From the NCBI RefSeq assembly GCF_000214375.1, contig NC_015578.1, forward strand, positions 3,720,001 through 3,784,000: a DNA stretch of 64,000 bases. The letters are read 5' to 3'. The DNA is from Treponema primitia ZAS-2. GTDB lineage: Bacteria; Spirochaetota; Spirochaetia; Treponematales; Breznakiellaceae. The position numbers and the translations under genes were made by a program. Positions within the stretch are counted from its first letter, which is position 1, and every line of letters starts with the position of its first letter. The notes below the pieces were generated by a model. That model searched no databases. It had not been told where the DNA came from and saw nothing but the letters and a program-made list of their open reading frames with translations. Positions 1 to 64,000 of the stretch are shown one piece after another.

Positions 1-413
1 CCCTCATCAAAAAAGGTGTTGAAGTCATCCTTGCCGATTTTATTATAGATATCAAAATTGGTCTGATCAAAAACAAAATCTTCAAACCCCGCCTCAGGCT
101 TGGCTTTCTTAAAATCCAGCTTGCTCAGCTCCGAATAGACCACCCGGATCCTGGCATAGCGCCGGTCAAGCCGCCGCCGCACAAGCCCCGGCGCCCCGGC
201 AGGATAAGACGTTCCAGCACTGCTCGCGCCACTTGCAACTCCGACTTTAGTCGGCAAGTTCCCCGCGCTACTTGCAACGAAGTTCCCCGCGCACAGTTCC
301 GCTATGTCCGCCAATACCGGCGTTTCCTCCCGCACCCCCGCAGGCATAGCTTTCAGAAGCCTGAGGAATTGAGCTACCAGGGAATCCTTTGATTCCATGT
401 CAGCAGCGCTCAT
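1..413 (-). CDS. Unknown protein, N-terminal part, runs off left edge
   Basis: An open frame of 137 codons runs from an ATG at 413 to the window edge without a stop. The start overlaps the last 14 bases of the upstream methyltransferase gene, which suggests translational coupling. The visible protein begins MSAADMESKDSLVAQFLRLL, has a helical N-terminus, then a low-complexity stretch at residues 41-62 encoded by two copies of the dispersed repeat, then a charged region containing LDRRYARIRVVYSEL and a Phe/Asp-rich segment. I do not recognise a family. An alternative start is the in-frame ATG at 398. The reading frame stays open across the repeat, which argues that it is a real gene that tolerates the insertion. 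Confidence 0.6.
   Translation of the reverse strand, partial: MSAADMESKDSLVAQFLRLLKAMPAGVREETPVLADIAELCAGNFVASSAGNLPTKVGVASGASSAGTSYPAGAPGLVRRRLDRRYARIRVVYSELSKLDFKKAKPEAGFEDFVFDQTNFDIYNKIGKDDFNTFFDE
230..292. repeat. Dispersed in-frame repeat, locus A (39-nt + 24-nt units)
   Basis: A 39-nt unit (230-268) is followed directly by a 24-nt unit (269-292). Both begin ACTTGCAAC after one variable base and end GTTCCCCGCGC. The longer unit carries the palindrome CCGACTTTAGTCGG at 241-254. Each unit is preceded by GCGC. Both lengths are multiples of three, so the host frame (read on the minus strand) stays open. The same sequence recurs near 2.4, 25.5 and 34.0 kb. Confidence 0.9.
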
Positions 414-1176
414 AGATTTCGTGGAAGAAGAGGGTCGCCGCCTGGGCAACGTTGAGACTTTCTATGGCCCCTGTGCCGGGGATACGCACCAGGGCGGAAC
501 AGCGTTCCTTGATTTCAGACGGCAGCCCCGTCTCTTCATTGCCCACCACCAAGGCTATGCCCGGCCGTTCCCCCAGGGCCGCAGCCTTTTCCCGGATCAC
601 CCGATCCAGGTCCCTGACCCGCAGCCGGGCCCGGTGATCCGCCCCGATGATGACCATGGATTTCCCCGCGCTTTTTAGAAAGAACGGAACATTTCTCAGT
701 TTCCGGAACTCCACGTGTTCCATGCCCCCCTCGGCAACCCGGTAGGCGCTGGTAGTAAGCTGGGCAGCCTCGTCGGTATCGGAGATCACCACATAGGGGA
801 CGTCGAAAAAAGCGGCGGACCGGACTATGGCCCCCAGGTTATGATCGTTCCCCACAGAAAACAGGATGACCCCCGTCTTCCCCTCCCGGGCCCAGGCATC
901 AAGATCCTCTTGGGACAGGGGCTCCACCGGGATCTCCTCGATCATGGCAACTATCCCCTGGTGCCGGGTGCTCTTGCAGACCCGTTCCAGTTCCTCGTCC
1001 TCGCAGATCTTGTAGGGCCGTTTCCATTCCGCTAGCTGCTTGCACAGCTTTGTGAAAGCCGGCAGCCGGTCCTCCCGGAGAAAAAGCCGGTTGATCCGTT
1101 CAGGGTGGACTTCGCCCAGGGCGCTTACCGCATTAAACCCGCAGACCGCCAGCTCATTGGTCAGTCTGTTACGCAT
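400..1176 (-). CDS. TrmH/SpoU-family RNA 2'-O-methyltransferase
   Basis: A 258-residue SPOUT-class methyltransferase that transfers a methyl group from S-adenosylmethionine to a ribose 2'-OH in rRNA or tRNA. The three SpoU motifs are present in order in the C-terminal half: NLGAIVRSAAFF (motif 1), VVGNEETGLPSEI (motif 2) and IPGTGAIESLNVAQAA (motif 3, forming the trefoil knot and SAM site). The N-terminal part, rich in charged residues, would be the substrate-binding domain. The exact RNA target cannot be told from sequence. The ATG at 1176 has a purine-rich GGGAAGG just upstream. Its 3' end overlaps the start of the partial gene at the left edge. Confidence 0.9.
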   Translation of the reverse strand: MRNRLTNELAVCGFNAVSALGEVHPERINRLFLREDRLPAFTKLCKQLAEWKRPYKICEDEELERVCKSTRHQGIVAMIEEIPVEPLSQEDLDAWAREGKTGVILFSVGNDHNLGAIVRSAAFFDVPYVVISDTDEAAQLTTSAYRVAEGGMEHVEFRKLRNVPFFLKSAGKSMVIIGADHRARLRVRDLDRVIREKAAALGERPGIALVVGNEETGLPSEIKERCSALVRIPGTGAIESLNVAQAATLFFHEIYERC

Positions 1177-1204
1177 AGCCTTCCCATTAAATTACCTCCT
1201 GGTT

Positions 1205-1600
1205 TTATACCCAATTTTCTACCTTTAAATTCTTTATCCTTTCAAATTCTTTTGTGTTATTTGTCACCAATGTCATACCCAGTGATTTTGCATGGGCTCC
1301 TATTAACATGTCTAGCGGCCCTATTAAACATTGCCTGTCTTTTAAGCCCTTCTTTATTATTCCATATTCTTTCGTTGCCTTTTCATCAAAACTTTTTATA
1401 TCTATTATTGACAAAAATTCGATTAAGGCAATTTGATTCTTTTCTTTATACATACTATTTTCATTACCAAATTCCAATTCAGCCAATGTTATTGTCGAAA
1501 TTGCCAGGCCCTTTTTCCATCTTGATTTTAATTTTTTCAATACATTGGGATTTTTCTTCTTGATAATATATATACATATATTTGTATCAAGCATGTACAT
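1205..1600 (-). CDS. vapC: VapC-type PIN-domain ribonuclease toxin
   Basis: A 131-residue PIN-domain protein, the expected length for VapC toxins, which cleave tRNA or rRNA using Mg2+ bound by conserved acidic residues. It opens with MLDTNICIYI (first catalytic Asp), has TLAELEFG (Glu) in the middle and GPLDMLIGAHAKSLGMTLVTNN (second Asp and the typical C-terminal motif). It overlaps vapB by one base (TAATG), as in standard antitoxin-toxin operons. The gene is clearly more AT-rich and Lys/Ile-rich than its neighbours, which points to recent acquisition. Confidence 0.92.
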   Translation of the reverse strand: MYMLDTNICIYIIKKKNPNVLKKLKSRWKKGLAISTITLAELEFGNENSMYKEKNQIALIEFLSIIDIKSFDEKATKEYGIIKKGLKDRQCLIGPLDMLIGAHAKSLGMTLVTNNTKEFERIKNLKVENWV

Positions 1601-1875
1601 TATAACTCTTCTCTTTCCTGATCTGCGCCCTGATATCTTCCTTCGCTCATAAAATCTTCAGAAAATCCATTAAGCCCATGTAAAAATGTTTCCCATCCCT
1701 TATCAACAGGAAATAGCATGACAGCGTCCCCTACCTTCTGAATATATACATTTTCACCTTTAAACTGATATTCTTTAGGGAGTCTTACAGCTTGGCTCCT
1801 GCCATTTATAAACAAACGCGCTGTTTGCAAACCCTTAGGGCTTACTTCTGATTTAGGTTTAACCGGTGCATGCAT
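1600..1875 (-). CDS. vapB: VapB-type antitoxin (SpoVT/AbrB fold)
   Basis: A 91-residue antitoxin that should neutralise the adjacent PIN toxin and bind its own promoter. The swapped-hairpin AbrB-like DNA-binding region is visible at residues 18-55 (ARLFINGRSQAVRLPKEYQF, then VYIQKVGDAVMLFP), and the acidic C-terminal tail is the likely toxin-binding part. The ATG at 1875 follows an AGGAGG at good spacing and overlaps a second, out-of-frame ATG at 1871. A promoter with a 20-bp palindrome lies directly upstream. The order antitoxin then toxin, with one-base overlap, is the classic arrangement. Confidence 0.9.
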   Translation of the reverse strand: MHAPVKPKSEVSPKGLQTARLFINGRSQAVRLPKEYQFKGENVYIQKVGDAVMLFPVDKGWETFLHGLNGFSEDFMSEGRYQGADQEREEL

Positions 1876-1895
1876 ATAGTACCCTCCTGTAAATA

Positions 1896-1924
1896 AGTAT
1901 ATATCATGATATATACCTTGTCAA
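1896..1924 (-). promoter_or_regulatory. vapBC promoter with perfect 20-bp palindromic operator
   Basis: Read on the minus strand there is TTGACA (1919-1924), a 17-nt spacer and TATACT (1896-1901), a near-ideal sigma-70 promoter. The spacer and -10 are covered by the perfect palindrome GTATATATCATGATATATAC (1897-1916). A VapBC complex bound there would block RNA polymerase, giving conditional autoregulation as known for this family. Confidence 0.85.
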
Positions 1925-2015
1925 GTGTGGTAAATTTTTACCACCTGAAGTTTTAAAAAATTTCTACATTCTATACCCCGCTTCTGCTGCCGCAAATAGC
2001 GGGGTATCAGCAGAG

Positions 2016-3242
2016 CTACTGCTTGCTCAATACCAGCATCAGGGGCAGGTGATCGCTTAAGCCCTGGCCTGTCCGGGGGCTATAGGAACTTGGAACCCCC
2101 TTGGCATTGACAAAGGGCTCCTGGTCCAGCACCCGGCAAAAACTGAAGTCCCAGCCGGCTTGATCAAAAAACTGCTCTGTCAGCAGAAAATGATCAATGG
2201 TCTCCCAGTTGTTTTTATAGTAATAGGAACCGTTCAGCAGCTCCTGGCCCCAGGGCGAGTAAAAGGCAAGACCATCAAAGTTTGCCGCGGACGGCGGCTT
2301 TTCCCCGCTGATGATGAGGAAGTCCCCGGTACTTTCCGCAGTACTTCCAGTTCCGGCTTTAGCCGGCCCGACTTCAGTCGGCGAGCTTCCTGCATATAGA
2401 CCGGCCACTTGCAACGAAGTTCCCCGCGCTACTTGCAACGAAGTTCCCCGCGCCACGTGCAACGAAGTTCCCCGCGCATATTCGGCAGCCTCCGGAGCAT
2501 CGGGCATGAGGGCGCTCAATACTTTGCCGTCCCTGCGGTAGAATTCGTCGTGGTTTTCGTTCAGATCCCCCATAATGACCCCAGGTATCTTGGGATAATC
2601 CCGCCGGATCTCCACAATACGCCGGAGTATAACCCGGGCGGATGCCCGGCGCAGGGTTTCGGTCTGATCATCCCCGCCCAGCTTGGATTTCCAGTGGCAT
2701 ACAAAGAGAACCAGGGGGGTGTCCTGGGGTCGCAGCCAAAGTTCCAGTACCGGCCTGGGGGCAGTTTGCTGGTCCCAGGTGATCCCGTGGACCCGGGTCT
2801 CCGTGAAGGGATAGCGGCTCAAAACCCCCAGCCCCAGAGAGGAGCCTTTGTTCTTGGAGAAATAGGTCCAGCCGTAGCCGTACTTTGAAAGCTCCCCCTT
2901 GGCAAGGGCATCCAGGCACTGGGAATTTTCTATTTCCTCCAGAGCCAGGATATCCGGCGGCCCCCCGTCAATGCTGGCTATTGCCCGGGACAAGGCGCTT
3001 ACCCGGGCAGAAAATTTGTCCGATCCCCAGCCGGCCTCGTTAAGGTATTCATCGTACTCGGTCCCGGCCTGATTCCCGTCAAACAAGGCCTGTACATTCC
3101 AGGTAACTATCCGCAGATTCCCCGGGACAGGACCGGTGCCGCCGTTTTCCGATGGTGAGGTAAGACTGCACCCGGCACTCAGTGCAACGAGAATACATAC
3201 CGCCCATACACACCGGACGCGTTTAAATAATTGAAAATACAT
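2016..3242 (-). CDS. Exported endonuclease/exonuclease/phosphatase-family lipoprotein
   Basis: A 408-residue EEP-superfamily phosphodiesterase or nuclease. The N-terminus is a lipoprotein signal with lipobox LSAGC (Cys25). Superfamily motifs are in order: VTWNVQ (catalytic Asn, about residue 49), ALEEIEN (metal-binding Glu), GDLNENHDEFYR (Asp and Asn) and LSDHLPLML (terminal Asp-His). It would act at the cell surface or periplasm on nucleic acid or a phosphoester. Residues about 256-304, between the GDLN and SDH motifs, consist of the dispersed repeat, including three perfect 8-residue copies of ARGTSL(H/Q)V, so the family core is interrupted by an insertion in a surface loop. The start ATG at 3242 has AGGAGG six bases upstream, but this ribosome site is buried in a hairpin. 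Confidence 0.88.
   Translation of the reverse strand: MYFQLFKRVRCVWAVCILVALSAGCSLTSPSENGGTGPVPGNLRIVTWNVQALFDGNQAGTEYDEYLNEAGWGSDKFSARVSALSRAIASIDGGPPDILALEEIENSQCLDALAKGELSKYGYGWTYFSKNKGSSLGLGVLSRYPFTETRVHGITWDQQTAPRPVLELWLRPQDTPLVLFVCHWKSKLGGDDQTETLRRASARVILRRIVEIRRDYPKIPGVIMGDLNENHDEFYRRDGKVLSALMPDAPEAAEYARGTSLHVARGTSLQVARGTSLQVAGLYAGSSPTEVGPAKAGTGSTAESTGDFLIISGEKPPSAANFDGLAFYSPWGQELLNGSYYYKNNWETIDHFLLTEQFFDQAGWDFSFCRVLDQEPFVNAKGVPSSYSPRTGQGLSDHLPLMLVLSKQ
2330..2477. repeat. Dispersed in-frame repeat, locus B (three tandem 24-nt units plus palindromic units)
   Basis: Three contiguous 24-nt units lie at 2406-2429, 2430-2453 and 2454-2477, differing only at the first and fourth bases. Upstream, 2330-2400 holds diverged long-form material with two adjacent palindromes, CCGGCTTTAGCCGG (2353-2366) and CCGACTTCAGTCGG (2368-2381). 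The host frame on the minus strand stays open throughout and reads ARGTSLQV repeats and PTEVG/PAKAG motifs. Confidence 0.9.
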
Positions 3243-3247
3243 AAGAG

Positions 3248-3276
3248 CCTCCTACTCCCTATCAGGGGGTAGGAGG
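3248..3276 (-). promoter_or_regulatory. Hairpin sequestering the EEP gene ribosome binding site
   Basis: On the minus-strand transcript CCUCCUAC (3276-3269) can pair perfectly with GUAGGAGG (3255-3248), extended by CCC/GGG across one mismatch with a 5-base loop UGAUA. The right arm contains the Shine-Dalgarno AGGAGG of the gene starting at 3242. The structure would hide the ribosome site completely unless melted or opened by a factor. Confidence 0.65.
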
Positions 3277-3334
3277 GAAATTTACTTTAAAGGTTTGAAA
3301 AAAAGATGGGCGCCGCTAAAAAAACGGATAGTTT

Positions 3335-4156
3335 TTAAGGTACTATGTTGAATTCCTGAACAACCTGAATGTCTGAACGGACAACGGAAATTCCGGGAAC
3401 CTCTCTGGCGGCGTTAAGCGCATTTTCTATAAGAACCTGCGAACTGGCCACCCCGAAAAGGGTAAGCTCCCCGCCGGAGACCGCCGCTTCCAGGAAGTGG
3501 ATGGCCAGCTCCCTTTCATACAGAATATGATGAATGGCCTGCTGGCCCAGGATCATCTCCTTGAGACGTGCCTCGTTCTGGGCTTCCGTCTCCTGGCTAA
3601 TAATGTGATCCCGAAGGTCCTTGATGATCTTCGCTGCCAGGGCTGGGTGCAGATTCCCCATATTCAAGGTCAGGTGATAATTGGAGCCTTCCCGCCAGTC
3701 AATATCAAAAAAATACCGGTGGAACCCGAAGCGATCATGATCGCTCTGTTCAATGATCTGCCTGGCCCGTTTTTCGTCGCAGTGGAAATAGCTCTTCACC
3801 CGCTCATAGCGTATCTCCGTGGGCGCTACCAGGAATACAGAAAGAACCCCAGGAATATTCTTAAACACTGCAGCGGCCCCCCGGCCGATAAAAACGCAGC
3901 TCCCTTCGGATGCTTCGGCAAGCATAGCCGTTTTCAGAAAGTGGAGATAATCGTCCCGGTCCTGGGATAGGGAAGCAAAAAACGACGGTTTCCGTTCATC
4001 GTATTTTTCAAGCTTGGTTCCCACAATCCCAAAGGATTTGATCCGTTCCTCCAACTTGAGCTTGTCAACAAAACGATAGCCCAGCAGTTTTGCCAATTCA
4101 GTAGCCGTCTCATCACCCAGAGCTGCCAATTGACGGGAAATTGTAATGATTGCCAT
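3335..4156 (-). CDS. Cytidylate-kinase-like P-loop family protein
   Basis: A 273-residue member of the cytidylate-kinase-like family (Pfam type PF13189). The N-terminus MAIITISRQLAALGDETATE matches the start of this family, with a degenerate P-loop region, followed by GYRFVDKLKLEERI and the phosphate-binding region FIGRGAAAVFKN. The nucleoside substrate is not known for this family, and the last ~75 residues form an added domain of mixed alpha/beta character. I chose ATG 4156 rather than the longer frame because AGGAGG (4161-4166 on the complement) sits at ideal spacing. It stands alone, divergent from the NUDIX gene. Confidence 0.75.
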   Translation of the reverse strand: MAIITISRQLAALGDETATELAKLLGYRFVDKLKLEERIKSFGIVGTKLEKYDERKPSFFASLSQDRDDYLHFLKTAMLAEASEGSCVFIGRGAAAVFKNIPGVLSVFLVAPTEIRYERVKSYFHCDEKRARQIIEQSDHDRFGFHRYFFDIDWREGSNYHLTLNMGNLHPALAAKIIKDLRDHIISQETEAQNEARLKEMILGQQAIHHILYERELAIHFLEAAVSGGELTLFGVASSQVLIENALNAAREVPGISVVRSDIQVVQEFNIVP

Positions 4157-4281
4157 GATACCTCCTTGGTCAAAGGGTTCCTGTGACCTACATACCAAGC
4201 ATAAAGCTTTGACAGGAACTTGTCAAAAGATTTAGAAAAGAACTCATTGCACCTCGGGGCTTAAAAGGGTATTTTATAGCC

Positions 4282-4866
4282 ATGGAAAACGACAATGGGC
4301 CAGCGGCCCACCTTATTTGGAAAGAAACAGGACGGCAGGAGGTTTACCGCTGCAAGGTTCTTTCAATCCGGGATACCACCTGCCTTTCCCCGGAGGGCGA
4401 AACCGCCGTATTTTCGGTTATTGATGCCCCGGATTGGGCTATCGTGATACCGGTAATCGAAACCGAGGGGGGTCGGGAATTTGTCATGGTCAGGCAGTGG
4501 CGTCATGGATCACAGGAGCTAAGCCTGGAATTTCCCGGCGGGGGGTTTGAACCCGGGGAAAATGCCCTGGAAGCCGCCGCCCGGGAACTGCAGGAGGAAA
4601 CCGCCTATGCACCAGGAAAAATCCGCAAGATCGGGGAATTCAGCCCGAATCCGGCGCTTATGTCCAACCGGGTCCACTTCTTTTTAGCCGAAGATTTAAA
4701 GCCCCTGGAAAGCCAGGATCTGGATAAGGATGAATTTGTTGACGTAGAACTGGTAAGCGCCGCTGAGGTATTCCAAGGCCTGGGGCGTCCACCCTATATG
4801 CACGCCCTCATGGCCTCGGCTTATACCCTTTACTTACAGGCCACAGGTCACCGGATAGGTTCGTAG
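4282..4866 (+). CDS. NUDIX hydrolase, ADP-ribose pyrophosphatase type
   Basis: A 194-residue NUDIX enzyme, expected to hydrolyse nucleoside diphosphate sugars such as ADP-ribose. The NUDIX box is intact: GGGFEPGENALEAAARELQE followed by ETAY, giving the G-x5-E-x7-RE-x2-EE pattern that binds Mg2+. The upstream VRQWRHG and downstream GEFSPNPALMSNRVHFF are typical of the ADP-ribose subgroup. The gene ends convergently with the LysM gene, overlapping it by 19 bases (4848-4866). Confidence 0.9.
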   Translation: MENDNGPAAHLIWKETGRQEVYRCKVLSIRDTTCLSPEGETAVFSVIDAPDWAIVIPVIETEGGREFVMVRQWRHGSQELSLEFPGGGFEPGENALEAAARELQEETAYAPGKIRKIGEFSPNPALMSNRVHFFLAEDLKPLESQDLDKDEFVDVELVSAAEVFQGLGRPPYMHALMASAYTLYLQATGHRIGS

Positions 4867-5576
4867 GCCTTATTCGGGTCCCAGGTTCCTTCCCGGCGCT
4901 CACCCTGGAGGCTGGGAATATCCAGTACCATCCCCGGCTCAATCACATTTGGGTTATCCGGGTTGGGAAATTTTGCCTTGTTCGCATTGTAAATCAAACG
5001 CCACTTATGGGGATCCCCGTAGGCCCAGGGCCGTCCGGCGATATTCCAGAGGCAGTCCCGGGAAACTGCCCAGGGACGCACCGTATACCGGGCGGGCAAT
5101 TCCGGCTTGCCGCCGACTAAAACCGGCGCTCCCGAAACAAAGGCCAAGGCGTCTACCGCCCGGTAGGCCGCAGCAATGGCTTCATCCCATTCTTCACCTT
5201 GACGGAAAGAAAGGGCCTCGCTATATGCCTGCTCCGCAACGCCGTATTCATCCGGATAGGTCTGTGAAACGCCAATGGAATCCGCCCAATCAATACGGCT
5301 TTTAGCCGCAGTAATGGCGTCCTCGGTCTCCCTGATTTTCAACTGTAGTGCCACGTATTCATCGGACAGCTGGGCATAACGGAGCGCCTCGGCTGCGTAA
5401 TTAGCGGAGGCATCGTAATCGCCGTACTCGTAACTTTCCTGGGCCAGTTTAGTGAGCCGTACACTCTCCAGATAGTACCGGTTATTCTGCAAATTACCGG
5501 GAATCGGCTGGGAAAATACCAGGCTGGTTCCGCAAACGAATAGTATTATCAATCCAAAAAGCAATCTCCGTTTCAT
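4848..5576 (-). CDS. Exported LysM-domain protein
   Basis: A 242-residue exported protein. It has a signal peptide (MKRRLLFGLIILFVCGTSLVF, cleavage near SQP), a helical region of TPR-like character at residues 30-150 (YGDYDASANYAAEALRYAQL), and a C-terminal LysM domain beginning YTVRPWAVSRDCLWNIAGRP and ending IEPGMVLDIPSL. LysM binds peptidoglycan, so the protein probably sits in the periplasm on the cell wall. It overlaps the upstream lipoprotein gene by four bases (ATGA), so the two are an operon and probably work together. Confidence 0.82.
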   Translation of the reverse strand: MKRRLLFGLIILFVCGTSLVFSQPIPGNLQNNRYYLESVRLTKLAQESYEYGDYDASANYAAEALRYAQLSDEYVALQLKIRETEDAITAAKSRIDWADSIGVSQTYPDEYGVAEQAYSEALSFRQGEEWDEAIAAAYRAVDALAFVSGAPVLVGGKPELPARYTVRPWAVSRDCLWNIAGRPWAYGDPHKWRLIYNANKAKFPNPDNPNVIEPGMVLDIPSLQGERREGTWDPNKAYEPIR

Positions 5577-6742
5577 TCCGCGACTCCTTGCAGAACCAAT
5601 TCCGCATCCCGGGCGGTTTCTTCGCTTAGGCTCACCCTGAGTTCGGCATTCCGTATAGCTGTTTCGGCAATCACCCGCTTATCCTCCGCTACCCGCCAGG
5701 ACTGGACAAACAGGGGGACAGACTGGGTGTAGGCTTCCGAAGCTTCCCAAAACTGTTTCGATCTCATGGCGCTAAGGGCCCGGTTATAAAGATCCTCCGC
5801 GGCGCCGAATTCCTTCCGTGCCGCCACATTGGCCTTCGCCGCCAGGGCACGCTGCCGTTCAGCTTCGGCGTTGTTTTGCAATTCCGAAACGGCGCCCGCC
5901 CACCCGGTGTTAATAACCCGGTTGTACCGGAGTAAAGCATCTTCCGCGCTGTTTTCCGCCAAATCCGTATCACCCCCGTCATAGGCAGCTACACCCCGGT
6001 CCAGGGCCTGATCGGCAAGCTCAAAATTATCCAAATCGTACTTGGCAAAGCCCCTCCGGCGTATCTCCTCCCGAAGGGCAAACGCCCCGGCGCCCATGCT
6101 GAGGGCCCGGTACCGGTCCAGGGCTTCAAAGGCCGATTCCGCCGCAGCATAATAATTTTCAGCCGGCTCCCCTACCTCGTACAATTCAATTGCCTGATCT
6201 ACAAACTTATCCGCTGCACCAAGCCGGTCCGGGCTCAAGTCCAGGATTCCCCCTTTGATCGCCTCGTCCCGGGCTTGCAGTATCTCATTCTCCAGATCCC
6301 GGTAAAAAAAGGGCAAACTCTGACGGGCTGTATAATCGTAGGCCTCGGCAACCCACTCATAGAGGGTAACTGCCTGGTTAAGCTCGCCCAAGGTTGTATC
6401 CCGGGCCTCATTCTTGGCGGCATCGTACCCCTCCTCCGCCGCCTGCCAATCATCGGGACGGTAATAAGGGCTTTCAATATCCAAAGCCTGCTGCCTTGAG
6501 GTTTCAACCCTGGACACTGCGGTATTTAGGCGATCAAGGGCCTCCTGGTTCGGGGGCTCCAAATTGGGGTCCCGGGGAGCCGGGGTGCTTGGCACAGAAG
6601 GCGCCGGGGGCGCACTTTGTTGCTGCTGCGGCTCCCGGGGAGGCGGCTCGTTTTCCTGCGGCGGCGGCGTACTGCCGCAGGCTACGATCAATATTGAAAC
6701 AACTATTCCCGTTAAAATACCGGGGAATGGACTACTTCGCAT
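5573..6742 (-). CDS. Lipoprotein with helical repeats
   Basis: A 389-residue lipoprotein with lipobox IVAC (Cys22) followed by a Pro/Gln-rich tether of about 40 residues. The rest is almost wholly helical, with repeated Ala/Glu/Tyr-rich segments (AAEEGYDAAKNEARD, AADKFVDQAIELYEVGEPAENYY, AAEDLYNRALSAMRSKQFWEA) resembling TPR-like units. No catalytic motif is seen. Coupled by a four-base overlap to the LysM protein gene, it is likely to form an envelope scaffold with that protein. The function is unknown. Confidence 0.75.
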   Translation of the reverse strand: MRSSPFPGILTGIVVSILIVACGSTPPPQENEPPPREPQQQQSAPPAPSVPSTPAPRDPNLEPPNQEALDRLNTAVSRVETSRQQALDIESPYYRPDDWQAAEEGYDAAKNEARDTTLGELNQAVTLYEWVAEAYDYTARQSLPFFYRDLENEILQARDEAIKGGILDLSPDRLGAADKFVDQAIELYEVGEPAENYYAAAESAFEALDRYRALSMGAGAFALREEIRRRGFAKYDLDNFELADQALDRGVAAYDGGDTDLAENSAEDALLRYNRVINTGWAGAVSELQNNAEAERQRALAAKANVAARKEFGAAEDLYNRALSAMRSKQFWEASEAYTQSVPLFVQSWRVAEDKRVIAETAIRNAELRVSLSEETARDAELVLQGVAE

Positions 6743-6813
6743 AAAAACTCCTATATTCTATTTAATTATCGTATATCACTTAGATGATAACAACAAGCTT
6801 GCAAAGAAAACCA

Positions 6814-6825
6814 TGATTCGAATCA
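6814..6825. promoter_or_regulatory. 12-bp perfect palindrome in divergent intergenic region
   Basis: TGATTCGAATCA is a perfect palindrome in the 168-bp gap between the minus-strand lipoprotein operon and the plus-strand ydbC-like gene. It is a candidate operator. The pairing is visible, but binding is inference. Confidence 0.35.
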
Positions 6826-6910
6826 CAGTTTCAACAACCCCCTTTGCTAAAAACAAGAAATATGATTATTATACTAATGTACTATAATTTTCACCAAATG
6901 AGGTTTTTTT

Positions 6911-7141
6911 ATGCCCGAGATTACCTACGACATTCAAAAAAATTACGGTGTTCTTTCCGAAGAAAAAAGTGGCTGGAAAAAAGAACTAACCCTAGTATCC
7001 TGGAACGGCCGGAATGCCAAATTTGACATCCGAGACTGGTCCCCGGATCATGAGAAAATGGGGAAAGGCATTACCCTGACCAGGGAAGAGGCGGAGAAAC
7101 TGGTTGGATTCCTGCAAGCCGCCTTCGCCCAGGAAGGGTAA
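6911..7141 (+). CDS. YdbC-family PC4-like ssDNA-binding protein
   Basis: A 76-residue protein of the YdbC group, bacterial homologues of the eukaryotic coactivator PC4, which bind single-stranded DNA as dimers. The diagnostic core is WNGRNAKFDIRDWSPDHEKM followed by GKGITLTREEAEKL, which covers most of the family signature. It lies three bases upstream of the RNase HI gene, so the two are co-transcribed. This pairing suggests a shared job at exposed single strands or R-loops, which is inference. Confidence 0.82.
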   Translation: MPEITYDIQKNYGVLSEEKSGWKKELTLVSWNGRNAKFDIRDWSPDHEKMGKGITLTREEAEKLVGFLQAAFAQEG

Positions 7142-7144
7142 GCC

Positions 7145-7591
7145 ATGGATCTGCACGTTTACACCGATGGGGGCTGTTCAGGCAACCCCGGGCCGGGCGG
7201 CTGGGCTTATGTGATTCTCGGACCTGAGGATAAAATCCGTGAAAAGTGGGGCGCCGAAGCGGAAACCACCAATAACCGGATGGAACTGTACGCAGCCCTG
7301 GAAGCCCTGGAAGCCCTGGTAAAACTGAAGATTAAGGCCGAAGCCGTGACAGTTTATACGGATTCCCAATATGTCCAGAAGGGTATGAGCCAATGGATAC
7401 ACTCCTGGAAACTCAACGGCTGGCGAACCAGCGACAAAAAGCCGGTAAAAAACCAGGAGCTATGGCAGCGCCTGGACGAACTATCCCTCAAATTCCCCCT
7501 GAAATGGAAATGGGTACGGGGCCACGCGGGGAATGAATACAATGAACGCTGCGATCAAATGACCCAGGAAGCTATTGCTTCTATAAAATGA
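7145..7591 (+). CDS. rnhA: Ribonuclease HI
   Basis: A 148-residue RNase HI, full length for the family, which cleaves the RNA strand of RNA-DNA hybrids. All catalytic acidic residues are in place: YTDGGCSGNPGPGGW (first Asp), NNRMELYAALEAL (Glu), VYTDSQYV (second Asp), and VRGHAGNEYNERCDQM (His and last Asp). The basic protrusion (WIHSWKLNGWRTSDKKPVKN) used for hybrid binding is present, as in the E. coli enzyme. It shares a transcript with the ydbC-like gene. Confidence 0.95.
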   Translation: MDLHVYTDGGCSGNPGPGGWAYVILGPEDKIREKWGAEAETTNNRMELYAALEALEALVKLKIKAEAVTVYTDSQYVQKGMSQWIHSWKLNGWRTSDKKPVKNQELWQRLDELSLKFPLKWKWVRGHAGNEYNERCDQMTQEAIASIK

Positions 7592-7626
7592 AGCGCTTTC
7601 AAAATGCAAAATTTTGAAAGCGCTTC
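7590..7626. terminator. 16-bp perfect hairpin between convergent genes
   Basis: GAAGCGCTTTCAAAAT and its exact complement flank a five-base loop (GCAAA). The stem starts inside the rnhA stop codon and lies between convergent genes, so it probably ends transcription from both sides. Each arm also resembles a cre/LacI-type half palindrome (TGAAGCGCTTTCA), a coincidence or a second role. Confidence 0.75.
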
Positions 7627-7634
7627 AAACGGGT

Positions 7635-8633
7635 TTAATATTTTCTGACAGGTTCCCAGCTACCGGAGACGGCTGACGCGAATAGGGCGTCCAGAACAGC
7701 CATATTGGCAATTGCATCGCTGATGGGGGTGGGAACTTCGGTTTTATTGATAATTGCTTCGGCAAAGTTGTCAAATTCCAGCAGGTATTGATCGACTATT
7801 TCGGTTTCTACCACCCGTCCACCCAAACCGGAATTGACCGTCAACTCCCCGGGTGTGTCTGCGTATGAATTAAAAGGCACCTTCACGGAAAGGGCGCCCC
7901 CGGTCCCCAGGGCGGTAACCCGCTGATAGGGGTAAGCCTGGGTGCCAATAGTAAAGGAAGACACCCGCCCCCCGCCAAAATCCAGAAGGGCGGACACCAG
8001 GATATCGGTCTTAAACACCGGATCCCGGATAAGGGTTGCCACCACCCGTTCTGGCTCCCCGCCCATGAGCAATCGGGCACTGGACACGGTATAGCAGCCT
8101 ATATCCAGGATCGCCCCGCCACCGGCAGCGGCAATATTGCGGATATTGCTCCCATCCTTCAGATTATAGGAAAAAAGTCCGTTGGTTGATACCACAGTCC
8201 CGATTTCCCCGCATTTTACAATCTCCGCAGCCCGCCTCCATTGGGGGTGGAACCGGTACATAAAGGCTTCCATCACCGGAACGCCCTTTTTTGCACAGTA
8301 TTCCGCCGCTTCCACCGCTTCCCGGGCGTTGAGACCCAGGGGTTTTTCACAAATCACCGGTTTTCCTGCATCCGCAGCCTTCTTGATCAGCTCCAGATGC
8401 AGGTAATTTGGCAGAGGGGTATAGACAAAGTCAATATTCGGGTCCGCCAGCAGTTCCTCATAGGACCCGTAGGCCCGGGAAAAATCCCATTTTTGGGCAT
8501 AGGCCTTAGCTTTTTCCAGGTTTCTGGAGGCTATCCCATAGGGCTCCACCAGTAAAGACGATTTAAGTGGGGTTGCCACCCGTAATTCGTAGTGATCGGA
8601 AGTCCCAATCACCCCCATTCGTAATTTTTCCAT
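7635..8633 (-). CDS. Gfo/Idh/MocA-family NAD(P)-dependent oxidoreductase
   Basis: A 332-residue dehydrogenase of the Gfo/Idh/MocA family, acting on a sugar or cyclitol. The Rossmann start RMGVIGTSDHYELRV departs slightly from GxGxxG. The family motif VICEKPLGLN (catalytic Lys of EKP) is intact, followed by VMEAFMYRFHPQW and the GGAILDIGCYTVSSARLL helix. I chose ATG 8633 because GGAGG sits five bases upstream. A TTG four codons earlier lies within that ribosome site. The substrate is not known from context. Confidence 0.88.
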   Translation of the reverse strand: MEKLRMGVIGTSDHYELRVATPLKSSLLVEPYGIASRNLEKAKAYAQKWDFSRAYGSYEELLADPNIDFVYTPLPNYLHLELIKKAADAGKPVICEKPLGLNAREAVEAAEYCAKKGVPVMEAFMYRFHPQWRRAAEIVKCGEIGTVVSTNGLFSYNLKDGSNIRNIAAAGGGAILDIGCYTVSSARLLMGGEPERVVATLIRDPVFKTDILVSALLDFGGGRVSSFTIGTQAYPYQRVTALGTGGALSVKVPFNSYADTPGELTVNSGLGGRVVETEIVDQYLLEFDNFAEAIINKTEVPTPISDAIANMAVLDALFASAVSGSWEPVRKY

Positions 8634-8747
8634 AGAAGCCTCCAAAAATTACGAAATTATACCTGGTTTTCCTATTGCCGTTAAGGCCTATATTTAGTAT
8701 TTTATACACAGGTCCCATAAGATGGGCAATAATCCATTTCAGATTAA

Positions 8748-8800
8748 ACCGGTTTTTCGCAGAGAGAGATAATCTTCCCTTTTGTGCCCGAAAAACCGGT
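8748..8800 (+). promoter_or_regulatory. 12-bp inverted repeat in groEL leader
   Basis: ACCGGTTTTTCG (8748-8759) and its exact complement CGAAAAACCGGT (8789-8800) flank a 29-base gap just ahead of groEL. The CIRCE element (TTAGCACTC...GAGTGCTAA) that usually controls groEL was not found. This repeat could be an alternative operator or a leader RNA hairpin. Confidence 0.55.
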
Positions 8801-8806
8801 AATTAA

Positions 8807-10468
<1,662 letters not shown>

Positions 10469-10492
10469 GCCGACCTCAAGTAACAAAAAGTG

Positions 10493-10527
10493 AACCAAGG
10501 GCCGCCGTAAGGCGGTCCTTTTTGGTT
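10493..10527 (+). terminator. groEL terminator
   Basis: The sequence AACCAAGGGCCGCC, loop GTAA, then GGCGGTCC and TTTTTGGTT, folds into a long imperfect stem with a T-run, 24 bases after the groEL stop. Confidence 0.8.
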
Positions 10528-10548
10528 TAAATCGCCCATTCCACCACC

Positions 10549-10584
10549 CAGCCCCGTTTTTTTAACGCTAAAAAAACGGGGCTG
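10549..10584 (+). terminator. 16-bp perfect hairpin upstream of the GntR gene
   Basis: CAGCCCCGTTTTTTTA and its exact complement flank the four-base loop ACGC. The arms contain runs of seven T and seven A, so the stem could act as a rho-independent terminator in either direction and insulate groEL from the hexuronate cluster. Confidence 0.65.
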
Positions 10585-10590
10585 TAAATT

Positions 10591-10621
10591 TTGTGAATCC
10601 CAGTGCATACTGGGTTACTAT
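10591..10621 (+). promoter_or_regulatory. Candidate gntR promoter with palindrome
   Basis: TTGTGA (10591) and TACTAT (10616) are spaced 19 bases apart. Between them lies CCCAGT-GCAT-ACTGGG (10599-10614), a perfect 6-bp inverted repeat where a regulator could bind. The promoter match is moderate. Confidence 0.4.
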
Positions 10622-10642
10622 TTTAAACAGAGGAATACTAGT

Positions 10643-11392
10643 ATGGAAGGTACAGGAAAAATGAGATCCGGTAGCGTTCAGGATTCGGTCTACGCAAATC
10701 TCCGCAAAAACATCGTTACCCTGAATTTGGCCCCCGGTACCGGGATCAGCGAGAAGGAAATAGCTCTCCTGTATAAGGTCAGCCGTACCCCGGTACGGGA
10801 GACCTTTATCCATCTGGCCAATGAGGGGCTGTTGCAGATCGTTCCTCAAAAAGAGACCATGATATCCAGAATTGACTTTTCTCGGGTGGAACAGGAATTT
10901 TTTTTGCGGGAAAACCTGGAGATGGCGGTTTTGGAGCCCTTTATCAGCAAATCAAAGGCGGAGCATTTTACCGCCCTGGAACAGTTGATCAGGATGCAGA
11001 AAAATGCCTTTACCGATGGCGATACCATTGCCTTTATGGAGTTTGACGATGCATTTCACCATACCTTTTTCAGCGCCGCAGCTCAGGAGCTGAGCTGGAA
11101 GGTGCTGGAACAGATGAGCGGCCATTATTACCGGGTACGCCTTTTGGCTATACGGCTCAAGGGTATAGCCGAGGGGGTGGTGGGGCAGCATAAAAAGCTT
11201 CTAGGGACATTAAAAAAGAAGGACCTTAGCGGCGCCAGGGATCTTCTTAAGCTGCACCTGCACAAACTGGGGAATGAGGAAAAGCTGCTGGAGAAAGAAT
11301 TCCCCGATTATTTTATCACCAAAGATAGTGGGGACGCTTTTGATGTTGATTTTGGCGGGTTTTCCATGCCGGGAAAAAGGTCCCGGGAATGA
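10643..11392 (+). CDS. GntR-family regulator, FCD subgroup, likely hexuronate regulator
   Basis: A 249-residue regulator. The N-terminal winged helix is visible (SVYANLRKNIVTLNLAPGTG then ISEKEIALLYKVSRTPVRET, the GntR signature), followed by an all-helical FCD ligand domain containing FDDAFHHTFF (metal-binding Asp and His) and GQHKKLLGTL (His). This is the architecture of UxuR/ExuR/KdgR-type regulators. It sits directly upstream of and parallel to the hexuronate genes, so it probably represses them until a hexuronate or pathway intermediate binds. Ligand identity is inference. The candidate operators are the palindromes at 10599-10614 and 11433-11444. Confidence 0.88.
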   Translation: MEGTGKMRSGSVQDSVYANLRKNIVTLNLAPGTGISEKEIALLYKVSRTPVRETFIHLANEGLLQIVPQKETMISRIDFSRVEQEFFLRENLEMAVLEPFISKSKAEHFTALEQLIRMQKNAFTDGDTIAFMEFDDAFHHTFFSAAAQELSWKVLEQMSGHYYRVRLLAIRLKGIAEGVVGQHKKLLGTLKKKDLSGARDLLKLHLHKLGNEEKLLEKEFPDYFITKDSGDAFDVDFGGFSMPGKRSRE

Positions 11393-11421
11393 ATTGGGCT
11401 CAGGACGGAAATTTTTTTTTC

Positions 11422-11451
11422 TTGACGGCTACCATACAAGTATGTTAGAAT
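11422..11451 (+). promoter_or_regulatory. Promoter and operator of the hexuronate operon
   Basis: TTGACG (11422-11427) and TAGAAT (11446-11451) are 18 bases apart. The spacer holds the palindrome CATAC-AA-GTATG (11433-11444), of the size and form bound by GntR-family regulators. Its place between -35 and -10 suits repression by the GntR protein encoded upstream. Confidence 0.7.
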
Positions 11452-11497
11452 TCATCCATTGTGACCCTGAGGGGTAGACACATAATAGGAGGGGAAT

Positions 11498-12508
11498 ATG
11501 AAAATTGTAAAAGTATCGTTGTTTGCGCTTCTGGCGATGGTTTTGGCCATTGGCGGAGTATTTGCAGGCGGCGGCCAGCAAGGCGGCACTTCCGGGGGAA
11601 AGGTTGCGGTTACCTTTGCGGGGACCGAAGGTGCCACCAGCGGACAGAGCCGGATGATGCAGGAAGTGGCGGACACCCTAAACGCCACGGGCCGTTTCGA
11701 TGTTAAAGTCTATGTAGCGGGGGCCCTCCCCGGGGACACGGACAACCTAGTAACCCAAGCGCGGCTTGGGGTAAACCTTGTGGTACCTTCGGATCCCGGA
11801 CGGCTGGCAAGCCAGTTTAACATTCCGGACCTCAATATTCTCATGGCCCCCTATGTGCTTACGGATTATAAACTTCTGGAAAAACTCCCCCAGACCGCTC
11901 TGTATAAAGGATGGCAGGCGGAGTTAGAGAAACAGGGACTTGTACTCATTGCCGATATGTTCAATGGCTTCCGGAGCTTCTATACCATTAAACCGGTTAG
12001 CAAGGTGGCGGACCTCTCGGGGCTCAGGCTTCGGGGCTTCGGTAATGCCATAGGCCAGGCTCTAGCCAAGTATTTGGGCTATGCCCAGACCACGGTGAAC
12101 GCCACGGATATTTATGCCGGGGTGCAGTCCAAGACCTTGGATGGCTGCGAGATCCAGGCTTCTACCGCCGACAGTTACCGTCTCTATGAGGTTACTCCCT
12201 ATCTGGCCCTTACCAAGCACTACATGCTTCAGAGCAGTTTTGTCTGTGGAAAAGCCCTGCTTGACGGCATGCCTGCTGCAGACCGGGAACTCTTTGTCAA
12301 AACCGTCTATGACGCTGCGGCGAAGTATTCGGCCATCATAGCCCAGGAAGAACAGGGGTATTATGACGGATTCAAAACCAAGGGCATTACGGTTACCGAA
12401 GTTGACCTGGCGGAATTCCAGAAAGCCATCGATCCCCTCTATACCAATAACGATCTTAAATTGACTACAGGCCTTAAAGAAACTCTGTTCAGGGAACTGG
12501 GTCTGTAA
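11498..12508 (+). CDS. TRAP transporter substrate-binding protein (DctP family)
   Basis: A 336-residue periplasmic receptor of a tripartite ATP-independent transporter. The signal peptide runs to about residue 23 (ending VFAGGGQQ, a form common in treponemes). The mature part shows the family pattern: YVAGALPGDTDNLVTQARLG, the ADMFNGFRSFYT segment and DLSGLRLRGFGNAIGQAL, where the conserved Arg contacts the substrate carboxylate. Given the downstream enzymes, the ligand is probably glucuronate or galacturonate. The start has a strong AGGAGGGG. The two permease genes follow after a pair of hairpins. Confidence 0.92.
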   Translation: MKIVKVSLFALLAMVLAIGGVFAGGGQQGGTSGGKVAVTFAGTEGATSGQSRMMQEVADTLNATGRFDVKVYVAGALPGDTDNLVTQARLGVNLVVPSDPGRLASQFNIPDLNILMAPYVLTDYKLLEKLPQTALYKGWQAELEKQGLVLIADMFNGFRSFYTIKPVSKVADLSGLRLRGFGNAIGQALAKYLGYAQTTVNATDIYAGVQSKTLDGCEIQASTADSYRLYEVTPYLALTKHYMLQSSFVCGKALLDGMPAADRELFVKTVYDAAAKYSAIIAQEEQGYYDGFKTKGITVTEVDLAEFQKAIDPLYTNNDLKLTTGLKETLFRELGL

Positions 12509-12515
12509 CGAAAGG

Positions 12516-12576
12516 GGGTAATTTCAAAAACAGTATTTTGAAATTACCCAATACCCTGCTTATCCAGGCAGGGTAT
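12516..12576 (+). promoter_or_regulatory. Two tandem intercistronic hairpins inside the TRAP operon
   Basis: Hairpin 1 has a perfect 14-bp stem (GGGTAATTTCAAAA at 12516-12529, complement at 12536-12549, six-base loop). Hairpin 2 has a 9-bp stem (ATACCCTGC at 12551-12559, complement at 12568-12576). They lie between the binding-protein gene and the permease genes, where such structures usually protect the upstream message or reduce read-through. Confidence 0.75.
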
Positions 12577-12590
12577 GTCATGGGGGTCAC

Positions 12591-13097
12591 ATGCGTGCAT
12601 TATACCGGTCTCTTTGTAAAGCCGAGACAGTCCTCTGCGGGGTGGGGTTTATTGGCTTGGTTTTCCTGGTCTTTCTGTCTGCCATTCTGCGTTTCTTCCG
12701 GGTTTCCATGGCTTGGAATATTGATGCGGCCATGCTCCTTTTGGCTTGGACCGCCTTTCTGGGTGCCGATATTGCCTACCGTTCAGGACAACTGCTGGGT
12801 ATAGATTTGGTGACCCGTAATCTGCCGAAAACAATGCAGAAAATCTGTGAGATTTTTCTGTTTCTCATTATCCTGTTTGCCCTGACTGTCATTGTTTTCT
12901 TTGGAATCAGGCTAGCCGCAGCGGAGTGGATCCGGCGTTACCAATCCATGCCCATCCCCTATTCACTGGTAACCCTGAGCATCGTCGTTGCTGCAGCTTC
13001 CATGATCCTTTCTACAATTCTCAAGATCAAGCGGTGTATTCTCAGCTTTAATAAAGATGATGCGGAAAAACCGGCCGGCCAAGCCGGTCTAACCTGA
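12591..13097 (+). CDS. TRAP transporter small permease (DctQ family)
   Basis: A 168-residue membrane protein with four predicted helices (around residues 17-37, 47-66, 84-106 and 121-143), as usual for DctQ subunits. FRVSMAWNIDAAMLLLAWTAFLG covers the family core region. It pairs with the large permease to form the membrane unit of the TRAP carrier. ATG 12591 lies 15 bases after hairpin 2 with GGGGGT upstream. It ends ten bases before dctM. Confidence 0.88.
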   Translation: MRALYRSLCKAETVLCGVGFIGLVFLVFLSAILRFFRVSMAWNIDAAMLLLAWTAFLGADIAYRSGQLLGIDLVTRNLPKTMQKICEIFLFLIILFALTVIVFFGIRLAAAEWIRRYQSMPIPYSLVTLSIVVAAASMILSTILKIKRCILSFNKDDAEKPAGQAGLT

Positions 13098-13107
13098 GGA
13101 GCAAGCC

Positions 13108-14403
13108 ATGTCATTCCTACTGCTCTGTTTTGTTCTTTTCCTTGTTTTGGGTATGCCCATTGCCTTTGTCATCGGTATCGCAGGGTTGGCTTATTTTACT
13201 GTGACCCCCGTATTGCCCTTTGAGATTGTAGTCCAGCAGATCGTTTCTCAAAGTCAATCCTTTGCGTTTCTGGCGGTGCCTTTTTTTATTTTCGCAGGTA
13301 ATCTAATGAATGTGTCGGGCATCACGGACCGCCTCCTGGGGCTGGCCCGGCTTTTGACCCGGCGCATGTACGGCGGCACAGCACAGATAAGCGTAGTGAT
13401 GAGTACCCTTATGGGGGGGGTGTCCGGCTCCGCCACTGCGGATGCCGCCATGGAAACCCGGATCCTCGCCCCGGAAATGATGCGCCTGGGGTACAACAAG
13501 GGGTATATCTGCGCGGTAAACTGCATCACCGCCTTAATCACCGCCACCATACCGCCGAGCCTGGGGCTGATCATCTTCGGCTTTGTGGGTGAAGTTTCTA
13601 TAGGCCGGCTTTTTGCGGCGGGGATCATTCCCGGCATTCTCATGATGTGCTTCCTCATGGCCACCACCTCAATTACCTCCCGAATTAAAAAGTACGATCC
13701 TCCAAAGACGGATGCCCCCAAGCTCTCCACAACGGAACTACTGGCCAACCTTAAGGATTCTGTCTGGGCCCTGCTTTTTCCGGTGATCCTGATCGTCGGC
13801 ATCCGCTTCGGTCTCTTTACGGCCTCCGAATCCGGTGCTTTCGCAGTGGTCTACGCTATCATCATCGGAAAGTTTGTCTACAAGGAACTTACCTGGGAAA
13901 AGTTCAAGGGCGCTCTCTTCACCACCCTTAAGGATAACGGGGCGATCATGCTTATTATTGCCATGTCCGGCCCCTTCAGCTATGCCATAACCTGGGTACA
14001 GCTGCCCATCGCCATGAGCAACCTGATCTTCGGTATCACCGATAATCCCCAGCTCCTCACCCTGATCATGCTGGGCTTCCTCTTTATCTCCGGGATGTTC
14101 GTGGACAGTAACGTTAACTTCCTGCTCCTGACCCCCATATTCCTCCCCATGGTTACAAAGGTGGGGATGGACCCGGTACACTTTGGGGTGCTTATGGCGA
14201 CCATGGTTACCCTGGGGGTTATGACACCCCCCATTGGCTCGGCCCTCTATACGGTCTGCGGCATCATAGGCTGTCCGCCCGAGGAATATTCCAAGGAGGC
14301 CCTTCCTTTCCTCCTTGCAGTGATGTTGGAACTGGCTATTCTGGTATTCCTTCCCCAGGTAGTTCTCTGGATACCAAATATGATATTTGGGATAGCACGA
14401 TAA
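13108..14403 (+). CDS. TRAP transporter large permease (DctM family)
   Basis: A 431-residue permease with about 12 membrane helices, the sodium-coupled transport channel of the TRAP system. Family hallmarks are the N-terminal FLVLGMPIAFVIG, the segment VPFFIFAGNLMNVSGI, GGVSGSATADAAMETRIL, TATIPPSLGLIIFGFVGE and GVMTPPIGSALYTVCGI. It follows dctQ in the usual order, preceded by GAGGAGC. Together with the DctP and DctQ proteins it should import hexuronates for the enzymes encoded downstream. Confidence 0.94.
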   Translation: MSFLLLCFVLFLVLGMPIAFVIGIAGLAYFTVTPVLPFEIVVQQIVSQSQSFAFLAVPFFIFAGNLMNVSGITDRLLGLARLLTRRMYGGTAQISVVMSTLMGGVSGSATADAAMETRILAPEMMRLGYNKGYICAVNCITALITATIPPSLGLIIFGFVGEVSIGRLFAAGIIPGILMMCFLMATTSITSRIKKYDPPKTDAPKLSTTELLANLKDSVWALLFPVILIVGIRFGLFTASESGAFAVVYAIIIGKFVYKELTWEKFKGALFTTLKDNGAIMLIIAMSGPFSYAITWVQLPIAMSNLIFGITDNPQLLTLIMLGFLFISGMFVDSNVNFLLLTPIFLPMVTKVGMDPVHFGVLMATMVTLGVMTPPIGSALYTVCGIIGCPPEEYSKEALPFLLAVMLELAILVFLPQVVLWIPNMIFGIAR

Positions 14404-14423
14404 TTGAGTACAGAGGTATTTTT

Positions 14424-15491
14424 ATGCAGATGACCATGCGTTGGTTCGGAACCGGATATGATTCAGTTAAACTCGAATATATCCGTCAGGTCCCGGGTGT
14501 AACCGGGATAATTACAACACTCTACGGCGCTTTGCCCGGAGAGGTCTGGGAAAAAGAAGCCATCGCTGCTTTGAAGGCGGAGGTGGAAACAGCGGGATTA
14601 AGCATCGCAGGTATCGAAAGCGTTAATATCCATGACGCGATCAAAACCGGCTCCCCTGACAGGGACCGGTATATCGACAATTATATTGTCACCCTGGAAC
14701 GGCTGGGAGAGGCAGGGATACACCTGGTTTGTTATAACTTCATGCCTGTCTTTGACTGGACCCGGACCGACCTGTCCCGGAAACGAGATGACGGCAGCAC
14801 CACCATGGCCTACGATCAGAAAATAATCGACACCATCGATCCTGCGGCTATGACCAATTCCATCAACGCCCAGTCCAAAGGTTATGTGATGGCCGGCTGG
14901 GAGCCGGAACGGCTGGGCCATCTGAAAGAACTTTTTGAGATGTACCAAGGGGTGGACGGAGAAAAACTCTTTGGCAATTTACAGTACTTTTTGAACCGCA
15001 TCATGCCGGTCTGTGATAAGTATGGCATCAATATGGCTATTCATCCGGATGATCCCGCATGGTCTGTTTTCGGCCTTCCCCGGATTGTGGGCGCTAAGGA
15101 TCAGCTGCTCCGGCTTATCAAGGCGGTGGATAATCCCCACAACGGGGTAACCCTCTGCACCGGGAGCCTAGGGACCAATCCCAAAAACGATATTCCCGAT
15201 ATTATTACTGCGCTAAAGGGGCGCATACATTTTGCCCATGTACGGAACCTGCGGCATAACAGTCCCGGTGATTTTGAGGAATCGGCACACCTTTCCCGGG
15301 ACGGATCCCTGGACCTCTTTCAAATCATCAAGGCTCTCTACGATATTGGCTTTGATGGGCCCATCAGGCCCGATCATGGCCGCGCAATCTGGGGGGAGGT
15401 CTCCATGCCCGGCTACGGTCTTTACGACCGGGCTTTGGGGGCCACCTATCTTAACGGCCTGTGGGAAGCTATCGAAAAGATGTCCCGATAA
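14424..15491 (+). CDS. uxuA: Mannonate dehydratase
   Basis: A 355-residue enzyme that removes water from D-mannonate to give 2-keto-3-deoxygluconate. It is a TIM-barrel protein, with the family start MRWFGTGYDSVKLEYIRQ (close to RWYGP..DPV.L..IRQ) and metal-site segments MAIHPDDPAWSVFGLPRI, LCTGSLG, HFAHVRN and RPDHGRAIWGE. Length is normal for the shorter UxuA group. It lies 20 bases after the TRAP permease and feeds the pathway between the mannitol-dehydrogenase-family reductase and KdgK. Confidence 0.95.
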   Translation: MQMTMRWFGTGYDSVKLEYIRQVPGVTGIITTLYGALPGEVWEKEAIAALKAEVETAGLSIAGIESVNIHDAIKTGSPDRDRYIDNYIVTLERLGEAGIHLVCYNFMPVFDWTRTDLSRKRDDGSTTMAYDQKIIDTIDPAAMTNSINAQSKGYVMAGWEPERLGHLKELFEMYQGVDGEKLFGNLQYFLNRIMPVCDKYGINMAIHPDDPAWSVFGLPRIVGAKDQLLRLIKAVDNPHNGVTLCTGSLGTNPKNDIPDIITALKGRIHFAHVRNLRHNSPGDFEESAHLSRDGSLDLFQIIKALYDIGFDGPIRPDHGRAIWGEVSMPGYGLYDRALGATYLNGLWEAIEKMSR

Positions 15492-15515
15492 TTTTGTTGA
15501 ACCCAGAGGTGGGAT

Positions 15516-17141
15516 ATGCTTTTATTAAATAAAAAAACTGTGAAAGAACAGAAAGTAGAATTTGAAAAGGCAGGGATCAGGGTCCCGGATTTTGATATCA
15601 ATGCCCTGGGGAAGCGCAGTTTTGATGCGCCGGTCTGGGTGCATTTCAGCGTAGGAAACCTGTTTAAGGCCTACCATGCCATGCTGGCCCAGCGGCTTAT
15701 AGAAATGGGCGCCATGGATCGCGGCATTATTGCCGTCGCACCTTTCGACCACGAGCTTATAAAAAAGGTATTCCTGCCCCATGACAATCTGTACATACAT
15801 GTGACCATGAAGGCCGATAGCAGCCTTGAAAAGTCTGTCGTCGCCAGTGTTACCGAGGCGCTTGCTGCGGACAGCGCCGATCCTGCCCAGTGGGAACGGC
15901 TAAGGGCGATTTTTTGCGCCCTCAGTTTGCAGATAGTATCTCTGTCAATTACCGAGAAGGGCTATGATCTCAGGAATATGGACGGTTCATTCAAACCGGA
16001 AATTCTGAAGGAATTTGAAGCAGGCCCTGCCGCCCCGGTTCACGGGATGACCAAGCTTACCGCGCTGCTGTACGAGCGTTATACCAGGGGAAGCGGTCGG
16101 CCCCTGGCCCTGGTTAGTACCGACAACTTTTCCCATAATGGGGATAAGCTCAAGGCCGCAATATTGGCGGTAGCCGGAGAATGGAAGGCCCGATCCTTTG
16201 TGGATCAGGGCTTTGTAAACTGGCTCTCGGATCCGGCAAAGGCTGCATTTCCCCTCACCATGATAGATAAGATAACCCCTTATCCATCAGAAAAAGTGCG
16301 GGATCAACTTGAAGCGATAGGCCTTGGAGGTATGGAAATAGTCGATACCGGCGGACATTCAGCGAACGCTCCCTTTGTAAATACCGAAGAAGCGGAGTAC
16401 CTGGTAATTGAAGACGCTTTCCCCAATGGGCGCCCTCCCCTTGAAAAGGCCGGAGTTTATTTTACAGACAGGGCAACCGTTGATAAGGTTGAGAAAATGA
16501 AGGTCTGCACTTGCCTCAACCCGCTCCATACGGCCCTTGCGATTTTTGGCTGTCTGTTGGGCTACAGTTCTATTGCTGCTGAAATGAAGGACCCGGACCT
16601 GGTAACCCTGGTTAGAAAAATAGCCTATGATGAGGGGATGCCGGTGGTTACCGATCCTGGTATCATAAAGCCCGCAGATTTCGTACGGGAGGTGCTTGAA
16701 AAACGTTTTTCCAATCCCAATATCCCCGACACCCCCCAGCGTATAGCCACAGACACTTCCCAGAAACTGGGCATACGTTTCGGTGAGACCATCAAGCTGT
16801 ATACCCTGAATCCGGCGCTTGATATTAAAAAACTGGTCCTGATCCCCCTGGTTTTAGCGGCCTGGTGCCGGTATTTACTTGGCCTTGATGATCAGGGCAA
16901 GGCTTTTGCCCCCAGCCCTGATCCCCTGCTGGTAAATTTACAGGAAGCCCTGGAAGGGGTCGCCTTGGGAAATCCCGGTTCGGCGGCAGGAAAACTAAGG
17001 CCCATTCTTTCCAACCAGAAAATATTTGCGGTAAATCTGTATGATGTAGGACTGGGTAAACCTGTGGAAAGCTATTTCGCAGAATTGCTGACCGGGCCAG
17101 GGGCAGTGAGAAAAACACTGCAAAAATATCTGGAATACTAA
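15516..17141 (+). CDS. uxuB: Mannitol-dehydrogenase-family fructuronate reductase
   Basis: A 541-residue long-chain polyol dehydrogenase. FPLTMIDKITPYPSEKV is the family signature region, and KVCTCLNPLHTALAIFG carries the expected Asn and His of the K-N-H catalytic set. The N-terminal third contains the Rossmann cofactor domain. Context argues for NAD-linked reduction of D-fructuronate to D-mannonate, between UxaC and UxuA. Tagaturonate reduction is the alternative, but no altronate dehydratase is nearby. The protein is about 50 residues longer than E. coli UxuB. Confidence 0.85.
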   Translation: MLLLNKKTVKEQKVEFEKAGIRVPDFDINALGKRSFDAPVWVHFSVGNLFKAYHAMLAQRLIEMGAMDRGIIAVAPFDHELIKKVFLPHDNLYIHVTMKADSSLEKSVVASVTEALAADSADPAQWERLRAIFCALSLQIVSLSITEKGYDLRNMDGSFKPEILKEFEAGPAAPVHGMTKLTALLYERYTRGSGRPLALVSTDNFSHNGDKLKAAILAVAGEWKARSFVDQGFVNWLSDPAKAAFPLTMIDKITPYPSEKVRDQLEAIGLGGMEIVDTGGHSANAPFVNTEEAEYLVIEDAFPNGRPPLEKAGVYFTDRATVDKVEKMKVCTCLNPLHTALAIFGCLLGYSSIAAEMKDPDLVTLVRKIAYDEGMPVVTDPGIIKPADFVREVLEKRFSNPNIPDTPQRIATDTSQKLGIRFGETIKLYTLNPALDIKKLVLIPLVLAAWCRYLLGLDDQGKAFAPSPDPLLVNLQEALEGVALGNPGSAAGKLRPILSNQKIFAVNLYDVGLGKPVESYFAELLTGPGAVRKTLQKYLEY

Positions 17142-17154
17142 GAGCGAGAGTAAA

Positions 17155-18627
17155 ATGAAAACGATTTTTATGGACGGGAATTTTCTTCTTTCAACAGAAA
17201 TAAGCAGGAAGCTCTATCATGAGGCTGCGGCGGGGGAGCCGATCTTTGACTATCACTGCCACCTCAACCCTAAGGAGATCGCGGAAAATCGCCGCTTTGC
17301 AAACCTGAGCGAAATTTGGCTGGCCGGAGACCACTATAAATGGCGGGTCATGCGGGCTAACGGCATTGATGAGCGGCTTATCACCGGGGATGCCGACCCC
17401 TACGACAAATTCCTCGCCTGGGCAGAAACAGTTCCCCGGCTTTTAGGGAACCCCCTCTACCATTGGAGTCACCTGGAACTACAGCGTTACTTTGATATTT
17501 ATGAACCATTGAGTAAAGCCAATGCCCCCCAAGTCTGGAATGCGGCTAATGAAAAACTGAAAAATGACGAGGCCCTTTCGGTGTACGGGATTTTCCGCCG
17601 CTTTAAGGTGTATGCCGTGGGAACCACCGACGATCCTGCGGATGGCCTTGAATGGCATGATACAATCAGTGCCGCTGGGAAAACAGAAACAAAGGTATTA
17701 CCATCATTTAGACCGGATCGGGCTTTAAATGTTGAGAAACCGGATTTTCCTGAATATATAAACCACCTTGGAAAAGCTGCGGGGAAGAATATCACTAATA
17801 TTGATGATCTGCTTGCTGTTTTGCGGGATCGGATAAATTTCTTTGATAAACATGGCTGTTGTGCGGCGGATCACGGTCTTGAATATCTGCCCTTTGAGAC
17901 CGCAAGGGACGGAAGTACAGGATCCCAGTGGGAAAAAGAGGCAGGAGCCGTCTTCGCTAAGGCTCTTTCCGGCGGAACTGCGGATAGGCAGGAAGTCGAG
18001 TCCTTCAAGACCTTTGTCCTCTGTTTTCTTGCCGGGGAATACCATGACCACGACTGGGCCATGCAGCTGCACCTCTCCGCCCTGCGGACCATCAATACCC
18101 CTATGCTCAAGATACTTGGACCTGATACAGGTTACGATGTGGTCCACGATCATCCGGTAGCCGCCAAACTTTCCCGGCTCCTGGATACGGTGGAAGAACG
18201 GGGTAAACTCCCAAAGGTCATTCTCTATAGTCTCAATCCCAAGGATTTTTATCCCCTAGCCACGGTGATGGGATCTTTTCAAGGTGACGGCATACCTGGT
18301 AAAATGCAGCTTGGTTCGGCATGGTGGTTTCTGGATCATCGGGATGGCATGGAAAACCAGATGCGGCTTCTGGCCAATACGGGGCTGCTCTCCCGTTTTG
18401 TGGGGATGCTTACCGATTCCCGCAGCTTCCTTTCCTATCCCCGGCACGAATACTTCCGCCGTATACTCTGTAACCTCATAGGCGGCTGGGCTGAAAACGG
18501 CGAAGTCCCGGATGATTTCTTCCTTCTGGGAGACATGGTAAGGGATATCTCTTTCAGAAATGCTTTGCGATACTTTGAAAATAGTAATAATAGTAATAAA
18601 GGAGTTTATTATGGAAAAAATAATTGA
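17155..18627 (+). CDS. uxaC: Glucuronate isomerase
   Basis: A 490-residue uronate isomerase converting D-glucuronate to D-fructuronate (and galacturonate to tagaturonate). It belongs to the amidohydrolase-like group. The metal-binding FDYHCHLNPKEI is near the start, and LAGDHYKWRVMRANGI, RFKVYAVGTTDDPAD, WAMQLHLSALR and the late LTDSRSFLSYPRHEYFRRIL are family landmarks. Its last 17 bases overlap the aldolase gene, so its tail (NNSNKGVYYGKNN) is partly read from the downstream ribosome site. This is the first catabolic step of the cluster. Confidence 0.95.
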   Translation: MKTIFMDGNFLLSTEISRKLYHEAAAGEPIFDYHCHLNPKEIAENRRFANLSEIWLAGDHYKWRVMRANGIDERLITGDADPYDKFLAWAETVPRLLGNPLYHWSHLELQRYFDIYEPLSKANAPQVWNAANEKLKNDEALSVYGIFRRFKVYAVGTTDDPADGLEWHDTISAAGKTETKVLPSFRPDRALNVEKPDFPEYINHLGKAAGKNITNIDDLLAVLRDRINFFDKHGCCAADHGLEYLPFETARDGSTGSQWEKEAGAVFAKALSGGTADRQEVESFKTFVLCFLAGEYHDHDWAMQLHLSALRTINTPMLKILGPDTGYDVVHDHPVAAKLSRLLDTVEERGKLPKVILYSLNPKDFYPLATVMGSFQGDGIPGKMQLGSAWWFLDHRDGMENQMRLLANTGLLSRFVGMLTDSRSFLSYPRHEYFRRILCNLIGGWAENGEVPDDFFLLGDMVRDISFRNALRYFENSNNSNKGVYYGKNN

Positions 18628-19591
18628 AGAATTGGGAAAGATCGGAATAGTTCCGGTAATCAAAATTGACGATGTTGAAAAGTCGGTTCCCCTGGCAAAG
18701 GCCCTAATCGCCGGAGGCATTCCCTGCGCGGAGGTCACCTTCAGGACTGCCGAAGGGGAAGAGGCCATACGCCGCATAAACGCTGAGGTTCCCGATATCC
18801 TGCTTGGGGCGGGTACGGTACTAAGTACCGATCAGGTTGACCGGGCGATTAACGCGGGGGCGAAGTTTATTGTGAGTCCGGGATTCAACCCGAAGGTTGT
18901 GGCCTACTGTATTAAAAAAGGAATCCCCATAGTGCCCGGCTGCTCTAATCCTTCAGATATTGAACAGGCCCTTGAATTTGGCCTTGATGTGATAAAATTT
19001 TTCCCTGCGGAACAGTCCGGGGGGCTTGAGTATATCAAAGCCATTGCCGCTCCCTATACCCAGCTCAGATTCATGCCCACCGGGGGAATAAACCAGAATA
19101 ATATTGCTAAATATACCGGCTATGAGCGGATAGTGGCCTGCGGAGGTTCCTGGATGGTCGGCGCGGACCTTATAAACACCGGGGATTTTGATCGGATAAC
19201 CCAGCTCTGCAAAGAGGCGGTTCAGGCGGTTCTGGGATTTTCAGTTGCCCATTTTGGTATCAACACTAAAAATGCAGAAACGGCGCTTAAAGCAGCAAAT
19301 CTGTTCAGCGCCCTTTTCGGGTTTACCCTTAAAGATGGTAATTCGTCGATCTTTGCCAGTGACAATATAGAGATCATGAAAGAAACCGGCCTGGGCGCCA
19401 ACGGCCATATAGGCATCGGGACTAACAGTTTACTCCGGGCTATTGCCTGGTTTGAACGGCAGGGTATAAAATTTAACCCGGGCAGCGCCAAAAAAGACAA
19501 TAAGGGTAACATAACGGTGATCTATCTGGAAGAAGAAATCGCCGGATTTGCGGTACATTTGGTACAAAGAAAATCAACAACCTCGCCCTAA
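18611..19591 (+). CDS. eda: KDPG/KHG aldolase fused to a C-terminal VOC-like domain
   Basis: A 326-residue protein. Residues 1-205 are a class I 2-keto-3-deoxy-6-phosphogluconate aldolase: Glu41 in CAEVTFRT and the Schiff-base Lys129 in DVIKFFPAEQSGG, with the phosphate loop FMPTGGINQNN. It splits KDPG to pyruvate and glyceraldehyde-3-phosphate. Residues about 212-322 (VAHFGINTKNAETALKAANL to GFAVHLVQRK) resemble a vicinal-oxygen-chelate fold and are absent from the E. coli enzyme. The ATG at 18611 follows GGAG and overlaps uxaC by 17 bases. The role of the extra domain is unknown. Confidence 0.9.
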   Translation: MEKIIEELGKIGIVPVIKIDDVEKSVPLAKALIAGGIPCAEVTFRTAEGEEAIRRINAEVPDILLGAGTVLSTDQVDRAINAGAKFIVSPGFNPKVVAYCIKKGIPIVPGCSNPSDIEQALEFGLDVIKFFPAEQSGGLEYIKAIAAPYTQLRFMPTGGINQNNIAKYTGYERIVACGGSWMVGADLINTGDFDRITQLCKEAVQAVLGFSVAHFGINTKNAETALKAANLFSALFGFTLKDGNSSIFASDNIEIMKETGLGANGHIGIGTNSLLRAIAWFERQGIKFNPGSAKKDNKGNITVIYLEEEIAGFAVHLVQRKSTTSP

Positions 19592-19649
19592 AAGCTCCCC
19601 TGCGAAAGCAGGTTCTTAGGTATGTTGTTCTTATAAGGTATTTGTATTC

Positions 19650-19699
19650 GGGGTTTAATACCCTTTTTACGCGCCCTAAAGGGCGGGGTATTAAACCCC
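19650..19699 (+). promoter_or_regulatory. Long nested hairpin between eda and kdgK
   Basis: GGGGTTTAATACCC (19650-19663) pairs perfectly with 19686-19699, enclosing an inner CGCCC-TAAA-GGGCG hairpin. It lies 38 bases ahead of kdgK. On the minus strand the inner part reads ATACCCCGCCCTTTAGGGCG, close to the hairpin at 53144-53165, so it may be a mobile-element end as well as a transcript processing or attenuation site. Confidence 0.65.
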
Positions 19700-19736
19700 T
19701 CAACACGAATAAAAAATTAATTATCAGGAGATTATC

Positions 19737-20759
19737 ATGGGAAAGATCGTTACTTTTGGTGAAATTATGCTGCGCCTTGCCCCGGAAGGGTATTACCGTT
19801 TTGTCCAGGCATCCAGCTACGGCGCTACCTACGGCGGCGGGGAGGCCAATGTGGCGGTGTCCCTGGCGAACTTTGGCGCCGATGCCGCCTTTGTTACTAA
19901 ACTGCCGAAACACGAAATCGGCCAGGGGGCGGTGAACAGTCTGCGACAGTTCGGTGTGGACACATCGAAGATAGTTCGTGGGGGCAGCCGGGTGGGCATT
20001 TATTTTCTGGAGAAGGGCGCTTCCCAGCGGGCTTCCAAGGTTATCTATGACCGCGCGGGTTCCGCCATTGCAACTGCGGAGCTGAAGGACTTTGACTGGC
20101 CCTCTATCTTTGAAGGGGTTTCCTGGTTTCACTTTACGGGAATTACCCCGGCTCTGGGGGATACGGTGGCGGCTATTACCCTGGAAGCCTGCAAAACCGC
20201 AAAGGCCAGGGGAATTACGGTCTCCTGCGATCTTAATTACCGGAAAAACCTCTGGTCCCGTGAAAAGGCAGGAGAGGTGATGGCAGGCCTCATGCCCTTT
20301 GTGGATCTGTGTATTGCCAATGAGGAGGACGCATCGGATGTGTTTGGTATTCACGCCCGGAACAGCGATATTAACTCCGGCAAGATCAACCGTGAAGGCT
20401 ACCAGGAAGTGGCCAAGGCTCTGACGGAAAGATTCGGATTCAAGAAAGTCGCAATAACCCTGCGGGAATCTTTTTCCGCCAATGATAATAACTGGGCAGC
20501 CATGCTCTACGTTGACGGAACAGCGTATTTCTCAAAAAAATACCCGGTTCATATCGTGGACAGAGTAGGAGGCGGCGACAGTTTTGGCGCCGGGCTTATC
20601 TATGGAACATTACAGGCTTATGCTCCCCAGGAAACGGTAGAATTTGCAGTAGCCGCAAGCTGCCTGAAACATTCCATTGAGGGCGACTTTAACCAGATTT
20701 CGGTGGAAGAAGTAACGAAGCTTGCCGGAGGTGACGCCTCAGGGCGGGTACAGCGCTAA
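19737..20759 (+). CDS. kdgK: 2-keto-3-deoxygluconate kinase (PfkB family)
   Basis: A 340-residue ribokinase-family sugar kinase phosphorylating 2-keto-3-deoxygluconate to KDPG. It has the N-terminal signature YGGGEANVAVSLANFGADAA, a substrate-binding middle part (GSRVGIYFLEKG), and the C-terminal anion hole and catalytic base in VDRVGGGDSFGAGLIYG (Asp of GGGDSFGAG). A good AGGAG precedes the ATG. It supplies the substrate of the aldolase encoded just upstream and closes the hexuronate route. Confidence 0.93.
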   Translation: MGKIVTFGEIMLRLAPEGYYRFVQASSYGATYGGGEANVAVSLANFGADAAFVTKLPKHEIGQGAVNSLRQFGVDTSKIVRGGSRVGIYFLEKGASQRASKVIYDRAGSAIATAELKDFDWPSIFEGVSWFHFTGITPALGDTVAAITLEACKTAKARGITVSCDLNYRKNLWSREKAGEVMAGLMPFVDLCIANEEDASDVFGIHARNSDINSGKINREGYQEVAKALTERFGFKKVAITLRESFSANDNNWAAMLYVDGTAYFSKKYPVHIVDRVGGGDSFGAGLIYGTLQAYAPQETVEFAVAASCLKHSIEGDFNQISVEEVTKLAGGDASGRVQR

Positions 20760-20835
20760 ACAATTTTGCCTAACTCCATAATATCTACAAATTCCCGGTA
20801 TATACTTACCTCAGAAACAATGAGGAAGGTGTCAG

Positions 20836-21630
20836 ATGAAAAGAAATATCGCCCTATATGGACTCCTGATGGCCCTGGTTTTAATCCTCCCGGGCTGCAG
20901 CCGGGGTAATTCGGCAAAATCCCTAGATTTCGCCGTCAAAACCGGGGTGGCAGTCCCCAGTAACAGGGCTGGTCAAACTGCAGGAAACCCGGTGAACAGG
21001 ATACCCGTTGCCGCGCCCGCCGCGCCTTACCGGAACCCGGCGGTGATAGACGGCGCCGGACAAAGCATCGCCACCACATTCACCTCCCGCCGCTATGCGC
21101 CCATCACGGTGCAGGCGGGAATCCCGGTCAAGTGGACCATCAAGGTGGAGCCGGGAAACCTGACCGGCTGCAATAACGCAATAATAATCCCGAAGTTCAA
21201 AATTAGGCAGCGTTTGCAGGTCGGGGAAACGGTGGTGGAGTTTACCCCCACTGAAACCGGGAATATCGCCTATTCTTGCTGGATGGGGATGATACGAAGC
21301 GTCATCACCGTGGTGGATGACTTGGCCGCTGAAAGCTCAGGATCCTTCCAGCCGGCCCTGTACCGGCCCGGGGAGGCGGTATTGCGGACTGCGGCCCTTG
21401 GGCCTCGTGGGGATTCCGCCCTTGAAGAGGATGAAGATGATTTTTCCGGCTTTGGTGGGTCTGGTGGTTGTTGCGGGGCCGGGGGGTTTGCCCTTGAAGG
21501 GGACGATCCTTACTTGGATCAGGATGACGGTTACGCCTGGAACCAGGATGATTTTGATGATCCGGGGGATGCCCTTGCCCAAAACGGATTCGGCGGTGGT
21601 TGCTGTGGCGGCGGTTCGAGAAGACTTTAA
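20836..21630 (+). CDS. Cupredoxin-like lipoprotein with Cys-Cys-rich tail
   Basis: A 264-residue lipoprotein (lipobox ILPGC, Cys21). Residues about 80-162 look like a cupredoxin-type domain: FTSRRYAPITVQAGIPVKWT, a Cys in LTGCNNAIIIP, then YSCWMGMIRSVITVVDD with Cys and Met ligands. The C-terminal 60 residues are acidic and contain two Gly-rich Cys pairs (GGCCGAGG and GGGCCGGGS) that could bind Cu(I). It heads a block containing CopA and CopZ, so periplasmic copper binding or delivery to or from the exporter is likely. Ligand assignment is inferred from sequence alone. Confidence 0.75.
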   Translation: MKRNIALYGLLMALVLILPGCSRGNSAKSLDFAVKTGVAVPSNRAGQTAGNPVNRIPVAAPAAPYRNPAVIDGAGQSIATTFTSRRYAPITVQAGIPVKWTIKVEPGNLTGCNNAIIIPKFKIRQRLQVGETVVEFTPTETGNIAYSCWMGMIRSVITVVDDLAAESSGSFQPALYRPGEAVLRTAALGPRGDSALEEDEDDFSGFGGSGGCCGAGGFALEGDDPYLDQDDGYAWNQDDFDDPGDALAQNGFGGGCCGGGSRRL

Positions 21631-21656
21631 AAAAATACATCAATAAGGATAAATGA

Positions 21657-22364
21657 ATGAAAAAATGCGTATTATTAATTGTAGGGGCCCTGCTGGTTTT
21701 GGCGGGCTGCAACCGGGCACAGACCGGGAGCAGGGAGTCCGATGAGGCCCTGGAGGCGTTTAATGCCATAGTCAAGGCAAACCTGGGGCGAAAGGGCTAC
21801 CATGATGCCCTCAAGCATTGGGGGCTTTCCCTGCCCGGGGGTGGGAAGTTCGAGTGGACCAAGGATACCGGGGCGAACAACATCGACTTTGCAATGGTGA
21901 TCCCTGCGGAGCCTTTTATCCGGGCGGGACTGGATGTGACGCGCCTTGATGGGTCAGGCTATGTGTTCCAGGCCTCTAAAACCGAGGGCGGGGAGGTCTT
22001 GCCGGACTTGTTATTGCATCCTTACAACGTAAGTGATAAAAAGGAGAGTGCCCAAGGTTCAGAAGACGCCTTCAGACGTATCCTCAAGCAGAAGAACAGC
22101 CTGGTTAAGTACCACGGGGATTTGCAGCATTACCGGCTTTTCCTCTTTAATGAGGGGGAGACGCCCTTTGAGGTGCAGTGGACGGAAAAACTGGGACTGA
22201 ACGATGCGGATATCATCTTTGTGATCCCTGCGGACCCTTTGATCCGGGCAGGGCTTGATATTGCGAGGCTGGACAGCGGCTGGTTTTTTAAGGAAGCTGC
22301 CGGGGACACCGGCATGGGGGCCAGCCCCAACCAACTAGTGGAAGTTTATTCACTGGCAAATTAA
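21657..22364 (+). CDS. Lipoprotein with an internally duplicated domain
   Basis: A 235-residue lipoprotein (lipobox VLAGC, Cys19). Two copies of a ~75-residue unit are visible, at about 37-105 and 142-222. Each goes from a helical KxYHxxLxHW/Y segment through FEWT/VQWT to VIPA(E/D)P(F/L)IRAGLD(V/I)xRLD, and ends with an aromatic strand. I do not recognise the domain. It sits between the cupredoxin-like lipoprotein and copA, 26 and 19 bases away, so it is probably part of the same periplasmic copper-handling set. No Cys or Met-rich metal site is obvious in it. Confidence 0.7.
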   Translation: MKKCVLLIVGALLVLAGCNRAQTGSRESDEALEAFNAIVKANLGRKGYHDALKHWGLSLPGGGKFEWTKDTGANNIDFAMVIPAEPFIRAGLDVTRLDGSGYVFQASKTEGGEVLPDLLLHPYNVSDKKESAQGSEDAFRRILKQKNSLVKYHGDLQHYRLFLFNEGETPFEVQWTEKLGLNDADIIFVIPADPLIRAGLDIARLDSGWFFKEAAGDTGMGASPNQLVEVYSLAN

Positions 22365-22383
22365 CATTTAAAAGGGGGACGGC

Positions 22384-24840
22384 ATGACAAATAAAGTTTT
22401 AGCAATAGAAGGGATGACCTGCGCAGCCTGTGCAAAGACTGTAGAACGGGTGACGAAAAAGCTGCCCGGTGTGAGCGAAGCCAATGTGAACCTGGCTACA
22501 GAAAAACTCTCCATCAGTTTTAATGACGGTGAACTCACCATAAAGACTATCCAGGATGCAGTCGCCAAGGCGGGGTACAAGGCCCTGACCCAGTCGGTGA
22601 GCAAGGTCTTCAATATCCAAGGGATGACCTGCGCGGTCTGCGCAAAGACCATAGAACGGGTGACAAAAAAACTTTCCGGGGTGGAAGAGGCCAATGTAAA
22701 CCTGGCCACGGAAAAGCTCAACATCCGCTTTGACCCGGAACTGCTGACCACGGCCATTATCAAGACCGCAATTACCAAGGCGGGCTACAAGGCTCTGGAG
22801 GATGCGGATGAAGGGGAACTTACAGGGAGAAAGCAGGGGGAGATCAGCAGCCTGCGGAACAGGTTCATCACCTCTGCGGTTTTTGCGGCTCCCTTGTTGC
22901 TCATTGCCATGATACCCATGATTCTGGAAGCCCTGGGGGTCATGCTTCCGGGCTTTCTCAACACCATGCGTTACCCCAAACAGTACGCACTGATACAATT
23001 CCTGCTCTGTACCCCGGTGATCATCGTGGGGCGGCGCTATTATACCGTAGGTTTCCGCAATCTGATTAAACTCAGCCCCAACATGGATTCCCTTATTGCC
23101 ATCGGTACCTCCGCCGCTTACATCTACAGTTTCTACGGGGTGTACCAGATATTTTTCAATGGCAATGTAGACTATGAACTGTACTTTGAAGGGGCCGCAG
23201 TAATCCTGGCCCTGATCACCCTGGGCAAATACATGGAAGCAGTATCCAAGGGCAAGACCTCGGAGGCGATTAAGAAACTTATCGGCCTGGCGCCGAAACA
23301 GGCCTCGGTTATCCGGGAGGGCGTGGAGCTGCTGGTCCCCATTGACGAAGTAGAAGTGGGGGACATCGTGGTGGTACGCCCGGGTGAACGGTTCCCTGTG
23401 GACGGTATTGTCACCGAAGGGCTTACCGCGGTGGATGAATCCATGCTCACCGGGGAAAGTATCCCGGTGGAGAAAAAAACCGGCGATACAGTGATTGGCG
23501 CCAGCATCAATAAAAACGGTTCGGTGCATTACCGGGCGACCCGGGTTGGCAAGGATACTGCCCTGGCCCAGATCATCCGGCTGGTGGAAAATGCCCAGGG
23601 GTCCAAGGCCCCCATTGCCCGGCTAGCGGACATCATCTCAGGCTACTTTGTGCCTGTAGTAATGGTGTTGGCCCTTATCGGCGCCGGGGCGTGGTTCTTC
23701 TCCGGGGAAACCTTTGCCTTTTCCATCACCATCCTGATCTCGGTGCTGGTTATCGCCTGCCCCTGCGCTCTGGGCCTGGCTACCCCCACGGCGATCATGG
23801 TGGGTACCGGCAAGGGCGCCCAGTACGGTGTGCTGATTAAAAGCGGGGTCGCCCTGGAGACGGCCCACAAGATCCGCGTGGTGGTGCTGGACAAGACCGG
23901 GACCATCACTGAAGGCCGGCCCAAGGTGACAGATATACTGACCGCAGCGGGTGGCCCTGATGAGGCGGACCTGCTCAGACTTGCCGCTTCCGGCGAAAAG
24001 GGCAGCGAGCATCCCCTGGGAGAGTCCATAGTCAGGGCTGCTGAAGAACGGCACTTAGAGTTATTGCAAGTGGAACAGTTCCAAGCGGTTCCTGGCCAGG
24101 GTATCCACGCCACCATTCAGGGGAAGGCGGTGCTGCTGGGTAATCAGAAACTCATGGCGGAGAATAGCATCCCCCTGGAGAGCGTCGCTTCTGAGGCGGA
24201 GCGTCTTGCCGGGGAAGGGAAGACACCCATGTTTGTGGCGGTGGACGGCGCCTTCGGGGGCATCATCGCCGTGGCGGACACGGTGAAGGAGACCAGCGCC
24301 GAAGCGGTGGAACGGCTCCACCGGCTGGGGGTCAAGGTGGCGATGATCACCGGGGACAACAAACGCACCGCCGCTGCTATCGCCAAACAGGTAGGTATCG
24401 ACACGGTCCTGGCGGAGGTGCTGCCGGAAGATAAGGCGGCGGAGGTGAAGAAGCTCCAGGACAGCGGTAAGAAGACCGCCATGGTGGGGGACGGGATCAA
24501 CGATGCCCCGGCCCTGGCCCAGGCTGATGTAGGTATGGCTATCGGGTCCGGCACGGATATTGCCATGGAGTCCGCAGATATAGTGCTCATGAAAAGCGAT
24601 CTTCGGGATGTAGCCACCGCCATTGAACTTTCCCGCAAGACCATCGTGAACATCAAGCAAAACCTCTTCTGGGCCTTTGCCTACAATACCCTGGGGATCC
24701 CCATTGCCATGGGCGCCCTCTTCCTGCTGGGCGGGCCCCTGCTCAATCCTATGATCGCCGCCCTGGCCATGAGCCTTTCCTCGGTGTCCGTGGTGAGTAA
24801 TGCCTTGCGTTTAAGGGGTTTTAAGCCCTCGAAATTATAG
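22384..24840 (+). CDS. copA: Copper-exporting P1B-type ATPase
   Basis: An 818-residue heavy-metal ATPase. Two N-terminal HMA domains carry GMTCAACAK (Cys13, Cys16) and GMTCAVCAK (about residue 83), and are near-duplicates of each other. Then follow eight membrane helices with the CPC motif ([16 protein letters not shown], about residue 459), the phosphorylated Asp of DKTGT (about 503), EHPLGESI, and [14 protein letters not shown] (about 701). The C-terminal helices have [11 protein letters not shown] and [15 protein letters not shown], which fit the Cu(I) subgroup. It is followed by CopZ and a two-component system, all on one strand. Confidence 0.95.
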
Positions 24841-24865
24841 TATAATGAGATTGAAGGAGTACAAG

Positions 24866-25066
24866 ATGAAAACACTGTTGAAAATTGATGGAATGTCCTG
24901 CGACCATTGCGTCAAGCATGTTAAGGATGCCCTGGAGGAAGTGGCGGGGGTTGGTTCCGCCAAGGTAAGCCTTAAGGACAATTCCGCCGATGTGGAACAC
25001 GGAGATGCCGTGACCCTGGACAGCCTGAAAGCCGCGGTGGTAGAAGCGGGTTACGCAGTAGTTTGA
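24866..25066 (+). CDS. copZ: CopZ-like copper chaperone
   Basis: A 66-residue single HMA domain with the metal motif GMSCDHC and normal ferredoxin-like length. It should shuttle Cu(I) in the cytosol to the HMA domains of CopA, encoded 25 bases upstream. I start it at ATG 24866, which has AAGGAG nine bases ahead, instead of the in-frame ATG at 24845. The stop overlaps the TTG start of the response regulator (TTGA), indicating coupling. Confidence 0.9.
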   Translation: MKTLLKIDGMSCDHCVKHVKDALEEVAGVGSAKVSLKDNSADVEHGDAVTLDSLKAAVVEAGYAVV

Positions 25067-25791
25067 ACACCGTCCTTGTGGTAGATGATGAGGCAAAGAT
25101 ACTCGACATTGTAAAGTCTTACCTGGAAAAAAGCGGGTACCGGGCGTTAACCGCTGGAACCGGCAAAGAAGCTCTGGCGGCGCTGCGGAGTAATAAGGTA
25201 TCCCTGCTGCTGCTGGATCTGATGCTGCCCGATTTTTCCGGGGAAGAACTTTGCCGGAAGGTTCGCTCAGAGTCGGACATGCCCATCATCATGATGACCG
25301 CCAAAGTTGATGAGGAGAGCATCATCCGCGGACTCCGCATCGGTGCGGATGACTACGTTACCAAACCTTTCAGCCCCCGTCAGCTTATGGCCCGGGTTGC
25401 GGCGGCTTTGCGCCGGGCCGACGGCCCTTCCTCCGGAACTGGTCCCGGGGAAGGGCGCAACTTGCAACGAAGTTTCCCGCGCATTCTCTCCTGGGAAGCC
25501 TTGTCCGCTGATACTGGGAACCGGCGGGTAACCAAAAACGGGGCGACACTGCCCCTGACTCCCAACGAGTACAAAATACTGATCCTCCTCATGTCCCGGC
25601 CCCAGAAGATCTTTACCCGGGATGAGATTATCGACAGTATCAAGGGCGATGATTATGACGGCTTTGACCGGGCCATTGATTCCCATATCAAAAACCTCAG
25701 ACAAAAAATTGAGGATGATCCCCGGTCACCCCGGTACATTCTGACAGTCTACGGAATGGGGTACCGGTTCGGCGGAGAAGACGGCTTATGA
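25063..25791 (+). CDS. OmpR-family response regulator
   Basis: A 242-residue response regulator. The receiver domain has the acidic pair VVDDE, phospho-acceptor Asp52 (LLLLDLMLP) and Lys101 (YVTKPF). The C-terminal winged helix has LTPNEYKILILLMSRPQ and RAIDSHIKNLRQKIEDD followed by GMGYRF. It starts with TTG, overlapping the copZ stop, and overlaps the kinase gene by four bases. Context suggests it responds to copper or envelope metal stress. Residues 133-140, in the linker between the two domains, are encoded by a 24-nt dispersed repeat, and the linker is long for the family. Confidence 0.93.
   Translation: MNTVLVVDDEAKILDIVKSYLEKSGYRALTAGTGKEALAALRSNKVSLLLLDLMLPDFSGEELCRKVRSESDMPIIMMTAKVDEESIIRGLRIGADDYVTKPFSPRQLMARVAAALRRADGPSSGTGPGEGRNLQRSFPRILSWEALSADTGNRRVTKNGATLPLTPNEYKILILLMSRPQKIFTRDEIIDSIKGDDYDGFDRAIDSHIKNLRQKIEDDPRSPRYILTVYGMGYRFGGEDGL
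25459..25482. repeat. Dispersed in-frame repeat, locus C (single 24-nt unit)
   Basis: One short-form unit, preceded by GCGC, matches the locus A and B units except for A at position 1 and T in place of a C in the C-run. It falls in the interdomain linker of the response regulator and is read in a different frame (NLQRSFPR) from the other loci. Confidence 0.88.
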
Positions 25792-27194
25792 TAAGTCTGC
25801 GGAACCGCCTGGTCCTGATCTATGCTTTGTTTATTTGCCTCTCAGTTTTACTGGTGGGTCTTATCATCAACCAGTTTGCAGGAAAACTCTTTACAGACTT
25901 TGTCACTGAAAATATCAACAGCGAAAGCAGGGAAATTATCAACTCCATAACAGATCAGTACGATCCGGGCACGAAAAGTTTTGATGTGATCAGCGTTGAA
26001 GCCATGGGGATGTACTTTGTCCACCGGGGATATATCATTTCCATTGAGGATACCCTGGGCGAAATAGTCTGGGACGCCCGGTCCTGCGATATGCAGCAAT
26101 GCGCCATGGTGATCAACGAAATTGCTGATAGAATGGAGAGGGAGTATTCCATAGGCGGGGGTTTTCAGTTAATTCAATACCCCTTGGTCTACAACGATAG
26201 CCCTATCGGGCGTCTTAATATTGAAACCTACGGCCCTTTTTTTTACAGCGAAAATGAAGCTGCCTTTTTATCCGGCCTTAACAGGTTCCTGCTTGTTGCG
26301 GGGATTACTTTTGTACTCCTGAGTGTTCTGGTGTCCATCCTCCTGGCTGCGGGAATTTCAAAGCCGATTCTCAAAGCTGCAGAAGCTGCCCGGCATATTG
26401 CCGGAGGCGAGCTTTCGGCAAGAATACCCGACAGTTATACTATCCGTGAACTTCACGAACTTTCCAGATCGGTCAACGATCTGGCTTCAGCCCTGGAGAA
26501 CGGAGAACGATGGCAAAAGCGGCTGACTTCGGATATTGCCCATGAACTGCGTACCCCCCTGACCTGCCTCCAGGGAAACATTGAGGCCATGATCGACGGG
26601 GTTTGGGAACCTACGGCAGAACGGCTGTCCAGTTGTTATGAAGAGATACGGCGGCTCAACAAGCTGGTAGAAGATTTGAACTTCCTCTCAATCCTTGAGC
26701 GGGACAATCTGATACTTCATAAAACTGAATTTGATTTGAACAAATTACTCAGTTCTGTTGTGGAACTATTCAAGCCGGAAGCCTTGGAAAAGGGTATAGA
26801 AATAACCCTTGTCAATTCCGGGAAACTGATGATTTCAGGCGATTATGACCGGCTGACCCAGGTGTTTATCAACCTGGTTTCAAATGCGATTAAATATACC
26901 GACCATGGCAGTGTTACTGTGGAAGCAGCAGCGAGCCTGAATGCCTCAGAAGGGTATTACTGCGAAGTGTCCGTAGCTGACACAGGGATAGGCATGGATG
27001 GAGAGGAGCTTTCCCACATCTTTGAGCGGTTTTACCGTTCCGATACATCCCGAAACCGCAACACCGGCGGTGCGGGGATTGGGCTTTCCATTGTTCAGAC
27101 CATAGTAAAGGTCCATGGCGGGCAGATATTGGCGGAGAGCGAAAAAGGAAGGGGCAGCATTTTCAGGGTTCGCTTGGCCAGGGAACCGGATTAG
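25788..27194 (+). CDS. Sensor histidine kinase
   Basis: A 468-residue membrane kinase. Membrane helices lie at about 9-28 and 166-190 and enclose a ~135-residue periplasmic sensor domain containing Cys100 and Cys105 (RSCDMQQC), a possible metal site. A HAMP segment follows (SKPILKAAEAARHIAGGELS), then the H-box with His252 (DIAHELRTPLTCLQGN), N-box (FINLVSNAIKYT) and G-boxes (VADTGIGMDGEEL, GAGIGLSIVQTIV). It is coupled to the response regulator by an ATGA overlap and closes the copper block. Confidence 0.93.
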   Translation: MISLRNRLVLIYALFICLSVLLVGLIINQFAGKLFTDFVTENINSESREIINSITDQYDPGTKSFDVISVEAMGMYFVHRGYIISIEDTLGEIVWDARSCDMQQCAMVINEIADRMEREYSIGGGFQLIQYPLVYNDSPIGRLNIETYGPFFYSENEAAFLSGLNRFLLVAGITFVLLSVLVSILLAAGISKPILKAAEAARHIAGGELSARIPDSYTIRELHELSRSVNDLASALENGERWQKRLTSDIAHELRTPLTCLQGNIEAMIDGVWEPTAERLSSCYEEIRRLNKLVEDLNFLSILERDNLILHKTEFDLNKLLSSVVELFKPEALEKGIEITLVNSGKLMISGDYDRLTQVFINLVSNAIKYTDHGSVTVEAAASLNASEGYYCEVSVADTGIGMDGEELSHIFERFYRSDTSRNRNTGGAGIGLSIVQTIVKVHGGQILAESEKGRGSIFRVRLAREPD

Positions 27195-27211
27195 TCTTTC
27201 AATGGATGCCC

Positions 27212-27877
27212 CTAGTCCCACGCAAACTCTATTCCCACAGTACCTGTGCCGGGTGAAATATCCCGGGTATTTCCCCTGAGCCCTGAACCGCTTCCCATGG
27301 GGTGGGGGAGGCTCAGGTTTTCTGCAGCGGCTTCAAAGGGGGATACCACCCGGCCTTCTATCTCATCCACATAACTCATTTCCCCGCCGGCTACAGGGAC
27401 CTGAGTTCCGTTGATACGAGAGTACAGGACCTGCCCGTGAAGAACCCGGAGATTTACGGTATCAAATTCAAAGGATGTCCCCCGGACCGATGCAACCGCC
27501 GAAGGGCTTCTGATGGTAAAGTCGGTTCTCCCTCCGGAAGGAGGGGATACCTCTGCCCGGATCCTTCCGGTCTGGAGGGACAGGCTTATCGCTTCGCCCT
27601 CTTTATTCTGCAGTATTTCTTCCAGGCTTAAGCGGGTTAAAGGCCGCAGCATAACAATCGAATCCCCCAGGGAAATAACAGCGCTGCTTTTAAACCCCGA
27701 TGAAATGAGGGTTGCTTTCTCTATCCGATCCCCGGGACCGGCGCGTACCCAAGTCCCATCCGGGCTCCGTATTTCCACCGTCCCGTTTACTTCCCAAAAA
27801 GTGCCAAAATCCTGGGCAAAGAGGATGCCCCCGGCGGATATAAAGATCAATACAAAAAAGCGGTTCCAGTATCCCAT
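27212..27877 (-). CDS. Exported FecR-domain protein
   Basis: A 221-residue exported protein with a signal peptide ending ILFAQ. The central part is a FecR-type domain: GTVEIRSPDGTWVRAGPGD, TLISSGFKSSAVISLGDSIV, LQTGRIRAEV, TDFTIRSPSAVASVRGTSFE and VLHGQVLYS. In spirochaetes such proteins are usually stand-alone periplasmic proteins and not sigma-factor regulators, and no sigma factor is nearby. It is the last gene of a four-gene envelope operon, 19 bases after the outer-membrane barrel gene. Confidence 0.82.
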   Translation of the reverse strand: MGYWNRFFVLIFISAGGILFAQDFGTFWEVNGTVEIRSPDGTWVRAGPGDRIEKATLISSGFKSSAVISLGDSIVMLRPLTRLSLEEILQNKEGEAISLSLQTGRIRAEVSPPSGGRTDFTIRSPSAVASVRGTSFEFDTVNLRVLHGQVLYSRINGTQVPVAGGEMSYVDEIEGRVVSPFEAAAENLSLPHPMGSGSGLRGNTRDISPGTGTVGIEFAWD

Positions 27878-27896
27878 GATGTACCTCCCGGAATTT

Positions 27897-29174
27897 CTAA
27901 AATGAAAAAATGGTTTCTAAAGAGATCTGCCATTTCACGGCGGCATCTGAATTAAAAGCGTTCCCGGTTTGGGGTAGAAAAGCCCCGCCTTCCAGGACAA
28001 AGGAAAGGTCCGAAACCGGCGCCCAGATGAGGCTACCTGATACTTCCCCGCCCAAGAGTGGGGAAAGGGAAATCTGGTCCAGATCGAGATCAAAAAAAGT
28101 TTTTGTATCAGTTCGGAAAAAATAGACTGCCGAAACTTCCACAAAAAAGCTATTGAGGAGCTTCCGGGCATAACCGCCCTGTACCAGGGCAATACCCGAA
28201 AAAGCAGGCTGTAACACCCTGCCTATAGGAATGCTGTTTATGGGGAGAAAGGCCCCTATCCTATCGCTCCATACCCCGGATGAAAAAGATGCACCCAGGG
28301 TCAGACGATCATTGGCGGCACTCGGGGGAAACCAGATCAGACCGGTTTGTGCGGCAAAGCTGAACGGCAGAGGCCCGCTCCTGTCCTCAAGTAAACCCAG
28401 AATGAGTCCCAGATCCACAGTAAAATTACCCGGGAGAGGCGCTTTCAACATAACTTCCCCGTATTGGGAATGTATCCAATCATCCTTCCCATTCAAATCA
28501 AACTGGCCTAGTACGCTCAGATCAAAAACGCCCCCTGAATTGAACAGGCTATTAATTTCCCAGCCTAAAGAAAAAACCATCCGTTTGGAAGCAAAATAAG
28601 TATCCCGATCAAAGTAGTTTGCAGAATCGCTGCTATTCATGGCAATATAGGCAGTCTTTTTGTAGAGTAGCCCGGTATAAAAGGCTCCGGCAGATAAACG
28701 GGTATTCCCCGGATGCCAAGCTACTGAAACACCGTCAATAAGTCCGTCCAATATGCTGTGCAAAGGTTCCTGATAGAGGATTCGCCCGACGTTGATACGC
28801 AGATTGGTTGCGAACCGGTAGGCCAATTCAAAGCGGTAAAGTTCCGGGATCGGCTGCCAGTACCAAGCTTGGAGCTTTGGTTCCGGTTGAAATTCATAGG
28901 GGGTCTCTTTTTCCCGTTTCATGGAAAATCCTCCGGAAAGGTAGAGATCTCCCTGTTCCCCCAGGGGAGCGGCGAACCAGGGGCTGATGGCGCCTGAGTA
29001 TTCAAAATCGCCCTGGTCCTCTTCACCCCGGTTTTCGGTACTCTGTCCCCGCAAGACCAGGCCGAAATCCTGGGCGCCAACGGGACTTATTCCCAACAGG
29101 AATAACAGACCGAAAAGAAAAAAGCCCGCCCATTTATGGATACAGTAAAAAGGGTGATTACGAATATAAGTCAT
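27897..29174 (-). CDS. Putative outer-membrane beta-barrel protein
   Basis: A 425-residue protein with an N-terminal signal (FFLFGLLFLLGISPVGAQ) and a sequence of alternating hydrophobic/polar strands with many aromatic girdle residues, ending in the terminal Phe typical of barrels inserted by BamA (ISLETIFSF). Segments such as LYRFELAYRFATNLRINVGR and LSAGAFYTGLLYKK fit amphipathic strands. No family is recognised. It lies two bases after the unknown exported protein gene and 19 bases before the FecR gene, so the four products probably share one envelope role. Confidence 0.7.
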   Translation of the reverse strand: MTYIRNHPFYCIHKWAGFFLFGLLFLLGISPVGAQDFGLVLRGQSTENRGEEDQGDFEYSGAISPWFAAPLGEQGDLYLSGGFSMKREKETPYEFQPEPKLQAWYWQPIPELYRFELAYRFATNLRINVGRILYQEPLHSILDGLIDGVSVAWHPGNTRLSAGAFYTGLLYKKTAYIAMNSSDSANYFDRDTYFASKRMVFSLGWEINSLFNSGGVFDLSVLGQFDLNGKDDWIHSQYGEVMLKAPLPGNFTVDLGLILGLLEDRSGPLPFSFAAQTGLIWFPPSAANDRLTLGASFSSGVWSDRIGAFLPINSIPIGRVLQPAFSGIALVQGGYARKLLNSFFVEVSAVYFFRTDTKTFFDLDLDQISLSPLLGGEVSGSLIWAPVSDLSFVLEGGAFLPQTGNAFNSDAAVKWQISLETIFSF

Positions 29175-29176
29175 TT

Positions 29177-29725
29177 TCAGTCCCCCTGAGCCGACAGATC
29201 GGCGGTATTTTCCATACTGACTTTAGCCGGAGCGTTTTCCCCGGTATTTCCAACGCTAATTTTATTCGGAGAGATCTCCCCGGCATACTCAAGGGCCCGG
29301 CTCAGGATCCGCAGCAGCCGTTCACCGGAAACTTCCAGGGAAGCATAGGACCGGCCCTGCAGTACGTTTTGAGAAATCAACTCCCGGTAGGCGTAGCGGG
29401 GACCGGGAAAGATCGAATACATGAGGCCGCCCTTCAGGTCCAGGGACTGCATGATCAGGAAGGACACTGCCCCCAGGGTGATGGCTTCATCCGAACGGGC
29501 CTTTTTTGCGAGCCACCTATTTTCCTTTGCTAAACCGTAGGCTTCACCGGCGGATATCTCCACGGGAGCCGTTCCCGCCGCAGACAGGATAAGCCAGGCC
29601 GCATCCCCAGTACTGACCGCATCTACTACGAGAATCCGTTCAAGCTCCGCTGCAGTTTGGGCATGGGCGAAGGGGACAGAAAAAATAAAGGATAGGCAAA
29701 ATAGTAACCCTATGTTTTTATTCAT
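29177..29725 (-). CDS. Unknown exported protein with a repeat-encoded tail
   Basis: A 182-residue protein with a clear signal peptide (cleavage after AHAQ). The mature part is mainly helical (AELERILVVDAVSTGDAAWL, GEAYGLAKENRWLAKKA). The last ~30 residues form two 13-residue units, PNKISVGNTGENA and PAKVSMENTADLS. They are encoded by decayed copies of the 39-nt dispersed repeat, so the C-terminus is probably an acquired tail. No function is recognised. It lies between the GLUG lipoprotein and the barrel protein genes with 13- and 2-base gaps. Confidence 0.7.
   Translation of the reverse strand: MNKNIGLLFCLSFIFSVPFAHAQTAAELERILVVDAVSTGDAAWLILSAAGTAPVEISAGEAYGLAKENRWLAKKARSDEAITLGAVSFLIMQSLDLKGGLMYSIFPGPRYAYRELISQNVLQGRSYASLEVSGERLLRILSRALEYAGEISPNKISVGNTGENAPAKVSMENTADLSAQGD
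29207..29284. repeat. Dispersed in-frame repeat, locus E (two decayed 39-nt units)
   Basis: The first unit (about 29207-29244) keeps CTGACTTTAGCCGG and TTTTCCCCGG. The second (about 29245-29284) keeps CCAACGCTAATTTTATTCGG and GAGAGATCTCCCCGGC, which aligns closely with locus D. Ends are approximate. The host frame (minus strand) gives the same P-x-K-V/I-S/G pattern as loci A and B. Confidence 0.6.
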
Positions 29726-29738
29726 CTCTCAGCCTCCC

Positions 29739-31391
29739 TTAGGGCTCCGGAGCAGCCTGGGTCTGCCAGGACAGCGCCGGGTAGTCGTAGCCGGGTATCC
29801 ACTTCCAATCAAGGCCGAAGCCGATCCCCCAGTTAAGCAAGGCCGTGTAGGCGCTTTCATTCGCCGCCCCGGTAAAATCGCTGCGGGATCGCGTGGTATT
29901 GCCATTCAAGATCATCGACTCAAGGTGTAGTTCTGAAACAGTATAATTGTTGACATAAAGGCCCGGTGTATCTTCTCTTCCGACAATTCCGTGGGTGCTG
30001 CCCGGGGTGCTGAGGGAGGAAACGCGGGTATTAAAGGCCGCACACCCTTCGACGACCCCATTAGAAGAAGTTCCTGCAATGCCCCCTGCAGCGGAACTAA
30101 GCCCTTCGGCGACAACGTCTCCCAGGGCGTAACAGTAGCGTATTTCGTCACCATATCCCGCGATGCCTCCTGCATACCCTCCTTGGCCTGGCCCCTTGAC
30201 ATTTACCTTTACCCAGGCATAGCAGCTATCTATGATGCTGCCGGATCCTGCGATTCCCCCCGCAATGGCAGACCCGCCGGAGATGACTTCCATGGTTCCC
30301 GAGACATAGCAGAGCGTAATACTTCCTGTGCCGGATGTTCCTGCCACGCCGCCTACAGTAGCACTATTGCTGGCGCCCGTGATTGTTCCCTTAATAACCC
30401 CGGTAAAGGAACTTTGTTTTATGGCGCCCATATTTTCCCCCGCAATGCCACCCAGGTATATTGAACCCGGGCCGGTATTGGAAAAATGGATATTCCCCAA
30501 AACCGTAATCCCCTCAATAATGGTACTATCTGCGGACCCTACAAGGCCGCCTAAATATTGGATGTCGTCGGAAATAATGGGTATTGATGAGGGCCCCAGA
30601 TTACAGATCAGAGCCAGGTTTTTAATATGCCCCCCGTTGGTACGGCCAAAGAGGCCCAGGTATTGGGTCGGGGTATTTACAAAGCCATTAATAGTAATAG
30701 TGTGCCCCCTACCGTCAAATGAGGCTTTAAAGATACTGTCCTCTGCGCCTATGGGCGTCCAGGGCTGAGTCAGGGCTATATCGTTTTCCAGGATGAATTC
30801 TACTGCGCTGTCAGTTATGTACGGAATCCCCCAGGGCTCCGCAAGTCGCCGCAGTTCCGCCTCATTGTGGATATAGATACTCCCGGAGGCCGCATAGGCC
30901 ACCTCGTAATCCGGATCCATCTGCATAGGAATTTTAGCGGCAAGTTCCTCCCCCGCCGTAACGACTATTTCTACGGTCCCGGAGCCCGCCAATACATTCG
31001 CCGTATCATAGGCCAAAACTTCAATGATCCATTTCCCCGGTTCCAGTGCGAGCATGAGGGTTTGATTTTCTTCCGCCACCAGGACTATGGTATTTTCAGC
31101 GCCTGTAAGGGTAATCCGGTACATAAGACTGCTGAGATTATCCTTGGATACAAGCGAGCGGGAAGAGCTGCCTGACTTGTCCGGCGCCGGGGAAGCCCTG
31201 CCCGGCATCTGCAGACTCAGGGTACCCTTGCCATAATCTGCTTCCGGGGGCAGGTCACAGGAAAGTACACTTAAAGCAAAAACGCATAATGCAGCCCCTT
31301 GAATCAACATACTCCACCGCAGAGCGACGGAGTATGTTGTTCTGTTGCGAATCAATCGAAATCCTACAACTACACTCAATAGCTTTTTCAT
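29739..31391 (-). CDS. Lipoprotein with GLUG-type repeats
   Basis: A 550-residue surface lipoprotein (lipobox SVLSC near residue 45). After an N-terminal domain with a beta-sandwich look (RITLTGAENTIVLVAEENQT), about half of the protein is a repeated motif of the GLUG type: GGLVGSADSTIIEG, GGIAGENMGAIKQS, GGVAGTSGTGSITLCYVSG, GGIAGSGSIIDSCYA and GGIAGTSSNGVVEGCAA. Such repeats form a right-handed beta-helix in surface proteins. The N-terminal extension before the hydrophobic signal contains an inverted repeat, so a start downstream at MLIQGAALCVFALS (residue 28) is possible. It heads the envelope operon. Confidence 0.8.
   Translation of the reverse strand: MKKLLSVVVGFRLIRNRTTYSVALRWSMLIQGAALCVFALSVLSCDLPPEADYGKGTLSLQMPGRASPAPDKSGSSSRSLVSKDNLSSLMYRITLTGAENTIVLVAEENQTLMLALEPGKWIIEVLAYDTANVLAGSGTVEIVVTAGEELAAKIPMQMDPDYEVAYAASGSIYIHNEAELRRLAEPWGIPYITDSAVEFILENDIALTQPWTPIGAEDSIFKASFDGRGHTITINGFVNTPTQYLGLFGRTNGGHIKNLALICNLGPSSIPIISDDIQYLGGLVGSADSTIIEGITVLGNIHFSNTGPGSIYLGGIAGENMGAIKQSSFTGVIKGTITGASNSATVGGVAGTSGTGSITLCYVSGTMEVISGGSAIAGGIAGSGSIIDSCYAWVKVNVKGPGQGGYAGGIAGYGDEIRYCYALGDVVAEGLSSAAGGIAGTSSNGVVEGCAAFNTRVSSLSTPGSTHGIVGREDTPGLYVNNYTVSELHLESMILNGNTTRSRSDFTGAANESAYTALLNWGIGFGLDWKWIPGYDYPALSWQTQAAPEP
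31305..31339. repeat. Long inverted repeat at the start of the GLUG lipoprotein gene
   Basis: CAACATACTCC (31305-31315) and GGAGTATGTTG (31329-31339) are exact complements. The pairing extends through CGC-AGA-GCG after one two-base mismatch. It lies within or just ahead of the signal-peptide coding region, depending on which start is used. Confidence 0.7.
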
Positions 31392-31483
31392 ACAGCCCTC
31401 GTGCTTTAACTATAGCCCGAAAGGCCCGAAGCCTTGTGTAGTATACTATTTTAAAATAGAGGCTCTTTCAAAACTTTCCGGTT

Positions 31484-31720
31484 TCATGTTCCTCGGACCC
31501 GTTGGGGCTTGGAGATGCCGTGCTTAAAGACATAGCCAACCCGGGAGGAAAAATCCCGGTATACCCGGAGCAGTACCGAAAGGTAGTACCCCACAAAGGG
31601 GGCGTAGTTGTTCTCCCCTTCGTGCCATTGGGCTGAACTTTCCACCAGGGATTCGTAGTATTGTTCCTTTGTTTCTTCAATCACCTTTTCAATGGAAATG
31701 TATTTCCCCACAATTGCCAC
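31484..31720 (-). pseudogene. Fic-family protein remnant (C-terminal fragment)
   Basis: A 78-codon frame encodes VGKYISIEKVIEETKEQYYE and SSAQWHEGENNYAPFVGYYL, the region that follows the Fic catalytic core in many Fic AMP-transferase-like proteins. The catalytic motif HPFxxGNGR and everything before it are missing, and the end (KHGISKPQRVRGT) no longer matches. I therefore call it a truncated gene. A separately translated small protein is less likely. Confidence 0.7.
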
Positions 31721-31805
31721 GGATTGAATGGCATGCTAGGATAGGTACCAGGCATTTTTGCGGCGGTCATCCTGTTACCCGCCTTATCAAAACAAGGAGT
31801 TTTCT

Positions 31806-32531
31806 ATGAATACCCGATCCTTCCGTTACCTCGACCTAATCATGGCCTTTTTCGTGGCGGTACTTATCACCAGCAATGTGGCGTCCTCGGCTAAAATCGT
31901 GGACCTGGGATTTTCGGTCCTGGGATACCGTCTGGCCTTTGACGGCGGAACCCTGCTTTTCCCCCTGTCCTACGTTTTCGGTGACATCCTCACCGAGGTC
32001 TATGGCTTCCGCGCTTCCCGGCGGGTCATCTGGGCCGGATTCGCCGCCCTGGCCCTGTCTTCCCTGATCTTCTTCTTCCTCCGGCTCCTCCCGGCGGACG
32101 GCGAATGGGAGGCTTATGCCGGAACCGCCGCCTATGACGCCATCCTGGGGGGCATGAGTACCGGGGGCATAGCCCTGGCGAGTCTTACCGCTTATTTGGT
32201 GGGGGAATTCTCCAATTCGGTGGTTCTTTCCCGAATGAAGGTGCTTATGAAAGGGAGGCTGCTCTGGGTCCGTACCATAGGCAGCACCCTGGTGGGGGAA
32301 TTTCTGGACAGCCTGATCTTTGTCCTTATCGCCAGCATTACCGGGGTCTTTGGCTGGGAATTGTTTGTCTCCCTGGTGCTGACCAACTACCTGCTAAAGT
32401 GCTCCATCGAAGTAATCATGACCCCCCTGACGTACCTGGCGGTACATAAACTGAAGAAGGCCGAATCTGCGGATGTCTACGATGTGGGGATAAGTTTTAA
32501 TCCCTTTAAGAGGGCAGAGGCAAACCCCTAG
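31806..32531 (+). CDS. Queuosine precursor transporter (YhhQ/DUF165 family)
   Basis: A 241-residue inner-membrane protein with about six helices. Family landmarks are VASSAKIVDLGFSVLGYRLAF, the LLFPLSYVFGDILTEVYGFR signature, AYLVGEFSNSVVLSRMKVLMKG, WVRTIGSTLVGEFLDSLIF and a terminal SIEVIMTPLTYLAVHKLK. Members take up 7-cyano-7-deazaguanine-type precursors for queuosine in tRNA. ATG 31806 follows AAGGAG. Its 3' end overlaps the convergent DUF3786 gene by four bases. Confidence 0.92.
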   Translation: MNTRSFRYLDLIMAFFVAVLITSNVASSAKIVDLGFSVLGYRLAFDGGTLLFPLSYVFGDILTEVYGFRASRRVIWAGFAALALSSLIFFFLRLLPADGEWEAYAGTAAYDAILGGMSTGGIALASLTAYLVGEFSNSVVLSRMKVLMKGRLLWVRTIGSTLVGEFLDSLIFVLIASITGVFGWELFVSLVLTNYLLKCSIEVIMTPLTYLAVHKLKKAESADVYDVGISFNPFKRAEANP

Positions 32532-33142
32532 AGGATATCCGCCCCGTGGGCAATGGCCGCCACCAGGCAGCCGTTTAACACCGCCAGGGGCTCAAAGTCC
32601 AGAAATTCCGGGACGGTTTTATCGTAATAGATTTTGATGTCACAGGGGAATTCGTCGTCCGCCTCAAAGTATTTGATCAGCACCGGAATTTTAGGCAGCA
32701 GCCGGTATTGCCAGGCGTGTTCACCGGCGCTACGGCTTCCTTCGTAGATCATCCCCATATTTCTCGCAGCCCGGCGGAACAGTTCGTAGTCGTTCCCAAA
32801 GGCTTTCAGTATCGGTGCAACCATCCAATCGGGCCCTCTGGCGCCGCCGGAAACGAGCCCGCCGGTAAAGGTATTGAGCAGAGCAAAGTCGTACTGCGGT
32901 TCCGTATTGCCCTTTGAGATGGCGTAGTACACCAGGACGCTCAAAATATTGACGTCCACAGCCTTCCCGTCCAAAGGCCGCACCCCTTCCCGATCGACTT
33001 CATATTTTCTGCCGAGAAAGTCTATAGCCATGTTGTACCGGTCAACCAGATCAAAGCCCAGTCTGAGTGCGGCGTAGGAAAACTCGCAATCCTTCAGACG
33101 GGGAACTATAACTTCGTAGGTTTTTTCATAACCGTTTGCCAT
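32528..33142 (-). CDS. DUF3786-domain protein
   Basis: A 204-residue protein of the DUF3786 type, recognised from the central segment WQYRLLPKIPVLIKYFEADD, followed by EFPCDIKIYYDKTVPEFLDF and EPLAVLNG. The frame is open well upstream (to 33595), but that part is antisense to tcdA, so I take ATG 33142 (MANGYEKTYEVIVPRLKD). The function is not established. In anaerobes this domain is often found with corrinoid or Fe-S proteins, and nothing of that kind is adjacent here. Confidence 0.75.
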   Translation of the reverse strand: MANGYEKTYEVIVPRLKDCEFSYAALRLGFDLVDRYNMAIDFLGRKYEVDREGVRPLDGKAVDVNILSVLVYYAISKGNTEPQYDFALLNTFTGGLVSGGARGPDWMVAPILKAFGNDYELFRRAARNMGMIYEGSRSAGEHAWQYRLLPKIPVLIKYFEADDEFPCDIKIYYDKTVPEFLDFEPLAVLNGCLVAAIAHGADIL

Positions 33143-33211
33143 TTTATCAATGGTATAATAAGCGGGTCCCCTTGTCCACCACAGCCGCAATGGGTACAAT
33201 TTAAGGGAATC

Positions 33212-34069
33212 ATGGCTGTTAACCCAATTTTTCAACGGCTCACCCTCCTCACCGGCACTGAAGCCATGGACGCCCTGGCCCATACCCGGGTGATCGTCTT
33301 TGGGATCGGCGGTGTGGGGAGCTGGTGCGCCGAAGCCCTGGTCCGTTCCGGGGTGGGGCATATCGCCATAGTGGATTCCGATACGGTCTGCGTTACCAAT
33401 ATTAACCGCCAGGTCCAGGCTACCACTGCCGCCGTGGGGCAGTTCAAGGTTGATGTACTTAAAAAGCGGCTCCTGGAGATCAACCCCGGCTGCGATGTCG
33501 CCGCCTTCGGGAAGGTTTTTTCCCGGGAAAGCGCCGGGGATTTTGGCATTGAACAGGCGGACTATGTTATTGACGCCATCGACAGCCTGACCCATAAGCT
33601 GGACCTCATTGAGTATACCCTAAAAGCCGGGGTTCCCTTTTTTTCATCCATGGGTATGGCCCAAAAACTCGATCCTACCCGGCTTAAAACTGCGGATATC
33701 TGGGAAACCCAGGGCTGCCCCCTGGCCCGACTGGTCCGCGCCGGCCTGCGGAAACGGGCCTTCCAGGGCCACTTCACCGTAGTCTACAGCGCTGAGCGGC
33801 TCCCTTTGAACGCCGGCGTCTCTGTTGCCTGCGGTTCAGCCCAATGTCTCTGTCCATCCCGAAACGGCGCCGATGGGGCTACCGAGTGGTGCAGCTCCAA
33901 AAAGGTGATCAACGGGAGCGCCGTCACGGTCACTGCAACTGCGGGGATGATCCTGGGGAGCCTGGTGCTTCAGGATGTGTATGCCCGGTATAATCCGGCG
34001 CTACTTGCAACGCCGACTTCAGTCGGAGAGTCCCCCGCGCAGCTTCCCGCGGTACCGCTTCATGGCTAA
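33212..34069 (+). CDS. tcdA: tRNA threonylcarbamoyladenosine dehydratase (ThiF/E1-like)
   Basis: A 285-residue E1-like enzyme that cyclises t6A to ct6A at tRNA position 37 using ATP. The nucleotide-binding motif VIVFGIGGVGSWCAEALVRS is followed by DSDTVCVTNINRQVQA, VIDAIDSLTHKL and the C-terminal ATAGMILGSLVLQDV. The last ~20 residues (LLATPTSVGESPAQLPAVP) are encoded by the dispersed repeat and replace or extend the usual tail. The stop overlaps the start of the TtcA-like gene, so two tRNA-modification enzymes are coupled. Confidence 0.92.
   Translation: MAVNPIFQRLTLLTGTEAMDALAHTRVIVFGIGGVGSWCAEALVRSGVGHIAIVDSDTVCVTNINRQVQATTAAVGQFKVDVLKKRLLEINPGCDVAAFGKVFSRESAGDFGIEQADYVIDAIDSLTHKLDLIEYTLKAGVPFFSSMGMAQKLDPTRLKTADIWETQGCPLARLVRAGLRKRAFQGHFTVVYSAERLPLNAGVSVACGSAQCLCPSRNGADGATEWCSSKKVINGSAVTVTATAGMILGSLVLQDVYARYNPALLATPTSVGESPAQLPAVPLHG
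33998..34052. repeat. Dispersed in-frame repeat, locus D (39-nt unit plus decayed half unit)
   Basis: A long-form unit (34002-34040) preceded by GCGC carries the palindrome CCGACTTCAGTCGG (34013-34026). A partial unit, GCAGCTTCCCGCGG, follows. It lies at the 3' end of tcdA, read on the plus strand, the opposite orientation to loci A, B and E. The palindrome makes it encode PTSVG here and PT(K/E)VG there. Confidence 0.88.
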
Positions 34070-34808
34070 CCGCTTCCTCCGTACAGCCCGGGCGGACACG
34101 GTGGTGCAGAAGCTTACCGCCAAGGCCATCCTGGAACGGAACCTTATCGCTGAGGGGGACCGGATCCTCATCGCCGCCTCCGGGGGCAAGGACTCTACGG
34201 TCATGGCCTGGGCGCTTTCGGCGCTCAAACCGGCGCTGAAACGGGACTATGAGCTGGAGGCTATTCACATTTCCAGCGACTTCTGCGCGTGCTGCAAAAA
34301 GTCTGCTCTTTCCCAGCAGCTTGCCGGATGGGGCATCCCCTTTACGGATCTTTTTGTGCCGGTCATTGGCCGGCTCAAGGAGGGGGAGAAGATGAACTGC
34401 TACTGGTGTTCCACTCAGAGGCGGACAGAGCTTTTGAAATACGCGGTGGAAAACAATTTCAACAAGATCGCCCTGGGCCATCACCTGGATGACATTATCG
34501 AAACCTTCTTTATGAACATGACCGCCAAAGGGGAGCTTTCCACTATGCCCATGCTCCTTTCTTATCGAAAGTATCCGGTAAGCCTTATCCGGCCTTTGGG
34601 GTATTTGGAGGAACAACAGATCATAGCCTGCGCGGCGGAAAAGGACATACTCAAGGCGGTCTGTACCTGCCCCTACGGGATCAACTCCAAACGCCGGGAT
34701 ATGCGGAAGCGCATAGCCGAATTTACCGGCAATTCCGGAGCAATGAAGCGGCGTATGCTCAAGGCCCTTTCTACCGGGGAAAAGGCCTTGTCGGCTGAGA
34801 AAGAATGA
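34062..34808 (+). CDS. TtcA-family tRNA 2-thiolation PP-loop enzyme
   Basis: A 248-residue N-type ATP pyrophosphatase. The PP-loop is LIAASGGKDSTVMAW. Two Cys pairs, FCACC (about residue 76) and CYWC (about 114), match the iron-sulfur ligands of TtcA, which thiolates cytidine 32 in tRNA. GHHLDDIIETFFMNM is a second family signature. The protein is somewhat shorter than E. coli TtcA. ATG 34062 overlaps the tcdA stop by eight bases. A longer frame from 33975 would pass through the repeat and is less likely. Confidence 0.85.
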   Translation: MANRFLRTARADTVVQKLTAKAILERNLIAEGDRILIAASGGKDSTVMAWALSALKPALKRDYELEAIHISSDFCACCKKSALSQQLAGWGIPFTDLFVPVIGRLKEGEKMNCYWCSTQRRTELLKYAVENNFNKIALGHHLDDIIETFFMNMTAKGELSTMPMLLSYRKYPVSLIRPLGYLEEQQIIACAAEKDILKAVCTCPYGINSKRRDMRKRIAEFTGNSGAMKRRMLKALSTGEKALSAEKE

Positions 34809-34839
34809 AGTATTTTGGGCTTAACGCCGATAAAATTAT

Positions 34840-35685
34840 ATGCGGAAAAATTCGATATTCTTCATATTACTAATTATTGCAGGGGTATCCCTGTTTTTTT
34901 CCTGCGCTACTTCCCAGGCAATTCCCGTCTCCCGCTCCCGAACCCCGGTGGAACCGAAAAAACCAACCCTCCTGCCGAATCAGCCGCCTCAGGGAAATTC
35001 GCCCGCCGAGTCCGCAGGGGCGGGAAGGACGGCGTCCTCCTCCGGCAGGGCAACAGCGGCGCTTCCTGAACGGGTAACCCCTTCCGGGGCAGCCCCGGAG
35101 CGAATGGAAAACCCTTCGGTGAAATGGCCCCTCTTGGGCAAGGGCAGACTGGAAGCGGAAAAATTAGCGGCTTTTTTATTGAAAGTAAATGCAGAAGCGG
35201 ACCCTGAATTTGTTAATCAGCTTTCAGAGCTTTACATTACGGAAGCAGCCCTGGAGGGTATCGATCACGATGTGGCCTTTTCCCAGATGTGCCTGGAAAC
35301 AGGGTTCCTCCGCTATGGCGGCTTAGTAACCCCGGAGATGAATAATTTCTGCGGCCTTGGCGCCATAGGCCCGGAACAGCCCGGGGAACGCTTCCCCACT
35401 CCCCAGCTAGGCGTACGGGCCCAGATTCAGCACCTTAAGGGCTATGCCACCGAGGAACCGCTGGCCCAGGACCTGGTGGACCCTCGTTATAAGTACGTCC
35501 GCTACGGCTCGGCGCCTACCATTGAGGGCTTGGCCGGGACCTGGGCCGCAGACCGCAGTTACGCCGATAAGATCGTCAGTGTTCTGCAACGGCTCTACAA
35601 TAATGCTGCCGGTCTCGCGAGGAAAGCCGGATCCGCAGCAACTGCCACTACAGCCGCAGCGGATCCGGCACAACCGAATTCGTAA
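34840..35685 (+). CDS. Glucosaminidase-domain lipoprotein
   Basis: A 281-residue lipoprotein (lipobox FFSC, Cys22) with a ~75-residue Pro/Ser-rich tether, then a Bax/glucosaminidase-type domain: YITEAALEGIDHDVAFSQMC (catalytic Glu region is the following LETGFLRYGG), NNFCGLGAIGPEQPGERFPT and GVRAQIQHLKGYA. Such domains cut the glycan chain of peptidoglycan, so a wall-remodelling role in the periplasm is likely. It ends just before a hairpin terminator facing potD. Confidence 0.85.
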   Translation: MRKNSIFFILLIIAGVSLFFSCATSQAIPVSRSRTPVEPKKPTLLPNQPPQGNSPAESAGAGRTASSSGRATAALPERVTPSGAAPERMENPSVKWPLLGKGRLEAEKLAAFLLKVNAEADPEFVNQLSELYITEAALEGIDHDVAFSQMCLETGFLRYGGLVTPEMNNFCGLGAIGPEQPGERFPTPQLGVRAQIQHLKGYATEEPLAQDLVDPRYKYVRYGSAPTIEGLAGTWAADRSYADKIVSVLQRLYNNAAGLARKAGSAATATTAAADPAQPNS

Positions 35686-35688
35686 AGA

Positions 35689-35716
35689 GGACCCCAGAAA
35701 CGGGGTCCCCGGTTTT
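35689..35716. terminator. Terminator between convergent glucosaminidase and potD genes
   Basis: GGACCCC (35689-35695), loop AGAAAC, GGGGTCC (35702-35708), then CCGGTTTT. A 7-bp GC-rich stem with a T-run on the plus strand, between two convergent stops. Confidence 0.8.
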
Positions 35717-35718
35717 AA

Positions 35719-36759
35719 TTACTCTCCGACCCGGATTGAAAGCCAGGCATCGTCGTAAAGTTTCAGGTCCGCTCCCACATCGTCCTTAAGCTCGGTATTG
35801 ACAAGTTCCTCCGCCTGATAGAGGGGGGTAATCTTTTTCAACTGCCGGGCAGGAACATTGGCCGTAGCGGGAAAGCCGAAGTAATCGGTAAATTCCGCAT
35901 AGATATCCGGCCGGTGGATGAAGTCGATGAATTTATAGGCCAGGTCCGCATTCTTGGCGCCCTTGAGCAGGCACATACTGTCGATATAGGCGGGACCGCC
36001 TTCAGGAGGAATAAAGAATGCGGTATGCGCCCTTTGTGCCTCCGAGATTTCTTCATATACCACTTCGGCGTAACCCTGGACAACCCAGAAGTCTTCGTCC
36101 GCGAATCCTTTGCCAAAGGCTTCAGCGTCAAACTTGATCAGGTTTGGCTTCCAGTAATTATTCACCAGATCCCGGGCGGCGGCAATTTCAGCGGGGTTTA
36201 CGGAATTCACCGAATAGCCCAGATGGACCAGGGCGTCACCGAGCACTTCCCGCATATCGTCCAGCATGGTCATTTTCCCTTGCAGATCCTTACGACCAAA
36301 AATAGACCAGCTCTTTTCAAAGGCAGGTATCCGTGCAGTATTTACCGCAATTCCCGCCGCGCCAAAATAGTAGGGCACACTGTACTCCATGTTCGGATCG
36401 TAGGCCGCTTTCTGGAGCACTATGGGATCAATATTGCCCAAGTTGGATAATTTTGTTTTGTCGATCCGATCAAGCATTCCCTGCTTGATCATGATGGAAA
36501 CATAGTCCCCGGAGGGGAAAACCAGATCGTACCCTGTGCCGCCGGACAGAAGCTTTGCGTAGAGCTCCTCGTTGGATGCAAAGGTGTCGTACACAATTTT
36601 GCAGTCATACTCTTTCTCAAATTTCCGCAGCACCGAGTCGGGAGTGTAATATATCCAGTTGTAGACATAAAGCTGCGTTTTTTTAGCGCAGCCGCTGAGC
36701 ATAAACAGTGACAGTAGCGCTACTCCCAGCGCCGCGGCCAATACAGGTATTTTCTTCAT
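35719..36759 (-). CDS. potD: Spermidine/putrescine ABC transporter substrate-binding lipoprotein
   Basis: A 346-residue lipoprotein (lipobox MLSGC, Cys24) of the PotD/PotF type. Landmarks are LYVYNWIYYTPDSVLRKFEK, CKIVYDTFASNEELYAKLLS, YDLVFPSGDYVSIMIKQGML, VPYYFGAAGIAVNTARIP and the polyamine-contacting VVQGYAEVVYEE. It binds polyamines at the outer face of the inner membrane and passes them to PotBC. It is the last gene of the operon and follows a hairpin. Confidence 0.93.
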   Translation of the reverse strand: MKKIPVLAAALGVALLSLFMLSGCAKKTQLYVYNWIYYTPDSVLRKFEKEYDCKIVYDTFASNEELYAKLLSGGTGYDLVFPSGDYVSIMIKQGMLDRIDKTKLSNLGNIDPIVLQKAAYDPNMEYSVPYYFGAAGIAVNTARIPAFEKSWSIFGRKDLQGKMTMLDDMREVLGDALVHLGYSVNSVNPAEIAAARDLVNNYWKPNLIKFDAEAFGKGFADEDFWVVQGYAEVVYEEISEAQRAHTAFFIPPEGGPAYIDSMCLLKGAKNADLAYKFIDFIHRPDIYAEFTDYFGFPATANVPARQLKKITPLYQAEELVNTELKDDVGADLKLYDDAWLSIRVGE

Positions 36760-36770
36760 CTTTTCTCCTC

Positions 36771-36794
36771 ATGCTGAAAATTAGTTTTCAGCAT
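36771..36794 (-). promoter_or_regulatory. Intercistronic hairpin between potC and potD
   Basis: ATGCTGAAAA and its exact complement flank TTAG. It lies directly upstream of the potD ribosome site, where it could separate expression of the binding protein from that of the permeases. Confidence 0.6.
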
Positions 36795-36828
36795 CCTCCA
36801 TGTATAATAAGAATCCCCAGGGAATTCT

Positions 36829-37695
36829 TTATTTTGCTGCGATGTATTTCAGGAAATTCCTGAGCAGATAGGTGAGAGCCACGGTCCCCAGGATCATCAC
36901 CACCGATAGTGCGTTAATAACCGGGGATACCCCGAAGCGGATTGCCGAGTAGATATACAGCGGCAGAGTGGTCGACCCGGGGCCGGCTACAAAGTAGGTG
37001 ATCACAAAGTCTTCAAGGGAAATCGTTACGGCGGTTAAAAACCCGGAGACTATGCCGGGCATACAGATGGGCACCGTTACTTTTAAGAAGGTTTGCCTTT
37101 CGTTTGCCCCCAGGTCGTGGGCTGCCTCGATGATGGAAAAGTCGAACTCGTCCAGCCGGGCCATTACCATGAGAAACACGAAAGGCAGGTTAAAGGTAGT
37201 GTGGGCAATAAAGATGGTGAGCAGTCCCAGCTTCATTTTGATTCCCGCAAAGAAAAGGGACAGGGAAACGCCGATTATGATCTCAGGGAGTATCATGGGA
37301 AGGAAGGAAATAGTCTGCACATAATTCCGCAGCTTGAACCGATACCAGTTGACCCCCACGGCGCCCAGAGTTCCGAAAACCGTGGCAGTCCCTGCGGAAC
37401 TAACGGCGATAAGAATACTGTTCCAAAACGCCCGCCAGAGATCCCGGGAATGGAGAAAAAGCTGCTCATACCAGACCAGGGAAAACCCGGTCCACCGCAT
37501 GCCCTTGGAGGCGTTAAAGGAGTATAAAATCAGTACCAGCAGGGGAAGAAAGAGAAAAATCAAGGCGGCGATAAAAACGGTCTGGGAAAAGGAAAAGGGC
37601 TTACGCTGGTATGCCCGCCGAGCATGACGGGCCGCTTCTCCCCGGGCGAACCCGGGTTTGAGGTTGGTGATGATACCTTTAATGTTGAGCTTCAA
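36829..37695 (-). CDS. potC: Spermidine/putrescine ABC transporter permease PotC
   Basis: A 288-residue permease with six membrane helices. The EAA loop that contacts the ATPase is EAAHDLGANERQTFLKVTVP. LPMILPEIIIGVSLSLFF and LEDFVITYFVAGPGSTTLPL are typical of PotC. A basic N-terminal extension of about 35 residues precedes the first helix. It overlaps potB by four bases and is followed by potD after a 69-base gap that holds a hairpin. Confidence 0.93.
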   Translation of the reverse strand: MKLNIKGIITNLKPGFARGEAARHARRAYQRKPFSFSQTVFIAALIFLFLPLLVLILYSFNASKGMRWTGFSLVWYEQLFLHSRDLWRAFWNSILIAVSSAGTATVFGTLGAVGVNWYRFKLRNYVQTISFLPMILPEIIIGVSLSLFFAGIKMKLGLLTIFIAHTTFNLPFVFLMVMARLDEFDFSIIEAAHDLGANERQTFLKVTVPICMPGIVSGFLTAVTISLEDFVITYFVAGPGSTTLPLYIYSAIRFGVSPVINALSVVMILGTVALTYLLRNFLKYIAAK

Positions 37696-38576
37696 TTTTC
37701 AGCTCCCTTGCTCTTCTGCTCAGAAGTTCTGCTGGCATCTTTCCTCTGGAGATTTATCATGATCAGGACCCCTGCGGTGGTGATCACCGTGAGCACCATG
37801 GAGATCGCCGAAGCCAGGGGCCAGTTCCGGGCCTTGGTAAGCTGATCCGCAATAACGTTGCCCAGCATGTAGGAATCCTTGCCCCCCACTAGGAGGGGGA
37901 CCGCATAGGCCCCGAAAATGGGAATAAAGGTAAAGAGCACCGCCGTATACAGGCCGCTGCGTATGCTGGGGAGCAGTACCCGGATCATGGACTGGGCCTT
38001 GGTGGCCCCCAGGTCACGGGCGGCTTCCAGCAGGGAAAAATCGAATTTATCGATGGTGGAAAAAAGGGGCAGTATAGCATAGGGCAGGTACATATAGACC
38101 AACACCAATACTACCGTGCTCTGGTTGTAGAGAAAGTGGATATAATCGTCAATGAGCCCTATCCGTATGAGCATTTCATTCAGAAACCCGTTGTTCCCCA
38201 GGATGTTCATCCAGGCAAAAACCCTGATAAGGAAGTTGGTCCAGAAGGGAATGATGATCAGGAGCAGTAAAAATGTCTGGTTCCGGCTCCTGGCCATAAA
38301 GTAGCCGCAGGGCAGGGCGATAAGAATGGTAATAAAAGTAGCAATCACTGCGGTAACAAAGGTGCGAATGGTGATAATTATAAAGCTGGGGTTTCCCAGG
38401 GCCCGGTAAGCTTCCAGGGTAAATTCCCCCATGGACACGCCGCCGTACAGCCCCTTTCGCAAAAAACTGTAGAGCACGATGATTAAAAGAGGCGCCAGAA
38501 AAAAAATGGTGAACCAGACCGTCATGGGTGCCGAATAGAAGGGTCCGTAGTTACGCCTGGAGGAATAGGTACTCAC
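37692..38576 (-). CDS. potB: Spermidine/putrescine ABC transporter permease PotB
   Basis: A 294-residue permease with six helices. The EAA loop is EAARDLGATKAQSMIRVLLP. IIPFWTNFLIRVFAWMNILG and LVGGKDSYMLGNVIADQL are PotB landmarks. It forms the membrane pore with PotC. The start overlaps potA by four bases and the stop overlaps potC by four bases, so the genes are tightly coupled. Confidence 0.93.
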   Translation of the reverse strand: MSTYSSRRNYGPFYSAPMTVWFTIFFLAPLLIIVLYSFLRKGLYGGVSMGEFTLEAYRALGNPSFIIITIRTFVTAVIATFITILIALPCGYFMARSRNQTFLLLLIIIPFWTNFLIRVFAWMNILGNNGFLNEMLIRIGLIDDYIHFLYNQSTVVLVLVYMYLPYAILPLFSTIDKFDFSLLEAARDLGATKAQSMIRVLLPSIRSGLYTAVLFTFIPIFGAYAVPLLVGGKDSYMLGNVIADQLTKARNWPLASAISMVLTVITTAGVLIMINLQRKDASRTSEQKSKGAEN

Positions 38577-39751
38577 GATTCTGCGACCCCGGCGGCTTTC
38601 TTGACTTCTACAATGTAGCCGTCGTTGGCGCCCCAGGAAAGGTACACCAAATCTTTCCAGATTATATCGGGCCCTTCGTCGGAATATTTGGCGTGCTGCT
38701 TGATCACCCTGATAAGAACGTTATTGGAATCGCTGGTCCCATCGGGCCTGTCCTGATCCAGTTTAACGTAGAATTTGGTCTGGAACCCCGAATAGATGGG
38801 CTCCTCAACAAAGCCGTGGAAGAGGTTGATGTCCCCCCGGGTGGTGGTGGGCTTTTCCTTAGAAATAAGTATCTTTTCCGGGCGAATGGTAAAGCTGACC
38901 TTCTGGCCCGGAACCACATGATCCACAGTGGTAACCTTGATGAGGCCCAGCTCCGGGATATCCAGTTCCACCATGTATTCGGTTTCGGCCTTTTGGAGCA
39001 GCTCAGCGCTCTTTATCACCCCGTCAAAGAGGTTGGTCTCCCCGATGAACCGGGCCACAAAGTCCGTGGCGGGGCTTTCATAAATATCGTGGGGGGTACC
39101 TACCTGGAGTACATCCCCCTGGTTCATGACCGCAATGCGGTCCGATACCGAAAGGGCTTCCTGCTGGTCATGGGTAACATATATGAAGGTAATACCGATC
39201 TTGTCGTGGATCTGATCCAGCTCGATGAGCATATGCTGCCGCAGCTTGGCGTCCAGGGCCGAAAGGGGCTCGTCCAGGAGCAACACCTGGGGCTCGTTGA
39301 TCAGCGCCCGGGCAATAGCCACCCGCTGTTTTTGTCCCCCGGAAAGCTGGTTGGGCTTTTTTTCCGCATGGCTCTCCAACTGGACCAGCTTGAGGTATTC
39401 GTTGACCTTTTGGTCTATCTCGGATTTCCCGGCCCGTTTGATGCGAAGGGGAAAAGCCACGTTTTCGAACACCGAAAGGTGGGGAAAAAGGGCGTAGTTC
39501 TGAAAAACCGTATTGGCCTGCCGCTGGTTAGGAGGCAGGGGCAGCACATCGGCGCCATCAAAGGTAACATCCCCGGAGTCAGGGCTTTCAAACCCCGCAA
39601 TAATACGCAGGAGTGTGGTTTTTCCACACCCCGAAGGCCCCAGGAGGGAGAAAAACTCCCCTTTTTTAATTTCCAAACTGACACTATTTAATGCCGTAAA
39701 ATCACCGAAGAGCTTGGAAACACCTTCGATAACCACATCACTCCCTTTCAA
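38573..39751 (-). CDS. potA: Spermidine/putrescine ABC transporter ATPase PotA
   Basis: A 392-residue ABC ATPase energising PotBC. It has Walker A GPSGCGKTT, Q-loop, signature LSGGQKQRVAIARAL, Walker B VLLLDEPLSALD and the H-loop VTHDQQEAL, followed by a C-terminal TOBE regulatory domain (GETNLFDGV onward, with FTIRPEKILIS). It is the first gene of a four-gene minus-strand operon. The upstream 206 bases hold a TTGACA box (reading minus) but no convincing matched -10. Confidence 0.95.
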   Translation of the reverse strand: MKGSDVVIEGVSKLFGDFTALNSVSLEIKKGEFFSLLGPSGCGKTTLLRIIAGFESPDSGDVTFDGADVLPLPPNQRQANTVFQNYALFPHLSVFENVAFPLRIKRAGKSEIDQKVNEYLKLVQLESHAEKKPNQLSGGQKQRVAIARALINEPQVLLLDEPLSALDAKLRQHMLIELDQIHDKIGITFIYVTHDQQEALSVSDRIAVMNQGDVLQVGTPHDIYESPATDFVARFIGETNLFDGVIKSAELLQKAETEYMVELDIPELGLIKVTTVDHVVPGQKVSFTIRPEKILISKEKPTTTRGDINLFHGFVEEPIYSGFQTKFYVKLDQDRPDGTSDSNNVLIRVIKQHAKYSDEGPDIIWKDLVYLSWGANDGYIVEVKKAAGVAES

Positions 39752-39907
39752 CCGTGCTCCTTCAACCTCCCTTCAAATACAGCTACGACAAAGTCGTCTA
39801 CCGCCCCGGTAACCCGGTATTTTTCTTATTTGTTCTAAAAAGTACAATGCGGATTTTAAAGATTGTTGTCAATCAGCTAGCGAGTTTTTTTATTGTTTTT
39901 TAAAAGC

Positions 39908-39957
39908 GGGGTATGGTGTCGGGGATCTCACCCGGATATCTGTTCCACCCCATACCC
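39908..39957 (-). terminator. Probable terminator of the radical SAM gene
   Basis: GGGTATGG and CCATACCC are complementary across a ~33-base loop directly after the stop, and the right arm is followed on the minus strand by CGCTTTTTAAAAAAC. The large loop makes this less certain. Confidence 0.45.
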
Positions 39958-41019
39958 TTATTCAGCGGGATAGACCCAGCGCTTCCCCCCCGGCCCTTCC
40001 AGGAGCAGGACTCGGCGGCCCTCCCGTTCTTCCTCCCCGGCTATTGCTTCCCGGCGCAGCCGTATCTTCCCCCCACCCCCGGGCAAGTCCACAGCATAGG
40101 CCGGCAGCCCCGGCCCGCCGATACGGGCCTGAAGCGCCTCGTAGATAGAAAGCCCCTGCTCCAAAGGCACCCGGAAATGGGCAGTCCCCGGGGCCAAGTC
40201 CAGCTGGAACAGGTAATAGGGGGAAAGCCCCAGGCAGAGGCATTCCCGGAAAAGCTCCTCCAGGGTTTCCACACTGTCGTTGATCCCCCGCAGGAGCACA
40301 GTCTGGACATGGACAGGTATCCCCGCATCCACACAAGCCGCCAGAGCCTCCCGCGCCGGCACCGCCAATTCCCGGGGGTGGTTGATGTGGACCGCCAGCC
40401 GCAATGGCCGCCACTGCCGGAACAGGCCGATAAGGCCGGGGCTCAGCCGTGTTGGTTCAGTAATGGGGACCCTGGTACAAACCCGGAGGAGTATGCCGGG
40501 CCGGGCTTCCCGAAGCCTCCGGAACAGCTCTCCCAGGGCAGCGTCCCCCGCAGTGAGCGGATCCCCACCGGACACCAGGATTTCCCGTATTTCAGGGTGT
40601 TCCCGCAGATAGCCCAGGGCCGCCTCCAGTTCAGCCCCGCCTATAAAGGCCTGCCCCCCGCCCACCCAGACCCGGCGGAAGCAGTAGCGGCAGTATCCCG
40701 CGCAAGCTCCCCCTGCCAGGAGCAGCGCCCGGTCCCGGTACTGGTGGACCAGCCGGGGCGAAGCTTGCCACAAGGCGGCGCCCAGGGGATCATCCAGGGC
40801 AAAGGAATCGGGGATCGCTTCCCGGGGATCCGGGAAAAACTGGCGGCGTATGGGGTCATCCGGGTCCGGGCCGGCCAGGGAGGCGAAGTGGGGGGTTACG
40901 GCAAAGGGCAGAGAAAAGCGACTGCGGAGTTCCCCAGCGTAGGCGCGTTCTGCCGGGCCGGCGGATGCGGCCAGTGCGGGGGGGAGGCGGTCAACAGTGG
41001 TGATCAGAGGAAAGGGCAT
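39958..41019 (-). CDS. Lysine 2,3-aminomutase-family radical SAM enzyme
   Basis: A 353-residue PLP-dependent radical SAM protein. The cluster motif is CAGYCRYCFRR. The PLP lysine and neighbouring Asp appear in AVDLPGGGGKIRL, and a second substrate Asp in LFQLDLAPGTAHF. Both Asp positions match those holding the lysine side-chain amine in KamA. SGGDPLTAGDAAL and HINHPREL are also family landmarks. It is shorter than clostridial KamA (about 416). It could make beta-lysine as an osmolyte or modify elongation factor P (EpmB-like), and neither partner gene is adjacent. Confidence 0.87.
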   Translation of the reverse strand: MPFPLITTVDRLPPALAASAGPAERAYAGELRSRFSLPFAVTPHFASLAGPDPDDPIRRQFFPDPREAIPDSFALDDPLGAALWQASPRLVHQYRDRALLLAGGACAGYCRYCFRRVWVGGGQAFIGGAELEAALGYLREHPEIREILVSGGDPLTAGDAALGELFRRLREARPGILLRVCTRVPITEPTRLSPGLIGLFRQWRPLRLAVHINHPRELAVPAREALAACVDAGIPVHVQTVLLRGINDSVETLEELFRECLCLGLSPYYLFQLDLAPGTAHFRVPLEQGLSIYEALQARIGGPGLPAYAVDLPGGGGKIRLRREAIAGEEEREGRRVLLLEGPGGKRWVYPAE

Positions 41020-41091
41020 ATAGGGCGATAGTATACCTGTCCGGGCGGAAATTGAAAAGTATACTTAATTGGAGCTGGTGGAGGAGATACA

Positions 41092-41169
41092 CTACTTCCA
41101 GTCTATCAGGTCAGCCAGCAACGGCTGGAACAGTTCTCGTTGTTTCTTGTCGGGTAATGTACCAAGCAT
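41092..41169 (-). pseudogene. Transposase N-terminal remnant
   Basis: A 25-codon frame, MLGTLPDKKQRELFQPLLAD then LIDWK and a stop, resembles the first residues of IS5/IS1182-type transposases, which begin with a similar LPxxxQ..LFxP.L.D motif. Nothing of the catalytic part remains. It lies directly downstream of the AraC-type gene and marks an old insertion or deletion junction. Confidence 0.4.
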
Positions 41170-41176
41170 TTTTCTC

Positions 41177-42130
41177 TTAAAATCTTGGAAGGGAATCCAT
41201 ATCCCTGGCACGCAGCTTCCGGCGGTATTTGCCGGGACTTATACCGATTACCCGCTTGAATATTTCTCCATAATAACTTGTTTTGGAAAAACCGGATATT
41301 AGGGCCACTTCGGTGATACTTACGTTTTCATTGGAGAGCAGGTTAAGGCTTCGGCGAACTCTCAAGTTTAACAGGTATTCAAAAACAGTCTGGTGGAGTG
41401 TCTGCTTGAAAAGCAGACAGCATTTGCTTCTGCATACCCGCCCTGCTGCGGCAATATCATCAAGCCCTACCTTTTCGCTGTAATGTTCGTTAATGAATGA
41501 AATCATCCGTTTGAGCGGGATGTCTCCCGGAACGTTTTTGTCTTCCATGGATAACGAAGCAGCAATCGTGTTAGCAAAGAGCAGCGACCAAAGCGCGTAG
41601 AATCGGCTCTGTATTTCCAGAACTGAATCATCGCTTGATTGCAAACAGAGCCGCGCTAGTGCACCAATTCTGACGGAGGCTTCACGGTACCAATTTTTTT
41701 CCGAATTGGGATCGTGAATTGAAGAATTGGTATTAGCCGGAAAAAACAAGGTCTCGTAACGGGTATCATAGAGGAGGGGATTAACAAAACGCTTTTCAAT
41801 ATACGGATCAGCACAGAGCAGGGAAGGATGCAGTAAAAGGCTGATAAACACACACTCCACAGCGCCGTGTTTACCGGAGCTGCCGAAATGCAGTTGGTTG
41901 GCATTGACAAAAATTACGTCCCCTGCAACAAGGGGGAAAAGTTTGTCATTCACATGATAGGTCATTTCCCCTTCAAGTATGATAATAAATTCAAGATCCC
42001 GATGCCAATGACAATCTGCGGCATATCCAATAAATTGGGAGAGCCTCTGGTTAAATGCATATATGGGCAGGTTTGACGAGGTGTACTGAACCTCTTCCGA
42101 CATATCTTCCCGCACGCGTAATTTTTCCAT
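41177..42130 (-). CDS. AraC-family regulator with cupin sensor domain
   Basis: A 317-residue regulator. The N-terminal cupin domain has HWHRDLEFIIILEGEMTYHV and PLVAGDVIFVNANQLHFG, the usual effector-binding pattern. The C-terminal double helix-turn-helix runs from IAAAGRVCRSKCCLLFKQTL to ISGFSKTSYYGEIFKRVIGI and SPGKYRR. It is divergent from a small lipoprotein and an acetyltransferase gene, and a palindrome in the shared spacer (42200-42215) is a plausible binding site. The effector is unknown, perhaps a sugar. Confidence 0.9.
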   Translation of the reverse strand: MEKLRVREDMSEEVQYTSSNLPIYAFNQRLSQFIGYAADCHWHRDLEFIIILEGEMTYHVNDKLFPLVAGDVIFVNANQLHFGSSGKHGAVECVFISLLLHPSLLCADPYIEKRFVNPLLYDTRYETLFFPANTNSSIHDPNSEKNWYREASVRIGALARLCLQSSDDSVLEIQSRFYALWSLLFANTIAASLSMEDKNVPGDIPLKRMISFINEHYSEKVGLDDIAAAGRVCRSKCCLLFKQTLHQTVFEYLLNLRVRRSLNLLSNENVSITEVALISGFSKTSYYGEIFKRVIGISPGKYRRKLRARDMDSLPRF

Positions 42131-42166
42131 AACTTACCTCATAAAAATACAATAGTTATAAAAATA

Positions 42167-42256
42167 TAGAAAATATTGGTATACATCACCGATTTTCAAG
42201 AATATCCTGATATTCAAGAAATGGCAAGTGAGGAAAGAATATGCCTAAGAAAAGGG
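42167..42256 (+). promoter_or_regulatory. Leader with palindrome, copy 1 of a duplicated control region
   Basis: About 90 bases ahead of and including the start of the lipoprotein gene. They contain GAATATC-CT-GATATTC (42200-42215) and the ribosome site GAGGAAAGAATATG. A second copy at 43358-43448 aligns along its whole length, with the palindrome arms changed in a compensatory way. Confidence 0.65.
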
Positions 42257-42726
42257 TTTTGCTTGTTTTGCCCGCTTTATTGGCAGTCTGTTTTTCAACT
42301 TGTGAAAAAGATGGATCCCCGGCCAATATATCAGGGCGGATGGCCGGCGATATCGCCTTTAATCAAGACAGGGCTATTTCTATGCCAGAGGATCTGGACA
42401 TGAAATTGATGCGTCTGGATATAAAAATGATGCACTTGATAGGAGATTTATTTAGCCCCGGTTTCGCTTTCAACCCGTTCAAATCCGATATCCAGCGAGC
42501 TGATGGGGATGCCATGAATAAGGTTCAGGACATCTTAAAACGTGCAATTTATTCAGGAAATATGGAACAGATACAACAGGTAGAAGAAATCTTGGAATTA
42601 TTTACGGGTTTACCGAAAAATGTCCGCAAACAGATGGACGAAAAAAATACGGTAAACACTCTTTCTGACCGGGAAAATATCGCAAGCTTTCTCGTCGGTA
42701 TTAAGGCTATAAGCAAAGGAGAATAG
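42241..42726 (+). CDS. Small unknown lipoprotein
   Basis: A 161-residue protein with a signal sequence and a loose spirochaetal lipobox (AVCFSTC, Cys21). The mature region is helical and rich in Met, Asp and Lys (MPEDLDMKLMRLDIKMMHLI) with no recognised domain. It starts on a strong GAGGAAAG site, is followed two bases later by the acetyltransferase gene, and is divergent from the AraC gene, which probably controls it. Confidence 0.65.
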   Translation: MPKKRVLLVLPALLAVCFSTCEKDGSPANISGRMAGDIAFNQDRAISMPEDLDMKLMRLDIKMMHLIGDLFSPGFAFNPFKSDIQRADGDAMNKVQDILKRAIYSGNMEQIQQVEEILELFTGLPKNVRKQMDEKNTVNTLSDRENIASFLVGIKAISKGE

Positions 42727-42727
42727 T

Positions 42728-43336
42728 ATGACCAATAAAGAGCGGAAAGAGCATGGATTGTATTACCGTTATGATGACCCCGAGGTAATGGGGCCGCAGC
42801 TCCAATATATGGAGAAATTGTACGATTACAATAACACCAGGCCCTTGGAACATGATAAGAAGCAGGGGCTTTTAAAAGAAATGTTTGCTGAAATCGGTGA
42901 TGGCTGCCATATAGAAACACCGTTGAATTCAAACTGGGGCTGTCATCACGTACATTTTGGAAGTGGTATCTATGTTAATTTTAATTTATCCCTTGTGGAT
43001 GATGCGGACATTTATGTAGGAGATCACTGTATGATTGCGCCGAATGTAGTTATTGCCACTTCGGGTCATCCTATACTGCCCATATTGCGTGAACACAATT
43101 ATGTATACAACTTCCCGGTACATATCGGTAAAAACGTTTGGATCGGTTCAAGCGTTCAGATACTGCCGGGCGTAACAATCAGCGATAATTCAGTAATAGG
43201 CGCCGGAAGCGTAGTTAAAAATGATATTCCTGCAAATGTAGTTGCAGTAGGTACTCCTTGCAGGGTTCTTCGTGAGATTGGCGAAAGAGACAGGAAGTTC
43301 TTTTTTAAGGATAAAGAACTGGATGTATGGGAGTAA
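42728..43336 (+). CDS. Maltose/galactoside O-acetyltransferase (hexapeptide family)
   Basis: A 202-residue left-handed beta-helix acetyltransferase of the Maa/LacA type, transferring acetyl from acetyl-CoA to a sugar hydroxyl. Visible are the N-terminal helical part, NSNWGCHHVHFGSGIYVNFN, the catalytic His in VVIATSGHPILP, and hexapeptide repeats VHIGKNVWIGSSVQILPGVT and ISDNSVIGAGSVV. Length is normal. Two bases separate it from the lipoprotein gene. With the AraC regulator it suggests a small sugar-related module. Confidence 0.9.
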   Translation: MTNKERKEHGLYYRYDDPEVMGPQLQYMEKLYDYNNTRPLEHDKKQGLLKEMFAEIGDGCHIETPLNSNWGCHHVHFGSGIYVNFNLSLVDDADIYVGDHCMIAPNVVIATSGHPILPILREHNYVYNFPVHIGKNVWIGSSVQILPGVTISDNSVIGAGSVVKNDIPANVVAVGTPCRVLREIGERDRKFFFKDKELDVWE

Positions 43337-43357
43337 GGGGGAACAGCCTCCTGTTTA

Positions 43358-43448
43358 CAGAATATATTGGTAGATATTACCAATTACTAAGGATATCCTG
43401 ATATCCATAAAGAGCAAGGAGGAAAGAATATGCTCAGAAAACGGTTGA
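43358..43448 (+). repeat. Leader copy 2, truncated duplicate of the 42.2-kb control region
   Basis: The segment repeats the control region and first codons seen at 42167-42256, including GGATATC-CT-GATATCC (43391-43406), AGGAGGAAAGAATATG and an opening MLRKR. The coding copy is cut off within about 15 codons, where it meets the convergent M20 peptidase gene. It is probably the remnant of a duplicated lipoprotein gene. Confidence 0.65.
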
Positions 43449-43473
43449 TACATATCCTAAGTGAGCTAAACCC

Positions 43474-44733
43474 CTATCGTTCCTCTGTCATGAGCAGCGC
43501 CATCACCTTCGCGTCCCCCAGGATGTTATTCACCAGGGTATACTCGTTAGGCTGGTGGGCGGTGTCGTCCATACGGCTCCACACCACCGAATCACTGCCG
43601 GCGTTGCGGAGGAAGGCCCCCACGGTGCCGCCCCCTATGCCGATAGGCCGGGTTTCTACCTGATACACTTCCTTGACAATCTTTGAGAGCAGTTTTACTA
43701 AAGGCGCATCAGGGGAGGTGGGTTTTGACTCCTGGCACTGGGGAAGGGTATAGCTGATTTTGACCCCGTGCTTGGCTTCTATTTCCGCCTTGATACGGTC
43801 GATTTCCGCCAGCACTGTTTTGGCGGGATACCGGGGGAGGACCCGCATATCCATGCAGAACACGTCATCGCCGGGAATAGTATTGATGTTGGGGACGTTG
43901 GCCTCTTTTTTGGTGGGCTGGAAGGTGGAGTAATCCGGTTCAAAGAGAGGGTCGTGGTCGGGAAATTTCCGGGTAAGCTCCTCGTGGAGCCGCACCGCCA
44001 GTTCCGCCCCGGCAAGGTGGGCGTTTATGCCCTGGTCAGGCCGGGAACCGTGAGCCTGGGCGCCAATGGTGCTGAACCGGGCCCAGATGAGGTTCTTCTC
44101 CGCAATCTCGATGGTTTCCCCCTTGGGGTCCCCGCCATCGGGAATGAGGATCATGTCGTCTTTGCGGAATAATTCCGGAATAGCCGTACCCTGATTTTTG
44201 ATGAGCCAGTCTATGCCGTAGGCGCTGCCATTCTCTTCATCGGCAGCGAAGAGCAGCTTTACTGTGTGGGCGGGGACTATGCCCTGCTTGACCAGGGCCA
44301 GGGCCGCTACTACCGATGCGGTAAGCCCCTGCTGGTTATCCTCCACACCCCGCCCGATAAGCCGCAAGCCCCGGCCGTCGCCGCCGTCGGCCTGAATCAC
44401 TGTCCAGGGGTCGCTCTTCCACAAGGATTGTTCGCCCGGTGGCACTACGTCGATGTGGCTCATGATCCACAGCCGCTTAGTGTCCGCCTTTCCGGGAATG
44501 GTAGCGATCAGGTTAGGCCGCACCCCGCCTTTGGCCCGCTTGTCCGGGGCATCGTGGCGTTCCAGCTGGGTGATACCCTGGGCCCGGAGCCATCCTTCCA
44601 GATAGAGGCACTTGTCCAGTTCCCCTTCCCCGCCTGAGTCCGGGGAAATCGCAGGCCGTTTGGTCAGTTCCGTTTCAAGCTCCACCACTAAGGGGAAACT
44701 TTTATCAATAAAATTAAAAACTTGTTCCTTCAT
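43474..44733 (-). CDS. M20-family metallopeptidase/amidohydrolase
   Basis: A 419-residue cytoplasmic zinc peptidase of the M20 family. Metal and catalytic sites are MSHIDVVPPG (His and Asp), GRGVEDNQQGL (bridging Asp), FAADEENGSAYG (Glu pair) and a C-terminal IGIGGGTVGAFLRNAGSD. The lid/dimerisation domain lies between about residues 215 and 320 (AQAHGSRPDQGINAHLAGAE). The substrate, a dipeptide or N-acyl amino acid, is not determined. It has its own promoter region and ends against the truncated leader repeat. Confidence 0.9.
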   Translation of the reverse strand: MKEQVFNFIDKSFPLVVELETELTKRPAISPDSGGEGELDKCLYLEGWLRAQGITQLERHDAPDKRAKGGVRPNLIATIPGKADTKRLWIMSHIDVVPPGEQSLWKSDPWTVIQADGGDGRGLRLIGRGVEDNQQGLTASVVAALALVKQGIVPAHTVKLLFAADEENGSAYGIDWLIKNQGTAIPELFRKDDMILIPDGGDPKGETIEIAEKNLIWARFSTIGAQAHGSRPDQGINAHLAGAELAVRLHEELTRKFPDHDPLFEPDYSTFQPTKKEANVPNINTIPGDDVFCMDMRVLPRYPAKTVLAEIDRIKAEIEAKHGVKISYTLPQCQESKPTSPDAPLVKLLSKIVKEVYQVETRPIGIGGGTVGAFLRNAGSDSVVWSRMDDTAHQPNEYTLVNNILGDAKVMALLMTEER

Positions 44734-44769
44734 ACTTTACACCTTACAATAAAATTATTGTTACAAATA

Positions 44770-45741
44770 CTATTTTTTCCGATTATACGCATCCCAGCTG
44801 GTTTTTATCAACGTGTCCAGGTCCGAATACTTCGCGGTCCAGTTCAGCAGTTCGTGGGCCAGCTTTGCGGAGGCGGTGAGCTTAGCCGGATCCCCGGCAC
44901 GGCGGCCTACGATTTTAGCGGGGATGGGTTTGCCGGTAATGCGCCGGGCGGCTTCCACAATTTCCAGCACCGAAAGGCCGGTCTCGCTCCCCAGGTTTAC
45001 GATGAGGCTCTTGTCGTTTTTGCTGGTATAATTCAGGGCCGCCACGTGGGCCGCCGCAAGATCGCTCACATGGACATAATCCCTGACCCCGGTACCGTCA
45101 GGGGTATCGTAGTCGTTGCCGTAGATCTGCACCTCTCCCCTGATACCGCAGGCGGCTTCCATGATTATCGGGATGAGGTTTGCGGGGTTACTCTCGAGGC
45201 CGGGTATGCGGCCCCTGGGATCGTATCCTGCGGCATTGAAGTACCGGAGCGCCGCAAAGCGTATCCCCTTGAGCTGATCATACCAGCCCAGGAAGCGCTC
45301 AATTTCCAGCTTGGTAAAGCCGTAGTAGCTTTCCGGGTTGGCAGGGTGCTTTTCGTCAACCGGCAAATACTGGGGCTGGCCGAAAACCGCTGCACTGGAA
45401 GAAAAGACGATATTTTTTATGCCCCCCTCCACGGCGGCGTTCAGGATATTGACCGTACCATTGATATTGTTCACCGAATACTTTTCGGGCTTTACCATGG
45501 ATTCCCCCACAGCCTTATAGGCTGCCAGATGAACCAGGGCGTCAAAGCCCCCCTTGGCCGCCCGAGAGAGGCCGGTATAATCCTGGATGTCCCCGTGGAT
45601 AAATTCCGCTTCCGAGAAGAGGTTCTCCCGTTTTCCACTGGAAAGGTTGTCATAAATCGTGACCCCATGGCCCTGATCCAGGAATTCCCTGGCAACATGG
45701 CTGCCGATATACCCGGCCCCGCCGATAATTAGGATTTTCAA
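44770..45741 (-). CDS. galE: UDP-glucose 4-epimerase
   Basis: A 323-residue short-chain dehydrogenase-fold epimerase interconverting UDP-glucose and UDP-galactose. The NAD site is IGGAGYIGSHVAREF, the Ser-Tyr-Lys triad is FSSSAAVFG and YYGFTKLEIE, and GARDYVH-type motif appears as GVRDYVHVSDLAAAH. GRRAGDPAKL is the usual late motif. It probably supplies sugar nucleotides for surface glycans or galactose use. Confidence 0.94.
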   Translation of the reverse strand: MKILIIGGAGYIGSHVAREFLDQGHGVTIYDNLSSGKRENLFSEAEFIHGDIQDYTGLSRAAKGGFDALVHLAAYKAVGESMVKPEKYSVNNINGTVNILNAAVEGGIKNIVFSSSAAVFGQPQYLPVDEKHPANPESYYGFTKLEIERFLGWYDQLKGIRFAALRYFNAAGYDPRGRIPGLESNPANLIPIIMEAACGIRGEVQIYGNDYDTPDGTGVRDYVHVSDLAAAHVAALNYTSKNDKSLIVNLGSETGLSVLEIVEAARRITGKPIPAKIVGRRAGDPAKLTASAKLAHELLNWTAKYSDLDTLIKTSWDAYNRKK

Positions 45742-45948
45742 ATAAGACTCCTTATTGGTGCAATTTTTTTCTCTGTTTAGACTATACTGGTTTTGAGGTG
45801 GTTTTCAATGGGGGGAATACGCTGCGGGTTTTCCGTACTTATTCGCCCTATGGTTCACAGGCAAGGGGCAATCTGCTATACTTACGATAATGGTACTCAG
45901 CGCCCATCGGCCCCCGTATGAGGCTAAAGAACAAAAAGGAGATGCCCT

Positions 45949-47010
45949 ATGAAAACCGTTCTTGACAAGTTAATGGGTAATAAAGTATCGCTCACCCCCC
46001 CGATGGGTTTGCGCGGGCCTCTCGTCCGAGAATATAACAAACCTACTGTTTCCGTCCGCCCTTTCCGTTCTACCCTCGTCCTTGATTTGAAGAAAATTTC
46101 ATGGGTTTTGATAATTTTAGCAGGACTTTCCTTAATGGCTTGTCCCGGCCCTGAAGACCCTAAGCCAACTGTACCAAATTATTTTACCATAACTTTTGAT
46201 GCTACTGGCGGAATGGCTACTCCATCAAGACAAGTAATTTCTGGCGATGCACTAGGAACAGTACCTACACCTACAAGGTCAGGTTATACTTTTGCTGGAT
46301 GGTTTACGGCTGCGAATGGTGGGGGAACTGAATATACAGCAACAACCACAATTACAGAATCCAAAACTTTGTATGCAAAATGGGTGCCAGCTACAAATCC
46401 GAAGCAAGTTATAGTTACCGGACTTTCCGTTTTTAACAGCAAAAGGTTTCAGGTATTGATTTCCACTGCACTAAATTATTCAAACGATACTATCGTCGCT
46501 GGCTATTATGATCCCGCTGGACCTACTATTTCCGATGGGTCAACGGGGGCGGTGGTAACATTATTCACAGAGGTTGAGCCTCAGCAGAGTCCCTGGACTG
46601 GTTCTGGTTCATATTATGTTGTGATCCTTATTAGAACTCCTGACGAAACTTATCATAAAGAGAGTGCGTTTATATCCATACAAAAAATCCCCTTTACTTC
46701 AGTATCCACAACGATTGTGTTTTCACCGCCAGATTATATTCAGGAGGGCGCTGACCCTGTCAAACTTCAAGGAACATGGAATGACACAGGCCCAGGAAAT
46801 GCTACAGTTAAATTCACAGGGGCTTCTTATATCATTAACGAAGGTGGCCCAAATGAATCTACTGGAACCTTTGTAGTCAATGGTACTAACCATAAGCTAA
46901 AGATTACTGCTCCTGATTCAGAATTTGCGTATAGTTTCACAAATGATACTACTCTTGTATTGACAGATGGGCATGCCCAACTTAACGGAACGTATACCAA
47001 GCAGCCATAA
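45949..47010 (+). CDS. Lipoprotein with InlB-type B-repeat
   Basis: A 353-residue protein. A Listeria-Bacteroides (InlB B-type) repeat covers about residues 80-146: FTITFDATGGMATPSRQVIS, RSGYTFAGWFTAANGGG, TITESKTLYAKW. The C-terminal part has beta-rich segments without a recognised family. A lipobox (LSLMAC, about residue 65) follows a hydrophobic signal, but some 45 polar residues precede it. The ATG at 45949 has a good AAGGAG, so either the long pre-signal region is real or a TTG near 46087 (KKISW) is used. Base composition is more AT-rich than neighbouring galE. Confidence 0.72.
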   Translation: MKTVLDKLMGNKVSLTPPMGLRGPLVREYNKPTVSVRPFRSTLVLDLKKISWVLIILAGLSLMACPGPEDPKPTVPNYFTITFDATGGMATPSRQVISGDALGTVPTPTRSGYTFAGWFTAANGGGTEYTATTTITESKTLYAKWVPATNPKQVIVTGLSVFNSKRFQVLISTALNYSNDTIVAGYYDPAGPTISDGSTGAVVTLFTEVEPQQSPWTGSGSYYVVILIRTPDETYHKESAFISIQKIPFTSVSTTIVFSPPDYIQEGADPVKLQGTWNDTGPGNATVKFTGASYIINEGGPNESTGTFVVNGTNHKLKITAPDSEFAYSFTNDTTLVLTDGHAQLNGTYTKQP

Positions 47011-47092
47011 GGGCATGCCTGGCGCTATGGGCTTGCGCCCGGTGTATCAGATACATGCCGCCTTTGCCGAGGGTTGATTACCACCGCCCACC

Positions 47093-47245
47093 CTAAAGAC
47101 TGGGTAAGCCTTCGGTTTGTGTGGTGGCGATTGTCTTGAAACCATTGTAAAACATCGTTTTATACAGCTCGTCCACAATAAAAGCATTCCCCCGATACAC
47201 CCGTGAAAAAAGCGCGCTGTACCGGTTCAGGTACTTTGTGCCGAA
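47093..47245 (-). pseudogene. Possible transposase C-terminal remnant
   Basis: A 50-codon frame bounded by a stop at 47246 encodes KYLNRYSALFSRVYRGNAFI then VDELYKTMFYNG, which resembles the C-terminal end of IS1595-type transposases. Its stop TAG lies in CTTTAGGGTGGG, part of a hairpin-like end. The family call is tentative. No upstream catalytic part remains, and an AT-rich gene adjoins it. Confidence 0.35.
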
Positions 47246-47279
47246 TCAGCGGCGAATGAAATTTTTGATATTAGTCAAA

Positions 47280-48047
47280 TTATTTGTTCTTTAAAACTTC
47301 TAAAATCATTCCCCCCCATTTCTTATATGCATCTCCAAACAAATGAACCCCGTCAGATGTGTACTTCCATTCTAGCCTGTCATCTTTTGACAGTAGTTCA
47401 TTTACATCTAAATATAATATATTATTTTTTTCACAATACTCTTCCAATAAATAATTGATAGTTTTAACATACCCATTGAAATCTTTCCAGTACGAAGAAT
47501 TAAAAGCAGTATATAGAATAGATTCTATACATACATCTATATTATGATTTTGAAGTTCTTTTATTATTTCTTTGATGTTATTCACAATTGTTTCTACAGT
47601 ATAATAATTGTTATTTATTAATGGAATATCATTTGTTCCTATCATTAAAAAGCAGAGTTTCGGATTTAATTCATATATGTCCTCTAGTCTATGTAATACA
47701 CCAAGTGTATAATCTCCCTCAATGGCCCGGTTTGATATACCAGGCAACCCTAATAATTCATTCCAGGCAACTCTGGCAGTAATTGAATCACCTAACATTA
47801 CTATCGCGTATTTGCGTTTGTTGTATACGGAAAAATTTTCACGGCTTACATTTTGAAATACAAAGGCTGGAAGCTGAAAAGGTTCAGGCTTATACTCTAT
47901 TTTTGTAGGCTCACTATTAATTGCTCTTAATTTTACTAATACCTTCTGCGGTACTTTATAGTGGAGTGAGATAATTGATAAAAAAATTAATGTGACTATA
48001 TTAATTAAAACCAGCGAAAGTGTTAACCAGGATAGTTTTTTTCTCAC
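47280..48047 (-). CDS. Membrane-anchored SGNH/GDSL hydrolase
   Basis: A 255-residue protein with an N-terminal membrane helix (about residues 7-28) and an SGNH hydrolase domain: block I VMLGDSITAR (nucleophile Ser), block III MIGTNDIP, and block V SDGVHLFGDAY (Asp and His). It probably removes acyl groups from cell-surface sugars or lipids. The gene is strongly AT-rich with Asn/Ile/Lys-rich codons, unlike its neighbours, and adjoins a transposase-like remnant, so lateral acquisition is likely. Confidence 0.85.
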   Translation of the reverse strand: MRKKLSWLTLSLVLINIVTLIFLSIISLHYKVPQKVLVKLRAINSEPTKIEYKPEPFQLPAFVFQNVSRENFSVYNKRKYAIVMLGDSITARVAWNELLGLPGISNRAIEGDYTLGVLHRLEDIYELNPKLCFLMIGTNDIPLINNNYYTVETIVNNIKEIIKELQNHNIDVCIESILYTAFNSSYWKDFNGYVKTINYLLEEYCEKNNILYLDVNELLSKDDRLEWKYTSDGVHLFGDAYKKWGGMILEVLKNK

Positions 48048-48210
48048 AACGGTGCTCCTAAAACATTTCGATCCTGTTATTTCCAGAAAATTGGCGCATA
48101 AACAGGCCGCTCCTTAGTGGAAGTTTCATTGGAAATCTTAAGTATGCTTTGGTTCTCCGCCTTTTTTGCCCTGTTTCCCGTTATGGGACCTTTTCACAGA
48201 ACCTACCGCT

Positions 48211-48241
48211 AATACATGTATAACAATTTCAATACATGTAT
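48211..48241. promoter_or_regulatory. Two direct copies of AATACATGTAT, 20 bases apart
   Basis: AATACATGTAT occurs at 48211-48221 and 48231-48241. Each holds the palindrome TACATGTA. A 20-bp repeat distance is close to two helical turns, as expected for cooperative binding. They lie in the spacer between the divergent SGNH and XRE genes. Confidence 0.5.
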
Positions 48242-48268
48242 TTTATCCGGTATTTTCGCATTGCGTCA

Positions 48269-48301
48269 ACTCTATTACAGTTAAAACAACTGTAATAGAG
48301 T
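48269..48301 (+). promoter_or_regulatory. 14-bp perfect inverted repeat upstream of the XRE gene
   Basis: ACTCTATTACAGTT and its exact complement flank AAAAC, ending 36 bases ahead of the regulator's start. It is a candidate autoregulatory operator or a leader hairpin. Confidence 0.6.
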
Positions 48302-48337
48302 GTTTTCAGAATATGAGATTGCCTGTTTTATAGATAA

Positions 48338-48670
48338 ATGACCCATTTCCAGGAGATGTTTATCAAAAACCTTCGCTATTTCCGTAAATTGCGGGGCTTA
48401 AGCCAGCTAAAATTTTCTGAATTGATAGATGTATCCCCCAACTACCTTAATGCCGTGGAAAATGGCAAGAATTTTCCTTCTCCGGAGCTTATGCAACGAA
48501 TATCAGACAGGCTGGAAATATTACCTTATCAGCTTTTTCTGGAGTTTCCGTTGGAATTACACAAGTTATTACCCGGAGAAAAAAATGCAGTTATCCATGA
48601 ATTGGCCCAAATTCGACAGAAATTCATCAGAGACATTGATGAAATTATAGAAAAGTACGGGCAATTTTAG
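48338..48670 (+). CDS. XRE-family DNA-binding regulator
   Basis: A 110-residue protein with an N-terminal Cro/C1-type helix-turn-helix at about residues 11-65: NLRYFRKLRGLSQLKFSELI, DVSPNYLNAVENGKNFPSPE. The C-terminal 40 residues are helical and charged, probably for dimerisation. It lies alone between an AT-rich SGNH gene and the ABC-F gene, with a strong inverted repeat and paired 11-mers upstream. Target genes are not evident, and a remnant mobile-element regulator is possible. Confidence 0.88.
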   Translation: MTHFQEMFIKNLRYFRKLRGLSQLKFSELIDVSPNYLNAVENGKNFPSPELMQRISDRLEILPYQLFLEFPLELHKLLPGEKNAVIHELAQIRQKFIRDIDEIIEKYGQF

Positions 48671-48694
48671 CTTCCGGGCTACTCTGGAAAAGTC

Positions 48695-48766
48695 AAATCG
48701 AGAATAGTGGCAAATTTATCAAAAATTTCGCGGAATTTTGTCTGTTTTTGGTAAAATTCTCGATTT
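48695..48766. repeat. 72-bp segment bounded by 11-bp inverted repeats
   Basis: AAATCGAGAAT (48695-48705) and ATTCTCGATTT (48756-48766) are exact complements flanking 50 AT-rich bases that contain a smaller AAAATT..AATTTT hairpin. It lies between convergent xre and abc-F genes. It could be a two-way terminator or a small non-coding mobile remnant. Confidence 0.5.
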
Positions 48767-48777
48767 AATCTTCCCTG

Positions 48778-50886
48778 CTACCCCGCCGAAGCCTTTTCCA
48801 GCTCCGCCGCCTTGGCTTCCCATTCCCGGCCCTTCCCCTCGAGTTCTGCCGTTACCCCGTCCAGCCGGGCTTTTACCGCCCTAGCCTTCTCCCCGTTGCT
48901 GTAAACATCGGGCCGGCCCAACTCCGCTTCCAGGGCAGACTTCTCCGCTTCCAGCTCCCCAAGGTGTTTGAGGATTTCCCCTTCCTCCCGTTCCAGCCGC
49001 CGGGTAAGGGCCTGCCGCAGTTTGCTCATCTCCCGGTGGGCAGCCGCTCCAAGGGGCAGGGCGGCGGACCCGGCTTTGATCAGCATGGTTTTGGGAAGGC
49101 TTTCATGGGCAGACTCCACTTCAAGTTCCCCAAGGGGCAATGGCTCTGTTGAAACAGCAGTATTACTGTTGTCTATAGATCTATCGACAGTGATCCCAAC
49201 AGTATTACTGCTTCCTACAGAACCGCCGGCACTGTCGCCGGCAAAGCCCCCGACCGCCTCCCGCTCAATGCGGTCCAGGTAGTAGCCGTAGTCCCCGTAG
49301 AAAAGCCGGGCTGCTGCGGGCTGTTCGGCGCCCCGGGCGGACAGTTCCAGGGTTTTGGTGGACAGAGCTTCCATAAAGGCCCGGTCGTGGGACACGAAGA
49401 TGATGGTGCCTGAGTATTTTTTCAGGGTATCCAGGAGTATGTCCTTGGATTGCAGGTCCAGGTGATTGGTGGGCTCGTCCAGAATGAGCAGGTTCATGGG
49501 TTTGAGGAGCATCCTGAGCAGGGCAAGGCGGCTCTTTTCGCCCCCGGAAAGGACTGAGATGGGCTTGTACACATCGTCGCCCCTGAACAGGAAGGCACCC
49601 AGCATGTCCCGCACCCGGGGGATCAGTTCCGTGGGGGCCTCCCGTTCCAGGTACTCCACAACTTGTTGGGAGCCGGTCATGGTTTCTGCGGCATCCTGGG
49701 AGAAGTAGCCCGGCTGTATGCCTGCCCCGTATTGGACTGAGCCGCTGAATTTTGAATCAGAGCCGGCAAGGATGCGCAGTAATGTTGTTTTCCCCGCGCC
49801 GTTGCGGCCCACCACCACGAGTTTTTCCCCGGATTCCAGGGTCAGGCCCAGGCCGGACAGAATGGGCCGGTCACCGTAGGACTTGCCTATACCCTCCAGG
49901 GTCATGGCTATACGGCCCGAATGGGGAGGCCGGGGAAAGGCGATGCTGATCTTTTTCAGGGACTCGGGGATTTCGATACGCTCCATTTTTTCGAGCTTCT
50001 TGATCCGCTCCTGGACCATGGCTGCTTTGGTGGCCTTGTAACGGAAGCGACGTATCAGATCCTCCGCCTTGGCGATCTCCTCCTGCTGGGCGGCGTAGCG
50101 TTTAAGCAGGCTGTCCAGTTCGGTCTGGCGGACTTGTTCGTAGGCACTGTAGTTGCCTACATAACGTTTGAGCCGGCCCTGGAAAAGTTCGTACACCTCG
50201 TTGACCGTGACATCCAGGAAGTAGCGGTCGTGGGAGACCAGGAGGTAGCCCCCGGTAAAATTTTTCAGCCACAGTTCAAGCCAGGACCGGGCTTCAATGT
50301 CCAGGTAGTTGGTGGGTTCGTCCAGGAGGAGTATGTCCGCCTTTTCCAAGAGCACCTTGGCCAGGGCGATACGCATCTGCCAGCCCCCGGAAAATTCTTC
50401 GGTCTGCCGGTCCAGGTCCTCGGGGGAAAAACCGAGCCCCGATAGGACCATAGCAATGCTCTGGTCCCGGCTGTAGTAGCCGGAATTTTCCACCGCTTCC
50501 TGGAGCCGGTGGTGCTCCTCCAGCAGGGCAACGGTGCGGCTGTCATCGGCCTTTGCTGTTTCCAGGGTCCGGCCTATGGCTTCTATCTCTTCCAGCAGGG
50601 CGATGATCCCGCTATAGGCAGTCTCCGCCTCTTCCCGCAGGGTGGAGCCCCGGTGGACTATCCCCGACTGGGGTAGGTAGGAGACCCGGCAACCCTTTTG
50701 GACCGCCCGCTCCCCGGAATCGGGGGCGAGTTTCCCGGCGATAACCTTCATCAGGGTGGATTTGCCGGAGCCGTTGATCCCCGCCAGGGCGGCCCGGGAA
50801 CCGGCTGCCAGATTGAGGCCCACTTCTTTCAGAATGTCCCGGTCCCCGAAGGCAAGGGAAACCCGGGTAAATTGTACAAATGCCAT
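48778..50886 (-). CDS. ABC-F family ATPase
   Basis: A 702-residue protein with two ABC domains and no membrane segments, the ABC-F arrangement found in ribosome-associated translation factors. Walker A motifs are GINGSGKST and GRNGAGKTT, signatures FSGGWQMRIALAKVL and LSGGEKSRLALLRML, Walker B LLLDEPTNYLDIEA and LILDEPTNHLDLQS. The interdomain linker is helical, and the C-terminal ~75 residues form a coiled coil. It is longer than most members because of a low-complexity insert at about residues 555-585 that carries a 42-nt repeat. Uup- or YheS-like by layout. Confidence 0.92.
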   Translation of the reverse strand: MAFVQFTRVSLAFGDRDILKEVGLNLAAGSRAALAGINGSGKSTLMKVIAGKLAPDSGERAVQKGCRVSYLPQSGIVHRGSTLREEAETAYSGIIALLEEIEAIGRTLETAKADDSRTVALLEEHHRLQEAVENSGYYSRDQSIAMVLSGLGFSPEDLDRQTEEFSGGWQMRIALAKVLLEKADILLLDEPTNYLDIEARSWLELWLKNFTGGYLLVSHDRYFLDVTVNEVYELFQGRLKRYVGNYSAYEQVRQTELDSLLKRYAAQQEEIAKAEDLIRRFRYKATKAAMVQERIKKLEKMERIEIPESLKKISIAFPRPPHSGRIAMTLEGIGKSYGDRPILSGLGLTLESGEKLVVVGRNGAGKTTLLRILAGSDSKFSGSVQYGAGIQPGYFSQDAAETMTGSQQVVEYLEREAPTELIPRVRDMLGAFLFRGDDVYKPISVLSGGEKSRLALLRMLLKPMNLLILDEPTNHLDLQSKDILLDTLKKYSGTIIFVSHDRAFMEALSTKTLELSARGAEQPAAARLFYGDYGYYLDRIEREAVGGFAGDSAGGSVGSSNTVGITVDRSIDNSNTAVSTEPLPLGELEVESAHESLPKTMLIKAGSAALPLGAAAHREMSKLRQALTRRLEREEGEILKHLGELEAEKSALEAELGRPDVYSNGEKARAVKARLDGVTAELEGKGREWEAKAAELEKASAG
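49158..49210. repeat. Short in-frame repeat in the ABC-F linker
   Basis: CAGTATTACTG occurs at 49158-49168 and 49200-49210, exactly 42 bases (14 codons) apart. The near-palindrome GTCTATAGATCTATCGAC lies between them. The protein shows a matching 14-residue period (SSNTVGITV, NSNTAVSTE). It is unrelated in sequence to the 24/39-nt family but sits in a comparable place. Confidence 0.6.
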
Positions 50887-50892
50887 GGCTGC

Positions 50893-52287
50893 TCAAAACT
50901 CCAAGGGGCTTACAGGCTGGGCCGGGGTGATACCTTGCCGATCGGCCTTGAAGAAGTAGATAACCCGGGGGGAGGCTGCCCGGCGCAGGACCGTGATGCC
51001 GTTCAGGTTCTCAGGGGGCACATATTCTATCCTGAGCCCCTGCTCATCCGAGCTGTACATAAAGTTGATCCGAATACCGGAACTGCTTATGCCGTCAAAG
51101 TGCAGGGTAAAGGCCCCGGTATACCGTTCTTCCAGTTCCGTATCCAGGAAGAGGCCCATGTTCACGGTTCCGCTGCCCAGGGCTGAAGCGGGAATTACCT
51201 GGGGGATAAGGATGTTGTTGCCGGTCCAGGTAAAGGCGCCGTTCCGCAAGAAAGAAAGGGTGCCATAATTGGTGCTCTGGAAAACCGGCCCCAGGGCATA
51301 GAGGTTTTCCAAGAGGGTTTCCCGCCGTTCCGTTTCCTGGGCGATCAGGTCCCCCAGGTCCATAGGCAGGGTTACAAAGACCAGGGCTTTCAGGGCGCCG
51401 CCGTTTTCCGTGTACTGGACGGTCAGGACCGTGTCGGACTGCAAATTCATCTGGAGGGGGGCGCCCTCAAAACGCCAGGCCCGGTTTCTGGTCCGTTCGA
51501 TCCCCGTATAGGAAAAACTCAGGTCCATGTTTGGCAGGTAGATTTGGGCAACCCCCGTATCCGGGTTCGGCAAAAAACGCCAGTGCATTTGAAGGTCCTC
51601 CAGATCCACCCTTCGGGAAGACACCATGGCCCCATACCAGTCGGGATACCATGTATTGGACAGGACCATATCCAGATCCGGGTCTTCCATATCCTCCACC
51701 GCCGCCGCAGGGACAACCCGGAGGGCGCCGCCGGTATGTTCAAAGAGTTTAAGCCGATAGGAAAAGCAGTACCCGGTGGAACCATCTTCGGTCAGTACCC
51801 GGTACCAATCCCCCGGAAGGGGGTCCCCGGTGGTGCTGATGGCGGGATTCCCCTCGACCCTGGCCAGGACTTTGATAATCTCCCCCATCCGCAAACGGTA
51901 GACCCGCCGCGCGCTGTTATCCGGATCATCCCGGATAGGCAGCCCGTCCTGGGCGGTTTCCGCATATAGCCGGGCATATTCGGCAAATTCCGCCGCCCGT
52001 TTTTCCGCCGCCTTTTTCCCCCCTGCCAGTTCCAGCTGCCAGACAGGGATTTCAAATTTGTTGGTACCCTTAGTTATCCGGTAGGCTTCGGGAATCCCCA
52101 CCACCCACACATGGTCTATATTGGAACGGATGTACACGGGCAGCACGGTTCCCGAAGGGATCGGGGGATCCTCGGTAGACCAAAGCAGCACCCCCCAGCC
52201 CAAGAGCCGGGAACAGGAGCTTAGCAAAACGCCCAGGAGTATACACAAGAAAAAGCCGGACAACCGGGCTAAACCAAGAGACCGCAT
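50893..52287 (-). CDS. SH3-domain lipoprotein
   Basis: A 464-residue exported lipoprotein (lipobox LLSSC, Cys24 counted from ATG 52287). Residues about 105-185 look like a bacterial SH3 region (DNSARRVYRLRMGEIIKVLA, GDWYRVLTEDGSTGYCFSY), a fold that often binds cell-wall peptides. The C-terminal half is beta-rich (SFLRNGAFTWTGNNILIPQV) and has no family I know. I chose ATG 52287 since the signal peptide follows it directly. An ATG at 52383 would add 32 odd residues. It lies six bases upstream of the ABC-F gene. Confidence 0.75.
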   Translation of the reverse strand: MRSLGLARLSGFFLCILLGVLLSSCSRLLGWGVLLWSTEDPPIPSGTVLPVYIRSNIDHVWVVGIPEAYRITKGTNKFEIPVWQLELAGGKKAAEKRAAEFAEYARLYAETAQDGLPIRDDPDNSARRVYRLRMGEIIKVLARVEGNPAISTTGDPLPGDWYRVLTEDGSTGYCFSYRLKLFEHTGGALRVVPAAAVEDMEDPDLDMVLSNTWYPDWYGAMVSSRRVDLEDLQMHWRFLPNPDTGVAQIYLPNMDLSFSYTGIERTRNRAWRFEGAPLQMNLQSDTVLTVQYTENGGALKALVFVTLPMDLGDLIAQETERRETLLENLYALGPVFQSTNYGTLSFLRNGAFTWTGNNILIPQVIPASALGSGTVNMGLFLDTELEERYTGAFTLHFDGISSSGIRINFMYSSDEQGLRIEYVPPENLNGITVLRRAASPRVIYFFKADRQGITPAQPVSPLEF

Positions 52288-52440
52288 AAAGTTTACTTTA
52301 CCGGAGCATGGGGGAATTGTGAAGGGGGGCTTCGATCTACGCACCCTCCACGCCCTCACAAAGAGTACGACAATTTCACTCAACTATATATCGGCATTTC
52401 CCTTGACACTCTTCGCATTTATCAGCATCTTATACCATAT

Positions 52441-53052
52441 ATGTACAACTGTTCGCCCCATGCCAACGAAGCCATCCCTCAGGAATACAGGAAAATCGCC
52501 GAGGATCTGTTCCCACCGGGGTTTCCCAAGCCAGGACAGGGGCCATCTCTGAAGTCGGCGGAGGCTTTTGCGGAGATTTTGGGGATTGGGGCGGATTATA
52601 AGCGGCTGCTTTATACCCAGCGTTCCGGGGCGGAGATGGCCCACTTTCTGGGGCATTTTCAAAACAATCTGGATCTACTGATTCAGAAAACCTGGGTGGA
52701 AAAGAGCGACGAGGCCCGGAAAGAAAAGCTCCAGGACCGTATCCCCGGGTTTATCGCGGAAATCGAGGGGGGGGATTACCGGAAGGCGCTGAAGGAATTC
52801 GGCGGCGTTCTGGAGGAGTTAACCCATTTGCTTTTCGGCGCCCAGAGCCACAAGGATGATTTTGCTGAGTATGCTTTCAGGATCGATCTTCAAATGGGGC
52901 TTTTTTGGTGGTATGGGGGGCAGATTGGCTGCCTCAAGTCGGCTTACGACGGAAAACAGGGGAACGGGGTGGCCAAGGGGGTCAATGATCCCTGTAACGA
53001 GGGGCTTTGGGCAGTATTGCTCCTGGGTATCTGTTATCTTACTAATTTTTAA
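52441..53052 (+). CDS. Unknown helical protein
   Basis: A 203-residue soluble protein with charged helices (KRLLYTQRSGAEMAHFLGHF, ARKEKLQDRIPGFIAEIEGG) and a more hydrophobic Trp/Gly-rich end (MGLFWWYGGQIGCLKSAY). I recognise no family. The ATG at 52441 has no ribosome site. A TTGACA lies at 52403-52408 with weak -10 candidates close to the ATG, so a leaderless message is conceivable. The composition matches the host genome, and the frame uses normal codons, so I judge it to be a real gene. Confidence 0.6.
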   Translation: MYNCSPHANEAIPQEYRKIAEDLFPPGFPKPGQGPSLKSAEAFAEILGIGADYKRLLYTQRSGAEMAHFLGHFQNNLDLLIQKTWVEKSDEARKEKLQDRIPGFIAEIEGGDYRKALKEFGGVLEELTHLLFGAQSHKDDFAEYAFRIDLQMGLFWWYGGQIGCLKSAYDGKQGNGVAKGVNDPCNEGLWAVLLLGICYLTNF

Positions 53053-53095
53053 GTGCTTATTGTTAAAAAACCGTTTTTATACTATTTTATTCGAA

Positions 53096-53114
53096 GCCGG
53101 GTCAAAGACCCGGC
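53096..53114 (+). terminator. GC-rich hairpin after the unknown helical gene
   Basis: GCCGGGTC, loop AAA, GACCCGGC: a perfect 8-bp stem 43 bases after the stop. No T-run follows, so it may be a processing or pausing structure, not a full terminator. Confidence 0.45.
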
Positions 53115-53145
53115 AGTACAATAAATTTCTTATCGAACGACGATA

Positions 53146-53165
53146 CCCCACCCTTTAGGGTGGGG
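53146..53165 (+). repeat. CTTTAGGG hairpin ahead of glnS
   Basis: CCCCACCCTTTAGGGTGGGG is an 8-bp inverted repeat with loop TTTA, preceded by ATA. A closely similar sequence lies on the minus strand at 19672-19690, and a related one at the end of the remnant near 47.09 kb. The form resembles the right-end hairpins of IS200/IS605 elements. A further imperfect hairpin (CTCACGGAC with GTCCGTCGTGAG) follows before glnS. Confidence 0.55.
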
Positions 53166-53231
53166 AGAGTCATTCTCACGGACTGGTGAGCCGGATTACG
53201 AGCCCTGTCCGTCGTGAGGGAGAATTTTAAT

Positions 53232-54950
53232 ATGCCAGAGAATGTGCCGGAAACCGCATCGGACTTTATCAGCGAATTCATCAAAGAGGACCTCAAAAAC
53301 GGCCGGTTCGGCTATGTCCATACCCGGTTTCCGCCTGAGCCTAACGGCTGGCTCCATATCGGCCACTGCAAGGCCTTCTATATCGACTTTTCTATGGCGG
53401 AACGCTTCAAGGGCAAGTGTAATCTCCGCTTTGACGATACCAACCCGGAAAAAGAGGATATCTCCTACGTGGAGGCTATCAAACGGGATGTCAAATGGAT
53501 GGGTTATGACTGGGAGGATCGGGAATTTTACGCTTCCGACTATTATGAATACCTTTACGACCTGGCGGTGAAGATCATTAAAAAGGGTCATGCCTATGTG
53601 GATGACCTTACGGACGAAGAAATGAGCGAATACCGGGGAACGGCGGTGGAGGATAAAAACAACATCACCAATACTCCCCCGGGGCGGAATAGCCCGTACC
53701 GGGACCGGTCGGTCGAAGAAAACCTGGACCTCCTGGCCCGAATGCGGGCGGGAGAATTTCCCGATGGAGCGCGGACCCTGCGGGCCAAGATCGACATGGC
53801 CCACCCCAACCTGCTCCTGCGGGACCCGGTGATGTACCGGATCCGGCGGGAAACCCATTACCGTACCGGCAATAACTGGTGCATCTATCCTATGTACGAT
53901 TTCCAGCACCCCCTTTCGGACGCTAAGGAGGGGATTACCCACTCGCTCTGCTCATTGGAGTATGAGATACACCGGCCTTTGTACGAATGGTTCATTAACG
54001 AAGCGGAGGTGTTCCCCAGCCGACAGATCGAATTTGCCCGGCTTAACATCACCCATACGGTGCTTTCCAAGCGCTGGCTGCTCAAGCTGGTCCAGGACAA
54101 CTATGTCTCGGGCTGGGACGATCCCCGGATGCCCACCATCGCAGGTCTACGGCGCCGGGGCTATACGCCAGAGGCTATACGGAGTTTCATTTCCCAAATC
54201 GGGATTGCCAAAACCGACAGCATGGTGGATATCGCCTTCCTCGAATACTGTCTCCGGGAGGACCTGAATAAGCGATCCCCCCGGATCATGGCGGTGCTCA
54301 AGCCCTTAAAGCTCATCATCGAAAATTGGGAAAATGGTAAGGCCGAGGAACTGGAAGCGGTGAACAACCCTGAGGACCCGGCGGCGGGGTCCCGGAAGAT
54401 ACGCTTTACCCGGGAACTCTGGATTGAGCAGGACGACTTTGAGGAGACGCCGCCGCCTAAATACTTCAGGCTTTTCCCGGGGAATTCGGTGCGCCTGCGC
54501 TACGGGTACATTGTTACCTGCACGGGCTTTGACAAGGATGCTGCGGGTACTATTACTGCGGTGCGCTGTACCTATGATCCGGAAACCAAGGGGGGCAATG
54601 CCCCGGACAACCGCAAGGTAAAGGGCACCATCCACTGGCTTTCCGCAGAAGACGCTGTCCCCATGGAGGTGCGTATCTACAACCACCTGTTTGGGGTGGA
54701 GCGGCCCATGGATGTGGCGCCGGGGAAAACCTTCCTGGACAACCTCAGCAAGGATTCCCTGGAACTTATTTCAACTGCCTACGGCGAACCGGGCCTGGCC
54801 AAGGCGGCGCCGGGGGACCGGTTTCAGTTTGAACGGCTTGGGTATTTTGTACGGGATCCCGATTCCTCTGCCCGGGGTACGCCGGTCTTTAATAAAACTG
54901 TGGGGCTCCGGGACACCTGGGCAAAAATCGGACAGAAAACTGTCAAATAG
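53232..54950 (+). CDS. glnS: Glutaminyl-tRNA synthetase
   Basis: A 572-residue class I synthetase charging tRNA-Gln. The HIGH motif is [15 protein letters not shown], the KMSKS equivalent is VLSKRWLL, and [20 protein letters not shown] and [17 protein letters not shown] are family signatures. The C-terminal beta-barrel anticodon-binding domain is complete ([20 protein letters not shown]). I start at ATG 53232, which has GAGGGAG at suitable spacing. Presence of GlnRS means tRNA-Gln need not be charged by the indirect amidotransferase route. Confidence 0.96.
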
Positions 54951-54959
54951 GAGAACAAT

Positions 54960-55745
54960 ATGATTGTACGTGGTAATGTGTATTCTGAAGTGCTGCATAT
55001 CGAGACGGGGATAAGTGTGCTGGCCCCGGACACGCACCGGGACAAGGGCTCCTGTAAAGTTGTGTATCTTTTCCACGGCTTGCATGGGGATCACAATTCC
55101 TGGCTTGACAGCACTATGCTTCAGACCCTTGCCAAGGATTATAACGCCATCTTTGTCATGCCTGAGGTAGGGAGGAGTTTCTACGCCGACATGAAACATG
55201 GGTATGACTACTTCACCTATGTCAGTGAAGAGCTTCCCGAAATCAGCAAGAAGGTGTTTAATATTTCTGCGAAGCGGGAAGATACAGCGGTGATGGGATG
55301 TTCCATGGGAGGTTACGGCGCCTTGAAATGCGCGTTAACCAAACCGGATCAATATGGTTTCTGCGGAGCTATTTCCTCGGCTTGTTTATTTATTGATGAA
55401 CATCTTAACAGTTTACAGAAAAATGCTGACTATTGGTTAAAGACCGGCGGACCGGAAGCAGAAGCCATACTCCGGGACTTTTATGCCATATTCGGCAACG
55501 ATCTGTCCTACACCGAGGGTGATGAAATTATTAAACTGACCAGGAAAATTGCTTCCCGCTCGGTAAAACCGAAGATCTACGCCGCATGCGGAACTGAAGA
55601 TCCTCTCCAGAAAGAGAACATCCGCTTTAAGGACCAGATTGAAAAACTGGAATGGGATTATACCTACGAAGAATGGGCCGGCGTTCATGACTGGCAGTTC
55701 TTTAACGATGGGTTAAATAAAGCACTTCAGGTGTGGTACTCTTAG
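54960..55745 (+). CDS. Esterase, alpha/beta hydrolase (EstA / esterase D type)
   Basis: A 261-residue alpha/beta hydrolase of the putative-esterase family. The nucleophile elbow is VMGCSMGGYGALKCAL, the oxyanion region VVYLFHGLHGDHNSWL, and the C-terminal His is in WAGVHDWQFFNDGL. Such enzymes include S-formylglutathione hydrolases and acetyl- or feruloyl-esterases that deacylate plant-type glycans. It lacks a signal peptide, so it should be cytoplasmic. It lies nine bases after glnS and is probably on the same transcript. Confidence 0.88.
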   Translation: MIVRGNVYSEVLHIETGISVLAPDTHRDKGSCKVVYLFHGLHGDHNSWLDSTMLQTLAKDYNAIFVMPEVGRSFYADMKHGYDYFTYVSEELPEISKKVFNISAKREDTAVMGCSMGGYGALKCALTKPDQYGFCGAISSACLFIDEHLNSLQKNADYWLKTGGPEAEAILRDFYAIFGNDLSYTEGDEIIKLTRKIASRSVKPKIYAACGTEDPLQKENIRFKDQIEKLEWDYTYEEWAGVHDWQFFNDGLNKALQVWYS

Positions 55746-55813
55746 GGATTGTACGGGGTCCTTAATTCTGCCGCATTGAACTACAACAAAACTATAAAAG
55801 AGGGGGTATCGGA

Positions 55814-56944
55814 GTGGGAACATCGAAAGTGTACTTTACCGATATGCGCTGCAAGGTCGGAGACAGTTTGCTGAATAAGCTGGATCGTATAATTACGAAA
55901 GCCGGTATTGAGCAAATTGATTTTAAACAGAAGTATGTCGCCATTAAGATCCATTTTGGCGAACCGGGAAACCTGGCTTTTCTAAGGCCGAATTTTGCCA
56001 AGGTGGTGGTGGATAAAATCAAGTCCCTGGGGGGTATGCCTTTCCTGACGGACTGCAATACCCTCTATGTAGGAAAACGAAACCAGGGGCTTAACCATCT
56101 GGATGCGGCGAACGAAAACGGTTTCTGGCCCCTGTCTACAGGCTGTCAGAACATCATCGCCGACGGTATCCGTGGAACTGATGATGTGGATGTGCCCATA
56201 AACGGCGGTGTCCACTGCAAGGTGGCCCATATAGGCAAAGCTATCATGGACGCGGACATTGTAATTTCCCTAAACCACTTCAAGGGGCACGAAAACACCG
56301 GCTTCGGCGGGGCCCTGAAAAACATCGGCATGGGGAGCGGCAGCCGGGCAGGTAAGATGGCCATGCACAACGATGGTAAACCCCAGGTTAATGAAAGCGT
56401 TTGTGTGGGTTGCAAGATCTGTACCCGGTTCTGTAACCACAACGCCATCAGTTTTGCTGACGGAAAGAAAGCCTCCATCGACCATAATAAGTGCGTGGGC
56501 TGTGGCCGCTGTATTGGTGCGTGCAGTAAAAACGCCATCTTTACCAAGTGGGATACCACCAACGCAACCCTGAATGCCAAAATTGCCGAATACACCAAGG
56601 CGGTGGTGGATGGCAGGCCGAATTTCCACATCACCGTGGTAAACCAGGTTTCTCCCTATTGCGACTGCCATGGAGAAAGCGACACGGCGATTGTCCCGGA
56701 TGTGGGCATCTTTGCCAGTTTCGATCCCGTTGCGCTGGATCACGCCTGTATTGACGCGGTAAACGCAGCTCCATCGATCAAGACCAGTATCATCGGTGAA
56801 CGGGAAGAAACCCACAAGGATAGCCACGGAAACGCGGACCACTTGATGGATATTCACCCCACCACAGACTGGCGGACCCAGATTGCCCATGCGGAAAAGA
56901 TCGGCCTGGGCAGCGGAGATTATGAACTGATTACGGTAAAATAG
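55814..56944 (+). CDS. DUF362 protein with two 4Fe-4S clusters
   Basis: A 376-residue protein. The DUF362 part has VAIKIHFGEPGNLAFLRPNF, ISLNHFKGHENTGFGGALKN and IASFDPVALDHACID-like segments. Two ferredoxin motifs are inserted at about residues 197-240: CVGCKICTRFCNHNAI and CVGCGRCIGACSKNAI, each with a complete set of four cysteines. It probably handles electrons in an anaerobic metabolism, with unknown partners. It starts with GTG at 55814 after GGGGGTATCG. A hairpin follows the stop. Confidence 0.88.
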   Translation: MGTSKVYFTDMRCKVGDSLLNKLDRIITKAGIEQIDFKQKYVAIKIHFGEPGNLAFLRPNFAKVVVDKIKSLGGMPFLTDCNTLYVGKRNQGLNHLDAANENGFWPLSTGCQNIIADGIRGTDDVDVPINGGVHCKVAHIGKAIMDADIVISLNHFKGHENTGFGGALKNIGMGSGSRAGKMAMHNDGKPQVNESVCVGCKICTRFCNHNAISFADGKKASIDHNKCVGCGRCIGACSKNAIFTKWDTTNATLNAKIAEYTKAVVDGRPNFHITVVNQVSPYCDCHGESDTAIVPDVGIFASFDPVALDHACIDAVNAAPSIKTSIIGEREETHKDSHGNADHLMDIHPTTDWRTQIAHAEKIGLGSGDYELITVK

Positions 56945-56957
56945 TAAAACTGCTCCC

Positions 56958-56976
56958 CTCCCGGTTTTACCGGGAG
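56958..56976. terminator. Hairpin between convergent DUF362 and tolC-like genes
   Basis: CTCCCGG, loop TTTTA, CCGGGAG: a perfect 7-bp GC-rich stem in the 43-base gap between two convergent genes. Confidence 0.65.
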
Positions 56977-56987
56977 AGACTGCCGCC

Positions 56988-58388
56988 TTAGTTATTGCTG
57001 AAGACGCTTTCCAGCTGAATCGCCGTAACCAGGGCGGCAAGTTCCTCCTGAAGCAGGGTGATGCGATCTCGGTACCAGGCAAGTTCCTTTGCCAGGTATT
57101 CCCGTTCCTGGCCGTAGCCGCTCTTCCAGGCCGCCTCGGCCTGATCCTTCTGGGCCTCACCAGCCTCAATCTTTAAGGACAGATATTCCTGCCGGTATTG
57201 GGAAAGTTCCAATTGGCGCAGAGTCTTTTCCAGATACTCCTCCAAATCCCGCCGGCCCTTTTCTTCCTCCAGCCTGGCCTGGGCAAGGCTCTCATTTTTC
57301 TGGCGGACAGTCTGATAAAGGCCCCAGTCAAAGATAGTGCTCCGTATCCCCACGGAAGCAGTGAAATTGAGTGACGGGTCCTGCCAGCCGCTGTACCCAA
57401 GCTGGAGGAAGAGGCCCAGATCGGGTTTGCCATAGATTTGCCCACGGGAAGCCGCCAGGAGCCGCTCCGAAGCCTGGGTTTGAAGGGAAAGCATTTTGAG
57501 CCCCAGGTTCCGCTCCTTGCTGAGAGCCAGGAGCCGTTCCTTGTCCAATGGGGAATAACCATGATCATCCTGGTCCGTTTCTGAGGAAAAGCGGATCGAG
57601 TCGGGGTCCAGATCATTCAGCCCTGTCAGGGTCTTAATCGCCAGAAAGGCATTATCCCAGGTTTCCTGTATGCCGTAGTCCCCCAGTTTCACTTCCGCCG
57701 TGAGGAGCTTGGATTCAAGCAGATCCGCCCGGAGGAGGAAGCCGTTGGCAAAACTTTCCTCGGAAATTACTATGAGCCGGTCGGCACTGCGCCGCTGTTC
57801 TTCCAGGATTGCACGGATACTGCTCAGGTAGGCCAGGGTATAGAGATGTATGTCCAGGGCGGTCCCGATATTCCGCCGCTCCTGTTCCATTTGCAGCGCC
57901 GAGGCACGGCTCCCCAGGTTCGCCGCTTTAACAGAATTATTAATACGGCCCCAGGTAAATAGGGGCTGTTCCAGGCTCAGGCCGAATTCATAGCGGGTAT
58001 TATCGCTGAGGCTCATAGTGATGTCCTTATCGGGAAGGGCGGGGAAGGGAATCGAGCCCATACCAGGTACCGCAACCGGCCCACCCGGATAGAGGGCGCC
58101 TTTTTCAACCTTTACCCCCGGGGGATTGGTCATGTAGCTCATATTGCCGGTGAAGCGCAATACCGGAAACCGGGAGGCACGGGCTGAATTGAGGGCCGAT
58201 TGGGCTTCACGGCTGCGGCTTGCGGACAGAAGATAGGTATTGTTCCGTCCAAGAGCCTGGGACAAAAGCTTGTCCCGATCCCATTCCTGTCCATGAGATT
58301 GTATATAAACACCAACTAAAAACAGTCCCACAAGGAAAAACCTATATATAGGCTTGTGATTTTTGTTCTTTTTTATTATTCTTATCAT
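56988..58388 (-). CDS. TolC-family outer-membrane efflux protein
   Basis: A 466-residue outer-membrane channel with a signal/anchor region (FFLVGLFLVGVYIQSHGQ). The family pattern is visible: LLSQALGRNNTYLLSASRSR, NSVKAANLGSRASALQMEQE, long amphipathic helices and the repeated second half (LALSKERNLGLKMLSLQTQA, LGLFLQLGYSGWQDPSLNFT). ATG 58388 is chosen because the longer frame would run into the divergent adaptor gene. With the adaptor and RND pump on the other strand it completes a tripartite exporter, here split into two divergent units sharing a 46-base spacer. Confidence 0.88.
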   Translation of the reverse strand: MIRIIKKNKNHKPIYRFFLVGLFLVGVYIQSHGQEWDRDKLLSQALGRNNTYLLSASRSREAQSALNSARASRFPVLRFTGNMSYMTNPPGVKVEKGALYPGGPVAVPGMGSIPFPALPDKDITMSLSDNTRYEFGLSLEQPLFTWGRINNSVKAANLGSRASALQMEQERRNIGTALDIHLYTLAYLSSIRAILEEQRRSADRLIVISEESFANGFLLRADLLESKLLTAEVKLGDYGIQETWDNAFLAIKTLTGLNDLDPDSIRFSSETDQDDHGYSPLDKERLLALSKERNLGLKMLSLQTQASERLLAASRGQIYGKPDLGLFLQLGYSGWQDPSLNFTASVGIRSTIFDWGLYQTVRQKNESLAQARLEEEKGRRDLEEYLEKTLRQLELSQYRQEYLSLKIEAGEAQKDQAEAAWKSGYGQEREYLAKELAWYRDRITLLQEELAALVTAIQLESVFSNN

Positions 58389-58434
58389 TGTAATTCTGCC
58401 TATAATTGTAATCAAAAGGGACGTTTTTGAATAG

Positions 58435-59532
58435 ATGAGTGCCGCTAATAACAAAAAAAAATCACCTGTAAAAATCACCGCCTTTATTATTTTGGGAGCC
58501 TTACTTCTGGCTGCCCTTTGGTCAATTTTTTTGAAGCCCAAGGCTGCAAAGGAAGAATACCTTGCTCCGGTGATTACCCTCTACCCCCAATGGGGAAAAA
58601 TTGAAAAGAGCATTAGAATCACCAGTCAGGTGGAAACCGGCAGGCTGATTACCCTGGTTCCCCGGGTAGGGGGAACCCTGATACTTCTGGATGCGGACCC
58701 GGGAAAACCGGTTACAATAAACCAACTTCTGGCCCAGGTGGATTCCGTGCCCTATGACCTCACCGGACTCCAGGCTCAGTCGGCCTACCATACCGCCCGG
58801 TCCACCTATGAGCGGGTCAGCAATCTTTATAACAACCAGGCGGCTACCCAACAGCAATACGAGGAAGCCCAAATGGCCTATGAGGCGGCGAAGGCCCAGA
58901 ATGACCTGGCCCAGCTTAACCGGGACTATTCCAATATCCGCTCCCCCATAGACGGGATCGTGCTCATGCGCCACAGCACCGAGGGAGCTGTGGTCGCTGC
59001 CGGAACACCTCTGATCACTCTGGGGGACCTGGAGGATCTGCGGATCACCGCATCGGTGCCGGAAATACACTACCGGTTTTTTGCGGAACACTGGGAGGAT
59101 ATGCCGGTACGGATGCAGGTTCCCGCTTTTGGGGATGAAGAGTTCCTCCTTCAGAGCAGGAGCCTGGCCCCCTATGTGTCCCCGGAAAACCGAAGCTTCC
59201 TGGTGGAATACACCATCCCTGATGCTGCGACACGGGGGCTCAGGCCGGGTATGTTTGCCAATGTATCCTTTGTTCTGGAAAGCCGGGACAATGTTTGCTA
59301 CCTCCCCTTTAAGGCCATGGGGTCCCAGAACCGGCTCTGGTTTGTGGATGAAAACAAACGGGCCCAATTTATAGAATTTATCCCGGCGTTTTTTAACGAA
59401 GAGGTTTTTCAAATCCCCAAGGAATACGGTAAGACCCAATTTATTCTGGAAGGCCAGCATTTCATAACCCCCGGGCAAAGGCTTAACATACTGCCCCAGG
59501 TTCCGGGCAGTGCCGGAGCGCCTCTTCCATGA
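58435..59532 (+). CDS. RND efflux periplasmic adaptor (HlyD/MFP family)
   Basis: A 365-residue membrane-fusion protein. An N-terminal anchor helix (FIILGALLLAALWSIFL) is followed by the lipoyl half-motifs (GTLILLDADPGKPVTINQLL and SPIDGIVLMRHSTEGAVVAA), a helical hairpin (STYERVSNLYNNQAATQQQY) and a beta-barrel domain (LRITASVPEIHYRFFAEHWE). It links the inner-membrane pump to the TolC-like channel. The ATG at 58435 has no strong ribosome site. The stop overlaps the pump gene by four bases (ATGA). Confidence 0.92.
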   Translation: MSAANNKKKSPVKITAFIILGALLLAALWSIFLKPKAAKEEYLAPVITLYPQWGKIEKSIRITSQVETGRLITLVPRVGGTLILLDADPGKPVTINQLLAQVDSVPYDLTGLQAQSAYHTARSTYERVSNLYNNQAATQQQYEEAQMAYEAAKAQNDLAQLNRDYSNIRSPIDGIVLMRHSTEGAVVAAGTPLITLGDLEDLRITASVPEIHYRFFAEHWEDMPVRMQVPAFGDEEFLLQSRSLAPYVSPENRSFLVEYTIPDAATRGLRPGMFANVSFVLESRDNVCYLPFKAMGSQNRLWFVDENKRAQFIEFIPAFFNEEVFQIPKEYGKTQFILEGQHFITPGQRLNILPQVPGSAGAPLP

Positions 59533-62500
59533 AAATCGCTGATTATGCAATAAAACACCCCGCAGTCATTCTGATGAGCCTGATCATCCTCTTGGTATTT
59601 GGCCTGATTGCCGGGCTGAGCCTTAACCGGAATCTTGTTGCGGACATCAGTATTCCTACGGCTATAGTGGCTACCACCTGGCCGGGAGTTGGCCCCGAGG
59701 ATATTGAAAAGGAAATTACCAATCCTCTGGAGGACGCTCTGGGTACCCTGGAGGGATTAAAGCAGATCAGTTCAAGTTCCCAGAATTCGGTTTCCATGAT
59801 CACCCTGGAATTGGGATATAACGAAGATATCAATAAACGTATTCCTGATATACGGGAAAAGATCAACGCCGCCATGGTGGATCTTCCCGATGATATTTCC
59901 GGCCCCCCGGATATATTTCCTTACAGCACATCCCAACTTCCCATCATGACCATCCTGGTGGAAGGTCAGGGCGACCGGAGCGAGCTGTCCGTCCTCTGCC
60001 GGGACGAGGTGATCCCCGCCCTCTCCCGAATTCCCGGTGTGGCGGCAGTGAACATGAGCGGGGACAGCCAGGATGTAGTGGAGATCCTGGCAAATCTTGA
60101 GCGGCTTAAGGCGGTGGGCCTTTCGGTACTGGATATTGCAAAAATCATCCCTGCGGCCAACGTTTCCCTTCCCGGCGGGGATGGGGTTTACCAGGGCTAC
60201 AATCTGAATATCAGGACCGAGGGCCGCTATGGTTCCCTGAGAGAAATCGAAGATCAGGTACTGGCCTTCAAAGACGGCCGGTACATACGGCTCAAGGATG
60301 TGGCCGAGGTCGTTGTACGGGAAGATCGTCAGGATAACTACGTGATCAACCATGGCAGAGATTCCCTGGCTCTCTTTATTGAAAAACAGCGCCAAGGTGA
60401 CAGTATCACCATAAGCGATACAGTCCATGAGATTTTGGGAAACCTGGAAAAAGAATACGCCGGGGGTATCAGCTTCGTGTTTCTCAAGGATGATAGTGGT
60501 AATATTTCTACCTCCATGAGTTCGGTATTCCAGTCTGCCATCATGGGGGCTATTCTGGCGGTACTGATACTCTTCCTGTTCCTCCACAACAGAAACACTA
60601 CCCTTATCATCGGTCTGTCAATCCCTCTGTCGATTCTCTTTACCTTCATCGGACTCTGGGCAAAGGGATCAACCCTGGATCTGATAACCCTGGCGGGACT
60701 AACCTCGGCTATCGGCATGGTGGTGGACGCCTCCATAGTAATCCTGGAAAACACTCAGCGCCATTTTGATTCCGGCATGGACCGCAAGAAAGCTGCGTCT
60801 CTGGGGGCCGATGAAGTAGGCGCCGCAGTGATAGCCTCCACCGCAACCACACTGGCGGCTTTCTTTCCTATTATATTCCTGTCTGGTCTGGCGGGACTCA
60901 TCCTTCGGGATGTAGCCTGGACCATTATCTTTGCCCTGTTCAGTTCCGCGTTTGTGGCAATCATCGTGGTCCCCTTCCTCTGCGCACTGTTCCTCAAACC
61001 CGAAAACAAAAGCTCCCTGAGCGCCCGGATCGGTGGGATTTCAGAAAAGTGGATAGAAAAACTTTCCGATCTCTACCAGAGGACGCTTCAGGGCGCCATG
61101 AATTCCCGGAAATCCTTCCTCCTGGGAACAGTCTTCCTCATGGTATTGAGTTTCCTTTCCATGCGGCTTCTGGGATTTGAATTTCTGGCCCAGACGGACA
61201 TGTCTGAAATAGAGGTAAGCATAGAGACCCCCGGGGGCTACACCCTGGAAATGACCCGGGCTAAGGTCATGCTTCTGGAACAGGAAATTTACCGGATTAT
61301 CTCGGAGACCGAAACATCCTATTTTGTGGTGGGCAAGGCAGATGCCTTTGGGGTACGGAAAGAAAAAAATCGGGCCTATGGTTCCATCAGACTTTCCGGG
61401 GTTAGCAAGCGGAAACAACATGTTACTAAAATTATCAGCCGGCTCCAGGAAGAGGTCCCCCGGCTTATTCCCGATATACGGGCGACCTTCAGTAATGGCG
61501 GGGTATCAAACTTACTTTCCCTGGCCACCGGAGGAAGCGGATTTCTAATCCATGTTTACGGAAACGATATGGATACGGTACTTGCCGGAGCTGAACAGAT
61601 CCGCGACTATATGCGCCGGGACCCCAATGTGGCGGATACGGATCTTAACATACGCTTTAATCAGCGGGAAATGACCGCCAAACTGGCCCATCAATACCTG
61701 GGGACCATGGGGCTCTCCTCTTATGAAACTGCCATGATGAACAGGGTTATCTTTAACGGTCTGTCCCTGGGAACCTATTACGGGGGGATCAATAATATTC
61801 CTATTGAACTGCGGACAAACTTTACCGGGGGAACTATTCCTCAGGACATACTCTACAGCCTGGAACTCAACACATCAGATGGGAGACGGGTTTCCATGGC
61901 GAATGTAGCGGAACTGGAAACCACAGAAAAAATATCCCAGATAGTCCACCGCAATAAGTCCCGATCTATCACGGTGAGCGCCAGCCTCATGGATCCCAAT
62001 GTCAGGGAAACTTCCCGCCGGGTCACCAGCCTGATCCACACCCAGGGGCTGGTTCCCGGAGTAAGCTGGGAAATAGGCGGTTCCACCGAGGAAATGCTTT
62101 CCTCCTTCCGTTCCCTGATAATCGTTCTTGCTATCGCCATCTTCCTGGTATACGCAGTAATGGTGATACAGTTTGAACGATTCACCCAGCCGTTGTTGAT
62201 CATGTCCTCTATTCCCTTCACCCTGATCGGCATCACCGGGGGACTCCTCCTCTTCGGTGGCACCCTCAATATTGTCTCCCTTTTGGGGATCATCACCCTG
62301 GCGGGGGTGGTGGTTAATAACGCTATTGTGCTCATCGACTACACAAACATGCTCCGGGACCGCTATGGGATTTCTCTGGAGGAGGCGATCATGACCGGCG
62401 CAAAATCCAGGTTGAAGCCCATACTGATGACCACCCTGACCACTCTGCTGGGGGTAATTCCCCTGTCCATAGGCCTTGGGGAAGGGTCGGAACTCTACGC

Positions 62501-62648
62501 GCCCCTGGGGCAGAGTATCTTCGGCGGCCTTTTCAGCTCCACCTTCATCACCCTGTTTTTCATTCCCGTCCTCTACCTAATCATGGAAAAACGAAAAGAA
62601 CGGAAAAAAGCTGCAAAAGGACAAGTGCTAAATTCTGTACAAAATTAG
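59529..62648 (+). CDS. RND-family efflux pump (AcrB/MmpL-like permease)
   Basis: A 1039-residue inner-membrane proton-driven exporter, full length for the HAE-RND group. It has the N-terminal helix HPAVILMSLIILLVFGLIAG, porter-domain segments TTWPGVGPEDIEKEITNPLE and PGVAAVNMSGDSQDVVEILA, the proton-relay helix region AIGMVVDASIVILENTQRHF, a repeated second half, and GVVVNNAIVLIDYTNMLRDR followed by KSRLKPILMTTLTTLLGVIP. Substrates are probably hydrophobic toxins, bile-like compounds or lipids, and cannot be told from sequence. It ends overlapping the TonB receptor gene by four bases. Confidence 0.95.
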   Translation: MKIADYAIKHPAVILMSLIILLVFGLIAGLSLNRNLVADISIPTAIVATTWPGVGPEDIEKEITNPLEDALGTLEGLKQISSSSQNSVSMITLELGYNEDINKRIPDIREKINAAMVDLPDDISGPPDIFPYSTSQLPIMTILVEGQGDRSELSVLCRDEVIPALSRIPGVAAVNMSGDSQDVVEILANLERLKAVGLSVLDIAKIIPAANVSLPGGDGVYQGYNLNIRTEGRYGSLREIEDQVLAFKDGRYIRLKDVAEVVVREDRQDNYVINHGRDSLALFIEKQRQGDSITISDTVHEILGNLEKEYAGGISFVFLKDDSGNISTSMSSVFQSAIMGAILAVLILFLFLHNRNTTLIIGLSIPLSILFTFIGLWAKGSTLDLITLAGLTSAIGMVVDASIVILENTQRHFDSGMDRKKAASLGADEVGAAVIASTATTLAAFFPIIFLSGLAGLILRDVAWTIIFALFSSAFVAIIVVPFLCALFLKPENKSSLSARIGGISEKWIEKLSDLYQRTLQGAMNSRKSFLLGTVFLMVLSFLSMRLLGFEFLAQTDMSEIEVSIETPGGYTLEMTRAKVMLLEQEIYRIISETETSYFVVGKADAFGVRKEKNRAYGSIRLSGVSKRKQHVTKIISRLQEEVPRLIPDIRATFSNGGVSNLLSLATGGSGFLIHVYGNDMDTVLAGAEQIRDYMRRDPNVADTDLNIRFNQREMTAKLAHQYLGTMGLSSYETAMMNRVIFNGLSLGTYYGGINNIPIELRTNFTGGTIPQDILYSLELNTSDGRRVSMANVAELETTEKISQIVHRNKSRSITVSASLMDPNVRETSRRVTSLIHTQGLVPGVSWEIGGSTEEMLSSFRSLIIVLAIAIFLVYAVMVIQFERFTQPLLIMSSIPFTLIGITGGLLLFGGTLNIVSLLGIITLAGVVVNNAIVLIDYTNMLRDRYGISLEEAIMTGAKSRLKPILMTTLTTLLGVIPLSIGLGEGSELYAPLGQSIFGGLFSSTFITLFFIPVLYLIMEKRKERKKAAKGQVLNSVQN

Positions 62649-64000
62649 GTATCACCTTCAAACCCGGTACGCAGCCCCAGCATAAGGGTAAATCCTTGTC
62701 CGGGGTACCTATAATAGGATTCGTAGGAATAGTTAAGGGCATTGCGTAGGGTCAGAAAAGCGCTAAAGTTTCTGCTGATTTGTTGGCTGAGGTTCACGGT
62801 AAGCAAAACATGGGGATCCAGTTTTTCGCCGTTGTCAGAGTCGCCGTACCGGAGACTTTCCACATGACCGGAAATTAGCAGGGACCCCTCTTTTTGCGGG
62901 AGCGGACCGGGCCTGGAGGAACCAATTTTCCAGGGCAGCTCCAAAGAAATGCCCCCGGTGTGGACCGGTGTATAGGGCGCCCGTTTATCCGAAGCAAAAC
63001 CGTATCCTTCCCCCAGAAAATAGCTTAACTGATACCGGTAGGAAAGGGAGAAAACCAGCCTGTCAAAGAAGCTGTAGAGGGGAATATCAAAACCAATCCT
63101 GGTATCGGCGCCGAAAGACGCGGTTTCCCCTACATTCTGAGGAATGAGTATCGTTGATACAGCCGGATCGGGAAGCCAGTGAACAGTATCCTTATTCCAC
63201 TGGGCAAAAATGGCGTTATCAAAATTCAGCCATTCAGTGATGATCCAGAGCGTACCAAGGTCCCCGCCCCAGCCATCTTCAGGTTTAATGGCGCCGTTAC
63301 CCTTGGCGTCACCGCTCTCCCAACGGAGCTCCTGTATGTTGGGATACTTAAATATCCGGTAGTAATTGTTTCTGAAAGTAAGAAAATCGGCAGCATACCA
63401 GAAGATACCCAGTTTCGGTGCCGGCGCTATATAGAAGCCGCCGCCAGGATCGGAGCTAAGCATAGCCTTAATCGACGGGACAATGAGCAAGCTGTCATGA
63501 AGCCTGAATTCTCCGCCAAGAGAAAGACCGCCCTGGTGAAGTTCCTGAGAATTCTTAGCAGTAAGGGAGCTGTAATGATAGTCCCCACCAAACATAATAA
63601 GGGACCTTTCCCCGAAACGCCAGCTCCAGCGATTCAACACAGAGATTGTATATTCCTCCTGGTTATGAAAACCCGGTTCCCGATCATAATACAGGATCTG
63701 CCAACCGCTGTTTATTCCCAGTTCAAACCCTTTATCCCGATCCGGGGTAACAGGAATATTGAAGAGAAAATTATTCCTGAAGGAAAAATAATCCGGGTTT
63801 TCTTCCTTACTACCGTAGTAAAGGTCTCCAGCAACAATTATTTTGGCAGAGTCCGGTAAGTGCATGGTTAAGGCGGCGGATCCTCCCAAGTCCCAGAGAC
63901 CGCCTTTATCCTGCCGCCGGGTATACCCACCATCCCGGTAGAGAAAGTGATTGCCTGCCTGGTTAAAAAAAATGTCCGCTCCCAGAGAGAACCGTTCCAT
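62645..64000 (-). CDS. TonB-dependent receptor, C-terminal barrel part, runs off right edge
   Basis: A 451-codon segment open to the right edge. The sequence shows alternating amphipathic strands with TonB-receptor features: FGGDYHYSSLTAKNSQELHQ, APKLGIFWYAADFLTFRNNY, YRIFKYPNIQELRWESGDAK (the conserved P-N-I-Q-E-L loop), and a C-terminal NLSQQISRNFSAFLTLRNAL then YYRYPGQGFTLMLGLRTGF. This barrel imports scarce ligands such as metal chelates or cobalamin, or glycans. The plug domain and TonB box lie outside the window. The Met at the edge is internal, not a start. Confidence 0.82.
   Translation of the reverse strand: MERFSLGADIFFNQAGNHFLYRDGGYTRRQDKGGLWDLGGSAALTMHLPDSAKIIVAGDLYYGSKEENPDYFSFRNNFLFNIPVTPDRDKGFELGINSGWQILYYDREPGFHNQEEYTISVLNRWSWRFGERSLIMFGGDYHYSSLTAKNSQELHQGGLSLGGEFRLHDSLLIVPSIKAMLSSDPGGGFYIAPAPKLGIFWYAADFLTFRNNYYRIFKYPNIQELRWESGDAKGNGAIKPEDGWGGDLGTLWIITEWLNFDNAIFAQWNKDTVHWLPDPAVSTILIPQNVGETASFGADTRIGFDIPLYSFFDRLVFSLSYRYQLSYFLGEGYGFASDKRAPYTPVHTGGISLELPWKIGSSRPGPLPQKEGSLLISGHVESLRYGDSDNGEKLDPHVLLTVNLSQQISRNFSAFLTLRNALNYSYESYYRYPGQGFTLMLGLRTGFEGDT

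Follow-up and report, generated by a model that had tools for sequence, protein, structure and literature searches.

Hairpins that sequester the Shine-Dalgarno (SD) sequence are known from the late genes of phage T4, where they form only in long early and middle transcripts, the messages from the adjacent promoter being too short for the hairpin (PMC2988022). Genes with this arrangement are I-TevI, soc, e and segB, and mobE of Aeh1 (PMC2988022). Also described are regulons that control natural competence; the streptococcal SigX core contains comEC, comFA/comFC, radC, ssbB, recA and dprA (PMC5069739), and in H. parasuis CRP-S sites precede radC, comF, comM, ssb and dprA (PMC5809987).

The locus considered here, an EEP-family nuclease gene of a termite-gut Treponema, has features of both. 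From sequence comparison it appears probable that the bases of an SD hairpin before this gene are also a competence-type promoter that starts transcription at the SD, and that transcripts reading through from upstream are shut. The T4 late genes offer an analogy for this arrangement. Several of them encode nucleases, as the EEP gene does; however, the latter is a bacterial chromosomal gene with a promoter of another class, its start and the silencing are predicted, and its hairpin is not conserved family-wide.

Setting of the EEP gene

The EEP gene occupies positions 2016 to 3242 on the minus strand of the window (the whole stretch of 64,000 nucleotides that was analyzed), with its ATG at 3242 to 3240. 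It encodes a secreted or lipoprotein nuclease of 408 amino acids, with domain matches to PF19580 (1.8e-22) and PF03372 (1.9e-11) and a lipoprotein-like N-terminus; the match to the extracellular DNases ExeM/NucH was weak and below the cut-off. A co-directional gene with Cytidylate_kin2 and BON domains (3335 to 4198, minus strand) ends 92 nt before the ATG. As the two genes are co-directional and no terminator-like site was found between them on the minus strand, read-through into the EEP gene is plausible. The same gene order is kept in the four nearest species, with a gap of 59 to 62 nt. The host genome comprises 4,059,867 bp, and its nearest relatives are termite-gut treponemes.

Within the EEP gene, 3.1 copies of a 24-nt tandem repeat, GCCACTTGCAACGAAGTTCCCCGC (window positions 2404 to 2477), encode RGTSLQVA repeats. 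The core of this repeat, GCAACGAAGTTCC, recurs in the window at 274 and was identified at 11 sites across 2.0 Mb of genome sequence, and the RGTSLQVA peptide has matches at two other places in the genome; this is a repeat spreading inside reading frames. Directly downstream of the EEP gene is a pair encoding a PIN-domain toxin and a MazE-like antitoxin (1205 to 1875, minus strand), preceded by a promoter near consensus (TTGACA-17-TATACT). One same-genus genome carries two EEP copies approximately 6 kb apart (G003 contig C20, 24031 to 24894 and 30010 to 31047; L173). Elsewhere in the window, a long perfect terminator-like hairpin of 17 pairs with a T-rich tail (7589 to 7627, minus strand) lies between two convergent genes, which end near 7591 and 7635.

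A hairpin covers the SD of the EEP gene

Read on the minus strand, the bases before the start codon are CCTCCTAC-CCCC-TGATA-GGGA-GTAGGAGG-CTCTT-ATG. They form an inverted repeat (3248 to 3276) made up of the left arm CCTCCTAC (3276 to 3269), CCCC (3268 to 3265), TGATA (3264 to 3260), GGGA (3259 to 3256) and the right arm GTAGGAGG (3255 to 3248). The original prediction of a perfect 8-bp stem extended by three more pairs was exact, with coordinates that are correct on the minus strand; the two arms pair perfectly over 8 bp and are followed by three or four inner pairs (inner CCC/GGG). Its claim that the SD is locked in the stem just before the ATG also held, as the whole of AGGAGG (3248 to 3253) lies inside the right arm, 5 nt before the start codon, and is unpaired with a probability of only 0.002 at 37°C in a long transcript with both arms.

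Folding z-scores of the hairpin were -3.3 and -3.4. Stems of at least 8 bp arose in approximately 0.45% of 20,000 shuffles of the 29 nt that separate the -35-like box (see below) from the SD, and an SD stem of this length was present at just three of the 721 genes with a strong SD in 2.0 Mb of this genome. When upstream parts were exchanged between genes (1.6 Mb), no stem exceeded 7 bp. The hairpin is therefore real, and it is less common than expected by chance.

The inverted repeat occurs once in the 4,059,867-bp genome, which rules it out as a repeated element. As a perfect dyad that overlaps a promoter it could also serve as a DNA operator for a repressor, but the dyad is unique and the stems at other genes with the same promoter differ in sequence, arguing against a shared operator; we regard an operator as most improbable.

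The hairpin had been proposed to act as an RNA thermometer or a protein- or RNA-controlled switch. A thermometer, or a riboswitch operated by a ligand or protein, within a 5' leader containing both arms would agree with the strength of the SD-covering structure (z of about -3.4) and with the prediction that the nearest relatives likewise have structures covering the SD. Folding over a range of temperatures gave strong closure of the SD in the long transcript but no melting up to 80°C, with the unpaired probability rising only to 0.008 at 60°C and 0.03 to 0.04 at 80°C, so that the hairpin did not open in the physiological temperature range. No Rfam family matched at the site. In addition, the left arm lies inside the spacer and -10 box of a conserved promoter, the left arms are nonhomologous among relatives, and the pairing is unconserved across the family. 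On the grounds of stability, the lack of an Rfam match and the overlap with the promoter, this explanation was rejected and is very unlikely to be correct. The idea of a switch survives solely in a start-site-dependent form that would act on read-through transcripts.

A conserved two-box element lies upstream of EEP genes

The bases of the hairpin also carry a promoter-like element, which the original prediction overlooked. Upstream regions from approximately 50 EEP orthologs were collected and subjected to a two-block motif search, and some 45 of them were found to share ATTAAAGC[AG], followed after 14 to 15 nt by GCCNTATA. It is this element, overall TTAAAGC-N14/15-GCCNTATA, and not the hairpin, that is conserved among the orthologs. 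In the window, the minus-strand order before the ATG is TTTAAAGTA AATTTC CCTCCTAC CCCCTGATAG GGA GTAGGAGG CTCTT ATG. The -35-like box TTTAAAGTA (3283 to 3291, minus strand; consensus ATTAAAGCA/G) is in the same register as in the approximately 45 orthologs, and 14 nt separate it from the -10-like box CCCCTGATAG (3259 to 3268, minus strand; consensus GCCNTATANN), which occupies the same bases as the hairpin's inner stem and loop. The left arm thus sits in the promoter spacer, and the CCCC at 3268 to 3265 belongs to the -10 box.

Spacing between the boxes is fixed, while the whole module lies approximately 12 nt farther from the start codon in L021 to L023, L028, L030 and L037, and partly in L040 and L044. 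A fixed mutual spacing combined with a shifting distance to the start codon points to -35 and -10 elements rather than an SD-bound RNA structure, and we infer that the conserved two-box element is a promoter. The site in the window is degenerate, scoring 8.3 bits, a value reached by approximately 2% of SD genes; sites at same-genus EEP genes score 16.5 (L001), 12.6 (L002), 8.5 (L004) and 5.3 bits (L003).

Predicted transcription start

The offset from the promoter to the gene was analyzed at 105 non-EEP sites that scored 15 bits or more. An ATG stood at an offset of 6 to 7 nt after TATA at 24 sites (approximately 1.6 expected per offset), and GGAG stood at the same offset at 18 sites (approximately 0.4 expected per offset), with the ATG then at 16 to 18. 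Many members of the promoter class look leaderless, for example radC (GCCCTATATAgggtATG, L349). The most natural reading of an anchor common to the start codon and the SD is that it marks the transcription start. In most EEP orthologs, the predicted start falls within approximately 1 nt of the SD.

With the start codon or SD fixed 6 to 7 nt after TATA, the EEP start would be at 3254/3253 on the minus strand, at the first base of AGGAGG, giving a 5' leader of approximately 11 to 12 nt. A start inside the stem was what the original prediction had named as incompatible with its reading, and comparison predicts just such a position. If so, the left arm belongs to the promoter DNA, and neither it nor the CCCC at 3268 to 3265 enters the gene's own message, which would begin as (U)AGGAGGCUCUUAUG and be open for translation.

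Start-site choice may gate translation of read-through transcripts

We propose that TTTAAAGTA (3291 to 3283) and CCCCTGATAG (3268 to 3259) act as the EEP promoter, and that the hairpin could form only in read-through from the upstream gene, whose transcripts hold both arms and would fold shut. Translation of the nuclease would then probably require the firing of its own promoter, as in the T4 late genes. In folding predictions, access to the SD rises from 0.002 in the long transcript to approximately 0.23 to 0.34 at 37°C in the message from the predicted start. Two features of the T4 arrangement have a predicted counterpart here: sequestration of the SD in upstream-initiated transcripts by folding, and a proximal promoter starting between the arms by sequence and comparison. 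If correct, this would place on a bacterial chromosome an equivalent of the T4 late-promoter hairpin, where a message can or cannot be translated depending on its start site. Silencing of read-through transcripts by the hairpin is suggested by these folding models, and we give a gating function for the hairpin an even chance at best.

The closest competitor accepts the promoter as real and takes the hairpin as a functionless accident of C-rich promoter DNA lying opposite a G-rich SD; this is nearly as easy to believe as not. GCCCTA, the -10 consensus, has partial complementarity to TAGGAGGC, and a shuffled spacer does yield a stem of at least 8 bp in 0.45% of trials. Across the family, native arms paired no better than arms swapped between orthologs (P = 0.39), so the hairpin is not conserved as a trait of the family. 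In the nearest relatives, the left arms have no homology to that of the window. Compensatory evolution of the hairpin was rejected, as the left arms in the relatives consist of the -10 box itself, approximately 7 nt from the arm in the window; only one pair changes on both sides (T-A to C-G, L004 versus L002/L003).

Against an accident stand a KilA-N gene (1555528) and a PDDEXK_2 gene (1259063), identified in 2.0 Mb of this genome, which are unrelated, also carry the promoter and have SD stems of at least 8 bp. Excluding the EEP gene, 2 of 17 promoter genes had such stems, compared with 1 of the 704 others (P = 0.0016). Judged from their sequences, these two genes and the EEP gene all have the left arm ahead of the predicted start. 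In folding begun at that start, the predicted SD access is 0.96 instead of 0.000 for the KilA-N gene and 0.39 instead of 0.002 for the PDDEXK_2 gene. A second argument comes from the four nearest species with the same upstream gene, in which predicted SD access in read-through is likewise low (0.17, 0, 0 and 0.008). Broader comparisons gave weaker signals. SD unpaired probabilities below 0.05 were found for 4 of 17 promoter genes in the genome against a background of 6.7%, a weak difference (P = 0.027, or 0.10 in a rank test), and the association between a co-directional upstream gene and SD access across the family was borderline (P = 0.051).

Other genes carrying the proposed promoter

For an unbiased look at other genes, a matrix trained on EEP genes only was applied with a threshold of at least 10 bits before the gene. 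Sites were found at 18 of 21 comM genes (Fisher P = 3e-20), 18 of 29 radC genes (P = 2e-12), 16 of 25 recA genes (P = 9e-12) and 4 of 26 comEC genes (P = 0.002), compared to 1 of 148 and 3 of 108 in the controls. The radC genes lacking a site include short RadC reading frames of 142 to 191 amino acids. None of the 25 dprA genes had a site by this matrix and threshold, and dprA, unless carried along in an operon, thus does not appear to share the control.

The exact pattern TTAAAGCN{14,16}CCNTATA was clearly above its backward control in 60 family genomes. Among the products of the genes located just after these sites are RadC, ComF, RecA, SSB, a RecQ-like helicase, ComM, Y1 transposases, PDDEXK_2 and DUF3782 proteins and an integrase. 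In the host's own genome, sites precede comM (16.6 bits), radC (15.3), the KilA-N gene (13.1), ssb (11.6), comEC (9.5) and recA (8.6), with further sites at PDDEXK_2 genes, a Y1 transposase gene and a lipoprotein gene. Raw genome-wide matrix matches in this genome were not in excess over reversed or complemented controls; the promoter signal emerges only once gene context is considered or the family set is used. Ten Sigma70_r2 matches were identified in the genome, none standing out as a regulator.

A proposed competence-type regulon

A shared control element is therefore present before several transformation genes, by the matrix at comM, radC, recA and some comEC and by the exact pattern at comF and ssb. 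The promoter class common to these genes, the recQ-like gene and the EEP nuclease gene would most simply represent a natural-competence regulon under some sigma factor or activator. The uptake genes are present in the family, DprA in 26 and ComEC in 25 of 27 genomes, with comEC carrying the promoter in few genomes only.

Sigma-28 (FliA) promoters have the form TAAA-N15-GCCGATAA, and the Treponema element resembles them in the TAAAG of its -35 box and the GCC of its -10 box. It differs in that its boxes lie approximately 2 nt farther apart, that TATA stands in place of GATAA, and that the genes it precedes are not motility genes. Plain sigma-28 promoters were rejected on the basis of few consensus matches and the absence of motility genes among them.

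Since recA, ssbB, radC, comF and comEC belong to the SigX core and CRP-S sites precede radC, comF, comM and ssb, the shared promoter is taken to mark a competence-type regulon in this Treponema family. The gene content of the set overlaps with the streptococcal SigX and Pasteurellaceae CRP-S/Sxy regulons, whereas the site is different (TTAAAGC-N14/15-GCCNTATA), dprA has none, the hosts are spirochetes, and many members are predicted to be leaderless or to start at the SD. No description of a competence regulon in spirochetes was found in the open-access full-text library searched, which is not proof of absence. If confirmed, the element would be the first sequence signature of such a regulon in this group and would provide a ready list of member genes with exact predicted 5' ends.

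The promoter might instead serve a DNA-damage or general recombination response. The membership of recA, ssb, radC and the recQ-like gene agrees with this, as does the overlap of the set with a DNA-damage regulon, but the set also includes comM, comF, a secreted nuclease gene and, in some genomes, comEC, and recA, ssb and radC also belong to known competence regulons (PMC5069739; PMC5809987). We consider a damage or recombination response unlikely compared with a competence-type regulon. A more far-reaching proposal, which we put forward tentatively and hold to be rather doubtful, is a natural-transformation regulon of termite-gut treponemes in which a dedicated two-box promoter starts transcription exactly at the SD or start codon and hairpins spanning the promoter gate some genes in addition, which would keep nucleases and other risky proteins from ever being made from read-through transcripts.

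The KilA-N gene with a site has comF as its next neighbor in the host's genome, where it lies between the shared promoter and comF (G000, 1555528 to 1557148; L170). In two other genomes, comF directly follows the promoter and is seemingly leaderless.

Follow-up and report, generated by a model that had tools for sequence, protein, structure and literature searches.

A hairpin immediately ahead of glnS in Treponema primitia ZAS-2 recurs on the opposite strand of the same window (the whole 64,000-nucleotide stretch of chromosome analyzed here), raising the question of what such a repeat is and how it came to occupy both places. The first-pass annotation took the hairpin for a possible end of an IS200/IS605 insertion sequence, left behind in solo copies. 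Its recurrence holds: ATACCCCRCCCTTTAGGG is found exactly at 53143-53160 on the plus strand and at 19674-19691 on the minus strand, and a search admitting up to 3 mismatches returns 2 matches in the window versus 0.24 expected from shuffled sequence. The recurring hairpin is nonetheless only part of a larger repeat, which consists of two hairpins and no gene. Neither site is a solo end; each is half of a two-hairpin element, and the window holds a further copy, at 31305, that had gone unnoticed. We favor the view, as the better supported one, that the two hairpins are the ends of a gene-less family of treponeme elements that is mobilized in trans, probably as single-stranded DNA. Coordinates are collected in the table, where R1 denotes a covariance model built from 14 copies and R2 a left-end model; a right-end model, R3, was used alongside them.

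Element copies in the window, their component hairpins and the adjoining genes
Feature	Position	Strand	Basis
KDPG/KHG-aldolase-type gene, 3′ end altered by the 19575 insertion	18560-19591	+	NCBIfam; C-terminus compared with orthologs
Full member, 136 bp, extra hairpin in left tip	19575-19710	+	R1, 125.4 bits, E 1.6e-25
Right-hairpin tip of the 19575 copy (minus-strand match of the first-pass annotation)	19668-19693	+	Sequence
KDG-kinase-type gene, following the 19575 copy	19737-20759	+	NCBIfam
Member with internal deletion, 48 bp in all, its left hairpin abutting the TTGCGAAT end	31305-31352	+	R2, 38.4 bits, E 1.2e-7
Divergent member upstream of glnS, 83 bp, GAC...CGAAT	53089-53171	-	L072 alignment; ends; fold
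Right-end hairpin of the glnS copy, GCCGGGTC TTT GACCCGGC	53096-53114	-	Sequence; fold
Left-end hairpin of the glnS copy (hairpin of the first-pass annotation)	53142-53166	-	Sequence; folds
glnS (glutamine-tRNA ligase)	53232-54950	+	Pfam, NCBIfam

Most members of the family are about 85-160 bp long, and the repeat as aligned in the host genome (G000) spans about 120 bp. The typical layout is 5′-CAAC-(left hairpin)-TTCTnnnAAGG-linker-(right hairpin)-NNN-CGAAT-3′; the G000 copies, lined up together with their flanks, read AAT^CAACAACC-hairpin-GGTATGTTGTTCT-nnTAAGG-linker-hairpin-NNN-CGAAT^MAA, where M is A or C and the carets mark the junctions. Terminal inverted repeats are absent, and each end of the element carries one hairpin. 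The two hairpins are unlike each other except at the tip, which in many copies ends in GGGGTAT or GAGGTAT on both sides. Both ends are folded, and the fold is conserved across differing sequences. At the foot of the right hairpin, six different triplets stand opposite their complements in 105 of the 120 parsed copies, which are related to one another, while on the left 2 of 150 copies have CACC/GGTG in place of the CAAC/GTTG stem, the search expression having admitted these letters only. Formal covariation support among the first 14 copies, all closely related, is modest: RNAalifold reports a double change in 5 of 34 pairs and a covariation term of +1.72. Rfam returned no match in the window at gathering score, and none on five loci with the threshold relaxed to E 1. 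In some lineages (L057, L058, L079 and L080; G029 and G006) the element closes with ACAAT rather than CGAAT, the junction AAT being kept on the right. An additional hairpin, about 20 bp long and of the type GCTCCCC...GGTTCTTRGG, occupies the left tip in L007 and L016 and the right tip in L015, L031, L101 and L102, as if tips had been swapped among ends or copies.

The copy at 19575 lies in an aldolase/kinase operon, between AAT on the left and AAA on the right, and folds as DNA with a z-score of -4.40. Aldolase orthologs were found in 21 of 32 genomes, and seven of those loci were compared. In two of them (G005 and G007, flanks compared by eye) the aldolase ends ...VQKK*, the kinase starts within about 20 bases, and there is no element; in a third (G013) the aldolase likewise directly adjoins the kinase, and in a fourth (G019) the spacer between the genes is longer, with the element absent. 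Two loci have other neighbors, and one is out of register. Were CAAC...CGAAT removed from the T. primitia locus, its aldolase would terminate in VQRK*, just where its orthologs do. The inserted piece is thus 136 bp, and it left no duplication behind.

The copy ahead of glnS is more divergent, and R1 alone scores it weakly (E 0.16), so that its membership rests on its ends and on an alignment to L072, an element copy in a genome of the same genus. The left part of the copy aligns with L072 over 58 columns with a score of 50, the best in the window, a value reached by none of 3000 first-order shuffles; the runners-up are 30, at the 31305 copy, and 28, at the next other site. On the minus strand, AAT (53174-53172) precedes the copy and AAA (53088-53086) follows it, and its DNA fold has a z-score of -6.99. 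Considered as RNA, the glnS leader (53130-53235) folds with a z-score of -2.87 against shuffles; a second hairpin in this leader, just ahead of the start codon, lies outside the element. The deleted copy at 31305 is flanked by AAT and CAA, bringing the window total to three copies, each between AAT and MAA. A plus-strand hairpin at about 1970-2010, whose stem is followed by GGGGTATC, is similar to the L052 left end (score 35; R1 only E 2.8) and is possibly a decayed copy. The first-pass annotation had also pointed to a third occurrence of the hairpin, at about 47085-47100, whose stop codon it assigned to a transposase-like remnant. That site is a loose match only and is not a family member: the surrounding sequence folds no better than shuffles do (z 0.04), and R1, R2 and R3 all fail to match it at E up to 10. 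Pfam lends no support to the supposed remnant at 47095 either, the 50-residue frame that precedes the stop matching none of its families at E up to 1.

Beyond the window, the element recurs at dozens of places in this genome and in related treponemes. The host genome was searched whole, as one contig of 4,059,867 bases. There a search for CCCCRCCCTTTAGGG that tolerates 1 mismatch returns 17 matches versus 2 for the reversed control pattern, and most of the 17 lie in sequence that aligns as the repeat of about 120 bp; R1 at E up to 1 returns 52, shadows on the opposite strand counted; and R2 and R3 matches, merged by hand, define 37 loci, the glnS copy excluded. Among 57 genomes near G000, 24 contain R1 matches at E up to 0.01, and among 392 sampled genomes of the phylum 38 do at E up to 0.001 (G000 counted in both), 36 of the 38 belonging to the same order. 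Among the 80 loci listed by a pattern scan of named genomes, 78 are labeled as Treponema or other spirochaetes. R2 recognizes 75 of the 80 at E up to 0.01, including one weak match outside the spirochaetes. One 116-base copy searched against plasmids and phages gave no match, and neither did one exact 22-base pattern against viral contigs.

The element is mobile, its copies being dispersed and some of them letter-identical. In G032, one 114-bp element (CAAC...CGAAT) occurs unchanged at nine loci whose flanks are unrelated. The target was characterized from 147 distinct insertions, drawn from 174 left-end matches, 95 of them with a parsed right end. Positions -3 to -1 of the left flank are A, A and T in 90, 99 and 99% of the 147 insertions, with the full AAT in 131, and the three bases following CGAAT are A or C (71 and 23%), A (95%) and A (87%) in the 95. 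Positions farther from the junctions are close to background composition. The inserted piece sits between AAT and MAA without target duplication. The MAA seen on the left is the element's own CAA, while that on the right varies with the target; it follows that insertion occurs into AAT^MAA, with no duplication of the six-base target. The joint between one element end and another, CGAAT^CAAC, itself includes the AAT^MAA hexamer, and some head-to-tail copies have one AAT in common (e.g., L014).

Orientation with respect to replication was analyzed in the three genomes G000, G032 and G035, each of which has dnaA no more than about 1.7 kb from base 1, the terminus being taken as half the genome. 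With neighboring copies counted separately and the glnS copy, itself oriented with the fork, excluded, 54 of 74 copies point against the fork (two-sided p 1e-4). The individual values are 27/37 in G000 (p 0.008), 20/25 in G032 (p 0.004) and 7/12 in G035 (p 0.77). With genes called by a home-made gene caller, 37 of the 39 copies of G000 and G032 lie outside predicted genes. Their orientation relative to genes is mixed, the convergent arrangement being the most frequent (11/39).

What moves the element? A check proposed with the original suggestion, that the hairpin be sought beside tnpA or tnpB genes, came out negative: TnpB (PF07282), an accessory protein of the IS605 group, has no match in G000, and none of the three Y1 loci of this genome bears an element end. 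All three Y1 genes score above the RAYT and below the IS200 NCBIfam cut-off. What survives of the IS200/IS605 proposal is therefore a mobile element with hairpin ends; assignment to that family does not, since G000 has no TnpB match and its only Y1 genes are RAYTs that lie away from any element end. Extending the search to 13 Y1 loci (the three of G000 and 10 of four relatives) yielded no convincing element end, the best R2 match having E 0.026. Two of the G000 RAYTs (L021, ~3456600; L022, ~2112100) sit among GGTGCCTGGCACC and GGTGACTGTCACC palindromes that are apparently REP families of these RAYTs themselves, and near-identical downstream DNA follows the palindromes. A Y1_Tnp match is absent from 11 of the 15 element-bearing relatives, including the complete genomes G031, G032, G035 and G038, some of the others being incomplete. 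Since G032 is among them, its nine identical copies imply recent movement without Y1. The IS110 domain PF02371 does not track the element either, occurring in 6 of 12 element-rich versus 4 of 10 element-free genomes; it is absent from the element-rich G035, G212, G159, G046, G272 and G029. An element-free treponeme (contig G204:C1) yields 19 matches to IS110-type transposases, with many grouped at 0.71-0.99 Mb. No gene was found between element ends, either in the left- and right-end lists of four genomes or among the 80 named loci listed; odd loci are deletions, decayed halves or contig ends, and L238 runs into N. A comparison of 1203 open frames likewise produced no recurring neighbor plausible as a mobilizer. 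With no gene between the ends and no enzyme that tracks the element, the gene for the mover probably lies apart from it. The searches leave room for a Y1 enzyme that may lie beyond the reach of Pfam or may have been lost after the last burst.

As a working model, we liken the movement of the element to the single-strand hairpin transposition of IS200/IS605. Exposed as single-stranded DNA at the replication fork, one strand of the element would fold into its two hairpins; an enzyme acting in trans would hold both, cut each end at AAT^MAA, and join the freed element into another AAT^MAA. The presence of the target hexamer within the CGAAT^CAAC joint would then account both for the constraint on the two sides of the target and for the tandem copies. 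Membership of IS200/IS605 is not claimed, because the enzyme that defines this family was sought and not found. A more specific reading, which we advance tentatively, is that these are an undescribed class of hairpin elements of the Treponematales, amplified anew in separate lineages and moved by a chromosomal recombinase acting in trans, distinct from the known Y1, RAYT and IS110 enzymes, which would join AAT^MAA while holding two unlike hairpins of single-stranded DNA.

The closest rival to this reading is that the copies are PATEs, non-autonomous ends of an IS200/IS605 element whose Y1 TnpA resides on a parent that is lost, unsampled or highly divergent. PMC7290912 describes IS200/IS605 elements and PATEs as having hairpins at their ends and no inverted repeats, and as inserting on the 3′ side of a short sequence with no target duplication. 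The element shares all of this with PATEs, being likewise short, made of ends only with one hairpin per end, and probably mobilized in trans, and an orientation bias linked to replication would be expected of such a system. It differs in that no parent or TnpA was found, in hairpins that are dissimilar save for the tip, and in a target constrained alike on its AAT and MAA sides. No guide sequence of the IS200/IS605 type was recognized by eye in the alignments; an ATTC/GAAT pairing fits some subfamilies and not others. The missing Y1_Tnp match in most element-bearing relatives, complete genomes among them, and the recent movement in G032, which has no Y1_Tnp match, weigh further against PATEs, which we regard as unlikely, if well short of negligible. 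Recombinases of the IS110 or integron type working on folded strands would suit, in outline, the AT conserved at both junctions and the two-hairpin strand. PF02371, however, is scattered over element-rich and element-free genomes alike, and integrons, whose attC sites are also folded hairpin recombination sites known in treponemes, were gained, according to PMC3607928, after two termite-gut Treponema species had split off, whereas termite-gut-type genomes carry the element. Unlike attC sites, moreover, the copies are dispersed, bear two hairpins and form no cassette array. We consider this origin very improbable.

Movement of a REP- or REPIN-like element by RAYTs seems more doubtful still. Three RAYT genes do reside in the host genome, and the resemblance to REP/REPIN systems (background from PMC3733652) extends to high-copy intergenic hairpins, small and dispersed, amplified in a lineage-specific manner, with the transposase gene unlinked. 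The present element, by contrast, is longer, has two unlike hairpins and defined AAT^MAA junctions, and shows no GTAG/CGTC tag; many of its carriers, the 11 relatives without a Y1 match among them, lack RAYTs; and it flanks none of the RAYTs examined, two of which have palindromes of their own. The proposal to which we give least weight of all is a fixed cis-regulatory RNA, a leader or riboswitch, that does not move. It would be in keeping with the strong folds and with the position of some copies just ahead of genes, such as glnS and the kinase, and is contradicted by identical copies with unrelated flanks, by uninterrupted orthologous sites, by the mixed orientation to genes, with convergent sites the commonest, and by the lack of an Rfam match. 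Single copies may nevertheless have gained a local role secondarily.

Bacterial MITEs provide one more point of comparison. They too are short, dispersed and non-autonomous; the element here differs in having neither terminal inverted repeats nor target duplication, and in keeping its hairpins while its sequence drifts. No earlier description of the element was found in the open-licence literature, although one could exist elsewhere. If the mobile-element reading is true, treponemes have a REP-like mobile family of their own with a missing enzyme. The search for that enzyme can now draw on known ends, a target hexamer and an uninterrupted site, and on listings of which genomes are rich in the element and which are free of it. 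Where copies lie beside or inside operons, as they do at glnS and in the aldolase/kinase pair, they may affect where transcripts end and what the genes produce. At locus L100 of G032, a copy at 4110-4244 lies within a 236-residue open frame on the minus strand (3882-4592), which continues across the element with no stop codon.
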